Assembly (NCBI GenBank): GCA_031179845.1
Contig: JAPSHM010000003.1
Span: 1 to 46,495 of the forward strand
Direction: 5' to 3'
Length of the DNA stretch: 46,495 nt
Source of the DNA: Pedobacter sp.
Lineage (GTDB): Bacteria; Bacteroidota; Bacteroidia; Sphingobacteriales; Sphingobacteriaceae
The position numbers and the translations under genes were made by a program. Shown in pieces: positions 1-46,495 of the stretch. Numbering within the stretch: position 1 is the first letter of the stretch; each line of letters opens with the position of its first letter. The notes beneath the pieces are model-generated. The model was not told the origin of the DNA and searched no databases. It worked only from the letters and a program-made list of their open reading frames with translations.

Positions 1-49
1 TTAATACGGAAAAGAGGGCTTCAATTTGAAGCCCTCTTTTCCGTATTAA
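1..49. terminator. Long perfect palindromic terminator
   Basis: Two perfectly complementary 24-nt arms (1-24 and 26-49) surround a single central base. The inner part is a GC-rich stem (AGAGGGCTTC with GAAGCCCTCT) flanked by AAAA on one side and TTTT on the other, so it reads as an intrinsic terminator on both strands. It lies directly after the minus-strand OmpA gene and probably ends that transcript and one entering from outside the window. The arms are unusually long for a terminator. Confidence 0.85.
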
Positions 50-60
50 AATGTAAGCTA

Positions 61-1401
61 TTAGTTTCTTGCAGTTTCAACACGACGGTTTTGGATACGA
101 CCTTCTTCAGTATCGTTAGAAGCGATTGGATTAGCTTCACCATGACCTCTTGTAACAACTTGGTTTGAGTTAACACCAGAGTTAACTAAGTAAGTTTTAA
201 CAGAATTAGCTCTGTCTTTAGATAATTTCAGGTTGTATGCAGCAGTACCTTCGCTTGAAGCGTAACCGTTTACAGTTACTTTACCACCGTTTTCACGCAA
301 TACTGAAGATAATTTATCTAAAGTAGGATAAGACTCAGTTTTTAAAACTGAAGAGTTAAATTCAAATTGGATAGTTTCAAAGCCAGTTACGTTACCGCTG
401 TTCATTGCAGTAGGCTCTTGTGCTTTTGGAAGTGGACATCCTGAACCATCAACAGCAGTTCCTGCTGGAGTACCTGGACATTTGTCAAATTGATCAGAAA
501 CACCATCACCATCAGTATCTTTTTTCAAATCTTCAACAGATTTTTCAACGTTAGATACACGGTTTTTCAATGCTTCAACTTCTTGACGTAATGAAGGATC
601 TTTCAACTCATCATACATTAAAGCAAGTGGGTTAACCCAGTCAAGGTTTGGTTTAGCTGAAGAACCCAAAGAGAATTCTAAACCAGCATATCCGTAAGAG
701 AATTTATCTTTAGTAGTTGCTTTAGCATAAACACCATCAAAGTTATCTCCGTCAACAAAGTGCATTGTATAACCTAAGTTAAATGAAACACGCTCAGATA
801 CTTTGAATTTAATACCAGCACCTACAGGAATGTAAGCTTCTTTAACGTATTTTTTGTCTCCGTCTTCACCGAAAACTTCACCTAAATCTTTAGGATCAGC
901 ACCGTTTAAAGCAGCTCTATAAGCAACAACACCGTAACCAGCAGTTACGAAGAAATTTACAGAGTTCTCACGACGTAAAAAATCTACAGTCGCAACGTTA
1001 ACAACACCTCTTAAATCTGCAGAGTAAGCCAATTCAGTTTCGAATTCAGTAAGACCTGGAATCGCATTTGGTTTGCCAGCCTCGTTAGTTCCAGAAACTT
1101 TTCCACGGAAAATGTTACCTTCTAAACCAAAAGCATGTCCTAATTGTTTTCTCAATGAGATACCGTAACCTAAGTTTACATCAGCCTCAGTGAAGTCATT
1201 TGTTCCACCGATTGCAAGGAACGGAGATAAAACTCCTCCATTAACACCGATCGACCAAGTTCTGTACTGGCCTCTTCCACCAAATACCTTGGCTGAAGAA
1301 GAAGAAGTCGTAGTTGCATCCTGAGCGCTAGCAAGAGTAGAAACTCCTAATAATGCTACAAAAGAAGCCGCTAGACCCTTTTTTAAAGTAGAATAATTCA
1401 T
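61..1401 (-). CDS. OmpA-family outer membrane protein
   Basis: A 446-residue cell-surface protein with a cleavable signal peptide (probable cut after ASA at residues 24-26). An N-terminal beta-barrel-like region of about 250 residues follows, then a short coiled linker (EVEALKNRVSNVEKSVEDL), an Asp-rich thrombospondin-type-3-like stretch (DTDGDGVSDQFDKCPG), and a C-terminal OmpA domain ending near GRIQNRRVE. The peptidoglycan-binding Arg is kept in LSKDRANSV, but the usual Asp of the GYTD-type motif is Ser here (GYASSEG). The role is inferred from the family: anchoring the outer membrane to the cell wall. I chose the ATG at 1401 because a longer frame to 1509 has no signal peptide at its front and would run over the promoter. 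It is a single gene with its own promoter and terminator. Confidence 0.92.
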   Translation of the reverse strand: MNYSTLKKGLAASFVALLGVSTLASAQDATTTSSSSAKVFGGRGQYRTWSIGVNGGVLSPFLAIGGTNDFTEADVNLGYGISLRKQLGHAFGLEGNIFRGKVSGTNEAGKPNAIPGLTEFETELAYSADLRGVVNVATVDFLRRENSVNFFVTAGYGVVAYRAALNGADPKDLGEVFGEDGDKKYVKEAYIPVGAGIKFKVSERVSFNLGYTMHFVDGDNFDGVYAKATTKDKFSYGYAGLEFSLGSSAKPNLDWVNPLALMYDELKDPSLRQEVEALKNRVSNVEKSVEDLKKDTDGDGVSDQFDKCPGTPAGTAVDGSGCPLPKAQEPTAMNSGNVTGFETIQFEFNSSVLKTESYPTLDKLSSVLRENGGKVTVNGYASSEGTAAYNLKLSKDRANSVKTYLVNSGVNSNQVVTRGHGEANPIASNDTEEGRIQNRRVETARN

Positions 1402-1455
1402 AATTTTCTTTTTTAAAGTTAAACAAATTCTAAATTGTATAATTTTTTTGTGTAG

Positions 1456-1485
1456 CAAAATTAAACAAATTTTTAAATTCTCAAA
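1456..1485 (-). promoter_or_regulatory. Bacteroidota-type promoter of the OmpA gene
   Basis: On the minus strand TTTG (1485-1482) is followed after 18 nt by TAATTTTG (1463-1456), matching the Bacteroidota housekeeping pattern TTTG, about 19 nt, TAnnTTTG. It lies 55 nt upstream of the ATG at 1401. The pattern is read directly; its use is inferred. Confidence 0.7.
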
Positions 1486-1748
1486 ACACTTACACAAACT
1501 CCGTTCCAAACTTATGAAAAAATATCAAATAACGTTGTTTTTTGATGCGGAGGCGCATTATAAGCACTTTATTCGTAAAAAAAAACTGACTACTTGCTTT
1601 AAATGTTCAAAACTACTTTTAGGTCGTGTTCAAAATACACTGCAACTCCATCTTATAACGGGGGAAAACCGCAAAAAATCAGCACCCAGTGTGTCCTAAT
1701 GGCCGATATACGCAAGTCCTGTTTTTAAGACAGCATCCTTTTACTTTG
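1486..1748. other. Intergenic region without a credible gene
   Basis: Together with the OmpA leader this is a 347-base gap (1402-1748) between meaB and the OmpA gene. Frames of about 60-80 codons on the plus strand have no recognisable domain and look random. Apart from the OmpA promoter and a weak hairpin (CTGT/ACAG near 1718-1733) just past the meaB stop, I see nothing in it. Confidence 0.5.
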
Positions 1749-2639
1749 TTAAATCCAAGTATCTACGAAGCGGTACACGTTGAAATCCCCGTGCACTATC
1801 GCTTTCAAGATTTCGGAATGCAGCCGTTTCTTATCTACATCGCCCATTCTATAATGCTGAATAATTTTAAATGCTTTTTCAGCAAGCAAAAACGATCTGC
1901 GCGTCAGATCTATAGCGCCTGGTTTCAATAGCCAGTCGCACAACTCGGCTACACCCTCTTTTTTCTCTGCAACAGTTTTGAAGACAGGAATCTGCTGATG
2001 CTGGCTATGAACGAGCTTATTTAGATTGTTGGCAAACAGGTCAGCCCCTTCCCGATCCGCCTTGTTGACCACAAAACATTGCGCCACCTCCATCAATCCT
2101 GATTTAATGTGCTGAATTTCATCGCCGGATTCCGGGACCAATACAACAACAGTTTTGTCTGCTAATCCCGCAACTTCTACTTCAGACTGCCCAACTCCTA
2201 CAGTTTCAACAAGGATCATATCAAATCCTGCGGCCTTAACCACATCCACAATTTCAATTGTTTTAGCAGAAATTCCACCAAGTGCCCCGCGGGTAGCAAG
2301 GGAACGGATGTAAACATTCGGATTGTTGAATTGTTGCGACATTCTGATCCTGTCGCCAAGTAATGAACCAAAATTGAATGGAGAAGTTGGATCGATCGCA
2401 AGAATTGCAATTTTCTTCCCGTTTTTTACAATCTGTTCTGTAATGGCATTGACAAGGGTACTTTTACCCGCTCCAGGTGGACCGGTTATTCCAATCACAG
2501 GGACATTGGCGTTTAATTCTATCTTTCTTAATAACTGTGCCGCAGGCGGAATTTCGTTCTCAACCAGCGTAATGGCCCTCGCCAATGCAGTAAAGCTTCC
2601 TTCTTTTATGCCTTTTATAAGAGAATCTTCGTTTTGCAT
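1749..2639 (-). CDS. meaB: MeaB/ArgK-type GTPase, methylmalonyl-CoA mutase chaperone
   Basis: A 296-residue SIMIBI-class G protein. The P-loop GPPGAGKST is at residues 53-61, a Switch-region Asp sits in AIDPTSPF, the VETVGVGQSE segment follows, and VNKAD supplies guanine specificity. Family members load and protect the adenosylcobalamin cofactor of methylmalonyl-CoA mutase. The mutase subunits are not in this window, so the partner is encoded elsewhere. The protein is somewhat shorter than the roughly 330 residues of well-studied relatives. The in-frame codon at 2642 is TTG, so the ATG at 2639 is the better start. It diverges from the first glycosyltransferase gene across about 75 bp. Confidence 0.93.
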   Translation of the reverse strand: MQNEDSLIKGIKEGSFTALARAITLVENEIPPAAQLLRKIELNANVPVIGITGPPGAGKSTLVNAITEQIVKNGKKIAILAIDPTSPFNFGSLLGDRIRMSQQFNNPNVYIRSLATRGALGGISAKTIEIVDVVKAAGFDMILVETVGVGQSEVEVAGLADKTVVVLVPESGDEIQHIKSGLMEVAQCFVVNKADREGADLFANNLNKLVHSQHQQIPVFKTVAEKKEGVAELCDWLLKPGAIDLTRRSFLLAEKAFKIIQHYRMGDVDKKRLHSEILKAIVHGDFNVYRFVDTWI

Positions 2640-2649
2640 CAATTAAAAT

Positions 2650-2657
2650 TATCTTTG
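2650..2657 (+). promoter_or_regulatory. Possible -7 element ahead of the first glycosyltransferase
   Basis: TATCTTTG matches TAnnTTTG and lies 57 nt upstream of the start at 2715. No well-spaced TTG element is seen upstream, so only half of the promoter is supported. Confidence 0.35.
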
Positions 2658-2714
2658 TCACAAAGAAATACAATTTATTCAATATTTCATGAAAAGCATT
2701 TCTTGTGCATGTAT

Positions 2715-3524
2715 ATGTCCGAAAAGAAAACAGTCACCTTATTGATAGCTACCTACAACTGGCCCGATGCACTGGAACTGGTATTGTTGAGCATACTTGG
2801 ACAAACCCGCATGCCTGATGAAATCGTCCTAGCCGATGATGGTTCCGACTACAGGACCAGGGACCTGATCACTAAATACAAGAAAGAATTCCAAATTCCT
2901 CTAATACATGTTTGGCATGCAGATGAAGGATTCCGGCTGGCAAAAATTCGCAACATGGCAATTGCCAAAGCTTCCTGCGATTACATCGTTCAAATTGACG
3001 GCGATATCATTCTGCACCCGAGATTTATTGAAGATCATTTCAATTTCTCAGTCCGAGGATCATTTGTTAGAGCCAGCAGAGTATATATCAACCCAAAAGT
3101 TTCGCAGGAAATGCTTACAAAAAAAACATATAAAATAAATGCCTTCAGTAGAGGAGTCACGAATTTCTTCAGTGCATTAAGGGTTCCGTTTTTATGGAAA
3201 TTTTTTGAAACTGACTATAAAAATGTCGGCGATGAACTTTATGAAATTCATGGATGTAATATGGCTTACTGGAGAGAAGACGCCATAAAAGTAAACGGGT
3301 ATAATGAACTTTTTAATGGCTGGGGACCGGAAGACAAAGAATTTATTGCAAGACTTTTAAACTCTGGTGTACGGAAACGTTTCATCAAGTTGGGAGCTAT
3401 TGCTTTTCACATTTACCATCAGGAGAATCAAAAAACGTTTTTAGCGGAAAATATCAGCGCATTTAAAGACAGTATAGCCAAAAAGAGCATCTTTTGCGAA
3501 AAAGGAATCAATCAATATTTGTAA
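2715..3524 (+). CDS. Family 2 glycosyltransferase with galactosyltransferase-type C-terminus
   Basis: A 269-residue cytoplasmic GT-A enzyme. The N-terminal part has the GT2 signatures LLIATYN (residues 9-15), VLADDGSD (38-45) and the metal-binding DGD at 95-97. The C-terminal part has the NGYNELFNGWGPEDKEF block typical of the Glyco_transf_7C domain found in beta-galactosyl and hexosaminyl transferases and chondroitin-polymerase-like enzymes. The sugar and acceptor are unknown. The start is set at 2715 because the protein then aligns end to end with its neighbour at 3529, with which it is clearly paralogous (shared LLIATYNWP and QIDGDIILHP blocks). An in-frame ATG at 2709 would add two residues. 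It lies 4 nt upstream of the next gene, so the two are almost certainly co-transcribed. Confidence 0.88.
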   Translation: MSEKKTVTLLIATYNWPDALELVLLSILGQTRMPDEIVLADDGSDYRTRDLITKYKKEFQIPLIHVWHADEGFRLAKIRNMAIAKASCDYIVQIDGDIILHPRFIEDHFNFSVRGSFVRASRVYINPKVSQEMLTKKTYKINAFSRGVTNFFSALRVPFLWKFFETDYKNVGDELYEIHGCNMAYWREDAIKVNGYNELFNGWGPEDKEFIARLLNSGVRKRFIKLGAIAFHIYHQENQKTFLAENISAFKDSIAKKSIFCEKGINQYL

Positions 3525-3528
3525 CGTT

Positions 3529-4320
3529 ATGTCTGTAAAATCAGCAACACTACTTATTGCAACCTACAATTGGCCAGAAGCACTGGAATTGGTATTTAAA
3601 AGCATTTTACACCAAACTGTGCCAGTAAGCGAAATCCTGATTGCTGATGATGGTTCAGACCAAAGAACAAAAACTGTAGTCGAAACATTCAGGCAACAGA
3701 CCACTATCCCTGTTCACCATTACTGGCATGAGGACAAAGGCTTTAGAAAGACGATCATCATGAACGAGGCGCTTAGTTTTGCGAGTGGAGACTACATCAT
3801 TCAAATTGATGGAGATATCATTCTTCATCCACACTTTATAGAAGATCATATAAAGGAGGCGAAACGTGGCTTTTATATCAAAGGAAGCCGTTCTATGTTG
3901 TCAGAAGATAGGACCAGGCAGATCTTGAAATCGAGAAACACTCAAATTCATCCACTAACTAAGGGCGTAGGCAGTAAGATCAATGCCACCCGACTGCCTT
4001 TATTATCCTTTTTATTCCGTGGAGATAGATATAAATCCAACAATTTACGAGGCTGTAATTTCTCCTTCTGGAAGCGAGACTTTATCGGCGTTAATGGCTA
4101 TAATAATGACCTTGAAGGATGGGGACACGAGGATATCGAGCTTGCGGCCAGGCTAACCAACTTAGGGGTGAAACAACGGCAACTTAAATTAAAAGCCATC
4201 TGCTTTCACCTTTACCATAAGGTGAACCCACGACACAATGAAGACCTAAATTATAAGAAGTATCTGGAGGTTGTTGAAGCTGAAATTGTACTTTGTAAAA
4301 ACGGAATTAAAAAACTGTAG
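3529..4320 (+). CDS. Family 2 glycosyltransferase, tandem paralogue
   Basis: A 263-residue GT2 enzyme with LLIATYN near the N-terminus, LIADDGSD at about 37-44, the DGD metal site at 94-96, and a C-terminal NGYNNDLEGWGHEDIEL block of the Glyco_transf_7C type. It is a tandem duplicate of the gene before it; the two probably add different sugars, or the same sugar at successive positions, of one glycan. Its last 14 bases overlap the end of a glycosyltransferase gene on the other strand. Substrates cannot be told from sequence. Confidence 0.88.
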   Translation: MSVKSATLLIATYNWPEALELVFKSILHQTVPVSEILIADDGSDQRTKTVVETFRQQTTIPVHHYWHEDKGFRKTIIMNEALSFASGDYIIQIDGDIILHPHFIEDHIKEAKRGFYIKGSRSMLSEDRTRQILKSRNTQIHPLTKGVGSKINATRLPLLSFLFRGDRYKSNNLRGCNFSFWKRDFIGVNGYNNDLEGWGHEDIELAARLTNLGVKQRQLKLKAICFHLYHKVNPRHNEDLNYKKYLEVVEAEIVLCKNGIKKL

Positions 4321-5413
4321 CCAGTAACAAGCTGATCGCAATTAAACAGGTTTTAATGATCTTCCATTTATTTAGCCTAAACCAGCTTGGATTTTTTTTG
4401 GAAAAACTCATATCAATTCTTTCTGCAAAACCACGCCATCTTCCACTTGTTATACTTTCATATAAATACCCGGCCTCATAACAGTTCTTTAGCCAGAATA
4501 GATTTATGGCCAGTCCAAATGAAAATTTAGTTGTTTTATACCTCGTTCTAATACAGTTAGTCAAAAATTCCGAGCCAATGATGATTAATAAGAGTAATAA
4601 TAACCAAGACAATGAATAGTTCCAGAGGATATACGGAGAGGCTAAAATAAGTAGCAGCAGCGTCTCACTTGTATTCGTAAAATCATGATATACATATGGT
4701 CGAATTACTGGTAATTCAGCAATTTGCGCAGCACCGACACCATATCTAAATTGTCGCTCAGTCTGTATTTGGCCATTGTTCCACCAGGGGTGTATTACAA
4801 CAGCATCAGGAACACCAATATACTGCTCAGCAAACAAAGTAGAATTCCTTACCAAAAATTCTATGTCCTCTCCTCCTTTCTTCAATGTGTCATTAAACAG
4901 CGAAGGATCCATCTTATCCCTGTTCAACATCACATTTGCAGTCGGCACCCACTTCATCCGATGATTTGTCTTTGCTGCTTTAAAATGTCCTGTAAGTCCA
5001 TGTAATTCCATCGCTAGTGTAGCGTTGTTAAACGGTTCTGGAAAATTCGTTACTCCAGCAAACCCCAGTGCATCAGAATACTGCAAAATAGCCTGACCAT
5101 AGGCCAAAAGCAAACCTTTTTCAGGAACAATATCATCATCCAATAAGAGCAACCATTTGCCTTTTCCCACTCTTATTCCCCTGTTCCGAGTTTCCCCAAA
5201 ACCCAGGTTCACTTCATTGACCACGAGATTGATCCTGCCTGTCTGCGCCAGATTTAAAATAGCATATGGAATAGTTAAATCCGGATTATCGGCAACAATA
5301 TAAAAATTGACTTTGAAATTTAACGGACGATCCAAATTAATAATTCCTAAAAGTATCTGCTCATCTAGTCGAAACGAAGGAATTACAATATCTATGGCTT
5401 TAGCTTCATACAT
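4307..5413 (-). CDS. Membrane-associated family 2 glycosyltransferase
   Basis: A 368-residue protein with an N-terminal GT2 domain (DIVIPSFRL, VNLGFGETRNRG, and the acidic site LLLLDDDIVP near residue 115) followed by hydrophobic segments at about 246-285 and at the very C-terminus (CLIAISLLLATVF). The membrane segments place catalysis at the inner face of the cytoplasmic membrane, as for enzymes that build lipid-linked sugars. The central motif GGEDIEF resembles the ED-containing base region of GT2 enzymes. It converges with the previous gene (14-bp overlap) and diverges from the next across about 50 bp. The donor and acceptor are unknown. Confidence 0.85.
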   Translation of the reverse strand: MYEAKAIDIVIPSFRLDEQILLGIINLDRPLNFKVNFYIVADNPDLTIPYAILNLAQTGRINLVVNEVNLGFGETRNRGIRVGKGKWLLLLDDDIVPEKGLLLAYGQAILQYSDALGFAGVTNFPEPFNNATLAMELHGLTGHFKAAKTNHRMKWVPTANVMLNRDKMDPSLFNDTLKKGGEDIEFLVRNSTLFAEQYIGVPDAVVIHPWWNNGQIQTERQFRYGVGAAQIAELPVIRPYVYHDFTNTSETLLLLILASPYILWNYSLSWLLLLLLIIIGSEFLTNCIRTRYKTTKFSFGLAINLFWLKNCYEAGYLYESITSGRWRGFAERIDMSFSKKNPSWFRLNKWKIIKTCLIAISLLLATVF

Positions 5414-5453
5414 AAACCGCTAATATACGTAGTTTAAATCATCAGGCATTTCC

Positions 5454-5461
5454 TATCTTTG
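5454..5461 (+). promoter_or_regulatory. TAnnTTTG element abutting a start codon
   Basis: TATCTTTG ends 3 nt before the ATG at 5465. If it is the -7 element, transcription would begin at or just inside the start codon, giving a leaderless or nearly leaderless mRNA. The -33 half is poorly matched. Confidence 0.4.
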
Positions 5462-5464
5462 AAT

Positions 5465-6205
5465 ATGGAAAAGAAAGATGAAGCAGACCTACAGAATGTA
5501 GTTCTAACAATCATCATCGCTACGTATAATGCAGGAAAACATCTTAAGGGATGCATTGAATCAATTATCGAAAATGTAACAGGATCATATGAGCTCCTGA
5601 TTGTTGATGGAAACAGCCAGGACAATACTTTAGCAATAGTCCATGAATTCAACCTTCTCAATTGTACCGTGATTTCAGAACCAGATAATGGCATATATGA
5701 CGCTATGAATAAGGGAGTCGCTCAGGCTCATGGCAAATGGATAATGTTTCTAGGTGCAGACGATAAAATACTCTCTTCATTTAGCAAAATTTTTCCACTG
5801 TTGCAGGATACGAATGCCGTCTATTATGGCAACTGCAAAAATGAAGCTCATCAGCTGGGCGGCAAGTTTTCTGCTTATAAATTAGCAAAAATGAACTTAT
5901 GTCATCAGGCCATACTTTACCCAAAAGCGGTTTTCAATAGATATCGGTTTAGCCTCAATTATCCTGTTTTTGGAGATTATCTTTTGAATCTACAATGTTG
6001 GGGAGATGCTAACTTTAAAAAAACATATTTAAACATTGACTTAGCTTATTATAACATGGAAGGCTTTTCTTCTATAGCACAAGACGATGATTTCAAGCGA
6101 GACAAACCATTTTTAGTGAAAAGATATTTAGGTTATTTAATTTTTCTGAAATACAAGTTTAGAAAGCTCAAAGAATCCCAAAAAGCCAACAGCAGGTTCT
6201 TCTAA
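5465..6205 (+). CDS. Family 2 glycosyltransferase, WcaA-like
   Basis: A 246-residue GT2 enzyme. It shows LTIIIATYNAGKHL, IVDGNSQDNT, SEPDNGIYDAMNKG and FLGADDKI in order, the pattern of colanic-acid WcaA-type transferases in which GADD replaces the classical DXD. The frame opens at a TTG at 5459, but the ATG at 5465 is the likelier start. It is paralogous to the minus-strand gene at 9075-9875 (shared SEPD-GIY-AMNK, FLG-DD and CHQA-LYPK-VF blocks). The lipid flippase gene follows after about 55 bp on the same strand. Substrate unknown. Confidence 0.87.
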   Translation: MEKKDEADLQNVVLTIIIATYNAGKHLKGCIESIIENVTGSYELLIVDGNSQDNTLAIVHEFNLLNCTVISEPDNGIYDAMNKGVAQAHGKWIMFLGADDKILSSFSKIFPLLQDTNAVYYGNCKNEAHQLGGKFSAYKLAKMNLCHQAILYPKAVFNRYRFSLNYPVFGDYLLNLQCWGDANFKKTYLNIDLAYYNMEGFSSIAQDDDFKRDKPFLVKRYLGYLIFLKYKFRKLKESQKANSRFF

Positions 6206-6226
6206 TCTTAACAAAAATTAAATCCT

Positions 6227-6234
6227 TACATTTG
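6227..6234 (+). promoter_or_regulatory. Possible -7 element of the ABC flippase gene
   Basis: TACATTTG matches TAnnTTTG, 25 nt upstream of the ATG at 6260. The -33 element is not convincing, so read-through from the preceding gene is equally possible. Confidence 0.35.
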
Positions 6235-6259
6235 CCTATTAAATTATCATTTCTATAAA

Positions 6260-8104
6260 ATGAAGGACTATTTCCGATTACTCGCTTACGCAAGGCCCAT
6301 AGAAAAATTTGCGATCCCTTATGTCATCACTACCCTACTTTATATCATATTTAATACACTTAACCTTGCGCTACTGGCCCCTCTATTGGATACTTTGTTC
6401 AATCAAAATGCTAAAGGAACAACGGCAGCCCCTGCAGTTACTCCGGATGTAGTGAAAGAACCAGAATGGTGGGATATAATGGGCTTGATTAACAAAATTC
6501 CAAATTATTACATTGAAAACTACGGCCAACAGGAAGCTTTGAAATTTGTTTGTATTGTTATCGTGATCTCCGTACTATTATCTAACATCTTTAAATACTT
6601 CTCCAGTAGAACAATGGAGGATCTGCGGATTCATACCTTGTTAAGCCTTAGAAAATCTGTATTTAACAACGTGATGAACCTGCACCTCGGTTATTTTAAC
6701 AGTCAACGCAAAGGTGACATTATGTCCAAGGTATCTTCTGATGTGCAGGTAGTACAATTCACTGTTACCAACACCTTACAAGTCATATTTAAAGAACCGT
6801 TAACATTGATCGTGTATATAGCACTTCTTTTTGCTATTTCCGCAAAACTCACCTTCTTTTCATTGCTGGTGATTCCTGTATCGGGATTTATCATTGCTAA
6901 AATTGTAAAGCGATTAAGGGAGCAAGCCACAAAAGCACATGAAACTTTTGCTAATATGCTGGGTTATCTAGACGAGGCGCTTTCGGGGATCAAGGTGGTT
7001 AAGGCCTTCAACGCAACAGAATATGTGAAAGACCGCTTTCATGAGGAAAATGTAACCTATTCAAATATTACCCGAAAAATGGTGCGACGGCAACAACTTG
7101 CCTCTCCTGTATCCGAATTTCTTGGCGTTATGATGGTCGCTATTATCGTGTACTTTGGTGGCTCTATGGTGCTGGCAGGAGAGTCAACGCTGACCTCCGC
7201 AGAGTTTATCACCTATATCGCTGTTTTTTCCCAGGTGACACGTCCGGCAAAGGCGCTTTCAGACGCCTTCACCGGGATACATACCGGCCTTGCAGCAGGT
7301 AAACGAGTGCTCGACTTGATCGACGTGAAACCGGAAGTAGCCGACAAACCAAATGCGATCAAAGTCGACTCATTTGAAAAGTCACTCCGTCTGGACAACG
7401 TCTATTTTTCATACGGCGAAAAAAAGATATTAAACCAAGTCAGCATCGAAGTACCGAAAGGTAAAACAGTTGCACTGGTTGGCCCCTCAGGTGGTGGAAA
7501 ATCTACGCTCATGGATTTGGTGCCAAGATTTATGCAGCCTCAGGAAGGGACGGTCTACATAGATGATATTGACATTCGGGACGTTAATGCAGATTCCCTA
7601 AGAAGCTTAATGGGATTTGTGAACCAGGAATCGATCCTGTTTAACGATACCATATTCAACAACATTGCTTTCGCCAAACCTGATGCCACCAAAGAAGAAG
7701 TAATGGCCGCTGCAAGAATTGCTAATGCTCACGATTTCATTGAAGACACCGAAGACGGATACCAAACGTTCATTGGAGACAGAGGTGTAAGACTCTCGGG
7801 TGGGCAGAAACAAAGACTTTGTATCGCAAGAGCGGTACTGGGAAATCCGCCAATTATGCTGCTTGATGAGGCGACCTCTGCGCTCGACACCGAGTCAGAG
7901 AAACTGGTTCAGGATGCACTGTTCAAACTCATGAAGAACCGTACCACTTTAATCATTGCGCACCGACTTTCTACGATACAAAACGCCGACCTCATTATAG
8001 TACTTGAAAGTGGCACCGTAGCTGAAAAAGGCTCACATAGCCAATTGATGGCTCACAACGGATTATACCGCAGACTGATTGATATGCAAACTTTTGAAGA
8101 TTAA
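6260..8104 (+). CDS. MsbA-like ABC transporter (fused permease and ATPase)
   Basis: A 614-residue half-transporter. Transmembrane helices occupy roughly residues 15-320, then a nucleotide-binding domain with Walker A GPSGGGKST (408-416), signature LSGGQKQR (from 512), Walker B IMLLDEATSALD and the H-loop IIAHRLST. Proteins of this type act as homodimers that flip lipid A-core or other lipid-linked glycans, or export drugs. Its place among glycosyltransferases supports a lipid-linked glycan as substrate. An extra hydrophilic stretch at about 52-75, rich in Ala, Thr and Pro, sits in the first periplasmic loop and is longer than in MsbA. Lipid A flippase is the best guess, but a drug exporter cannot be excluded. 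Confidence 0.9.
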   Translation: MKDYFRLLAYARPIEKFAIPYVITTLLYIIFNTLNLALLAPLLDTLFNQNAKGTTAAPAVTPDVVKEPEWWDIMGLINKIPNYYIENYGQQEALKFVCIVIVISVLLSNIFKYFSSRTMEDLRIHTLLSLRKSVFNNVMNLHLGYFNSQRKGDIMSKVSSDVQVVQFTVTNTLQVIFKEPLTLIVYIALLFAISAKLTFFSLLVIPVSGFIIAKIVKRLREQATKAHETFANMLGYLDEALSGIKVVKAFNATEYVKDRFHEENVTYSNITRKMVRRQQLASPVSEFLGVMMVAIIVYFGGSMVLAGESTLTSAEFITYIAVFSQVTRPAKALSDAFTGIHTGLAAGKRVLDLIDVKPEVADKPNAIKVDSFEKSLRLDNVYFSYGEKKILNQVSIEVPKGKTVALVGPSGGGKSTLMDLVPRFMQPQEGTVYIDDIDIRDVNADSLRSLMGFVNQESILFNDTIFNNIAFAKPDATKEEVMAAARIANAHDFIEDTEDGYQTFIGDRGVRLSGGQKQRLCIARAVLGNPPIMLLDEATSALDTESEKLVQDALFKLMKNRTTLIIAHRLSTIQNADLIIVLESGTVAEKGSHSQLMAHNGLYRRLIDMQTFED

Positions 8105-8134
8105 GCAAGTATTTTGTTAATAGAAAAAATAGAA

Positions 8135-9073
8135 ATGAGTTCCTTAAATTACGATAAAGAAACTGCCGTGTTATTTTTGGTCTTCAACAGACCCGATACT
8201 ACTTTAAGGGTGTTTGAAGCCATAAGAAAAGCCGCGCCAAAGCGACTTTATGTCTCAGCTGACGGGCCAAGAACGCCTGCGGAGCAGCTCAAATGTGACC
8301 AAACCAGGGAGATACTGAATCTAATAGATTGGGATTGCCAGCTTTTCACCAATTACAGCAACGAAAATAAGGGTTGTAAAATAGCCATCAGTGAAGGTAT
8401 ATCCTGGTTTTTCAACCAGGAAGAAGAAGGTATTATTCTTGAAGACGACTGCCTGCCATCGGATAGTTTCTTCCCTTATTGTTCTGCCTTGTTGGCTCAC
8501 TATCGCCACGACAATCGCATTACGCACATAGGGGGATCGAATTTGCAGTTAGGACAAACCCATGGTGATGCAAGTTATTACTTCTCTAATCTTACCCACG
8601 TTTGGGGTTGGGCCGGTTGGAGAAGGGTTTGGAAGAACTACGACGTACAGCTTAAGTCATTTAATGACTTTAAAGAACTGGATCATATAAAAAATTGTCC
8701 AAGCCACCTCCCTTTCAAAGCAAACTGGATAAATGCATTGGAAAAAACGTACAAAGGTGAAATTGATACCTGGGATTACCAATATGCTTATCTAAACTTG
8801 ATCAACAACGGCCTATCTGTGATACCGAATCAAAATCTGATTAGCAATATCGGTTTTAGAGCAGATGCTACTCATACCTTTGATGAAAATAATTACTTCG
8901 CTGAATTGGAAACCGAATTGATGACGGACTTAACTCATCCCGATTTTGTACTACCTACTATTGAGGCTGATATTTTTACGCAGGAAAAAGAAAATTATGT
9001 ACCACCATTGAAAAAGAAAAACATTCTTTCAAGAACCTGGAAATCAATGAAGAACTATTTCCGATCAAAGTAA
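8135..9073 (+). CDS. Putative glycosyltransferase (HlpA-like nucleotide-sugar transferase fold)
   Basis: A 312-residue protein beginning with a GT-A-like strand (AVLFLVFNRPDTTLRVFEAI) and carrying YVSADGPR, GCKIAISEGISWFF, the acidic site LEDDCLPS and the block HVWGWAGWRRVWKNYD. This pattern is typical of a family often annotated as hemolytic protein HlpA-like or nucleotide-diphospho-sugar transferase, which turns up in cell-surface glycan loci. I infer a glycosyltransferase; haemolytic activity is not supported. The open frame begins at a TTG at 8114, but the ATG at 8135 fits better. It follows the flippase gene by 30 bp on the same strand, and its stop is one base from the stop of the opposing gene. 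Confidence 0.78.
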   Translation: MSSLNYDKETAVLFLVFNRPDTTLRVFEAIRKAAPKRLYVSADGPRTPAEQLKCDQTREILNLIDWDCQLFTNYSNENKGCKIAISEGISWFFNQEEEGIILEDDCLPSDSFFPYCSALLAHYRHDNRITHIGGSNLQLGQTHGDASYYFSNLTHVWGWAGWRRVWKNYDVQLKSFNDFKELDHIKNCPSHLPFKANWINALEKTYKGEIDTWDYQYAYLNLINNGLSVIPNQNLISNIGFRADATHTFDENNYFAELETELMTDLTHPDFVLPTIEADIFTQEKENYVPPLKKKNILSRTWKSMKNYFRSK

Positions 9074-9074
9074 A

Positions 9075-9875
9075 TTAATCTCCGCTTAGAAGTTTTTTGA
9101 ACTTACGGATTTTTTTCTGGACCTTTTTATCAACTTTCTCAATAAAAGAAATATACAGATGATAAACATAAGGCCATATTCCCAAATGATTGTAGATTAA
9201 CTGACCCCGGTTTTGAAAGAAAAGCCTGTCCCAATCACTGCCTGAAATGCCAAGGTGGTTAAACACTGATATCACAATTTCATGGTATTCAAACTTAACC
9301 CGTTTTTGTTTCCATAAAAGGAATAACAAAACATTGTCGGCAGCTATTTTATAGCGCACATCGTATTCATGTGTTTCAAAAACAACTTTTGGGTAAAGTA
9401 GTGCCTGGTGACAAATATTAGATCTAACTAGTTTGAACGTATCAACAGGCCCATCGTACTGTGGCACCCCTTTATAAACTACGCAACCATAATAAGCTGT
9501 CTGAGGGTCCTTCAGCTTTAACGCCAGCTCAGAAAAACCGTCCAGTAACAAGTCATCGACTCCTAAAAACATGTACCAATCCCCTTTACAATACTGGATG
9601 GCCTTATTCATAGCGTAATAAATTCCGCTGTCCGGCTCACTTATCCAAAAAGCAATCCGGTCGTTGTTCTTTTGCAGGATCTGCAATGTCTGATCAGCAC
9701 TCCCCCCGTCGATGATAATGTGCTCCAGGTTAGGATAGGGCTGTGCATCTACGGTATCAATACACGTTTGCATGTGATGTTCTCCATTATACACCACTGT
9801 TACAATAGAGATAAGTGGAACGCGATCGTCTTTAACAGCGCTTAATCCCTTTTCCCTGTACCCCCCTTTATTCAT
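9075..9875 (-). CDS. Family 2 glycosyltransferase, WcaA-like paralogue
   Basis: A 266-residue GT2 enzyme with ISIVTVVYNGEHH, IIDGGSADQT, SEPDSGIYYAMNKA and FLGVDDLLLDGF. It resembles the enzyme at 5465-6205 along most of its length, so the locus holds two diverged copies. A basic C-terminal tail (KVDKKVQKKIRKFKK) could bind the inner membrane surface. An upstream TTG at 9911 would lengthen it by 12 residues; the ATG at 9875 is preferred. It converges with the gene at 8135 and diverges from the one at 9998. Substrate unknown. Confidence 0.85.
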   Translation of the reverse strand: MNKGGYREKGLSAVKDDRVPLISIVTVVYNGEHHMQTCIDTVDAQPYPNLEHIIIDGGSADQTLQILQKNNDRIAFWISEPDSGIYYAMNKAIQYCKGDWYMFLGVDDLLLDGFSELALKLKDPQTAYYGCVVYKGVPQYDGPVDTFKLVRSNICHQALLYPKVVFETHEYDVRYKIAADNVLLFLLWKQKRVKFEYHEIVISVFNHLGISGSDWDRLFFQNRGQLIYNHLGIWPYVYHLYISFIEKVDKKVQKKIRKFKKLLSGD

Positions 9876-9997
9876 ATTGATAATTGAACTATTTTCATTC
9901 AAAGATATCAATTTTTTTTAAGGCGCTTATCTATTAGTCTACTTGAAAATGTGGGGATAGATCTAACCAAACTCATCTAATTTATTACTTTTATAGA

Positions 9998-11089
9998 ATG
10001 ATAAATGTATTAATGGATCACCAGACATTTGACATGCAAAAGTATGGTGGAATTTCCCGATATTTTGCAAATCTCCATCATTATCTGCAGAGCGATCAAG
10101 AATTTGAAAACCAGGTAGCCCTACTTAGAACCGAAAACTTCTATTTGAAGAACGATAGGTTTTCAAATAGCTTGTTCACACGTTTTATGTTAAAGAGAAA
10201 AAAGAAGCAAGTCAAATACAACCGACAATATTCTATAGATAGAATTCAAAAGAATGACTTTGACTTGTTTCACCCAACATACTACGATCCTTATTTCCTT
10301 GGTCATTTAAAAAAGCCTTTTGTACTCACGGTACATGACATGATCCATGAGTTATATCCTGAGTACTTTATGTCCTTTGATGAGTTTACAAAGTTCAAAC
10401 GGCTAACCATTGCTAAGGCAGATCATATTATCGCTATTTCTGAAAGCACAAAAAAGGATCTAAAAAATATATATGCAATTCCCGATGAAAAGATTACCGT
10501 AGTGTATCATGGTATAGACATCACAAAAAAAACTAAACAGCAGCAACTCTCACAAACCGACTCACCATATATCCTGTATATAGGCGACCGTACTGGCTAT
10601 AAAAACTTTTTCAACTTTCTCAATGCTTTCAAAAAAGTGATTTTTGCCTATCCTGATCTAAAACTTGTGTGCACAGGCAGCTCTTTTAACTCAATTGAAA
10701 CCGAATTCATATTAAGGAACAGGCTTAGCAATAACATAATTCAGATAGGGGCCACTGAAGAAGAGTTGAATGCTTTGTATCAACATGCGATCTGTTATGT
10801 GAGCCCTTCTCTTCTGGAGGGTTTTGGCTTTCCGATATTAGAAGCGTTTACCAATGATTGTATTACGCTTTTAAGTGACACGGGATGTTTCCGTGAAATC
10901 GCTGGAGAAGGTGCAATATACTTTGATCCGCTTTCCATCAAAAGTATGACAGAATGCATGATAAGTGTGGTAAGCGGCTTTTCTGGACGGGCTGAAAAAA
11001 TTCGCCAAGGTCACCTCCAGTTACAAAAATTTCCGCTTGAAAAGTCAATGAAAGAAACGAAAGCTGTTTATCAGAACATACTACTTTAG
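9998..11089 (+). CDS. Glycosyltransferase family 4 (GT-B)
   Basis: A 363-residue GT-B enzyme. The N-terminal domain carries an acceptor-side Gly-rich loop (KYGGISRYF), then VHDMIHELYP and IAISESTKKDL. The C-terminal donor domain has ILYIGDRTGYKNFFNFLNAF and the family 4 motif SLLEGFGFPILEAF, in which the first Glu normally contacts the nucleotide sugar. It is probably a retaining mannosyl- or rhamnosyl-type transferase, judged only by family. It is the last gene of the glycan cluster and is separated from infB by a two-way terminator. Confidence 0.9.
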   Translation: MINVLMDHQTFDMQKYGGISRYFANLHHYLQSDQEFENQVALLRTENFYLKNDRFSNSLFTRFMLKRKKKQVKYNRQYSIDRIQKNDFDLFHPTYYDPYFLGHLKKPFVLTVHDMIHELYPEYFMSFDEFTKFKRLTIAKADHIIAISESTKKDLKNIYAIPDEKITVVYHGIDITKKTKQQQLSQTDSPYILYIGDRTGYKNFFNFLNAFKKVIFAYPDLKLVCTGSSFNSIETEFILRNRLSNNIIQIGATEEELNALYQHAICYVSPSLLEGFGFPILEAFTNDCITLLSDTGCFREIAGEGAIYFDPLSIKSMTECMISVVSGFSGRAEKIRQGHLQLQKFPLEKSMKETKAVYQNILL

Positions 11090-11122
11090 CATTAATTACC
11101 ACCTCATTTTCCAATTATAAAA

Positions 11123-11155
11123 AAAGCGCATTGAAGATCAACTCCAATGCGCTTT
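11123..11155. terminator. Bidirectional terminator between GT4 and infB
   Basis: Perfect 11-bp stem AAAGCGCATTG (11123-11133) with CAATGCGCTTT (11145-11155) and an 11-nt loop, with A and T tracts at the two ends. It sits between convergent genes. Confidence 0.8.
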
Positions 11156-11179
11156 AAATAATATATAATTCCCGAAGTT

Positions 11180-14100
11180 TTACAACTTCCTTTTCACTTC
11201 AACCTGTTCGTAAGCTTCTACAATATCGCCTACTTCAATGTTATTAAAGTTCTGAATGTTCAATCCACACTCGTAACCTCTTGATACTTCTTTCACGTCA
11301 TCTTTATAACGTTTCAATGAAGCCAGTTCACCAGTGTAAACTACCACACCATCTCTAACAATACGGATCTTGCTGTTACGGGTAATCGTACCGTCTAACA
11401 CCATACAGCCGGCAATTGTACCAACCTTAGTGATTTTAAAGGTTTCTCTGATCTCCACGTTAGCTGTGATCTTCTCTTCAAACTCTGGCGCAAGCATACC
11501 TTCCATCGCCGCTTTGATCTCGTTGATCGCATCGTAGATGATCGAGTACAAACGAATATCGATCTGTTCAGCTTCCGCCAGTTTACGTGCACCTGTTGAT
11601 GGACGAACCTGGAAACCGATGATGATCGCATCCGATGCAGATGCCAGCAATACATCCGATTCAGAGATCTGACCTACTGCCTTACCAATGATATTGATCT
11701 GAATCTCAGGAGTAGATAATTTCAATAATGAATCCGATAATGCCTCTATCGAACCATCCACGTCACCTTTAACGATCAAATTAAGCTCTTTAAAGTTACC
11801 GATCGCCAAACGACGTCCGATCTCATCAAGCGTAATGTGTTTCTGTGTACGAAGCCCTTGCTCACGCATCAACTGCAAACGTTTGTTTGCAATATCTCTG
11901 GCTTCCACTTCACTTTCCAATGCGTTGAACTTATCACCCGCAGTAGGTGCACCTTGCATACCCAATACCTGTACCGGTACAGAAGGACCAGCTTTATCAA
12001 CTTTCTGTCCACGTTCATTAAACAACGCTTTAACACGTCCGCTATAGCTACCTGCAAGAATAGGATCTCCTACTTTCAAGGTACCTGCCTGTACAAGGAC
12101 CGTAGTAACGATACCACGACCTTTATCCAATGTAGCTTCAATTACACTACCGGTTGCGCGTTTATTAGGATTCGCTTTAAGGTCTAACAATTCAGCCTCT
12201 AATAAGACCTTCTCTAAAAGTAAATCTACATTTTGACCGCTCTTACCAGATATTTCCTGCGACTGGAAGTTACCTCCCCAATCCTCCACCAAGATATTCA
12301 TGGCAGACAATTGCTCGCGGATCTTTTCCGTGTTTGCACCCGGTTTATCAATTTTTGTGAAGGCAAATACCAACGGTACGCCCGCAGCTTGTGCGTGATT
12401 GATCGCCTCTTTTGTTTGAGGCATCACAGCATCGTCCGCTGCAACAACAATAATAGCAATATCCGCAACCTTCGCACCACGTGCACGCATTGCCGTAAAG
12501 GCCTCGTGACCCGGTGTATCCAGGAACGTTACTTTTTTACCTGTTGGTGTCGTTACCATGTAAGCACCAATGTGCTGGGTAATACCACCGGCTTCACCTG
12601 CTACCACATTGGCTTTACGGATATAATCCAGCAAAGAGGTCTTTCCGTGATCGACGTGTCCCATAATGGTAACAACAGGGGCTCTGGAAACTAAATCCTC
12701 TTCTGTATCTTCTTCTTCAATAATGATGTCACTTTCATCATCCGGTTTAACGAACTGTATTTCGTAACCGAACTCATCAGCAACAATAGTCAGTGTTTCC
12801 GCATCCAAACGTTGGTTGATCGACACAAACATACCGAGACTCATACAAGTAGCAATAATCTTTGTTACCGGCTCATCCATCATCGTGGCCAGTTCATTGG
12901 CCGTTACAAATTCTGTAACCCTTAATACACGGGATTGTGCTTCCTGCTCCATTGCCAACTCATCGGCGGTCAATGCAACATCATCACGCTTCTGACGGCG
13001 CAATTTGGCACGTTGGGCAAATTTACCAGATTTACCAGCACCACTCAAACGAGCAAGTGTTGCTTTGATCTGATCTTGTATTTCTTTTTCCGTAGGCTCT
13101 TCTTTCGGCCCGCCAGAAGGTGCTCCTGGTCTGGTGTTCCTGAAGTTAGGTCTGTTGGCTGTATTGTTCGTATTGTTTCTGAAATCCGGTCTGTTGGCAA
13201 AGGTAGGCGCAGGTTTCGGCTGTCCTGGCTGTCCGCCTGGTGCTGGTTGACCACTTTGCTGCGGTGTTCCCTGCTGCTGTTGTCCCGGTGTACCTTGCCC
13301 AGGATGTCCTCCCGGAGCCTTTTTGCGTTTACGCTTTCTCTTCGCTTCAGCACTTTCTCCCGAAGAAGCAACTGGCTGAGACTTACGGTCATGCGCTACT
13401 GGCAAAGTGATCTTTCCGACAATATTTGGACCTGAGAGTTTCACTGAACGTGCTTTAATCACTTCATTCTCTTCCGGCTTTTCAATTTTTGGCGGTTCAG
13501 GAGTTACTTTAGGGGCAACTACTGGCTCAGGAGCTTTAATTATAGGCGCCTCGGCAACCGGTTTAGGCTGCTCCTCGGCTTTAGGTGTTTCCACAGGTTT
13601 TACAGGTTCGGGTTTGTTTTCTGCAACAGGCTGTTCAGCTGGCTGCGCTACTTCCTTAACCGGCTCCGGTGCTTTTTCAACAGGAGCGGCAGGTGTTACA
13701 GGAGGAGCAACAGGCGTTTCGGCCTTTATTTCAGGTGCCGGAGCATCTTCTTTTTTAACAGGGCGTGTTTTTGAGTTCAACTCATCAAGGTTGATCTTTC
13801 CTACTATTTTCACCCCGGATCGAGGAGCTTCTTCAGCTTTCTCTTCCACTTTTGGAACTGCCGGAACTTCTTCCTTTGGCTTTTCAACCGGTGGGGCAAA
13901 TGATTGAAGGTTTTTGATTAAGATGCCTTCATTTTCAAATTCAACATTTTTTCTAGGTGCTTCAGCAACTTTATCAGTTACTTCCGGCTCATCACGACGA
14001 ATTTTACCAATAACAATCTGATTGGCTTCTTCTTTTACGATCTTATCGCCCTGAAACTCTTTCAACAATGCATTATACATGTCGCGTGAGAGCTTAGTAG

Positions 14101-14215
14101 TGGGTTTATTCTCAACAGAAAAGCCTTTCTTTTCTAAAAACTCAACGGCCGTAGCTATCCCTACGTTAAGTTCCTTAACTGCTTTAAATAAAATTATTGG
14201 TTTGTCGTCTGACAT
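11180..14215 (-). CDS. infB: Translation initiation factor IF-2
   Basis: A 1011-residue GTPase that brings initiator tRNA to the 30S subunit. The first 60 residues form an IF2_N-type domain. Residues of about 100-250 are low-complexity Pro/Ala/Glu/Lys/Val, and about 290-370 are rich in Gly, Pro, Gln and Asn. A second IF2_N region precedes the G domain, whose P-loop GHVDHGKT is at 519-526, followed by DTPGHEAF and FTKIDKP. Domains II, III and IV complete the protein, ending EAYEQVEVKRKL. It is the last gene of rimP-nusA-infB, with a 116-bp gap after nusA that may hold its own promoter. Long open frames opposite the low-complexity part are composition artefacts. Confidence 0.97.
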   Translation of the reverse strand: MSDDKPIILFKAVKELNVGIATAVEFLEKKGFSVENKPTTKLSRDMYNALLKEFQGDKIVKEEANQIVIGKIRRDEPEVTDKVAEAPRKNVEFENEGILIKNLQSFAPPVEKPKEEVPAVPKVEEKAEEAPRSGVKIVGKINLDELNSKTRPVKKEDAPAPEIKAETPVAPPVTPAAPVEKAPEPVKEVAQPAEQPVAENKPEPVKPVETPKAEEQPKPVAEAPIIKAPEPVVAPKVTPEPPKIEKPEENEVIKARSVKLSGPNIVGKITLPVAHDRKSQPVASSGESAEAKRKRKRKKAPGGHPGQGTPGQQQQGTPQQSGQPAPGGQPGQPKPAPTFANRPDFRNNTNNTANRPNFRNTRPGAPSGGPKEEPTEKEIQDQIKATLARLSGAGKSGKFAQRAKLRRQKRDDVALTADELAMEQEAQSRVLRVTEFVTANELATMMDEPVTKIIATCMSLGMFVSINQRLDAETLTIVADEFGYEIQFVKPDDESDIIIEEEDTEEDLVSRAPVVTIMGHVDHGKTSLLDYIRKANVVAGEAGGITQHIGAYMVTTPTGKKVTFLDTPGHEAFTAMRARGAKVADIAIIVVAADDAVMPQTKEAINHAQAAGVPLVFAFTKIDKPGANTEKIREQLSAMNILVEDWGGNFQSQEISGKSGQNVDLLLEKVLLEAELLDLKANPNKRATGSVIEATLDKGRGIVTTVLVQAGTLKVGDPILAGSYSGRVKALFNERGQKVDKAGPSVPVQVLGMQGAPTAGDKFNALESEVEARDIANKRLQLMREQGLRTQKHITLDEIGRRLAIGNFKELNLIVKGDVDGSIEALSDSLLKLSTPEIQINIIGKAVGQISESDVLLASASDAIIIGFQVRPSTGARKLAEAEQIDIRLYSIIYDAINEIKAAMEGMLAPEFEEKITANVEIRETFKITKVGTIAGCMVLDGTITRNSKIRIVRDGVVVYTGELASLKRYKDDVKEVSRGYECGLNIQNFNNIEVGDIVEAYEQVEVKRKL

Positions 14216-14245
14216 TGATATCCTATTTTTCTTTTAATTCTTATA

Positions 14246-14253
14246 CAAAAGTA
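14246..14253 (-). promoter_or_regulatory. Possible internal -7 element ahead of infB
   Basis: The minus strand reads TACTTTTG, matching TAnnTTTG, 30 nt upstream of the infB start and inside the 116-bp nusA-infB gap. No good TTG partner is visible. It may add infB-only transcripts. Confidence 0.35.
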
Positions 14254-14331
14254 ACGTTTATTCTTGTTTATTTCATGTGTAGGTAATTAGTTTTTAATTT
14301 CTACATAATTTGTTAAACACCATCGCCAACG

Positions 14332-15567
14332 TTATTCAAACTCTGATTTTAAAATACTCATGACTTCTTTAATGGTCTCTTCTTCCAGATCGGTACGTTT
14401 CACCAGTTCATCAACAGAAAGGGCCAATACACTTTTAGCCGTATCGCAGCCAATCGCTTTCAGCTCATCGATAATCCAGCTATCGATTTCGTCCGAGAAC
14501 TCTTCGATATCCACATCCTCATCTTCTTCGCCAGCTTCACGGTAAACATCAATTTCATAACCCGTCAATTTACCGGCCAATTTGATGTTATGACCACCAC
14601 GTCCAATGGCTAAAGAAACCTGATCTGGTTTTAAATACACAGAAGCATGTTTGGTTTCATCATCTAATTTAATAGAAGTGATTTTTGCAGGGCTCAATGC
14701 CCTTGTAATATATAGCGAAACATTATTCGTGAAGTTGATCACGTCAATGTTCTCATTTTTCAATTCTCTCACAATACCATGGATCCTTGAACCTTTCATC
14801 CCAACGCAGGCACCAACCGGGTCAATCCTGTCGTCGTAAGATTCAACCGCAACCTTGGCGCGCTCTCCCGGTTCGCGAACAATTTTCTTGATCGTGATCA
14901 GGCCGTCAAAGATTTCAGGAACCTCGATTTCAAACAAGCGTTGTAAGAATTCAGGTGCAATTCTGGAGATGATGATTTTTGGCGTTGCATTGATCATATC
15001 TACTTTCAGGATCACTGCACGTACCGCATCACCTTTTTTGAAGTAATCAGCCGGTATCTGTTCTGTTTTAGGCATTAATAATTCGTTACCTTCATCATCC
15101 AGCACCAACGTTTCTTTTTTCCAAACCTGGTAAACTTCTCCGGTAACAATCTCACCAACGCGGTCTTTATATTTTTTGAAGATCTCGTCTTTCTCTAATT
15201 CCAGTACTTTCGACACTAAAGTCTGACGGGCAGCTAAAATCGCCCTGCGACCAAAACTTTCCAAAGTAATCTGCTCAATGTAGTCGTCTCCGACTTCCAT
15301 ATCAGGGTCTAACTGTTTAACTTCTGAAAGCTCAATTTCTAAATCGTCATCCTCAGAAAAACCGTCCTCCATTACTTTTCTCGTCCGCCAGATTTCCAAA
15401 TCTCCGTTGTCCGGGTTAACGATTACGTCACAATTCTCATCCGTCCCATATTTTTTACGCAACATACTGCGAAAAACCTCTTCCAGCACACTGATCACTG
15501 TAGGACGGTCGATGTTCTTGAAGTCTTTAAACTCTTGAAATGAATCGATTAAATTAATATTGCTCAT
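14332..15567 (-). CDS. nusA: Transcription termination/antitermination factor NusA
   Basis: A 411-residue RNA-polymerase-binding factor. It has the N-terminal polymerase-binding domain, an S1 domain (about 130-200), two KH domains (the second with SLAIGRGGHNIKLAGKLTG, the first around VGACVGMKGSRIHGIVREL), and a short C-terminal helix-hairpin-helix segment (IIDELKAIGCDTAKSVLALS). It lacks the double acidic repeat of the 495-residue E. coli protein, which is usual outside the proteobacteria. It starts 3 bp after the rimP stop, so translation is likely coupled. Confidence 0.96.
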   Translation of the reverse strand: MSNINLIDSFQEFKDFKNIDRPTVISVLEEVFRSMLRKKYGTDENCDVIVNPDNGDLEIWRTRKVMEDGFSEDDDLEIELSEVKQLDPDMEVGDDYIEQITLESFGRRAILAARQTLVSKVLELEKDEIFKKYKDRVGEIVTGEVYQVWKKETLVLDDEGNELLMPKTEQIPADYFKKGDAVRAVILKVDMINATPKIIISRIAPEFLQRLFEIEVPEIFDGLITIKKIVREPGERAKVAVESYDDRIDPVGACVGMKGSRIHGIVRELKNENIDVINFTNNVSLYITRALSPAKITSIKLDDETKHASVYLKPDQVSLAIGRGGHNIKLAGKLTGYEIDVYREAGEEDEDVDIEEFSDEIDSWIIDELKAIGCDTAKSVLALSVDELVKRTDLEEETIKEVMSILKSEFE

Positions 15568-15570
15568 TTT

Positions 15571-16035
15571 CTATTTAAATGAAATTAAAACCTTTGTTTC
15601 TGTTATATTATCAAAGCCTATGCTGGTTTCTGCCAACTGAACCTTTTTACCCTTTTCTTTAACCTTGGCCGCGATCGTGATGCTGTTCTCATCAACACTC
15701 AATAGCTCGCCTTCCTTAATTTCGCCGCCGTTAAGCTTCACACTCAACTCGCGTCCTATGTTCTTCACGTATTGTCTTTTCAACCGCAAAGGTTCACCAA
15801 CACCCGGGGAAGAAACTTCCAGATTATAGGCCTTTTCTATGGTATTCTCTTCTTCCAGATAAAAACCAACATGTCTGCTGATGGCGGCACAATCCTGAAT
15901 ACTAATCCCTTCATCACCATCAACATGGATAATGAGTTTTTGGTTTGGCAACATTTTTACCTCAACCAAAAACAATTCCGGCCTATCCGAAATTTTTTCT
16001 TCAACTAGTTCTGTTACTCTTTTTTCTACCTGCAT
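15571..16035 (-). CDS. rimP: Ribosome maturation factor RimP
   Basis: A 154-residue protein needed for 30S subunit assembly. The middle carries the family block EKAYNLEVSSPGVGEPL, and DGDEGISIQDCAAISRHV precedes it. The frame extends to a TTG at 16041, but the ATG at 16035 gives the normal N-terminus. It is the first gene of rimP-nusA-infB, a conserved order linking ribosome assembly, transcription elongation and initiation. A hairpin and a -7 element precede it. Confidence 0.94.
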   Translation of the reverse strand: MQVEKRVTELVEEKISDRPELFLVEVKMLPNQKLIIHVDGDEGISIQDCAAISRHVGFYLEEENTIEKAYNLEVSSPGVGEPLRLKRQYVKNIGRELSVKLNGGEIKEGELLSVDENSITIAAKVKEKGKKVQLAETSIGFDNITETKVLISFK

Positions 16036-16057
16036 AACCAATTTCCCAGTAATAGAA

Positions 16058-16104
16058 AAGAGGGGACTTCTGCCCCCTCTTACCTCTATAACAGTGCAAA
16101 TGTA
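16058..16104 (-). promoter_or_regulatory. rimP operon leader: -7 element and attenuator-like hairpin
   Basis: On the minus strand TACATTTG (16104-16097) matches TAnnTTTG. The leader then contains a hairpin, AAGAGGGG (16081-16074) pairing with CCCCTCTT (16065-16058) in RNA sense, followed by a U-rich TTCTATT. It lies 22 nt upstream of the rimP ATG. It could be an attenuator, or simply the terminator of the lipoprotein gene upstream. Confidence 0.5.
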
Positions 16105-16173
16105 CGAAATATTTTTATAAATTAAAAATCCTATGCCACAATGGTTTTGAAGCTATAGTCGTAAACCCCTGCC

Positions 16174-16608
16174 TTATCTTGTTAGCAATTTTTGCCTGGG
16201 ACGCAGGTGGTTGGACAGATCATTTTTTAACAACCTTTCGATATCGCCATATTTAGCGCTCAAATGGGTAATGACAAGGTAGTCCCTTCCTTTTACAAAG
16301 GGTGTAGTCGGGATAAACACAAGGTTACTGTCCGTTACATGGATCGTCCCATTCACCGGAAGCTCTTTTAGCGCCGGTTCTTTCTCTGATGGGGTTTGTA
16401 AGACGGAGACCAGGCTTTTGAAGGTGGAATCGCTGCCTGAATGGTTTTGCAATTGCAATAATTCTGCCTTTGCAATGTTTTGAAGAACGATACTTGAGCT
16501 GTCTGTAGAAAATTTTATTAAAAGTGGCTTATTATTTGCATATGAACAGGAAGCCAGTAATCCTGGAAACGAACCAACGACCAACAGCTTAAATATAGTT
16601 TTAACCAT
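16174..16608 (-). CDS. Small predicted lipoprotein, unknown function
   Basis: A 144-residue protein with a lipoprotein signal peptide: a hydrophobic stretch LLVVGSFPGLLAS followed by the lipobox Cys at 21. The mature part is hydrophilic and ends with a basic tail (LRPRQKLLTR). I do not recognise a domain; the segment FVKGRDYLVITHLSAKYGDI could be a beta-rich core. It is divergent from the YvlD-like gene across 18 bp, so the two promoters must overlap. TAAATTTG lies 4 nt before its start codon. It would be anchored in the outer or inner membrane. Confidence 0.65.
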   Translation of the reverse strand: MVKTIFKLLVVGSFPGLLASCSYANNKPLLIKFSTDSSSIVLQNIAKAELLQLQNHSGSDSTFKSLVSVLQTPSEKEPALKELPVNGTIHVTDSNLVFIPTTPFVKGRDYLVITHLSAKYGDIERLLKNDLSNHLRPRQKLLTR

Positions 16609-16626
16609 ACCACAAATTTACAAATT

Positions 16627-16974
16627 ATGAGATTGATTATTGAAATTTTATTAATGGGCCTTGCCGTATTAATCGGCGCCTACATCATTCCGGGAGTACA
16701 GGTAGATGGTTATGGGACGGCGATCATCGCAGCAATTTTGATTGCCCTTGCCAACGCTACGATCGGTTTCATTCTGAGGATCCTTACGTTCCCGGTTAAT
16801 TTTCTAACACTGGGCCTGGTGTCTTTTATCATTACCGTATTGATGATTTTGCTGGTCGACAACCTGATGGGTGGTTTTAACACTTCCGGTTTCTGGGCTG
16901 CTGCATTTCTCGCTATTGCCGTTGCATTGATCAAAGGCTTGTTCAACATGATTGCTGGAACTGATAAAGATTAA
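16627..16974 (+). CDS. YvlD-like small membrane protein (phage holin family 4)
   Basis: A 115-residue protein with four hydrophobic segments at about 2-22, 31-52, 58-80 and 87-108, and the family features GAYIIPGVQVDGYGTA, ILTFPVNFLTLGL and LVDNLMGGF. This family (PF04020) is named after phage holins but is widespread on chromosomes, and YvlD of Bacillus is linked to envelope stress. Lysis activity should not be assumed. It stands alone on the plus strand, followed by a 13-bp direct duplication (16975-17000) and the 11-bp-period repeat array. Confidence 0.85.
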   Translation: MRLIIEILLMGLAVLIGAYIIPGVQVDGYGTAIIAAILIALANATIGFILRILTFPVNFLTLGLVSFIITVLMILLVDNLMGGFNTSGFWAAAFLAIAVALIKGLFNMIAGTDKD

Positions 16975-17000
16975 TCGGGCTTAAAAATCGGGCTCAAAAA
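16975..17000. repeat. 13-bp tandem duplication
   Basis: TCGGGCTTAAAAA (16975-16987) is followed at once by TCGGGCTCAAAAA (16988-17000). It begins directly after the stop codon of the YvlD-like gene. Confidence 0.8.
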
Positions 17001-17045
17001 AGACCAGTCAATGTAGTACCTGTCTTCTTCCTGAGTTATACATTT

Positions 17046-17151
17046 CTTTTGCTTTCCTTTTGCTATTCTTTTGCTAACCTTTTGCTATCCTTTTGCTCAA
17101 GCAACATAAAAGCAGCAGGAAAGCATTTTAAAAGCAGGGTGAAAGCAAAAC
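17046..17151. repeat. Mirror-symmetric array of 11-bp-period repeats
   Basis: CTTTTGCT occurs five times at exactly 11-bp steps (17046, 17057, 17068, 17079, 17090). It is followed by five copies of AGCA, mostly within AAAGCA, also at exact 11-bp steps (AGCA at 17100, 17111, 17122, 17133, 17144). Every TGCT on the left is mirrored by an AGCA on the right around position 17098.5, so a transcript could fold into an imperfect hairpin of about 100 nt. The T tracts repeat close to the helical pitch, which would favour DNA curvature. It lies between the 3' ends of two convergent genes. Confidence 0.9.
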
Positions 17152-17186
17152 CAGATCACTGGACAGTACCAGCACTGATCATAAAA

Positions 17187-17226
17187 AAGAGGCGGATGTT
17201 CAAACCATTTTGAACATCCGCCTCTT
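17187..17226 (-). terminator. Terminator of the acyl-CoA dehydrogenase gene
   Basis: Perfect 18-bp stem (17187-17204 with 17209-17226) and a 4-nt loop. On the minus strand it is followed by a T run (17188-17183). It lies 18 nt past the stop of the gene at 17244. Confidence 0.9.
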
Positions 17227-17243
17227 GCTAATTTTAAGATTTT

Positions 17244-18383
17244 CTATCTGATGATCTCTCTGGAAATCACCATTTTTTGAATCTCTGAAGTGCCTTCGTA
17301 GATCTGTGTGATCTTTGCATCGCGCATCAAACGCTCTACATGATATTCCTTTACAAATCCGTATCCACCATGGATCTGCACAGCTTCAACGGTTACATCC
17401 ATGGCTACTTTAGACGCATACAACTTGGCCATAGAACCGGCAAGTGTGTAAGACTGGCCCTGATCTTTTAACCATGCTGCTTTATAGACCAGCATTCTTG
17501 CCGCTTCGATCTGCGTAGCCATATCTGCTAGTTTGAAGGCAATAGCCTGATGTTCGGCAATACGTTTGCCGAACGATTTTCGTTGTTTAGCATAGTCGAG
17601 CGCCAATTCATAGGCGCCGGCAGCAATGCCTAAAGCCTGAGCCGCGATCCCGATCCTGCCGCCTTCCAGCGTTTTCATGGCAAATTTGAAACCAAAACCA
17701 TCTTCTCCAATTCTATTTTCCTTCGGGACTTTGACGTCATTGAACATCAGGGAGTGGGTATCCGAGCCCCGAATCCCCATCTTATTTTCTTTGGGGCCGA
17801 TCATGAAACCTTCCATGCCTTTTTCTAAGATAAATGCGTTGATCCCTTTATGTTTCAATGATTTATCGGTCTGTGCAATAACCAGGTAAGTGGAAGCCGT
17901 ACCACCATTGGTGATCCAGTTTTTAGTGCCATTCAACAAGTAATGATCGCCCTTATCTTCAGCAGTGGTTTGCTGTGAGGTTGCATCTGAGCCTGCTTCC
18001 GGTTCAGACAAACAAAAAGCGCCTATCTTTTCACCTGCAGCCAAAGGCTTTAAGTATTTTTCTTTTTGAAATTCGGATCCGTAGGATTCCAGTCCGTAGC
18101 AGACCAGGGAGTTGTTTACAGAAACGACTACAGAAGCTGAAGCATCGATCTTCGACAACTCTTCCATAACCAGTACATAGGACAAAGCATCAAGCCCGCT
18201 GCCGTTGTACTTTTCAGAAACCATCATACCCAAAAAACCCAGTTCACCTAGTTTCTTTACTTCCTCAGCAGGAAATTTCTGATGCTCATCTCTTTCGATA
18301 ACCCCAGGCTTCAATTCTGCCTGAGCAAAATCGCGTGCAGCCTGTCGGATCATCAATTGTTCTTCACTTAATTGAAATAGCAT
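17244..18383 (-). CDS. Acyl-CoA dehydrogenase, short/branched-chain type
   Basis: A 379-residue flavoenzyme that oxidises acyl-CoA to the trans-2-enoyl-CoA. It shows the N-terminal helical domain, the FAD-site motif CLSEPEAGSDA, the W-containing strand KNWITNGG, and the C-terminal YEGTSEIQ whose Glu363 is the expected catalytic base. Length and overall pattern fit butyryl-CoA or 2-methyl-branched-chain dehydrogenases, so a role in fatty-acid or Val/Ile/Leu breakdown is likely; chain length cannot be fixed from sequence. It is transcribed alone, with a strong terminator. Confidence 0.93.
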   Translation of the reverse strand: MLFQLSEEQLMIRQAARDFAQAELKPGVIERDEHQKFPAEEVKKLGELGFLGMMVSEKYNGSGLDALSYVLVMEELSKIDASASVVVSVNNSLVCYGLESYGSEFQKEKYLKPLAAGEKIGAFCLSEPEAGSDATSQQTTAEDKGDHYLLNGTKNWITNGGTASTYLVIAQTDKSLKHKGINAFILEKGMEGFMIGPKENKMGIRGSDTHSLMFNDVKVPKENRIGEDGFGFKFAMKTLEGGRIGIAAQALGIAAGAYELALDYAKQRKSFGKRIAEHQAIAFKLADMATQIEAARMLVYKAAWLKDQGQSYTLAGSMAKLYASKVAMDVTVEAVQIHGGYGFVKEYHVERLMRDAKITQIYEGTSEIQKMVISREIIR

Positions 18384-18456
18384 AATTGTATTATAAGATA
18401 ATCAGTTACACCAAATCTAATTAATATGAAGCAAACTACTATGGCTGCATAATAGT

Positions 18457-18807
18457 TTATTTCAACAGATGATTGTTATCGTCTGGAAACACCAAAATTG
18501 GATGATATTTTTTTGCCTCTTCTATTGGCAATGAACCGTAGGACATGATGATCAGGATGTCACCAACCTGAACTTTCCTGGCCGTAGCTCCGTTCAAACA
18601 AACCGTCCCACTGCCACGTGCACCTTTAATTACATAGGTTTCGAAACGCTCACCGTTATTGTTGTTCACAATCTGTACTTTCTCATTCGGAATGATGTTC
18701 GCTGCATCCATCAGATCTTCATCGATGGTAATGCTTCCAACATAGTTCAGTTCCGCTTGTGTGACCTTAACACGGTGTATTTTCGATTTTAGTATCTCGA
18801 TAATCAT
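18457..18807 (-). CDS. panD: Aspartate 1-decarboxylase
   Basis: A 116-residue proenzyme that makes beta-alanine for pantothenate. The self-cleavage site is Gly24-Ser25 in YVGSIT, where Ser25 becomes the pyruvoyl group. Other family residues seen are Lys9, and the NGATAR stretch near residue 70. It lies 44 bp downstream of panC on the same strand, so the two form a pantothenate unit, but TAACTTTG sits 4 nt before its start codon (18819-18812), which suggests an additional promoter. Confidence 0.97.
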
Positions 18808-18811
18808 GTTG

Positions 18812-18819
18812 CAAAGTTA
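18812..18819 (-). promoter_or_regulatory. TAnnTTTG element abutting panD
   Basis: TAACTTTG on the minus strand ends 4 nt before the panD start codon. A transcript from it would be nearly leaderless. The -33 element is not evident. Confidence 0.4.
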
Positions 18820-18851
18820 ACTAATTTTATGAATCGGTTTTTTTTCTATTC

Positions 18852-19691
18852 TTAACGAAGTATCATATTATCAATCAGGCGTGTCTCTCCGACTTTGGCC
18901 GCGACCAACACAACGATATCCTGGTGACTTTTATCTTCCTCCGGCAGCAATGTTTTCCCGTTGGCAATGCTAAAATAATCCAACGCAACACCAGGCGTTG
19001 CATTGATCAGCGCTTTGGCATTTTCAATCAGCTCGGGGATGCTCAATGCAGAGAAATTATCTTTTACATAATTCAGGGCTCTACTCAGCACCAGCGCATT
19101 TTCCCGGTCTGAAGCCGTCAGATGGATATTTCTTGAACTCATGGCCAAACCATCGTCCTCCCTGATAATTGGGCAGGAAACAATTTGCACAGGGAGTTTG
19201 AACCAGGCAACCATGTTTTTAATCATCAACACCTGCTGAAAATCTTTCTGACCAAAAAACGCCACATCAGGGCTCACCGCATCAAATAGCTTCTTTACAA
19301 TCTGCGTCACCCCCTGGTAATGTCCTTTTCTGAATTCACCCTCCAATAGAAACTCGGCAGGGCCCAGGTCGATGTGCCATTCCTCGGGTGTAGGATACAT
19401 CTCTGTAACAGAAGGCATAAATACCACGTGGCAACCAGCCTCTTCCAGCATTTTCATATCGTGTTCAAATGGCCGTGGGTATTTTTCCAGGTCTTTCGGG
19501 TCGGTAAACTGAGTTGGGTTGACAAAAATGCTGCATACGACCACTTCGGCCTGTTGCTGAGCCATTTTTACAAGTGATACATGTCCCTTATGTAAAGCAC
19601 CCATTGTAGGTACGAGGGCAATTCTTTGTTGTTCCAATTTAATCGGTCCAAGCAGCGACTTCAATGCCGCTATCGTGTTTATTACTTTCAA
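18852..19691 (-). CDS. panC: Pantothenate synthetase
   Basis: A 279-residue enzyme that joins pantoate and beta-alanine with ATP. It shows PTMGALHKGH (28-37) with the ATP-binding HxGH at 34-37, the block FVNPTQFTDPKDLEKYPR, FFGQKDFQQ, and the KMSKS-like AMSSRN. The product of panD next door supplies beta-alanine. It diverges from the GlgA-like gene; the 145-bp space between them has an inverted repeat over both apparent start sites. Confidence 0.97.
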   Translation of the reverse strand: MKVINTIAALKSLLGPIKLEQQRIALVPTMGALHKGHVSLVKMAQQQAEVVVCSIFVNPTQFTDPKDLEKYPRPFEHDMKMLEEAGCHVVFMPSVTEMYPTPEEWHIDLGPAEFLLEGEFRKGHYQGVTQIVKKLFDAVSPDVAFFGQKDFQQVLMIKNMVAWFKLPVQIVSCPIIREDDGLAMSSRNIHLTASDRENALVLSRALNYVKDNFSALSIPELIENAKALINATPGVALDYFSIANGKTLLPEEDKSHQDIVVLVAAKVGETRLIDNMILR

Positions 19692-19706
19692 ATCAGCCTG
19701 TAAATT

Positions 19707-19801
19707 TCAAGGGGCAAAGTTGGTTAATTATCCATTCCCAACAAAACATCTTGCGCATATTCTTGATAAATGTTATTATTTTGATTACCTTTGCCCCTTG
19801 A
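19707..19801. promoter_or_regulatory. Divergent promoter region with 13-bp inverted repeat
   Basis: On the plus strand TTG (19763-19765), 20 nt, then TACCTTTG (19786-19793) is a good Bacteroidota promoter for the GlgA-like gene. The 13-mer CTTTGCCCCTTGA at 19789-19801 has a perfect inverted copy at 19707-19719, in the position expected for the panC start region. The repeat could bind a shared regulator, or reflect a preferred initial transcribed sequence. Confidence 0.6.
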
Positions 19802-19836
19802 TAATCTTTTCTTTAACATAAATTTTTATTTAGAAT

Positions 19837-20667
19837 ATGGAGATGGCAAAAATGAAGCTACTGATTGTTACACACGAGATGTCGCCTTTCCTTGAACTCA
19901 CAAAGATTTCTGAAATTACCCGTCAATTACCACAGGCAATGCAGGATAAGGGATTTGAAATCCGTATATTGATGCCGAGGTTTGGGAACATTAATGAAAG
20001 AAGGAATAGATTGCACGAAGTTATCCGTCTCTCAGGTATGAATATCATCATCGACGACAATGACAATCCTTTAATTATAAAAGTTGCTTCAATTCCAGCC
20101 GCACGGATGCAGGTATACTTTCTTGACAATGAAGATTATTTTCAGCGCAAGTATGTATTCAGGGATAAAGAAAACAAGTTTTATGCAGATAATGACGAAA
20201 GGACAATCTTCTTTTGTAAAGGCGCGCTCGAAACAGTTAAAAAATTAGGTTGGGCTCCTGACATTGTACACTGCCACGGCTGGATGACCTCATTGGTTCC
20301 TGCTTACATTAAGACTACCTACAAGAATGACCCTACTTTTAAAAATGCCAAAGTGGTGTACTCCATCTATGAGAACTGCTTTACGGAAACCTTAGATTCG
20401 AACTTGCATAAGAAGGCAATCATGAATTCTATGACTGCTGAAGACACTAAAATGTTCGAAAATGCGGATTGCAATGTTTTGCATATGGGCGCCGTAACTT
20501 ATTCTGATGCAGTGGTGTTAGCTGATGAAAACATCCACAGCAATGTGTTAAAATTTGTTAAAGATTCAAATAAGCCAACTTTAGCTTATAATTTAACAGA
20601 AAATTTTGAAAACTTCTATACGTTGTATGAGGATATTTCAAGTGAAGAATTGGCTTCAATAGCATAA
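19837..20667 (+). CDS. GlgA-like glycogen/starch synthase N-terminal domain protein
   Basis: A 276-residue protein matching only the N-terminal half of GT5 glycogen synthases. It has a beta strand LLIVTHEMSPF at the front where GlgA has its glucan site, RILMPRFGNI, APDIVHCHGWMTSLVPAYIK, and VVYSIYENCF. The C-terminal donor-binding GT-B domain is absent, and the stop codon is followed by an intact neighbouring gene, so this is not a fresh truncation. The usual KxGG loop at the N-terminus is not seen. Half-length proteins of this kind recur in Bacteroidota. Synthase activity is unlikely without a partner; the role is unknown. It lies 23 bp upstream of the DUF4270 gene, probably one transcript. 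Confidence 0.8.
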   Translation: MEMAKMKLLIVTHEMSPFLELTKISEITRQLPQAMQDKGFEIRILMPRFGNINERRNRLHEVIRLSGMNIIIDDNDNPLIIKVASIPAARMQVYFLDNEDYFQRKYVFRDKENKFYADNDERTIFFCKGALETVKKLGWAPDIVHCHGWMTSLVPAYIKTTYKNDPTFKNAKVVYSIYENCFTETLDSNLHKKAIMNSMTAEDTKMFENADCNVLHMGAVTYSDAVVLADENIHSNVLKFVKDSNKPTLAYNLTENFENFYTLYEDISSEELASIA

Positions 20668-20690
20668 ACTCAGGTATTATTAAATTAAAT

Positions 20691-22142
20691 ATGAAATTTA
20701 CAAAACAAGACTTATTAACCATGTTGATAGGTCTTTTTCTTTTTGCCTCCTGTAAGGACGCCAACACGATTGGTTTGGATGATGCTGATTTCGCTGTGAA
20801 AGGTGCACTAATGGATACAACCACGGTTACCTCACAAACTATACGCGACGAAGTAACTTCGGGTGTAGGTTTAGTTAGACACCCCCTTGGATTTATGACG
20901 GACCCGGTTTTTGGAACAACTGAAGCCAGTCTTGCGATGGCAGTTGGAATTCCAGTGTCAACCCATAAATTTGGAACGAATCCGGTGATCGATTCCGCAG
21001 TGCTTGTCTTGCCTTTTTCTACGCAATTCTACGGCGATACCACTACTTCCGTTTATAACATTAAGGTTCATCAGCTGACCAATGATATCTCGAAAGAAAA
21101 TTCGTACCTGATCAATAAAGATTGGCCGGCAGAAACTACCGGGCGCGGCGCCTTCACCGGTAAAATCAAACCGAATACCAAATTCAAAATTACAACAATT
21201 GTAACCGGAGGTGCGGATACACTGACAACGGTGAGTGTACCACAGTTGAGGATAAAATTAGACAATGCTTTTATCCAAAATAATATCATTAACAAGGACT
21301 CCGCTACACTGGCAAATGCGAACAATTTTTACAAATCGTTTAAAGGCTTCAAAGTGACAGCAACTGCAACAGGTGCCGGTGGTATTATATTCTTTGATTT
21401 AGCCGGAACTAATGGTAAAATTGAAATCTATTACAAGAAGCAAAATGCCACTACGGCGACGGCAAGAGATACTGTAGCTGTCGATTTCCCAATTGGAAAC
21501 ACTTCCGGACCAGTGACGGCAGTCATCAAGCACAGTTATGAGGGCACTCCGGTATTAACTCAACTTGAAAATCCAAACCCAGCAACACCTTACACGGTTA
21601 CTTATTTGCAGGCCATGGCAGGATTGAGGAATAAAATTGCTTTCCCTCATTTGAAAAACTTTTTAAGTGATCTAAGAAAACAACCAGGAAATTCAAGCGC
21701 AACAAAAGTTGTGGTGAATAAGGCGGAGATCGTAATCGACCTCAGTCCGGGAACTGACGAAATACCTTTTACAGCGGCACAAAGACTAGCGCTTTACAGA
21801 TATGATATCGCCGGTCAGCGGAAAAATGTGCCGGATAACGACAACACCACTCAATCCTACCGTGGAGACCCAAGGGCACTTGGAGACCCCTTGTTATTTG
21901 GTGGTTATTTCGATTCGGTAAGACAAAGGTACCTTTTTACGGTAACCAGTTATATACAGGATTTACTGGATGGAAAGACAGAAGATTATGGTACTTTCCT
22001 GGCTCCAAGCTCGCTTACAGAGTTTAACGTTACTCCTCCGGTAACCTCAGCAGCCAGGTCGATCATCAGCAAATGGAAAAAGAACCCGGTTGCTGGTGAT
22101 AAACTGATCAAGTTAAATATTTACTATACTCAAGTGAATTAA
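20691..22142 (+). CDS. DUF4270 lipoprotein
   Basis: A 483-residue lipoprotein: hydrophobic signal MLIGLFLFAS with the lipobox Cys at 21. The mature part starts with the family-typical segment CKDANTIGLDDADF and contains LTQLENPNP, ALRNKIAFPHL-like (AGLRNKIAFPHLKN) and YIQDLLDGKTEDYG features of the Bacteroidota DUF4270 family. These proteins are thought to face the outer membrane; no function is established. It sits between the GlgA-like gene and glmS, both of sugar metabolism, which hints at an envelope or glycan role, but this is inference. Confidence 0.85.
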   Translation: MKFTKQDLLTMLIGLFLFASCKDANTIGLDDADFAVKGALMDTTTVTSQTIRDEVTSGVGLVRHPLGFMTDPVFGTTEASLAMAVGIPVSTHKFGTNPVIDSAVLVLPFSTQFYGDTTTSVYNIKVHQLTNDISKENSYLINKDWPAETTGRGAFTGKIKPNTKFKITTIVTGGADTLTTVSVPQLRIKLDNAFIQNNIINKDSATLANANNFYKSFKGFKVTATATGAGGIIFFDLAGTNGKIEIYYKKQNATTATARDTVAVDFPIGNTSGPVTAVIKHSYEGTPVLTQLENPNPATPYTVTYLQAMAGLRNKIAFPHLKNFLSDLRKQPGNSSATKVVVNKAEIVIDLSPGTDEIPFTAAQRLALYRYDIAGQRKNVPDNDNTTQSYRGDPRALGDPLLFGGYFDSVRQRYLFTVTSYIQDLLDGKTEDYGTFLAPSSLTEFNVTPPVTSAARSIISKWKKNPVAGDKLIKLNIYYTQVN

Positions 22143-22162
22143 ATTCATTTCTTTATGTGGTC

Positions 22163-22196
22163 AAATCCCCCGAGAATATTTATTTTCGGGGGATTT
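22163..22196 (+). terminator. Terminator after the DUF4270 gene
   Basis: A 16-bp stem (22163-22178 with 22181-22196) with one G-U pair and a very short loop, carrying AAATCCCCCGA against TCGGGGGATTT, then TTACTTTT. It lies only 18 nt before the glmS start, so it might also act as a weak attenuator of glmS. Confidence 0.75.
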
Positions 22197-22214
22197 TACT
22201 TTTAAACCTAATAT

Positions 22215-24053
22215 ATGTGTGGAATAGTTGGTTACATTGGTCATAGAGAAGCTTGGCCTATAGTTATTAAAGGATTAAAAAGACTAGAATATCGGGGCTA
22301 TGACAGCGCAGGTATCGCATTGATAAATGGCACAGGTCTGAATGTCTATAAGAAAGCAGGAAAAGTACAGGCACTTGAAGATTTTGCCGAAGGAAAGAAT
22401 GTTTCAGGAACGATAGGGATCGGGCATACGAGATGGGCAACTCATGGCGCGCCGTCCGACAGGAACTCGCATCCGCATACCTCACACAATGGAAAACTAA
22501 CCATTATCCATAATGGGATCATAGAAAATTATGCTACGCTCAAGGAAGAGCTGCTCCGCAGAGGACACGAGTTCAAAAGTGACACTGACACAGAGGTCTT
22601 AGTTCACCTTATTGAGGAAGTCTATAAGAATGACAATACCGACCTTCTGGAGGCAGTGAGGTTAGCCCTGAACGAAGTGACCGGTGCATATGCCATTGTG
22701 GTAATGGATGAAGAGCAGCCGGGACAACTTATAGCGGCCAGGAAAGGTAGTCCGATGGTGATCGGTGTAGGCAACGGGGAATATTTCATTGCTTCAGATG
22801 CAACGCCAATCGTAGAATATACGAAAAACGTGATCTACCTTAACGACAATGAAATCGCCTTTTTAAAGCGGGATGAATTGTTGATCAAAAGGTTAGACAA
22901 TGTGATCCAGACCCCTTATGTTCAGGAACTGGAATTGAAATTGGAACTCCTGGAAAAGGGCGGATACGAGCATTTTATGCTCAAAGAAATATTCGAGCAG
23001 ACGCGTTCGATCAGAGATTGTATGCGTGGCCGGATCTATCCGAATGAAGGGAAAGTTCAGCTTGGCGGGATCAAAGAATACGCAGATAAATTAAAAAATA
23101 TTGATAGGATCATCATTGTGGCCTGTGGTACTTCATGGCATGCCGGTCTTGTGGGAGAATATTTAATTGAAGAATACGCACGAATCCCTGTTGAAGTTGA
23201 ATATGCTTCGGAGTTCAGGTACCGGAACCCGATCATTACAGAAAAAGATGTAGTGATCGCAATCTCCCAATCAGGCGAAACCGCAGATACAATGGCTGCT
23301 ATAGAAATGGCCAAAGAAAGAGGCGCTACCATCTTTGGTGTTTGTAATGTGGTCGGCGCGTCAATACCACGATTAACCCATGCTGGTGTCTATACCCATG
23401 CCGGTCCTGAAATCGGTGTAGCCTCAACAAAAGCCTTTACTGCTCAGGTTACCGTACTGACATTAATGGCCTTTTATATGGCCCAACAAAAAGGTACACT
23501 GACCCATTCGAAGCTGGTAGAGCTGCTTACTGAGTTGGATCTGATTCCTGAAAAGATCCAGAAAGTACTTGACTCCAATGAGATCATAAAAGAGATCGCA
23601 GAGAAGTTCAAAGACTCCAGGAACTGTCTGTTCCTGGGAAGAGGCAGTGGCTTCCCTGTGGCCCTGGAAGGTGCGTTAAAACTTAATGAGATTTCCTATA
23701 TACATGCTGAAGGTTATCCCGCTGCAGAAATGAAGCACGGACCTATCGCCTTGATCGACGAGGAAATGCCGGTGGTGGTGATTGCGACCAAAAACTCTTC
23801 TTACGAAAAGGTGATCAGCAATATCCAGGAAGTGAAAGCTAGAAAAGGAATTGTGTTGGCGATCGTTACCGAGGGAGACGTCGAAGTTCGGAAGATGGCA
23901 GATTATTGTATTGAGATCCCGGATGCAAGTGAAGCGTTTTTACCGCTACTGGCAACAATACCTTTACAATTGTTGTCTTACCATATCGCTGTGTTGAGGG
24001 GTTGCAATGTTGACCAGCCAAGAAACCTTGCCAAGTCAGTAACAGTAGAATAA
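22215..24053 (+). CDS. glmS: Glutamine-fructose-6-phosphate aminotransferase
   Basis: A 612-residue enzyme that makes glucosamine-6-phosphate, the first step to UDP-GlcNAc for peptidoglycan and lipid A. Cys2 (MCGIVGYIG) is the glutaminase nucleophile, GIGHTRWATHG binds glutamine, and two SIS domains follow (IIVACGTSWHAG, then LFLGRGSGFPVALEGALKLNE). It ends with LAKSVTVE as the family does. There is no glmS ribozyme in the 60 bp upstream. It is flanked by terminators on both sides, so it is likely a single-gene unit. Confidence 0.97.
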   Translation: MCGIVGYIGHREAWPIVIKGLKRLEYRGYDSAGIALINGTGLNVYKKAGKVQALEDFAEGKNVSGTIGIGHTRWATHGAPSDRNSHPHTSHNGKLTIIHNGIIENYATLKEELLRRGHEFKSDTDTEVLVHLIEEVYKNDNTDLLEAVRLALNEVTGAYAIVVMDEEQPGQLIAARKGSPMVIGVGNGEYFIASDATPIVEYTKNVIYLNDNEIAFLKRDELLIKRLDNVIQTPYVQELELKLELLEKGGYEHFMLKEIFEQTRSIRDCMRGRIYPNEGKVQLGGIKEYADKLKNIDRIIIVACGTSWHAGLVGEYLIEEYARIPVEVEYASEFRYRNPIITEKDVVIAISQSGETADTMAAIEMAKERGATIFGVCNVVGASIPRLTHAGVYTHAGPEIGVASTKAFTAQVTVLTLMAFYMAQQKGTLTHSKLVELLTELDLIPEKIQKVLDSNEIIKEIAEKFKDSRNCLFLGRGSGFPVALEGALKLNEISYIHAEGYPAAEMKHGPIALIDEEMPVVVIATKNSSYEKVISNIQEVKARKGIVLAIVTEGDVEVRKMADYCIEIPDASEAFLPLLATIPLQLLSYHIAVLRGCNVDQPRNLAKSVTVE

Positions 24054-24064
24054 TATCATTTCTG

Positions 24065-24090
24065 AGGCTGTATCGGGTACGATACAGCCT
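24065..24090. terminator. Bidirectional terminator between glmS and ssb
   Basis: Perfect 11-bp stem AGGCTGTATCG (24065-24075) with CGATACAGCCT (24080-24090), GGTA loop, followed by TTTATAT on the plus strand. It serves convergent glmS and ssb. Confidence 0.8.
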
Positions 24091-24097
24091 TTATATC

Positions 24098-24526
24098 TTA
24101 GAATGGCAGATCTCCCGAGGTATCGGACTGATCGGTATACTCCGATTCACTTTTTGGTGTCGTCCCTTCATTGCTCACCGGTGTAGGTTCAAAATCGCTC
24201 CTCCTGCCCAGAATAGTAAAATTTTCAGCGACGACTTCCGTCACGTATTTCTTTACTTTTTCCCTGTCCTCAAAAGAACGGGTCCTTAATTTCCCTTCAA
24301 TATAAACCAATTTGCCTTTTTGCAAATACTTAGATGCAACGTCTGCCAAACCTCTCCACAATACGATGTTGTGCCATTCAGTTTGCTCTACTCTTCTACC
24401 ATCTTTATTATAGGTTTCTGAAGTCGCCAGTGGAAAACTAGCAACCGTTACTCCTCCGTCTAAATGTCTGACTTCAGGATCTTTGCCCAAATGTCCTACT
24501 AAAATAACTTTGTTAATGCCTGACAT
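24098..24526 (-). CDS. ssb: Single-stranded DNA-binding protein
   Basis: A 142-residue OB-fold protein starting MSGINKVILVGHLGKDPEVRHL and containing EQTEWHNIVLWRGLADVASKYLQKGKLVYIEGKL, with a disordered linker and the acidic C-terminal tip SGDLPF that recruits repair partners. It begins 3 bp after the mutY stop on the same strand, so the two genes form one repair-related operon. Whether it is the main replicative SSB or a second copy cannot be told from here. Confidence 0.95.
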   Translation of the reverse strand: MSGINKVILVGHLGKDPEVRHLDGGVTVASFPLATSETYNKDGRRVEQTEWHNIVLWRGLADVASKYLQKGKLVYIEGKLRTRSFEDREKVKKYVTEVVAENFTILGRRSDFEPTPVSNEGTTPKSESEYTDQSDTSGDLPF

Positions 24527-24529
24527 GAA

Positions 24530-25591
24530 TTATGGTTTTTCTAAGTAATTAAAATGCATATTCATAAAATTTGTGATCACTTTTGGCTGCGGCAACTCAT
24601 CAAACTCGGCCAAAGAAACCCATTTTATCTCTGTGTGCTTATTAAAGTTAATGATATAATTATCTAAACCAAAAAATTCAACATATATAGTTTGGTGTGT
24701 TAATAAATGTTTTTGCCTACTGATTGTATTGATTTTACATGTTGTTCCAAAGACGTTTTTCAGTTTTTCCTGAAAAGATTCCTGATCATTTTGGTGCATT
24801 TCCACCGTTTCGATCAAAGGAAAATCATACAGCTCCTGCCAGATATCTCCAGCGCTTCGCTTATTTACAAGAATGGCATCATCGGACCTACAAACAAAAT
24901 AATTGAAATATCGAATCCGCTTCTTCAACTTATTCAACTTCACCGGAAGCGTGTGGACCAGGTTCTGCTGGTTTGCGAAACAGCCGGTTTGAATCGGGCA
25001 GTTAAGGCAATCCGGAGATTTTGGTTTACATTGTAAGGCGCCAAATTCCATCATCGCCTGATTGTATATGGAGGCATCCTGACCCGATACCAAAGATTGG
25101 GCAAGCGTTGAAAATTGCTTTTTGCCAGCACCAGTGTTGATAGGTTCAGCAACCCCAAAATAGCGGGCCAACACCCGAAAAACATTTCCATCAAGCACCG
25201 CCTTCGATTCATTGGAAGAGAAGGAAGCTATTGCCGCCGCCGTATATTCCCCAATCCCTTTCAATGTAATCAATTGCTCATATTTAGTGGGAAATTGGCC
25301 ATTATGTTGCGCACAAACTTCAATGGCGGTATGAAGCATGTTTCTACCCCTTGAATAGTACCCTAAACCCTGCCAGAGCTTCAAGATCTGTGTTTCCGAT
25401 GCACCGGCAAAATCCTGCACTGTCGGGTAATTCTCCAAAAACCGGTTAAAATAGGGAAGGCCCTGTTCTACACGCGTTTGCTGTAAAATCACTTCAGAAA
25501 GCCAGATGACATACGCATCCCTGGTCTTTCTCCAGGGCAGATCCCTCTTGTGGGCTTCATACCAGTTTATGATTTCGGATTGAAAACTCAT
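24530..25591 (-). CDS. mutY: A/G-specific adenine glycosylase
   Basis: A 353-residue base-excision enzyme that removes adenine opposite 8-oxoguanine. It shows the catalytic Glu33 in SEVILQQTR, the helix-hairpin-helix LKGIGEYTAAAI with catalytic Asp134 in VLDGNV, and an iron-sulfur cluster set at Cys188, Cys195, Cys198 and Cys204 (C-x6-C-x2-C-x5-C). The C-terminal NUDIX-like domain that recognises 8-oxoguanine runs from about 230. TATTTTTG sits 5 nt before the start codon. It heads the mutY-ssb pair. Confidence 0.96.
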   Translation of the reverse strand: MSFQSEIINWYEAHKRDLPWRKTRDAYVIWLSEVILQQTRVEQGLPYFNRFLENYPTVQDFAGASETQILKLWQGLGYYSRGRNMLHTAIEVCAQHNGQFPTKYEQLITLKGIGEYTAAAIASFSSNESKAVLDGNVFRVLARYFGVAEPINTGAGKKQFSTLAQSLVSGQDASIYNQAMMEFGALQCKPKSPDCLNCPIQTGCFANQQNLVHTLPVKLNKLKKRIRYFNYFVCRSDDAILVNKRSAGDIWQELYDFPLIETVEMHQNDQESFQEKLKNVFGTTCKINTISRQKHLLTHQTIYVEFFGLDNYIINFNKHTEIKWVSLAEFDELPQPKVITNFMNMHFNYLEKP

Positions 25592-25596
25592 GTTGT

Positions 25597-25604
25597 CAAA
25601 AATA
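25597..25604 (-). promoter_or_regulatory. TAnnTTTG element abutting mutY
   Basis: TATTTTTG on the minus strand ends 5 nt before the mutY ATG (25591). The -33 partner is not clear. Confidence 0.4.
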
Positions 25605-25676
25605 CGTTGTTATAATTTGTTTTTCGTAAAAGTTGCACTCCGGTGATAGAAGATGAGACAAATAAATAATCTTTTA

Positions 25677-25708
25677 TTTTCCTATCTCATTAAAAAGCAA
25701 TACTTTTG
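25677..25708 (+). promoter_or_regulatory. Promoter of the HU-TPR-bS22-like unit
   Basis: TACTTTTG (25701-25708) matches TAnnTTTG, with TTTT (25677-25680) 20 nt upstream in place of TTTG. It leaves a leader of about 50 nt before the ATG at 25764. Confidence 0.55.
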
Positions 25709-25763
25709 CAACCCCAAAACAATGATAATAACACAACACACAGTAAATTAATAAACATAAAAT

Positions 25764-26066
25764 ATGACTAAGGCAGATATTATTTCAGAAATATCAACGA
25801 AAACAGGAATTGAAAAGGTAGATGTACAAGAAACCGTTGAAGCATTTTTCAAGGTCATCAAAAATAGTATGATCGGAGGCGAAAATGTTTATGTAAGAGG
25901 TTTTGGTAGCTTTGTTGTTAAGAAGAGAGCACAAAAAACTGCAAGAAATATTTCAAAGAACACTGCAATAATTATCCCTGAGCACTTTGTGCCAAGTTTT
26001 AAACCAGCAAAAGTTTTTGTTGACAAAGTTAAAAGCAACTCAAAAAAACTTAGCGTAGAAGCGTAA
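25764..26066 (+). CDS. HU/IHF-family nucleoid protein
   Basis: A 100-residue DNA-bending protein. It has the family core GFGSFVVKKRAQKTARN and the beta-arm return FVPSFKPAKVFVDKV. At the arm tip the conserved Arg-Asn-Pro is Arg61-Asn62-Ile63, so the proline that wedges into DNA in HU and IHF is missing. A lysine-rich tail (KVKSNSKKLSVEA) extends beyond the usual 90 residues. It is the first gene of a short operon: the TPR gene begins 5 bp after its stop. Confidence 0.95.
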   Translation: MTKADIISEISTKTGIEKVDVQETVEAFFKVIKNSMIGGENVYVRGFGSFVVKKRAQKTARNISKNTAIIIPEHFVPSFKPAKVFVDKVKSNSKKLSVEA

Positions 26067-26071
26067 TTACC

Positions 26072-26941
26072 ATGATAAAAAGTATCCGATCCAAACAATA
26101 TATTCTAATAGGCGCAATGGTTCTGCTTGTGGCGTTTTTGTTTACGAGGGATATTAAAGGTTTGGTAAAACCAAAAGGAGAAACGACCGCTGCTGTTCCT
26201 GCAGGCGGCCAGATGACCACTTCAGAAACAGCAGCAATCGATTTAAACCAGGTTTCTACTACTGGTAAGAACATGTTGAACCCGAATCTTGCGCTGGAAA
26301 TTACCAACTTAGAAAACACTTTTAAAAGTGCTAAAGGAAACGAACAGGTTCCAACGGCCAAATTATTGGCGCAAAAGTGGGATGACCTGGAACAACCAGT
26401 TCCGAGCGCATTGTACTTAGAGATCGTTGCCGATAAGGAACCTTCTTTACAAAACTGGCTGGTAACGGGCGACCGCTTCTTGAAGGCGTTCGACAACACC
26501 CGCGACAGCGTTTTACAACCTGCACTATTGCAAAAAGCCAACCTGGCTTATACCAACGCAGTGGCAATCGATTCTGCGAATGCAGATGCAAAAACTGGCT
26601 TGGGTATTACCATTGTTAATGGAATGGGTATGCCTATGCAGGGAATTGCCATGTTAATGGATGTAGTGAAAAAGGATCCGAAGAACTTAAAGGCCAATAT
26701 GAGCCTGGGTACTTTCGCCATCAAATCGGGTCAGTTCGACAAAGCGATTACCAGGTTTAATAGTATTATTGCCATCAAACCCTCTCCTGATGCTTATTTC
26801 TATCTGGGAACAGCGTATGAGAACCTTGGGAAGAACGATGAGGCTATCGATGCCTATTTGAAAAGCAAAAAACTTGCTGCTAATGCTACACTATCGAAGT
26901 TTATCGATGAAAAAGTGATCGCATTAAAAACAAAAAAATAA
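26072..26941 (+). CDS. Membrane-anchored TPR protein
   Basis: A 289-residue protein with a short cytoplasmic basic N-terminus, one transmembrane helix (about 10-25, ILIGAMVLLVAFLF), a linker rich in Ala, Gly and Thr, and tetratricopeptide-like repeats in the second half (ANMSLGTFAIKSGQFDKAITRFNSIIAIKP and AYFYLGTAYENLGKNDEAIDAYLKSKKL). TPR domains bind partner proteins; no enzyme signature is present. The orientation implied is N-in with the repeats outside the cytoplasmic membrane. It is co-transcribed with the HU-like gene and followed after 37 bp by a tiny ribosomal-type gene. Partner unknown. Confidence 0.88.
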   Translation: MIKSIRSKQYILIGAMVLLVAFLFTRDIKGLVKPKGETTAAVPAGGQMTTSETAAIDLNQVSTTGKNMLNPNLALEITNLENTFKSAKGNEQVPTAKLLAQKWDDLEQPVPSALYLEIVADKEPSLQNWLVTGDRFLKAFDNTRDSVLQPALLQKANLAYTNAVAIDSANADAKTGLGITIVNGMGMPMQGIAMLMDVVKKDPKNLKANMSLGTFAIKSGQFDKAITRFNSIIAIKPSPDAYFYLGTAYENLGKNDEAIDAYLKSKKLAANATLSKFIDEKVIALKTKK

Positions 26942-26978
26942 TAATAAACAGATTTAAAAATATTTAAAATTTAAGACT

Positions 26979-27068
26979 ATGCCGAGCGGTAAAAAAAGAA
27001 AAAGACATAAAATGGCTACACACAAACGCAAAAAACGTTTAAGAAAAAACAGACATAAGAAAAAATAG
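26979..27068 (+). CDS. 29-residue bS22/mS38-like ribosomal protein (AURKAIP1/COX24 family)
   Basis: A 29-residue, extremely basic protein: it starts MPSGKKRKRHKMATHKRK and ends LRKNRHKKK. The pattern KxRKKRLRKxRHK is that of the COX24/AURKAIP1 C-terminal domain, the family of mitochondrial mS38 and of actinobacterial bS22, which lies on the small ribosomal subunit near the decoding region. The assignment to a Bacteroidota ribosomal protein is by family resemblance. It begins 37 bp after the TPR stop and is followed by a strong terminator, so it is the last gene of that operon. Confidence 0.85.
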   Translation: MPSGKKRKRHKMATHKRKKRLRKNRHKKK

Positions 27069-27086
27069 TTTTCTTAATGTATTGCT

Positions 27087-27127
27087 CAACAACTAAGGCT
27101 AGGATCTAATCGTAGCCTTAGTTGTTG
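27087..27127 (+). terminator. Terminator after the bS22-like gene
   Basis: Perfect 15-bp stem (27087-27101 with 27113-27127) and an 11-nt loop. A run of T follows shortly after (27136-27144). Confidence 0.85.
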
Positions 27128-27163
27128 GCAGCAATGTTTTTTTTATTTGTCCATGTGTTAATA

Positions 27164-27177
27164 AGGCAGCAATGCCT
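27164..27177 (+). promoter_or_regulatory. GNRA-capped hairpin ahead of rng
   Basis: AGGCA (27164-27168), GCAA tetraloop (27169-27172) and TGCCT (27173-27177) form a short hairpin ending 13 nt before the TTG start of rng. A stable GNRA loop so near a non-ATG start could limit translation. Function is inferred. Confidence 0.45.
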
Positions 27178-27190
27178 CAATCTGTAGCTT

Positions 27191-28741
27191 TTGGTAAAGG
27201 AACTAATTATAGATTCATCTCCCTCGGGAGTAACCATAGCTTTAGTTGAAGACAAACAACTTGTAGAACTTCATAAAGAACAGATCAATAACAATTACGC
27301 TGTTGGCGACATATATTTAGGCCGTATAAAGAAAATTATGCCCGGCCTGAATGCTGCGTTTGTTGATGTTGGTTATGAGAAAGATGCCTTTTTGCATTAT
27401 TTTGATCTTGGTCCGCAAGTCCAGTCTTTAATAAAGCTTACAAAAATCAAGCGTAACGGCTCTGTTAATGGCACACTATTAGATAACTTCAAATTAGAAG
27501 GGGACATTAATAAAGCAGGTAAAATATCTGAAGTGGTTGGTAAAAACCTGGTATTGCCTGTCCAAATCGCAAAGGAGCCGATTTCAACAAAAGGACCGCG
27601 TTTAAGTTCTGATCTTTCTATAGCAGGAAGATATATTGTATTGGTGCCCTTCTCTAACGTAATCTCAATTTCAAAAAAGATTAAAAGCAATACCGAACGT
27701 AATCGACTTAAAAAGATTATTGAAAGTATTAAGCCTAAAAATTTCGGGGTAATTATCAGAACAGTTTCCGAAGGGAAAGGTGTTGCGGAACTTCAGAAGG
27801 ACCTTTTAGACTCTGTAGCAAAATGGGAGAGCTTCATTAAAAAGTTGCCCGATGCAGAACCCTCTAAACGTGTTTGGGGCGAAATGGACCGGACGTCTAC
27901 GCTGATCCGGGATATCCTGAGTACGGACTTCACGAATGTTTACGTAAACGACATTCATTTGTTCGAAGATATTCGTTCTTACGTACATGAGATCTCTCCT
28001 GAGATGGAGAAGATCGTTAAAGTTTACAAGCATAAAGAGCCTATATTCGAACATTTCGGAATTGAGAAGCAGATCAAAAATGCTTTTGGTAAAACGGTGA
28101 ACCTTGCTGGTGGTGCTTACCTGGTAGTAGAGCATACTGAAGCGCTGCATGTTATTGATGTGAACAGCGGAAATAGAACGGCAAGCAAAGAAAACCAGGA
28201 AGAGAATGCTTTGCAGGTGAATAAAGAGGCGGCCAAAGAAATTGCCCGTCAGCTTCGTTTGCGTGATATGGGTGGTATTGTTGTGATCGATTTTATTGAC
28301 ATGCACAAGCCCGTGAACAGGAAGATGTTATTTGATCACCTTCGTGATCTGATGATGTTGGACCGCGCTAAGCATACGATCCTTCCACCTAGTAAATTTG
28401 GTCTGGTTCAGATCACCCGTCAGCGTGTCAGACCGGAAATGAACATCGTGACCAGCGAGAAATGCCCTGCCTGTGGTGGCACGGGAGAAATCAAGGCCAG
28501 TATCGTTCTAATGGACGAGATTGAAAACAATCTGACCTATATTTTGCAGGAGCAAAACGAAAAAAAAATTACGCTTTGTGTACATCCTTACATCGAAGCA
28601 TATATCAAGAAAGGACTCATCTCCTTACAGTGGAAATGGTTCTTTAAATTTGGACAACGCATAAAAATCAGAGCGGTTCCATCTTATAACCTTACTGAGT
28701 TCCACTTTATTTCTTCAAAAGACGAAGAGATTAAATTATAG
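27191..28741 (+). CDS. rng: Ribonuclease E/G
   Basis: A 516-residue single-strand-specific endoribonuclease for mRNA decay and rRNA processing. It has an S1 domain (about 35-130, AVGDIYLGRIKKIMPGLNAAFVDVG), the catalytic Asp323 in HVIDVNSG and Asp367 in VVIDFIDM, matching D303 and D346 of E. coli RNase E, and the zinc-link CPAC at 425-428. Length fits RNase G or the E/G core; there is no long C-terminal scaffold. The start is a TTG at 27191: an in-frame TAG at 27185 leaves no upstream choice, and the N-terminus KELIIDSS fits the family. A GNRA hairpin precedes it. Confidence 0.95.
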   Translation: MVKELIIDSSPSGVTIALVEDKQLVELHKEQINNNYAVGDIYLGRIKKIMPGLNAAFVDVGYEKDAFLHYFDLGPQVQSLIKLTKIKRNGSVNGTLLDNFKLEGDINKAGKISEVVGKNLVLPVQIAKEPISTKGPRLSSDLSIAGRYIVLVPFSNVISISKKIKSNTERNRLKKIIESIKPKNFGVIIRTVSEGKGVAELQKDLLDSVAKWESFIKKLPDAEPSKRVWGEMDRTSTLIRDILSTDFTNVYVNDIHLFEDIRSYVHEISPEMEKIVKVYKHKEPIFEHFGIEKQIKNAFGKTVNLAGGAYLVVEHTEALHVIDVNSGNRTASKENQEENALQVNKEAAKEIARQLRLRDMGGIVVIDFIDMHKPVNRKMLFDHLRDLMMLDRAKHTILPPSKFGLVQITRQRVRPEMNIVTSEKCPACGGTGEIKASIVLMDEIENNLTYILQEQNEKKITLCVHPYIEAYIKKGLISLQWKWFFKFGQRIKIRAVPSYNLTEFHFISSKDEEIKL

Positions 28742-28760
28742 TAGGACTTCCTGTTATCTG

Positions 28761-28793
28761 AACAGCCCCGATCTCTTTGAGGTCGGGGCTGTT
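28761..28793 (+). terminator. Terminator of rng
   Basis: A 15-bp stem with one G-U pair (28761-28775 with 28779-28793), TTT loop and a following TTTG tract, 20 nt past the rng stop. Confidence 0.85.
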
Positions 28794-28914
28794 TTGTGAT
28801 TTAGTAGCTGCTTTATCATACAATTAGCCTAAATTCGTAAGCGCAAATCGAAGCTTTCGAAACGGAAATGTGGTTCTTCCGTCAAAACGCAAAAACCTTA
28901 AAATTCAAATCAAA

Positions 28915-30291
28915 TTGGCTAAAACGAAATCAGCATATTTTTGTCAGAGTTGCGGATATGAATCAGCGAAATGGCTGGGTAAATGTCCTTCCTGTAACGA
29001 GTGGAATACTTTTGTAGAAGAAGTAATTGAGAAGTCGGCAGCTAAGGTCCCATCGTGGAAAGCAAGCACCGAAACGCAACGGGTAAGTAAGCCCAATAAG
29101 GTAGAACATATTCAGTCTATAAGTGAAGACCGCATGCTCACCGGTGATACCGAACTGGACCGGGTTCTGGGCGGCGGATTGGTTGCAGGTTCAGTCACTT
29201 TGATTGGTGGTGAGCCTGGAATTGGTAAATCTACGCTGATGCTTCAGCTTGCTTTGAACATCTCCGGCAAAAAGATACTGTACGTCTCTGGCGAGGAGAG
29301 TGAGCAGCAGATAAAGATGCGCGCGGAACGGATCACTGAGGTTCCAAAAGCAGACTGCTATATCTTAACGGAAACCGCTACACAAAATATCTTCAAGCAA
29401 ATAGAGACGCTCAATCCTGACATCGTCATTATTGATTCTATACAAACACTGCATTCTGCACATATTGAATCAACTCCGGGAAGTGTTTCCCAGGTAAGGG
29501 AATGCACTGCCGAACTGCTGCGGTTTGCAAAAGAAACCAGCACCCCCGTATTCCTGATCGGTCACATTACGAAGGATGGCACGATTGCCGGCCCAAAGAT
29601 CCTGGAACACATGGTAGATACGGTCCTGCAGTTTGAAGGAGACAGACATCACGTTTACCGAATTTTGAGGTCGATCAAGAACAGGTTTGGTGCCGCAGCG
29701 GAATTGGGAATATATGCCATGCACAGCACCGGGTTGCGACAGGTATCAAACCCTTCGGAGATCTTATTATCGCAACGCGATGAACAGCTCAGTGGAATTG
29801 CCATTTCGGCTACAATAGAAGGCGCCAGACCAATGTTAATAGAAACCCAGGCATTGGTTAGCGCCGCTGCATATGGAACGCCTCAGCGCTCTTCAAATGG
29901 CTTTGACACGAAACGGATGAATATGTTGCTAGCTGTGCTGGAAAAAAGATGTGGTTTCAGATTGAGTACACGTGATGTATTCCTCAATATTGCAGGGGGA
30001 ATCAAGGTCGAAGACCCGGCCATAGATCTCGCTATTCTGGTTGCGATCATTTCTTCACATGAAGAGATCTTCATCTCTTCGAAATTATGCTTCGCCGCTG
30101 AAGTCGGACTTTCCGGAGAGATCAGGGCGGTCAACAAAATCGAACAGCGGATCTCTGAAGCAGAAAAACTAGGTTTTGAACGGATCTTTATTTCTAATTA
30201 TAATTTGAAAGGATTAATTGTCGACCGCTACAAGATTGAATTGACTGCGGTAAGCAAAATAGAAGATGTCTTTTCAATCCTTTTCGGATAA
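28915..30291 (+). CDS. radA: DNA repair protein RadA/Sms
   Basis: A 458-residue hexameric branch-migration ATPase for recombination. An N-terminal zinc finger uses Cys10, Cys13, Cys24 and Cys27, then the P-loop GGEPGIGKST, the RadA signature KNRFG, and a C-terminal Lon-protease-like domain (AAEVGLSGEIRAVNKIEQRI). The frame opens upstream at a GTG (28870), but homology to the standard MAKTKxAYFCxxCG N-terminus puts the start at TTG 28915. Two adjacent genes on this strand thus use TTG starts. It is separated from rng by a terminator. Confidence 0.95.
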   Translation: MAKTKSAYFCQSCGYESAKWLGKCPSCNEWNTFVEEVIEKSAAKVPSWKASTETQRVSKPNKVEHIQSISEDRMLTGDTELDRVLGGGLVAGSVTLIGGEPGIGKSTLMLQLALNISGKKILYVSGEESEQQIKMRAERITEVPKADCYILTETATQNIFKQIETLNPDIVIIDSIQTLHSAHIESTPGSVSQVRECTAELLRFAKETSTPVFLIGHITKDGTIAGPKILEHMVDTVLQFEGDRHHVYRILRSIKNRFGAAAELGIYAMHSTGLRQVSNPSEILLSQRDEQLSGIAISATIEGARPMLIETQALVSAAAYGTPQRSSNGFDTKRMNMLLAVLEKRCGFRLSTRDVFLNIAGGIKVEDPAIDLAILVAIISSHEEIFISSKLCFAAEVGLSGEIRAVNKIEQRISEAEKLGFERIFISNYNLKGLIVDRYKIELTAVSKIEDVFSILFG

Positions 30292-30445
30292 ATTGAGGCA
30301 TTTCGGGTAAAATACGCCTCAATTATCCGCAGTTTGTGAATATTTTTACACAATTCCAATATTTGACAAAACTTTACACGTTTGGCATAATGCTGGTTTA
30401 CAACCGTTTACATTTATTGCACCCGGATTTGTAAGTTTGGCCTGC
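30292..30445. other. Intergenic leader region after radA
   Basis: Part of the 323-bp gene-free gap between radA and carB. It opens with a hairpin (AATTGAGGC 30291-30299 with GCCTCAATT 30316-30324) lacking a T run, then AT-rich sequence. TTGACA (30363) and CATAAT (30386) spaced by 17 nt resemble a proteobacterial sigma-70 promoter, but Bacteroidota rarely use that form. TAAGTTTG (30432-30439) with TTTA 21 nt upstream is the more credible promoter. Confidence 0.45.
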
Positions 30446-30543
30446 TAATTGCCTTTATCTACACGTTAGCGTTCATTTATGAATATTAACAAAACAATAG
30501 GGATGATTATCCTCGTTATCGTAAGATAACGAGGATTTTTTTT
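30446..30543 (+). ncRNA. Candidate short RNA with intrinsic terminator
   Basis: A transcript from the TAAGTTTG element (30432-30439) would begin near 30446 and end at a classic terminator: perfect 12-bp stem ATCCTCGTTATC (30509-30520) with GATAACGAGGAT (30525-30536), GTAA loop, and eight T (30536-30543). It carries a 16-codon frame from the ATG at 30479 (MNINKTIGMIILVIVR) whose stop falls inside the hairpin. No larger gene is served by this terminator. It could be a small RNA, a leader peptide, or the remnant of a small membrane-protein gene. Confidence 0.5.
30509..30543 (+). terminator. Intrinsic terminator of the candidate short RNA
   Basis: Perfect 12-bp stem, GTAA loop and an eight-T tract on the plus strand. 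Its strength is clear from sequence even though the RNA it ends is not established. Confidence 0.9.
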
Positions 30544-30579
30544 GCTTTAAACTTCGTAACGGTCTTTTCGCGCAAAAAA

Positions 30580-30599
30580 AAAGTCCCTTCCGGGACTTT
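30580..30599 (-). terminator. Terminator of carB
   Basis: AAAGTCCC (30580-30587) with GGGACTTT (30592-30599) and a 4-nt loop; on the minus strand a run of T follows. It lies 15 nt past the carB stop. Confidence 0.8.
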
Positions 30600-30614
30600 C
30601 AATTTGATTGAATT

Positions 30615-33431
30615 TTATTTAGATAAGTACATCGACTTGTCCTTGTACAACTTTCTGAAATAAGGATCTTCAAGATCTTTGATAAACCTGATGGATTCTC
30701 CTGTTGATTTCATCTCAGGCCCAAGTTCTTTGGTCACCTCAGGGAATTTATCAAAAGAGAACACTGGTTCTTTTATAGCGTAACCTTTCAGTTTACGCTC
30801 GATTGTAAAGTCTTTCAGTTTATTTACACCAAGCATGATCTTGGCCGCAATGTTGATATAGGCGACATCGTAAGCCTTTGCGATAAACGGAACCGTTCTC
30901 GATGCCCTTGGATTCGCCTCGATCACATATACCTTTTCGTCTTTAACAGCAAACTGGATGTTTAACAACCCGATTACATTCAATGCCCTTGCAATCTTTT
31001 TAGAATAGGTTTCCATGTCATTCATTACCTTCTCCGACAAGCTGAACGGAGGAAGAACTGCGCTTGAATCACCTGAGTGAATACCTGCTGGCTCGATATG
31101 CTCCATCAATCCCACGATGTGAACATCTTCGCCATCACAGATGGAATCTGATTCTGTCTCTTCTGCCCTATCCAGGAAATGATCGATCAGCACCCTGTTA
31201 CCAGGAAGATCACCCAGCAGTTTTACCACTGCTTTTTCCAGGTCATCATCGTTAATTACAATGCTCATGCCTTGTCCACCCAACACATAACTTGGTCTTA
31301 CCAGTACCGGGTATCCTACTTCATTTGCAACGACTATAGCTTCTTCTGCATTTTCTGCAACACCATATCTAGGGTAAGGGATCTCCAGTTCTTTTAAAAG
31401 GTCAGAGAACCGTCCTCTGTCTTCCGCAACATCCATATCATTGTATGAAGTTCCGATGATCTTAATCCCATTTTCATGGAGCTTCTCAGCCATCTTAAGT
31501 GCGGTTTGCCCACCCAATTGAACAATTACTCCATATGGGTTTTCCAGTTCGATGATCTCTCTTACATGCTCCCAGAATACCGGCTCAAAATATAGCTTAT
31601 CAGCCATATTGAAATCCGTAGAAACCGTTTCAGGATTACAATTGATCATGATCGCTTCAAAACCGCTTTCTTTGGCCGCAAGTAAACCATGCACACAAGA
31701 GTAATCAAATTCAATACCCTGACCAATACGGTTAGGTCCGGATCCAAGAACGATCACCTTCTTTTTATCCGATGGAATTGACTCGTTCTCTTCTTCGAAA
31801 GTAGAGTAATAATATGGTGTTTGTGCAGCGAATTCAGCAGCACAGGTATCTACCATTTTATAAACCCGTCTGATGCCTAATGATTTTCTGCGTTCGTAAA
31901 CCTCATCTTCAGTCACATTACCCAACAGAAACGCGATCTGGATATCAGAAAAGCCTTTTTGTTTCAGGGTGAAGAAGAAATCTTTAGGGATGTTATTTAG
32001 TGAATAACGTTTAAGTTCTGTTTCTAGTTGAACCAGTTCCTGGATCTGCGAAAGGAACCATTTATCGATACGGGTAACTTTACGGATCGACTCTAATGGC
32101 ACACCCATAGTCATGGCGTCTTTGATCAGGAACAGGCGGTTCCAGCTGGCGTGTTCCAAACCATGCATGATCTCATCAATGCTTCTGTTATGTTTGCCAT
32201 CAGCGCCTAGACCTGCACGACCAATTTCCAAACTCTGACAAGCTTTCTGCAGGGCTTCTATGAAAGTACGTCCGATTGCCATTACTTCCCCTACAGATTT
32301 CATCTGCAGACCAAGTTCCATATTGGCGCCTTTAAATTTATCAAAGTTCCAGCGTGGTACTTTTACGATCACATAATCCAGTGTAGGCTCGAAATATGCT
32401 GATGTTGTTTTAGTGATTTGATTTTCCAGTTCATCAAGGTTATAACCTATGGCCAGTTTGGATGCAATCTTAGCAATTGGATATCCGGTAGCTTTACTGG
32501 CAAGCGCTGATGAACGTGAAACCCTTGGATTGATCTCGATAGCGATGATCTCGTCGTTGTCCGGGTTTACAGAGAACTGCACATTACAACCACCTGCGAA
32601 GTTGCCGATGGCACGCATCATTTTGATGGCCTGGTTACGCATATCCTGATAACAGCGGTCTGACAAGGTCATTGCCGGTGCTACTGTGATTGAATCACCT
32701 GTATGGATTCCCATTGGGTCAAAGTTTTCGATCGAGCAAATGATGATCACATTATCATTGCTGTCGCGTAACAATTCCAACTCGTATTCTTTCCAACCCA
32801 ATACGGCTTTTTCAACCAGTACTTCGTGTGTTGGTGAAGCCTCAAGACCACGTTTCAACGCATGGTCAAAATCTTCTTTTTTATGGACAAATCCACCTCC
32901 TGAACCACCAAGGGTGTAGGAAGGGCGGATCACCAGCGGATAGCCGATTTCCTGAGCTGCTTCCTTACCTTCAAGGAAAGAGTTGGCAATTTTTGATTGC
33001 GCAACACCTACACCTATATCAACCATTAGCTGACGGAAGGCTTCTCTATTTTCTGTCTTTTCAATTGCGGCAACATCTACCCCAATTACTTTAACACCGT
33101 ATTTTTCCCAAACACCACGCTCTTCTGCCTCTTTACAAAGGTTTAGTGCCGTCTGACCGCCCATGGTAGGCAATACTGCATCAATTTTACGTTCTTGTAA
33201 GATTTGCTCAATTGAATCTACTGTTAAAGGCCAGAGGTAAACGTGGTCCCCAATCACCTTATCAGTCATGATTGTTGCGGGATTAGAATTTATAATCGAA
33301 ACTTCAATCCCTTCTTCTTTCAATGATAAAGCGGCTTGAGATCCCGAATAGTCAAATTCGCAAGCTTGACCAATGATGATAGGTCCTGATCCAATAATTA
33401 GTACTGAGCGTATGGAGGTGTCTTTGGGCAT
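30615..33431 (-). CDS. carB: Carbamoyl-phosphate synthase large subunit lacking the allosteric domain
   Basis: A 938-residue synthetase subunit that uses ammonia from CarA to make carbamoyl phosphate for pyrimidines and arginine. Both ATP-grasp halves are complete, beginning VLIIGSGPIIIGQACEFDYSG and VIVLGSGPNRIGQGIEFDYSC, with the metal and ATP-binding EINPRVSRSSALASKATGYP and EANPRASRTVPFIAKA blocks. E. coli CarB is 1073 residues and its regulatory MGS-like domain starts near 937; this protein stops exactly there (ending KDKSMYLSK) and a terminator follows, so UMP/ornithine control through that domain is absent. carA is not adjacent. Confidence 0.96.
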   Translation of the reverse strand: MPKDTSIRSVLIIGSGPIIIGQACEFDYSGSQAALSLKEEGIEVSIINSNPATIMTDKVIGDHVYLWPLTVDSIEQILQERKIDAVLPTMGGQTALNLCKEAEERGVWEKYGVKVIGVDVAAIEKTENREAFRQLMVDIGVGVAQSKIANSFLEGKEAAQEIGYPLVIRPSYTLGGSGGGFVHKKEDFDHALKRGLEASPTHEVLVEKAVLGWKEYELELLRDSNDNVIIICSIENFDPMGIHTGDSITVAPAMTLSDRCYQDMRNQAIKMMRAIGNFAGGCNVQFSVNPDNDEIIAIEINPRVSRSSALASKATGYPIAKIASKLAIGYNLDELENQITKTTSAYFEPTLDYVIVKVPRWNFDKFKGANMELGLQMKSVGEVMAIGRTFIEALQKACQSLEIGRAGLGADGKHNRSIDEIMHGLEHASWNRLFLIKDAMTMGVPLESIRKVTRIDKWFLSQIQELVQLETELKRYSLNNIPKDFFFTLKQKGFSDIQIAFLLGNVTEDEVYERRKSLGIRRVYKMVDTCAAEFAAQTPYYYSTFEEENESIPSDKKKVIVLGSGPNRIGQGIEFDYSCVHGLLAAKESGFEAIMINCNPETVSTDFNMADKLYFEPVFWEHVREIIELENPYGVIVQLGGQTALKMAEKLHENGIKIIGTSYNDMDVAEDRGRFSDLLKELEIPYPRYGVAENAEEAIVVANEVGYPVLVRPSYVLGGQGMSIVINDDDLEKAVVKLLGDLPGNRVLIDHFLDRAEETESDSICDGEDVHIVGLMEHIEPAGIHSGDSSAVLPPFSLSEKVMNDMETYSKKIARALNVIGLLNIQFAVKDEKVYVIEANPRASRTVPFIAKAYDVAYINIAAKIMLGVNKLKDFTIERKLKGYAIKEPVFSFDKFPEVTKELGPEMKSTGESIRFIKDLEDPYFRKLYKDKSMYLSK

Positions 33432-33553
33432 AAGGCTTTAAAAAGTCTAATGTAAAATATGGTAAAAAATGCTTTTTTTAGACCGGAACCAGTCTGGAGA
33501 TATTCCTTTGAAAGGGTGTAACGCTCCGACTCTTCTGTCGGGATGCAAAGTTA
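33432..33553 (-). promoter_or_regulatory. carB promoter and structured leader
   Basis: TAACTTTG (33553-33546, minus strand) is a -7 match. The leader of roughly 105 nt between it and the carB ATG has three hairpin-capable elements: CCGAC/GTCGG (33526-33541), CCTTT/AAAGG (about 33504-33514), and AGACTG/CGGTCT (about 33480-33495), then an A-rich stretch. No intrinsic terminator is formed. Confidence 0.5.
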
Positions 33554-33604
33554 CAGTTTTGCGCATTAAAATCAGCTATTTTTTAAAAAACAGTTGTAAA
33601 TAAA

Positions 33605-33629
33605 AAAGGAGGATTAAACATCCTCCTTT
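33605..33629 (-). terminator. Terminator of the small secreted-protein gene
   Basis: AAAGGAGGAT (33605-33614) pairs with ATCCTCCTTT (33620-33629), 5-nt loop; on the minus strand a T run follows. It is 16 nt past the stop at 33646. Confidence 0.85.
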
Positions 33630-33645
33630 AACTGCCTGCAAGCAA

Positions 33646-33960
33646 TTACCGTTCAAGTTTAATTTCACCGATATCTGTTATGGCACTGTCTATAACGGCC
33701 ACATTTTCAATCAACGAATCCCTGTAAGGCGCATTCGCTTTGATCCAGATGGTATACGTGCGGGGTTTAATTGGGCTTAATACGAAACTGCCGTTGCTGA
33801 CCACTGTTTTCAGCGTGTCTGTTCCCGATACCGCCAAAACTTCAGTTGCAGCTCCAACCGGAGAAATTTTTCCCATAATGCCACTTTCCTTGATGAAAGT
33901 AAATGCAACCAGGGCCAGGGAAAGCCCCATCATCATTAATACGTTTATTTTCCTTTTCAT
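33646..33960 (-). CDS. Small secreted carboxypeptidase-D-like domain protein
   Basis: A 104-residue protein with an N-terminal hydrophobic segment (about 7-20) acting as signal or anchor. The rest reads as a single beta-sandwich domain (VLAVSGTDTLKTVVSNGSF, PIKPRTYTIWIKANAPYRDSLIENV) like the carboxypeptidase regulatory-like fold at the front of SusC-type receptors. No catalytic residues are expected in such a domain. The ATG at 33960 is preferred over the TTG at 33969. It has its own terminator and stands between carB and the PnuC gene with no obvious partner. Confidence 0.6.
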   Translation of the reverse strand: MKRKINVLMMMGLSLALVAFTFIKESGIMGKISPVGAATEVLAVSGTDTLKTVVSNGSFVLSPIKPRTYTIWIKANAPYRDSLIENVAVIDSAITDIGEIKLER

Positions 33961-33969
33961 ACACTGCAA

Positions 33970-34219
33970 TTTAGTTTAAAGTTTACTTATAAGGGCATGG
34001 TTATACATAACGGTATTTATCAGGTTTCATGTTATTATCTACAATTCCTGCGGGCTTTTGTTTCGGGAATGGTCATCAAATGGTCAGAATACCAAGGTAT
34101 TAGGCATGTAGGTGTAAAATCGACACTATCCCTCGTTATTGTACGTTTACTAGATATGTAACCAGATTTAAAGCATCCTTCTCATAGGGTAATCTTCATA
34201 TATAGTTTGTTTGGTTTAT
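33970..34219. other. Intergenic region upstream of pnuC
   Basis: Part of a 324-bp gap. A 54-codon plus-strand frame (33997-34161) is present but shows no domain, no signal and unusual codons, so I do not call it. A terminator-like hairpin closes the region at 34220. I see no riboswitch consensus in it. Confidence 0.45.
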
Positions 34220-34255
34220 ATCCGGCCGGGCTCTTTAGCTCAGCCGGATTTTTTT
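34220..34255 (+). terminator. Terminator-like hairpin upstream of pnuC
   Basis: ATCCGGC...GCT (34220-34232) pairs with AGCTCAGCCGGAT (34237-34249), one mismatch and one G-U pair, followed by six or more T (34250-34255). It precedes the apparent pnuC promoter, so it either ends an unknown RNA or is an attenuator in a longer pnuC leader. Its middle resembles the D-arm start of a tRNA by chance. Confidence 0.65.
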
Positions 34256-34271
34256 ATGTAAATCCGTTTAG

Positions 34272-34279
34272 TACTTTTG
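34272..34279 (+). promoter_or_regulatory. TAnnTTTG element abutting pnuC
   Basis: TACTTTTG ends 5 nt before the ATG at 34285, suggesting a nearly leaderless pnuC transcript. TTT lies at the right distance upstream but without the G. Confidence 0.45.
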
Positions 34280-34284
34280 GGGCG

Positions 34285-34896
34285 ATGGAATTACTCAAAG
34301 ACAGCCTCAGTCAGTTTCTTTTCCAAACGAGCGCCTTAGAATGGCTCGGTGTGTTAACGGGAATAATATGCGTCTGGCTTGCAGCAAGAAATAACATCTA
34401 CAGTTGGCCTATCGCGCTTGTCAGCGTTGTGGTCTATATGTTTATTTTCTTTGAGTCGAAGTTGTATGCCGACATGGGCTTACAGGTCTACTTCTTCTTT
34501 ATGAACATTTATGGCTGGTATTACTGGAGCAAAGCCGCTAACCATCAAAAGACATCAAGACCGATCAGCAGTGCGGGAAAGAAAGAAATGCTTTTTTCGG
34601 CAATCGGCATTCTTGTATTCACCGTCATACTTGGGCAATTGCTTTACAAGAACACAGATGCTGCATTACCCTACCTGGATAGTTTTTGCACAGCATGCAG
34701 TCTGGTCGCACAAATTTTCCTGGCCAGAAAAGTGATCCAGAATTGGCTGATCTGGATCTTTGTTGATATCATTTATGTCGGAATGTACCTATCGAAAGAC
34801 CTATACGCAACTGCGATCATGTATACGTTATATGTTTATATTGCATTGGTCGGCTATTTAGAATGGAGAAAAATTTACCGTGAACAAGCAAATTAA
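34285..34896 (+). CDS. pnuC: PnuC-family vitamin transporter
   Basis: A 203-residue inner-membrane protein with about seven hydrophobic helices and the family motif MNIYGWYYWSK, plus WIFVDIIYVGMYLSKDLYATAIMY near the C-terminus. PnuC proteins move nicotinamide riboside by facilitated diffusion, while close relatives (PnuT) carry thiamin in Bacteroidota. The next gene is a NadR-like kinase, which favours nicotinamide riboside; the TPP-riboswitch unit 0.6 kb downstream leaves thiamin possible. The start at 34285 is chosen because the extension to 34207 would run through the terminator hairpin and promoter. Its end overlaps the kinase gene by 17 bp. Confidence 0.88.
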   Translation: MELLKDSLSQFLFQTSALEWLGVLTGIICVWLAARNNIYSWPIALVSVVVYMFIFFESKLYADMGLQVYFFFMNIYGWYYWSKAANHQKTSRPISSAGKKEMLFSAIGILVFTVILGQLLYKNTDAALPYLDSFCTACSLVAQIFLARKVIQNWLIWIFVDIIYVGMYLSKDLYATAIMYTLYVYIALVGYLEWRKIYREQAN

Positions 34897-35410
34897 AAAA
34901 ATAGCTATAGTTGGCCCGGAAAGCACGGGAAAATCGACCATAACCAATCTCCTGGCAACGCATTACCAGACCCTATGGGTACCTGAATATGCGCGTTATT
35001 ATTGTGCTGCACTGACATCGCCCTGCACGTTGCAAGATGAATTGAACATGTTCCATGGGCAGGTGGCCCTTGAAGCGTCTATAGAATCCGTTGCAGAGAA
35101 AGACTTCATATTTTGCGACACTACCTTTCTAACTGTAAAAATATGGTGCGATGAGGTTTATAATGAAACGCCAACGGTAGTTTTGGATGCGCTGCCGCAA
35201 TATCATTATGATCTATATTTATTGATGGACATTGATCTTCCCTGGCAGGAAGACCCGCTCAGGGATTTCCCTCATAAACGCGAATACTTCCTGGAGGTAT
35301 GGCATAAAGAATTGCGTGCTTTAAACGCAAATTATGTATTGATCCAGGGAGTGGAAGACAGGCTTGACCATGCTTTAACTGCTGTTGATGATTTTCTTCA
35401 ACGCGCTTAA
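34880..35410 (+). CDS. NadR-like P-loop kinase (predicted ribosylnicotinamide kinase)
   Basis: A 176-residue kinase with the P-loop GPESTGKST (residues 12-20), the segment WVPEYARYY, IFCDTTFLTVKIW with its Walker-B-like Asp, and the lid-like PWQEDPLRDFPHKREYF. This matches the C-terminal ribosylnicotinamide kinase domain of NadR without the adenylyltransferase or repressor parts. Phosphorylation would trap the vitamin brought in by PnuC. It starts at GTG 34880, overlapping pnuC by 17 bp, so coupling is strong. Because a thiamin unit lies next door, a thiamin-vitamer substrate should be kept in mind. Confidence 0.83.
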   Translation: MNKQIKKIAIVGPESTGKSTITNLLATHYQTLWVPEYARYYCAALTSPCTLQDELNMFHGQVALEASIESVAEKDFIFCDTTFLTVKIWCDEVYNETPTVVLDALPQYHYDLYLLMDIDLPWQEDPLRDFPHKREYFLEVWHKELRALNANYVLIQGVEDRLDHALTAVDDFLQRA

Positions 35411-35423
35411 CTTATTTCCTTTC

Positions 35424-35454
35424 TTGTAATTGATAAAATAAGCAGGTACCTTTA
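35424..35454 (+). promoter_or_regulatory. Promoter of the TPP-riboswitch unit
   Basis: TTG (35424-35426), exactly 20 nt, then TACCTTTA (35447-35454), one mismatch from TAnnTTTG. The start site would fall at about 35460, at the 5' edge of the riboswitch. Confidence 0.6.
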
Positions 35455-35459
35455 CCTCA

Positions 35460-35570
35460 TCAAAAGGGGGTGCCTTGTTTTGCAAAAAACACAAAAACAG
35501 GCTGAGAGCATACCCAATATATCTGAAAACAGATATATGCACCTGATCCGGATAATGCCGGCGTAGGGAT
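35460..35570 (+). promoter_or_regulatory. TPP riboswitch (THI element)
   Basis: The conserved THI-box parts are present in order: GGGGGTGCC (35466-35474), CTGAGA (35502-35507), ACCTGATCCGGATAATGCCG (35541-35560) and GCGTAGGGA (35561-35569). An optional hairpin ATATATCTG/CAGATATAT lies at 35517-35538. It senses thiamin pyrophosphate and should repress the TonB receptor unit when thiamin is plentiful. No intrinsic terminator follows. ACCCCTT (35602-35608) downstream could pair with AAGGGGGT (35464-35471), a possible alternative fold. Confidence 0.96.
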
Positions 35571-35639
35571 TGGAGTTATGGAGTTTAACTGGGCTGTGAG
35601 TACCCCTTACTTGCAGTGGTTTAACTAAAAGATCAAAAA

Positions 35640-38114
35640 TTGAGAACACTATTTATCGCCCTAATCGCGATCCTGTTGTTGCCTAATCTGGCAAAAGCAC
35701 AATTTACAATTTCAGGCACTGTATCGGAAAGATCGGGTAAAAAACTGGAAGGTGCATCGGTAAGAATTAAGAACCAGTCGACCGGAATCATTACTGACGC
35801 ACAAGGGAAATACCAATTCAAAGATCTACGGGCAGGGAACTACACTTTGAGTGTAAGTTATATTGGCAATCAAACGGTGGAAAGAACCATTAACCTCAAA
35901 AATGATGAAGTGATTGATTTTATTTTGTCTCCATCCGCATTTCTTGCAGATGAGGTAATTGTTACGGCTACACGTGCAGGGGAGAAATCTCCCACTACGT
36001 ACAAAAATATAGGGAAAGCCGAAATTGAACAAAACAACTTTGGGCAAGACCTGCCATTCATTTTAAACAACACACCTGGTGTTGTCGTTACTTCTGACGC
36101 TGGAGCAGGTGTAGGTTACACGGGGATCAGGATAAGAGGCAGTGACGCCAGCAGGGTGAATGTTACCGTAAATGGAATCCCATACAACGACAGCGAAAGC
36201 CAGGGGACATTTTGGGTAAATATGCCCGACTTTGCCTCTTCTGTGGACAACATCCAGATCCAACGCGGTGTTGGAACTTCAACAAATGGTGCGGGCGCTT
36301 TTGGCGGTAGTTTAAACATCCAGACCAGCGCATCATCAGACGTACCTTATGCAGAACTCAACAATACGTTCGGCTCTTTTAATACGCTGAAGAATACCGT
36401 CAAGGTAGGTACCGGACTGATCGACAATCAATGGAGCTTTGACGGTCGCCTGTCCCGAATCAAATCTGATGGTTTCATCGACCGTAGCGCTGCTGATCTA
36501 AAGTCTTTCTTTTTATCGGGCGCCTATCATGGAAAGACCAGCTTGCTAAGGATTAACGTGTTTGGTGGTTCTGAAGAAACCTACCAGGCCTGGAATGGTG
36601 TTCCGGAAGCGAAGCTCCGTGGCGACCGTGAAGGTTTACAGACCCATTATGAAAATAACCTGGGATATTTGTACAATTCAACCGCAGATTCCCTGAACTT
36701 ATTCAATTCCAACAACCGAAAATACAACCAGTTCACGTACAAAGACCAGAACGATGTGTATACACAAAGTCATTACCAGGCCCTGTATGCAAAGCAAATC
36801 AACGGACAATTATCATTTAACGGAGCCTTACATTATACCGATGGAAGAGGTTACTTCGAAGAATTCAAAGCAAGCGGAAAATTTGAAGATTATGGTCTGC
36901 CTAACGTAGAGATTGGTGGAACGACGGTTGACAGGACCGACCTTGTCCGCCGACGCTGGTTAGATAACGACTTCTATGGCGTAACCTACTCTTTCAATTA
37001 TACGCCAACTGCTGAGCTGAACTTCACCCTTGGCGGTGCTTATAATCAATATCGTGGCAAGCATTTCGGAGAAGTGACCTGGGCCCAGTATGCTTCTACA
37101 GCGGCGAACGACTACCATTATTACGATGGTAAAGGAAGTAAAGATGATTTTAATTCCTACGCTAAAGTTAATTATAGCCCGGTAACTGAGTTGAATTTAT
37201 TTGTAGATCTACAATATAGGAATGTGGCCTATGACATCACCGGGACGGATAAGAACCGCAAACAACAGGACTTTCATAACAACTACAACTTCTTCAATCC
37301 GAAATTTGGTGCTACTTATCTGCTTAACGCACAAAGTAATGTTTATGCCTCATTCAGTGTGGCCAATAAGGAACCCAACCGGGATGACTTTACAAACCTG
37401 AAAGATGGACTTGATGTACCTAAACCAGAACGCTTGAATAACGTTGAAGCAGGTTACCGTTTTAAAAGCAATGGTCTTACTGCCGGTGTTAATGTATACG
37501 GTATGTTCTACAAGGATCAATTGATCTTTACCGGAGAAATCAATGAGTATTCCGATGCTTACCGTCAAAATGTAGATAAAAGCTCACGTATTGGTGTTGA
37601 AATGGATGCATCGTATGTGATCAGTCCGAAATTTGCCGTAAATGCCAATGCTGCATTGAGCAGGAACAAGATCAGAAATTACATTGATTACGTATCTGAG
37701 TACAACGGTGACTTCGACCTGGTCAATATCCAGGCTACTACTTATGCGAATCCAGATATTTCCTTTTCTCCAAACACTGTCCTTTTCGGTGAGCTCGTTT
37801 ACAAACCTTTGTCGGGATTTGCTATCGCCTGGCAAAGTAAGTATGTAAGCAAACAATATATGGACAATACCCAGAATGAAAACCGCAAGTTGGATGCCTA
37901 TTGGGTGAACAATGCGAGGCTTGGTTATGACTTCAATTTAAAAGGCATCAAGAACATCAACATCGGGTTATTGGCGAACAACATTTTAAACCATAAATAT
38001 GAAAGCAACGGTTATACCTACAGCTCTATTTATCCATGGGCTACGGTGACTGAAAACTTTTATTTTCCTCAGGCGGGAACTAATTTCTTACTTTCGCTTA
38101 ATTTGAAATTCTAA
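35640..38114 (+). CDS. TonB-dependent outer membrane receptor, predicted thiamin importer
   Basis: An 824-residue outer-membrane transporter. It has a signal peptide (LFIALIAILLLPNLAKA), a carboxypeptidase-D regulatory-like domain (about 23-100, ISGTVSERSGKKLEGASVRI), a plug domain (about 110-230, with VVTSDAGAGVGYTGIRIRGSD and NGIPYNDSESQGTFW) and a long beta-barrel ending in LSLNLKF with the typical terminal Phe. The TPP riboswitch in its leader indicates that thiamin or a precursor is the cargo. It starts at a TTG (35640): an in-frame stop lies at 35622 and there is no ATG between. It is the first gene before the ThiE-like gene, 23 bp away. Confidence 0.93.
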   Translation: MRTLFIALIAILLLPNLAKAQFTISGTVSERSGKKLEGASVRIKNQSTGIITDAQGKYQFKDLRAGNYTLSVSYIGNQTVERTINLKNDEVIDFILSPSAFLADEVIVTATRAGEKSPTTYKNIGKAEIEQNNFGQDLPFILNNTPGVVVTSDAGAGVGYTGIRIRGSDASRVNVTVNGIPYNDSESQGTFWVNMPDFASSVDNIQIQRGVGTSTNGAGAFGGSLNIQTSASSDVPYAELNNTFGSFNTLKNTVKVGTGLIDNQWSFDGRLSRIKSDGFIDRSAADLKSFFLSGAYHGKTSLLRINVFGGSEETYQAWNGVPEAKLRGDREGLQTHYENNLGYLYNSTADSLNLFNSNNRKYNQFTYKDQNDVYTQSHYQALYAKQINGQLSFNGALHYTDGRGYFEEFKASGKFEDYGLPNVEIGGTTVDRTDLVRRRWLDNDFYGVTYSFNYTPTAELNFTLGGAYNQYRGKHFGEVTWAQYASTAANDYHYYDGKGSKDDFNSYAKVNYSPVTELNLFVDLQYRNVAYDITGTDKNRKQQDFHNNYNFFNPKFGATYLLNAQSNVYASFSVANKEPNRDDFTNLKDGLDVPKPERLNNVEAGYRFKSNGLTAGVNVYGMFYKDQLIFTGEINEYSDAYRQNVDKSSRIGVEMDASYVISPKFAVNANAALSRNKIRNYIDYVSEYNGDFDLVNIQATTYANPDISFSPNTVLFGELVYKPLSGFAIAWQSKYVSKQYMDNTQNENRKLDAYWVNNARLGYDFNLKGIKNINIGLLANNILNHKYESNGYTYSSIYPWATVTENFYFPQAGTNFLLSLNLKF

Positions 38115-38137
38115 CACCATCAGGAAATTACATCACC

Positions 38138-38770
38138 ATGAAAAAGTTCATCGAAAAACTCCATTTCATTACACACGATATTCCAAAGCTTACGCACATT
38201 GAGCAGGCACAGATTGCCTGCAATGCTGGTGCTAAATGGGTTCAGTATCGCTGTCTGACTAAAGATGACGATGAGCTATTGAAAGATATACATGCGATAG
38301 CAGAGATCTGTGACGATTGGGGCTCCACCCTGATCGTCACAGATCATATTCATTTGAACGGCAAGGCCGATATTCAAGGATTCCATATAGAAGACTTTGA
38401 TGCAAATTTTGTTAAGCTGCGCGAAAAGCTAGGTGAAGCTGTTACCATTGGCGGATCTGCTACTACTTTAGCAGGGCTGATCCGTTTAGCGGAGGAAGGT
38501 GCAGACTACGCGGGGTTTGGTCCTTTTTACACCACGACTACCAAGCCAAACAACGCGGCCCTATTGGGCATAGCTGGTTATCAACAGGCGATGGAAGCGT
38601 TACAAGGCATGCAGATCGACCTGCCGGTTCTTGCGGTGGGCGGTGTTACTATAAACGATGTAGACGCGTTAATGCAAACCGGGATCTTCGGTATAGCGGT
38701 CTCTTCAGCCATTAATCAGGCGGAGGATATGAGTGCTGCTTACCAGGCTTTTTACGACCGGATCAGATAG
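38138..38770 (+). CDS. thiE: ThiE-family thiamine phosphate synthase
   Basis: A 210-residue TIM-barrel protein of the ThiE/TenI family. It shows WVQYRCLT, IVTDHIHL, a divergent HIEDFD where classic ThiE has HLGQxD, GGSATT, GADYAGFGPFYTTTTKPN, LAVGGV and GIAVSSAI. The product would be thiamine phosphate from the pyrimidine and thiazole parts, in the cytoplasm. It lies within the riboswitch-led unit, so it is presumably repressed by thiamin pyrophosphate. The altered HLGQ-like motif makes TenI-like or altered activity possible. No thiazole or pyrimidine biosynthesis genes are nearby, fitting a salvage role. Confidence 0.8.
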   Translation: MKKFIEKLHFITHDIPKLTHIEQAQIACNAGAKWVQYRCLTKDDDELLKDIHAIAEICDDWGSTLIVTDHIHLNGKADIQGFHIEDFDANFVKLREKLGEAVTIGGSATTLAGLIRLAEEGADYAGFGPFYTTTTKPNNAALLGIAGYQQAMEALQGMQIDLPVLAVGGVTINDVDALMQTGIFGIAVSSAINQAEDMSAAYQAFYDRIR

Positions 38771-38809
38771 ATACAATTAAACAAAATAAATATATGTTAT
38801 TGATGATTG

Positions 38810-40114
38810 ATGACATACATTTGTTTAAAATTCATTTTGTTGGAAGATCAAGTTCCTATAGAGAAACCCGACCCTTTTGCAGCGCTCCGCTTTCGCGAAT
38901 TCCGATCATATTTAGGAATGCGTTTCTTCTTCACCTTTGCCTACCAGATGCAGGCAGTAATTATAGGTTTTCATATTTATTACCTCACTAAAGATCCGTT
39001 GGCATTGGGTTTAATAGGGCTATGTGAAGTTATCCCGGCAATTTCAATTGCGTTATATGGAGGATACATTGCCGATAAATCTGAAAAAAGGGCCTTACTG
39101 GTTAAGGTGATCTCTGGGGTACTCTTATGCTCCCTCGTGATGCTGCTTGTCACTTCAAAACAAATGCAACCTTATCTTCCAAAAGGCTACACCTTACCCA
39201 TCCTGTATTGCATGATATTTGGAATCGGAATAGCGAGGGGATTTTTTAGTCCGGCTACCTTTTCACTGATGGCCCGCATTGTTCCAAAAAAGTTGTACCC
39301 CAATTCAAGCACATGGAACAGCTCCAGCTGGCAGATGGCTTCCATTCTTGGCCCGGCTGCAGGTGGTTTAATTTATGGTTTCTATGGGATTACAGTAACT
39401 TTCATCGTCATCATCTCTTTTATCCTGATTGCCATCATCTGCATCTTCTTTTTGAAGACCTATCCGTCGACCTATGTTCCCAAGGAAAGCCTGCTAAAAA
39501 GCCTTACTGCGGGTGTCCGATTTGTGTTCAGGAGCAAAATGATGCTTGGCGCAATGAGCTTAGACCTCTTTTCCGTATTTTTTGGTGGGGCGGTTGCCTT
39601 ATTGCCCGTATTTGCGAACGACATACTTAAGGTTGGACCGGAAGGACTTGGCTTTATGCGTGCCGCAGTTTCAACTGGTGCAGTGCTCAGCATGTTGGTG
39701 ATGACCCGCTTTTCGCCCATGAACAAGCCATGGCGAAACCTGCTGATTGCGGTCACCGGTTTTGGTATCAGCATCATCGGCTTTGGTCTTTCCAAGAATT
39801 TCTACCTTACCCTTGGGTTCCTTTTCATGGAAGGGGCATTTGACAGCATCAGTGTCATTGTCCGCTCTACGATCATGCAATTACTTACCCCTGATGAAAT
39901 GAGGGGACGCGTCTCGGCTGTGAACAGTATGTTCATTGGCTCATCGAATGAAATCGGGGCCTTTGAATCCGGTTTAACAGCTAAATTGATGCGTACAGTA
40001 CCTGCGGTAGTCTTTGGCGGCAGCATGACCATTCTCATCGCCGGCATTACCTATCTAAAAACAAAAGGCTTAATGAAATTAAGCCTTGAGGAAATAAACG
40101 AACAGAAAGTTTAA
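38810..40114 (+). CDS. MFS transporter (EntS-like)
   Basis: A 434-residue carrier with about twelve transmembrane segments. It has the major-facilitator loop YGGYIADKSEKRALL between helices 2 and 3 and a long permease domain of the enterobactin-exporter type (MFS_3). It lies 39 bp after the ThiE-like gene and may be part of the thiamin unit. However TACATTTG at 38816-38823 lies inside the first codons, and a TTG at 38840 (giving MEDQVPIEKPDPF) would be the start if that element is a promoter. Cargo unknown. Its last 4 bases overlap the opposing ABC gene. Confidence 0.85.
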   Translation: MTYICLKFILLEDQVPIEKPDPFAALRFREFRSYLGMRFFFTFAYQMQAVIIGFHIYYLTKDPLALGLIGLCEVIPAISIALYGGYIADKSEKRALLVKVISGVLLCSLVMLLVTSKQMQPYLPKGYTLPILYCMIFGIGIARGFFSPATFSLMARIVPKKLYPNSSTWNSSSWQMASILGPAAGGLIYGFYGITVTFIVIISFILIAIICIFFLKTYPSTYVPKESLLKSLTAGVRFVFRSKMMLGAMSLDLFSVFFGGAVALLPVFANDILKVGPEGLGFMRAAVSTGAVLSMLVMTRFSPMNKPWRNLLIAVTGFGISIIGFGLSKNFYLTLGFLFMEGAFDSISVIVRSTIMQLLTPDEMRGRVSAVNSMFIGSSNEIGAFESGLTAKLMRTVPAVVFGGSMTILIAGITYLKTKGLMKLSLEEINEQKV

Positions 40115-41862
40115 ACTGTGGTCAAACGCTCACCGATCTGCTGTCTCCACATTGCATAGTATAACCCATTCTGTGTAACCAGTTCATCGTGTGTTCCTTG
40201 TTCGATCACATTTCCTTTTTCCAATACATAGATCTTATCCGCATGGCGGATGGTAGATAACCTGTGCGCAATTAGAATGGTAATGTGGTTATCTATATCA
40301 GATACCTCACGAATAGTTGCTGTGATCTCTTCTTCAGTTAACGAATCCAATGAAGAAGTAGCTTCATCAAAGACCAGGATATCAGGTTTACGTAAAAGCG
40401 CCCGGGCGATCGACAAACGTTGCTTCTCGCCGCCAGAAACCTTTACTCCACCTTCGCCAATTACGGTATCCAAACCTTTATCTGCCCTTGCCAGTAAGTT
40501 CTGACAAGCCGCCTGGTGAAGCACCCGCATGCATTCTTCATCAGAGGCATCGGGCCTTACAAATTGTAAGTTCTCCCTGATCGTACCGGAGAACAGCTGT
40601 GTGTCCTGAGTTACAAAACCGATCTTTTCTCTCAGCATATCCAGGTCTATATCTTTTCCAGTGATGCCATTATATTTAATGTCGCCTGATTTTGGACCAT
40701 ATAAGCCAACTAATAATTTCACAAGAGTTGTTTTTCCCGAGCCTGATGGTCCGACAAAAGCCACCGTTTCCCCAATACCAGTCTTGAAGCTGATTCCGTT
40801 TAACGCGTTGGTTGAGGCCGATTGGTGTTTGAACCCTACATTATCAAATTCCAGTTCTGTAATTTTTGTGAGTGTTGCTGGATTAGCTGGCTTTTTATCT
40901 TTTGGTATCGCCATGATCCGTTCAAAATTATTAAGCGATACTTCGGTTTCGCGATAGATGTTGATGATGTTTCCAAGTTCCTGTAGTGGCCCAAAAATGA
41001 AGAAGGAGTAAAGAAAAAGGGAAAAGTACTCCCCCACAGTGATCTGTCCGGCAAAGATCAGGTACATCATTAAAAACAGCAAGCTGTTTCGCAACAGGTT
41101 CACAAAAGTACCCTGTATGAAGCTCAGGCTCCTGATGTATTTAACTTTTTTAAGTTCCAGTCCTAATATTTTGTTGGTAGTTGTACTTAGCCTGTTGATC
41201 TCCTGTTTTGCCAGGCCCAAACTCTTCACAAGTTCAATATTGCGCAATGACTCGGTTGTCGAACCAGCAAGAGCAGTTGTTTCATCAACAATCGTTCTTT
41301 GTACTTTTTTGATCCGCTTGCTCAGGTATGAACTCAGGAAGCCAAGTAAAGGGATTGACGAGAAATAAACGACCGCAATCACCCAATATACCGATATGGC
41401 ATATACCGTTACAAAAATGATCCCGATGATACTTGTAAATAGCACATTGATCATTGCCTGAACCAACTTTTCTGTATCGGTCCTTACTTTTTGCAGTATG
41501 CCTAAAGTTTCGCCACTTCGCTGGTCTTCAAATACCTGGTAAGGTAACTCCAGCGAATGCGCCAATCCATCAGAGTAGATCTTTGCCCCGAGCCGTTGTG
41601 TAATCACATTCACGTAATAATCCTGGAAGTTCTTAGCGATACGTGAGGCCATTGCGGCGCCCATTGCAAGTAAAATTAATACTCCGGCGCCTTTGATGAA
41701 CTCATCTGCACTGAAGTTTTTATGATTTGTAAGGTATTTATCTATGATCAGTCGAAAAATGTAGGGATCGAGGAAAGAGAAGATCTGATTGACGGCAGCC
41801 AGGAACAGGGCCAGGCAAACGAGTCCTTTGTAATTCTTCAGATAGCTGTATAAAATCTTCAT
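40111..41862 (-). CDS. ABC exporter (fused permease and ATPase)
   Basis: A 583-residue half-transporter: six transmembrane helices in residues 10-300, then the ATPase with Walker A GPSGSGKTT (371-379), VSGGEKQR signature, Walker B ILVFDEATSSLDS and IIAHRLST. It belongs to the multidrug/lipid exporter group and acts as a dimer. It differs from the MsbA-like protein at 6260 in sequence and neighbourhood. Its stop overlaps the MFS gene by 4 bp on the other strand. It is separated from frr by a terminator. The substrate cannot be read from sequence. Confidence 0.9.
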   Translation of the reverse strand: MKILYSYLKNYKGLVCLALFLAAVNQIFSFLDPYIFRLIIDKYLTNHKNFSADEFIKGAGVLILLAMGAAMASRIAKNFQDYYVNVITQRLGAKIYSDGLAHSLELPYQVFEDQRSGETLGILQKVRTDTEKLVQAMINVLFTSIIGIIFVTVYAISVYWVIAVVYFSSIPLLGFLSSYLSKRIKKVQRTIVDETTALAGSTTESLRNIELVKSLGLAKQEINRLSTTTNKILGLELKKVKYIRSLSFIQGTFVNLLRNSLLFLMMYLIFAGQITVGEYFSLFLYSFFIFGPLQELGNIINIYRETEVSLNNFERIMAIPKDKKPANPATLTKITELEFDNVGFKHQSASTNALNGISFKTGIGETVAFVGPSGSGKTTLVKLLVGLYGPKSGDIKYNGITGKDIDLDMLREKIGFVTQDTQLFSGTIRENLQFVRPDASDEECMRVLHQAACQNLLARADKGLDTVIGEGGVKVSGGEKQRLSIARALLRKPDILVFDEATSSLDSLTEEEITATIREVSDIDNHITILIAHRLSTIRHADKIYVLEKGNVIEQGTHDELVTQNGLYYAMWRQQIGERLTTV

Positions 41863-41913
41863 GCGTTATATGTTTTGGATGGAAGTAGCAAAAACTAGCT
41901 GTCAAAAATAAAG

Positions 41914-41945
41914 AAAGGGAATGAAGCTAATGCTTCATTCCCTTT
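41914..41945 (-). terminator. Terminator of the pyrH-frr end
   Basis: Perfect 14-bp stem (41914-41927 with 41932-41945) and a 4-nt loop; on the minus strand TTCTTTATTTTTG follows. It lies 28 nt past the frr stop. Confidence 0.88.
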
Positions 41946-41972
41946 AATTTACAAGGAGATTATATTTCGTTG

Positions 41973-42536
41973 TTAAACGGTCATGATATCTTTCTCCTTG
42001 GCTTCTGCGTGTTTATCTACTTTAATGATATACGCATCCGTTATTTTCTGCACCTCAGCTTCCCCAACTTTGATTTCATCATCAGAGACGCTTTCAGCTT
42101 TCAACTTTTTAATTTTCTCATTGGCATCTTTGCGAATGTTACGAACGGTAACTTTTCCGCGTTCTGCTTCTTCCTTAACTTTCTTAACAAGGTCCCTTCT
42201 TCTTTCTTCCGTCAGTGGAGGCACCACCAGGCGAATCACGATACCATCGTTCTGAGGATTTATGCCGATGTTGGCTTCCATGATGGCGCGTTCAATTGGC
42301 ACCAACATATTTTTTTCCCATGGCTGAACCAGTATGGTACGTGCATCGGGGGTGTTGATACTTGCTACCTGGGCCAAGCCAGTTGCACTTCCATAATAAT
42401 CCACAAATATGCCGTCTAACATTCCAGCGGAGGCTTTTCCTGCACGAATCTTAGTCAGTTCAGCTTCACAATGGTCAATTGCTCTGTCCATGCTCGCCTG
42501 GGCATCCTGTAATTGTTTCTTTATGAGGTCATTCAT
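41973..42536 (-). CDS. frr: Ribosome recycling factor
   Basis: A 187-residue tRNA-mimic that with EF-G splits the post-termination ribosome. It shows the family signatures TKIRAGKASAGMLDGIFVDYYG, PQNDGIVIRLVVPPLTEERRRDLVK and RNIRKDANEKIKKL. It follows pyrH by about 40 bp on the same strand, the usual pyrH-frr order. TATATTTG (42561-42554) upstream could give extra transcription. Confidence 0.97.
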   Translation of the reverse strand: MNDLIKKQLQDAQASMDRAIDHCEAELTKIRAGKASAGMLDGIFVDYYGSATGLAQVASINTPDARTILVQPWEKNMLVPIERAIMEANIGINPQNDGIVIRLVVPPLTEERRRDLVKKVKEEAERGKVTVRNIRKDANEKIKKLKAESVSDDEIKVGEAEVQKITDAYIIKVDKHAEAKEKDIMTV

Positions 42537-42575
42537 GTTTTGTAAAATTTAAGCAAATATAAAATTTATTTAGCA

Positions 42576-43283
42576 TCAGTTTTTAACGAGTGTTCCGATC
42601 CCGTCACCATTTGCTATTTTCATGAAGTTACCTGGTTTATTCATATCAAAAACGATTATTGGCAATTCATTTTCTTCACATAGGGTGAAGGCTGTCATAT
42701 CCATCACATTCAATCCTTTGGCGTATACCTCCTTGAAGGATATTTCTGAATATTTTGTAGCTGCCGGGTCTTTTTCCGGATCTGCTGTATAGATCCCATC
42801 TACACGTGTTCCTTTTAGAACAACATCAGCCTTAATTTCTATGGCACGCAAGGCAGCTGCCGAGTCTGTCGTGAAATACGGATTACCTGTTCCGGCTCCA
42901 AAAATTACCACACGCCCTTTTTCGAGATGCCTTACAGCTCTTCTACGAATGAAAGGTTCACAGATCTGCTCCATTTTGATTGCGGTTAGCAGCCTTGTTT
43001 TTAAGCCTACTTTCTCCAGGGCATCTTGCAATGCCATACTGTTGATCACAGTGGCCAGCATTCCCATATAATCAGCCTGCGCACGGTCCATACCTGATTT
43101 TTCTGCACTTAAACCTCTAAAAATATTGCCACCGCCGATAACAATTGCTATTTCAAGTCCCTCGTCATGCACTGCTTTAATTTCTTCAGCATATTGCCTT
43201 ACTACGTCATTGTCAATACCATATTGCTTCTCGCCCATCAGCGATTCGCCACTTAATTTTAGCAGGATCCGTTTATATTTCAT
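42576..43283 (-). CDS. pyrH: Uridylate kinase
   Basis: A 235-residue amino-acid-kinase-fold UMP kinase. It shows [69 protein letters not shown] and [14 protein letters not shown]. The frame extends to 43310, but the ATG at 43283 gives the standard [12 protein letters not shown] start, and TATTTTTG (43296-43289) sits 5 nt ahead of it. It makes UDP precursors and precedes frr. The intervening nagA gene upstream is unusual, since tsf-pyrH-frr is the common order. Confidence 0.97.
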
Positions 43284-43288
43284 GGATT

Positions 43289-43296
43289 CAAAAATA
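43289..43296 (-). promoter_or_regulatory. TAnnTTTG element abutting pyrH
   Basis: TATTTTTG on the minus strand ends 5 nt before the pyrH start codon. It would separate pyrH-frr from nagA transcriptionally. Confidence 0.4.
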
Positions 43297-43321
43297 ACTA
43301 TTTGTTTCAATTAATAAGGGG

Positions 43322-44428
43322 TCAAATGACTAAACCGCCAAGAAAAACTTTATTCAGTTTAAGTTCGTCGCTCAATAACAGCAAATTAGCCCGGTTTCCC
43401 ACCTTCAAAAATCCCGTGATGTTGCTCATACCCATCAGCCTGGCCGGGTTGGCAGACGCCATGTTCAAAGCATCGTTTAAGGCAATTCCAGCATGATTTA
43501 CGCAATTTTCTACGGCCTTCAGCAAGGTGATGTTCGACCCCGAGAGGGTTCCGTCCGGTGTGATGAATTTATCACCCGCCAATTGGTGTTGGTAGGGTCC
43601 AATATTACATTCGGTGACTGCATCGGTGATCAAAAATAGCCGGTCTTGCATTAGCTTGTGGCTGATCCTGAGCATTTCAAAATCCACATGTTGTCCGTCA
43701 GCGATGATACTTGCCATTGCGCTTGGGTGATTCAATATTGCTGCAGGTAAATTAGGTGCCCTATGGTGCATGGGCGGCATGGCGTTAAACAAATGTGTGG
43801 TTGTGGTAAATCCTTTACCATAGGCCTCCATTGCTTCGGCAAAAGTTGCGTCACTATGACCCAGGGATAGGATCACCTGGTTATCCAGCAAATAGCTTAT
43901 CACCGCATCATCCTGAAGTTCTGCCGCCATAGTCATCATTTTTATGGTGCCATCTGCATGGTCGATCAACCGCTTCACTTCATCAAGTTCAGCTTTACGC
44001 ATATATTTTTCCGGATGGGCACCCTTGCGTTTTGCATTTAAATAGGGGCCTTCCAGATGCAGGCCAAGAAAACCGTTACTTTCAGAGCGGTAGGCTTTCG
44101 CCGCATCCAAACTTTGATAAACGATCTCCATAGTATTGGTTGCTACAGCGACCAAAAAGCCTGTCGTGCCTTTACTGATCAGATCAGTATCCATTTGGCG
44201 CAGCGTAGCAGCAGTTGGATAAGCAGAAAACAGCTGTCCACCACTACCATAAATCTGCAGATCGAGGAACGAGGGGCTCAACAGGTCCCCTTCGGCATCT
44301 AATTGTACAAATCCAGGGGGCACAATTTCGTTGGAAATACTTGTAATATTTCCGTTTTCTATCAGGACAGAATGGTGCTCATGCAGCTTTCCATCCTGGA
44401 AAAGTTTACAATTTGTGATCGCGATCAT
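43322..44428 (-). CDS. nagA: N-acetylglucosamine-6-phosphate deacetylase
   Basis: A 368-residue amidohydrolase that deacetylates GlcNAc-6-phosphate during amino-sugar recycling. Metal-site blocks seen are FLDLQIYGSGGQLFS, GLHLEGPYLN with the bridging Glu, SLGHSDAT, TTHLFNAM and LITDAV with the catalytic Asp. The E. coli-type Gln of the first motif is kept, but the following Asn is Tyr here. Its product feeds glmS-type reactions. It is inserted between tsf and pyrH, set off by a terminator on its upstream side, and its stop is 38 bp ahead of pyrH. Confidence 0.95.
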   Translation of the reverse strand: MIAITNCKLFQDGKLHEHHSVLIENGNITSISNEIVPPGFVQLDAEGDLLSPSFLDLQIYGSGGQLFSAYPTAATLRQMDTDLISKGTTGFLVAVATNTMEIVYQSLDAAKAYRSESNGFLGLHLEGPYLNAKRKGAHPEKYMRKAELDEVKRLIDHADGTIKMMTMAAELQDDAVISYLLDNQVILSLGHSDATFAEAMEAYGKGFTTTTHLFNAMPPMHHRAPNLPAAILNHPSAMASIIADGQHVDFEMLRISHKLMQDRLFLITDAVTECNIGPYQHQLAGDKFITPDGTLSGSNITLLKAVENCVNHAGIALNDALNMASANPARLMGMSNITGFLKVGNRANLLLLSDELKLNKVFLGGLVI

Positions 44429-44467
44429 AGGTAGTATTGTAAAAAGCCTAAATATAGGGCAAAAAAA

Positions 44468-44496
44468 AGAGGCCTTCCAAAAAATGGAAGGCCTCT
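44468..44496 (-). terminator. Terminator of rpsB-tsf
   Basis: Perfect 12-bp stem AGAGGCCTTCCA (44468-44479) with TGGAAGGCCTCT (44485-44496), A5 loop; on the minus strand eight T follow. It lies 19 nt past the tsf stop. Confidence 0.92.
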
Positions 44497-44515
44497 CTAA
44501 AAAATTAATTAAATA

Positions 44516-45355
44516 TTAAGCTCCTAATTGTACGCGTTTGAATGCAATAACAGTTAGGCCGTTAGAAACATCATTCAAAAATTTACGTACATCTTTCGAT
44601 GAATCTTTAACAAACTCCTGGTTTAACAAAGTGCTGTCTTTATAGAATTTATTCAATTTACCAGCAGCAATTTTTTCAACCATTTCTTCAGGTTTACCTT
44701 CCGCACGGATTTGCTCTTTAGCAATTTCAGTTTCACGTTCGATAGTCGTTGCATCAACGTCCGCTTTGTCTAAAGCAACAGGGCTCATTGCTGCAATTTG
44801 CATAGCAACATCTTTACCTGCTTCTTCAACACCAGCACCAGCTTGGTTTAGCGCTACCAATACACCTAAACGATAGTTACCGTGGATGTAAGGAATAACT
44901 TTTTCGCCAGTAACAGTTTCAAACTTAGAGATACCAATTTTCTCACCGATCTTACCAGTATTCTCAACGATGATATCAGCAACTTTCTGTCCGTCGATTT
45001 CAAGCGCTAAAAGCTCTTCTAAGGAAGCAGGGTTACTTTCTACTGCCAGATCAGCAAATTTGTTAGCCAAAGCAACAAAATCAGCATTTTTAGCAACGAA
45101 ATCAGTTTCGCAGTTTAATTCAACTACTATACCACGTTTGCCATCAGCAGTCGCTTTAGCAATAACAACACCTTCATTAGAATCACGATCCTGACGAGAA
45201 GCGGCTACTTTAGCACCTTTTTTACGTAAATAATCAACCGCAGCTTCGAAATCACCATTAGCTTCGATTAACGCTTTTTTGCAGTCCATCATACCAGCAC
45301 CAGTTTGTTGGCGCAATTTGTTTACATCAGCTGCAGAAATTTGTACTGTAGACAT
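44516..45355 (-). CDS. tsf: Elongation factor Ts
   Basis: A 279-residue guanine-exchange factor for EF-Tu. It has the N-terminal UBA-like domain with LRQQTGAGMMDCKKALIEANGDFEAAVDYLRKKG and the NCETDFVAKN block that inserts into EF-Tu. An AAAGGA purine-rich stretch lies 8 nt before the start. It is second in rpsB-tsf, with a structured 97-bp spacer between the genes, and ends at a strong terminator. Confidence 0.97.
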   Translation of the reverse strand: MSTVQISAADVNKLRQQTGAGMMDCKKALIEANGDFEAAVDYLRKKGAKVAASRQDRDSNEGVVIAKATADGKRGIVVELNCETDFVAKNADFVALANKFADLAVESNPASLEELLALEIDGQKVADIIVENTGKIGEKIGISKFETVTGEKVIPYIHGNYRLGVLVALNQAGAGVEEAGKDVAMQIAAMSPVALDKADVDATTIERETEIAKEQIRAEGKPEEMVEKIAAGKLNKFYKDSTLLNQEFVKDSSKDVRKFLNDVSNGLTVIAFKRVQLGA

Positions 45356-45388
45356 TTTATTTCCTTTTTAAGTTTTGTCAAAAAATTA

Positions 45389-45442
45389 TGGGTTGAGCAC
45401 GATTTGTTGTAGTATAAACTTCAACGCACCATGCACAACCCA
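45389..45442 (-). promoter_or_regulatory. Structured RNA element between rpsB and tsf
   Basis: On the minus strand TGGGTTG (45442-45436) can pair with CAACCCA (45395-45389), continuing through GCA/TGC, with an inner GTTG/CAAC hairpin. It is followed by TAATTTTTTG and then the tsf leader. It may partly terminate transcription and set the S2 to EF-Ts ratio. Confidence 0.5.
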
Positions 45443-45452
45443 CTTATATTAT

Positions 45453-46277
45453 TTAAGCTTCTTCGCTTGTACCTTCTTCAGTATCTGCTTCAACTTTCTT
45501 TCTTCTTGCACCAGGAGCAGCGGCTTCAGGAGCATCAGCTGCAGCTTTAGCGGCTACTGCTTCTTTCTCAGTTTCTTCATCTTTCTCACGTTTGCGCTCA
45601 TCTAAACCTTCTTCAATTGCTTTGATGATCACATCAGTAATTAAAGAGATTGATTTAGTTGCATCATCATTCGCAGGGATTGGGAAATCGATGTTAGAAG
45701 GATCAGAGTTGGTATCAACCATTGCAAAAGTTGGAATGTTTAATTTCAACGCTTCACTTACAGCGATGTGTTCTTTTTTAACGTCGATTAAGAAGATCGC
45801 AGCTGGTAAACGGTTTAGGTCCGCGATACCACCTAATAAGCTTTCCAATTTGATACGCTCACGTTGGATCATTAAACGCTCTTTCTTAGAAAGGATCGAA
45901 TAAGTACCGTCTTTAGTCATCTTATCGATGGTAACCATCTTTTTGATCGACTTGCGTACGGTTGCGAAGTTGGTTAACATACCACCTAACCAACGCTCAG
46001 TTACGTAAGGCATGTTTACTTTCTTAGCCTGATCGGCAACGATTTCTTTAGCTTGTTTCTTAGTTGCTACGAAAAGAATCTTACGACCAGATTTAACGAT
46101 CTGTTTGATTGCTGAAGCAGCTTCTTCAGTTTTAGTTAAAGTTTTATTTAAATCTATAATGTGGATACCATTGCGCTCCATGAAAATGTAAGGCGCCATT
46201 TTTGGGTTCCATTTACGGGTAAGGTGACCAAAGTGTACACCTGCATCCAATAAGTCTTGATATGTAGTTCTTGCCAT
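45453..46277 (-). CDS. rpsB: 30S ribosomal protein S2
   Basis: A 274-residue ribosomal protein. It shows LLDAGVHFGHLTRKWNPKMAPYIF, TKKQAKEIVADQA, RWLGGMLTNFATVRKSI and the block PTFAMVDTNSDPSNIDFPIPANDDA. A C-terminal acidic, Ala-rich tail of about 45 residues extends beyond the 241-residue E. coli protein. A clear AAGGAG Shine-Dalgarno sequence precedes the start, unusual in a phylum that mostly lacks them. It follows rpsI and precedes tsf. Confidence 0.97.
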   Translation of the reverse strand: MARTTYQDLLDAGVHFGHLTRKWNPKMAPYIFMERNGIHIIDLNKTLTKTEEAASAIKQIVKSGRKILFVATKKQAKEIVADQAKKVNMPYVTERWLGGMLTNFATVRKSIKKMVTIDKMTKDGTYSILSKKERLMIQRERIKLESLLGGIADLNRLPAAIFLIDVKKEHIAVSEALKLNIPTFAMVDTNSDPSNIDFPIPANDDATKSISLITDVIIKAIEEGLDERKREKDEETEKEAVAAKAAADAPEAAAPGARRKKVEADTEEGTSEEA

Positions 46278-46295
46278 TGTTTTGTCTCCTTAAGA

Positions 46296-46495
46296 TTAAC
46301 GTTTACTGAATTGGAATTTCTTACGTGCTTTCTTGCGTCCTGGTTTTTTACGCTCAACCATACGCATATCACGGGTCATTAACCCTTTAGCGCGCAATGC
46401 TGGTTTCTTCTCAGCATCTAATTCAACAATAGCTTTAGCAATAGCTAAACGAACAGCTTCTGCCTGACCTTTTACGCCACCACCGGCTACATTTA
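46296..46495 (-). CDS. rpsI: 30S ribosomal protein S9, 3' part
   Basis: Only the C-terminal 66 codons or so lie in the window; the gene continues past the right edge. The end reads [19 protein letters not shown] and then [15 protein letters not shown], the classic S9 C-terminus whose last residues touch the P-site tRNA. It is 18 bp upstream of rpsB on the same strand, as in the rplM-rpsI-rpsB-tsf order of Bacteroidota. Confidence 0.95.

Follow-up and report, generated by a model that had tools for sequence, protein, structure and literature searches.

Between two convergent genes, a window of 46,495 nucleotides of a Pedobacter sp. genome (GCA_031179845.1, contig JAPSHM010000003.1) carries an array of short motifs at a strict 11-bp pitch (Table 1). 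Five copies of CTTTTGCT, starting at 17046, 17057, 17068, 17079 and 17090, are faced by five in-phase copies of AGCA, starting at 17100, 17111, 17122, 17133 and 17144, and every TGCT/AGCA pair of the array is exactly symmetric about 17098.5. This arrangement had been described in an earlier reading made from the sequence only, and it holds in each of these respects, as does the statement that the facing copies are mostly AAAGCA (four of the five in phase, the first being CAAGCA). An extra AGCA, at 17114, lies out of phase with the array.

Table 1. Features of the array locus, in positions of the window
Feature	Position	Strand	Remarks	Basis
Flanking gene, Phage_holin_4_2 family	16627..16974	+	Ends 71 bp before the first iteron	Pfam
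Outer inverted-repeat half GTACCTGTC	17016..17024	+	Possible left end of the element	Read from sequence
5' arm, five 11-bp direct iterons	17046..17097	+	Consensus CTTTTGCTATC (8 conserved and 3 variable positions)	Read from sequence, repeat finding
3' arm, five mirrored AGCA cores	17099..17147	+	Spaced at 11 bp; degeneracy exceeds that of the 5' arm; relatives share polarity	
Outer inverted-repeat half GGACAGTAC	17161..17169	+	Possible right end of the element	Read from sequence
18-bp perfect stem, terminator-like	17187..17226	.	Between the convergent genes, outside the array	Sequence scan
Flanking gene, acyl-CoA dehydrogenase	17244..18383	-	Convergent	Pfam

Tandem Repeats Finder reports a period of 11 in both halves, with 4.7 copies over 17046-17097 (score 83) in the 5' half and 3.5 copies over 17099-17136 (score 34) in the 3' half. 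The pattern TTTGCTN4TTTTGCT, with one mismatch allowed, matches four times in the window against 0.27 expected, and four matches were reached by none of 100 shuffles. Mirror symmetry alone is weaker evidence for this array, whose best pairing score was reached by 17 of 100 shuffles and falls below the symmetry cut. A 13-bp direct repeat (TCGGGCTTAAAAA / TCGGGCTCAAAAA, 16975-17000) directly follows the stop of the holin gene. A promoter role was rejected for the window copy, which lies between convergent genes and has no sigma-70-like site in a scan of a type that does not cover Bacteroidota promoters. The sequence-only reading had argued against a promoter from the convergent genes, which stands for this copy but does not carry over to the complete copies elsewhere, which lie upstream of a gene.

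Dispersal of the array through Pedobacter

In the window's own genome, which is 75% complete, the strict form of the array occurs at two places only, and a reversed control pattern gave no match. The second array (contig C251) has the same centre, TTTTGCTCAAGCAA, with a degenerate mirrored right arm, and it has TCAGTACCAG at a position like that of GGACAGTAC in the window array. A degenerate GTRC...TATTT-like left end was seen by eye in several other array copies.

Had similar arrays been absent elsewhere, the sequence-only reading would have taken the locus for a local slippage product. The search that it proposed, when run, matched the array pattern in 17 of 145 genomes of the genus, or 14 of 145 after discounting two genomes whose matches have no mirrored half (L009 and L012, in G030 and G043) and a third (G117) from its matched letters; the reversed control gave one match overall. 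There are up to 11 arrays per genome, the richest genomes having 6 to 11 at one mismatch or better; the register view covered a minority of the copies in G115, G140 and G144 and none in G324. In the collection of species genomes, a scan returned 68 stretches, and 19 of these were taken as mirrored arrays, 18 in Pedobacter and one in a Chitinophagaceae MAG (L070). The remaining stretches, including those from Bartonella, Thiomonas and Bifidobacterium, were treated as chance or other repeats. The array of L070 is a mirrored 11-bp array with the unit CTTTTGGT, and its stretch has no DUF6266 match. Three Bartonella loci (L088, L096, L102) carry TTTGCT/AGCAAA hairpins with 11- and 33-bp steps, which lie within short overlapping frames in L088 and are possibly a separate repeat.

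When the arrays are turned to one polarity the 5' arm is the cleaner and the 3' arm the more degenerate. Copies within a species have a signature in common, such as CCGCTATCT before the first unit in six of seven PLR copies. Of 20 arrays from three genomes, 18 are solo, judged within 3.7-kb stretches. The window array, too, is solo, with no DUF6266 gene beside it, and the dispersed element that it represents is intergenic and about 110-150 bp long. Of the three guesses of the sequence-only reading, a mobile palindromic repeat would be the best fit, in view of this dispersal, the species signatures and presence or absence at one site.

Arrays upstream of DUF6266 genes

The gene that starts behind the second array of the window's own genome belongs to Pfam PF19781 (DUF6266), a family without assigned function. 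Among the 27 loci of the TTTTGCT set (26 from Pedobacter and L070), five have an intact DUF6266 gene, at an array-to-gene distance of 177-193 bp, and a sixth (L019) has DUF6266 remnants at a position like that in the intact cassettes. Nine of the 14 genomes with TTTTGCT arrays have one DUF6266 gene with this array class in front; in the other five, an intact DUF6266 gene of the class was not found within the sequence examined. The family is present in 46 of 60 genomes of the genus, with up to 29 matches per genome, and, in a sample drawn across the class, in 11 of 198 genomes, the window's own included.

For an upstream test, loci were picked from Pfam match lists and not by their arrays; 75 were taken, four were too short, and the 71 rows scored represent 68 distinct DUF6266 genes (three were scored twice, none of those positive). 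At a threshold of at least 26/44 identity, a periodic array stands upstream of 35 of the 68 genes, at a lag of exactly 11 in 31 and of 7, 10, 18 and 19 in one each, while no array passes this threshold upstream of the other 33. Inside the genes a periodic stretch was found in one of the 71 rows, at lag 12. Nine of the 31 lag-11 genes fall in one clade (MATYSKG-type), and the array starts 103-254 bp before the gene at 19 of the 31 loci and 300-561 bp before it at 12. An earlier cut applied to 28 of these loci (lag 11 at 28/44) gave seven arrays upstream against none downstream. In the subfamily nearest the TTTTGCT cassettes an array stands upstream in 26 of 29 loci, all at lag 11 (a thirtieth locus is truncated, and three loci repeat the 71-row test), or in 17 of 20 once nine TTTTGCT-type loci, mostly known from the array searches already, are removed. 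The arrays of 22 loci in this subfamily lie 173-197 bp before the gene, and a near-constant distance is a property of the nearest subfamily only, not of the whole family. Outside the genus, periodic arrays were found at two of 11 DUF6266 loci (L257, L260). The window's own genome also has two adjacent tandem DUF6266 genes (L109, L110) with a TACCCTTG array upstream, where the second gene was scored twice and the array before the first was left uncounted, and a DUF6266 remnant with four stops (L111) that has a TTGGTTAGG array upstream.

The window array belongs to one class in a wider series of direct iterons at 11 bp, many of which continue into a mirrored half. The motifs before DUF6266 genes form many classes, among them TTTTGCT, TCTTGCT, TTACC, AACAGGGA, GATATATC, ACCCGGC, TGAACGG, TCTACGG, GTTCGCCT, AAGGGGTT and CAACCATC, and several of them occur side by side within one genome. 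A few arrays have a 10-bp pitch, yet the dominance of lag 11 across motifs indicates that the pitch is conserved and not the word. Background samples of 20 stretches of 20 kb each gave one lag-11 window in 400 kb of G147 and five in 400 kb of G012, three of the five being already known (known arrays lie in three of the G012 stretches); no other lag between 7 and 20 gave more than two, and lag 11 stands out in G012 only. Mean similarity of the array units is 0.79-0.81 for pairs of DUF6266 proteins with 50% identity or more and 0.31-0.37 for pairs under that value, while the rank correlation between array-unit and protein similarity is small (0.14, permutation p 0.002). With a pitch that stays at 11 bp and a motif that is free, the conserved property is helical geometry rather than sequence, and recognition has diversified repeatedly.

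One genome, G059, has ten copies at separate places, seven of which have about 1.35 kb in common, from the array to beyond the gene, between unrelated flanks; in the other three (L275, L276, L277) the array-plus-gene part is common and the flanks are again unrelated. Of eight G059 loci scored, four fall short of the threshold for periodicity and only four reach it, so the arrays there are decayed.

Arrays with these positions could be upstream control regions of the DUF6266 genes, bound by host regulators arranged head-to-tail at 11-bp spacing, with the solo copies as relics or new operators. PhoB/OmpR-type proteins bind in this manner, and their operator boxes are, like the arrays, direct repeats at an 11-bp pitch upstream of a gene. 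The complete arrays do stand upstream of a gene, and the -7 box consensus of Bacteroidota, TAnnTTTG, occurs in 20 of the 71 upstream regions at no more than 150 bp from the gene, against 7.1 in shuffles (other spacings gave 0 and 6). In addition, an array with its leader in G012 (L269, 3366-3592), which matches a DUF6266 cassette at 82% over 228 bp, lies before a different gene that looks fucosidase-like and, read by eye, may encode an alpha-L-fucosidase. We nevertheless consider control by host regulators unlikely, although it is the alternative that survives best. Many of the -7 matches come from one DUF6266 clade, and L042 is the sole TTTTGCT cassette of the five to have one; a single genome can carry several motif classes; and solo copies, read by eye, have no constant position or orientation relative to genes, some of them lying between convergent genes. 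The arrays also differ from PhoB/OmpR boxes in having at least five iterons, a mirrored half, many unrelated motifs and solo copies outside promoters.

The arrangement at L269 looks as if an upstream module had been exchanged between genes. Three other DUF6266 genes (L126, L134, L137) have two arrays each: the TTACC array, of 11-bp pitch, is the more distant from the gene, and a TTTAGCTCAA-like array of 10-bp pitch immediately precedes a -7-like box.

Mirror symmetry, folding and orthologous sites

Mirror symmetry beats shuffles in 20 of 25 arrays of the TTTTGCT set (19 of 24 without L070), tested without L013 and L050, the latter an orthologue of L046, as against nine of 30 other arrays. The innermost spacers pair in 100 of 115 cells against 75.9 when permuted, in 23 of 30 arrays that were kept because at least 22 of 32 positions pair, a choice that favours pairing. 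A stricter test on 18 arrays, with orthologues removed, the register re-optimised in the null and the window's array not among them, still gave 77 of 90 against 66.5 (sd 2.6; p 0.0001) for the innermost spacers, with total pairing not significant under the same null (p 0.097); the second-spacer columns of the 23 arrays show no covariation (58 against 63). The ten arrays of the window's own group exceed the permuted mean of 295.9 only slightly, with 305 of 490 positions paired (p 0.003, without re-optimising the register), and their spacer columns are mostly unpaired. The covariation of the inner stem implies that a folded form mattered at least during copying.

A further possibility is that the element works at the RNA level. 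Its long imperfect hairpin, in which 11 bp correspond to roughly one A-form turn, would then be a small RNA or a structure in an mRNA, and DUF6266 might bind it. The RNA hairpin of the sequence-only reading is upheld as far as folding goes, the window strand being able to fold as RNA at -38 kcal/mol (z -3.1). Excess stability is also found in four arrays of other classes (z -5.5, -3.6, -2.9 and -2.0), strand polarity is conserved, the inner stem covaries, and two pairs in TTACC relatives have changed on both sides. For these relatives the observed value was reached by 14-19 of 500 shuffles on three measures and by 244 and 429 on two others, and sliding the partners by one column gives a nearly equal covariation score (0.074 against 0.076). 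Two of the six folded stretches (L230, L109) have no excess stability, though the coordinates there probably missed the array; no Rfam family matched the window or six loci at gathering scores; direct iterons outrun the mirrored half in several classes; and, in regions with a visible -7 box, the array is the more distant of the two from the gene. An element working as RNA is for these reasons improbable.

The same sites were compared between species. At the site of L305 the array is present in G103 and G115, whereas the conserved flanks are about 54, 53 and 19 bp apart in G140, G144 and G056. The cassette of L302 stands at the orthologous site in G115 and G144, occurs with further sequence in G140, and is missing in G056, which has about 217 unrelated bases instead. 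No target-site duplication or precise empty site is readable at these two sites, where more than the array differs and the L305 junctions are too diverged. At one locus (L043 and L316) the array has opposite orientations in two species, as judged from the neighbouring genes. An empty-site search for one G059 copy found none, the relatives being too distant, and BLAST of the flanks for shared element ends returned little beyond orthologues, arm repeats and the DUF6266 gene.

For the window site, the 3' side of the acyl-CoA dehydrogenase gene was compared in 30 genomes, the window's own included. The genes are 95 bp or less apart in ten genomes, too short for an array, and 838-884 bp apart in four. 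Periodic stretches with motifs other than the window's reach the threshold at three loci (L158 and L160 at lag 11, L162 at lag 22), and three more (L154, L164, L167) look by eye like periodic loci; the holin gene was not found alongside in five genomes, L160 among them. The spot thus differs between species, having no array or arrays of different classes. The acyl-CoA dehydrogenase intergenic region of L143 holds a different, dispersed-looking repeat, CGTCATCTCGACCCTCAGGGAGAGATCTC.

Hairpin-templated copying together with slippage could make and homogenise quasi-palindromic iterons as a mutational by-product without function. Orthologous arrays do differ in unit number (L046 and L050, by three 11-bp units) and the inner stems look copy-corrected, but slippage leaves unexplained why so many motifs keep a single pitch (31 of 35 and 26 of 26 arrays have lag 11), why the arrays are linked to a single gene family and why the background elsewhere is low, and an origin by mutation alone seems very unlikely. 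The curved-DNA or nucleoid-protein site suggested by the sequence-only reading can scarcely be upheld, for although T and A tracts do repeat at 11 bp in the window class, G/C-rich motif classes keep the pitch (GGGTTCGG, ACCCGGC and TGAACGG arrays do so without phased A/T tracts) and the copy number is low, at two in the window's own genome.

DUF6266 and the proposed cognate site

Nine DUF6266 proteins were compared with Pfam; all match DUF6266 and none has a Y1 (HUH) transposase domain match. The other matches among the nine were to MobI in one protein (0.18) and to GNAT, SCP2_2 and ComGF (0.00037-0.2) in the C-terminal extension of another. Searches of DUF6266 against Pfam, PHROGs, NCBIfam and PADLOC, and with a profile against PDB, gave no signature of DNA binding or of a recombinase. 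An AlphaFold2 model built from three sequences (pLDDT 49) was too poor to judge and has, at low confidence, helix and beta strands. Three candidate identities were rejected, namely a known fold (the profile against PDB gave only E values of 0.69 and 2.7), a phage or plasmid protein (one or two queries had no match in phages, plasmids, PHROGs, NCBIfam or viral contigs) and an anti-phage defence protein (none of four proteins matched a PADLOC model).

In its complete form the element is a cassette in which the array is followed by a leader of about 70 bp and then by the DUF6266 gene, with the iterons set one per DNA helical turn (11 bp) and turning at the centre into the mirrored half. Taking together the fixed pitch and free motif, the linkage to one gene family, the co-divergence of array and protein and the occurrence of one cassette among many solo sites, we tentatively favour the reading that every DUF6266 cassette has a cognate recognition site in its own class of array, that this site is read at each helical turn, and that the solo sites have spread from the cassette. 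The DUF6266 protein itself would be the most likely binder, placed along successive helical turns, the array site and the gene would diverge together, and the solo sites would be spread by or from the cassette, presumably through a step that it encodes or directs, in the manner of the REP/RAYT pair. A more far-reaching version, possible but less likely than not, is that each DUF6266 paralogue recognises its own site, polymerises along its own palindrome with one site per helical turn, co-diversifies with the motif into many mutually separate specificities within a genome and seeds the chromosomal solo copies, which would make these arrays undescribed mobile or chromosome-marking elements. In either version a large Pfam family without assigned function becomes tied to a definite DNA element.

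The array with its DUF6266 cassette is of no known kind that we met, a claim that becomes weaker if DUF6266 is an ordinary operator-binding protein. Nothing explanatory was found in Rfam, PHROGs, NCBIfam, PADLOC or PDB, and Pfam gives no function; in those parts of the literature that the searches reached, no publication was recognised as treating these arrays and none used the term DUF6266. Like MITEs, the elements are short, non-coding, dispersed and palindromic and are present or absent between species, but neither a transposase nor a family of terminal inverted repeats nor a target duplication was identified here.

REP/RAYT and parC/ParR are the most similar systems in their working, yet the array fails the defining tests of each. 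REP (or BIME) sequences with their Y1-type RAYT are likewise imperfect palindromes with a strand polarity, scattered through intergenic regions, in which a single partner gene goes with many solo copies, and a partner gene among solo copies is also found here, with the array on the 5' side of the gene only, in nine of 14 genomes. REP sequences have a length of 20-40 bp and a GTAG/CGTC tag (PMC3733652), whereas the arrays here, composed of 11-bp iterons, are about 100 bp or more within elements of 110-150 bp, and the partner, DUF6266, has no Y1 transposase match in the nine proteins compared with Pfam. The parC centromere of plasmid R1 has ten direct repeats of 11 bp, and parC/ParR repeats differ between families, each with cognate binders (PMC9426499). 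The 11-bp direct iterons upstream of a gene are a likeness to parC, within the range of about 10-20 bp for iterons of such centromeres, but the arrays here are chromosomal and have their second half inverted, and the helix and beta strands predicted at low confidence for DUF6266 are a further difference. No partition genes (ParM/ParR) were found by Pfam among the three neighbours of the window array, the neighbours of other copies being read by eye only.

Some DUF6266 genes have C-terminal extensions (L264, L270-L272, L276 and L371), which suggests capture of, or fusion with, neighbouring genes. In L264, whose DUF6266 frame runs on the - strand (2344-3657), the extension resembles a thiopurine methyltransferase by eye, and that of L271 has a weak GNAT acetyltransferase match (E 0.00037, below the curated cut-off).
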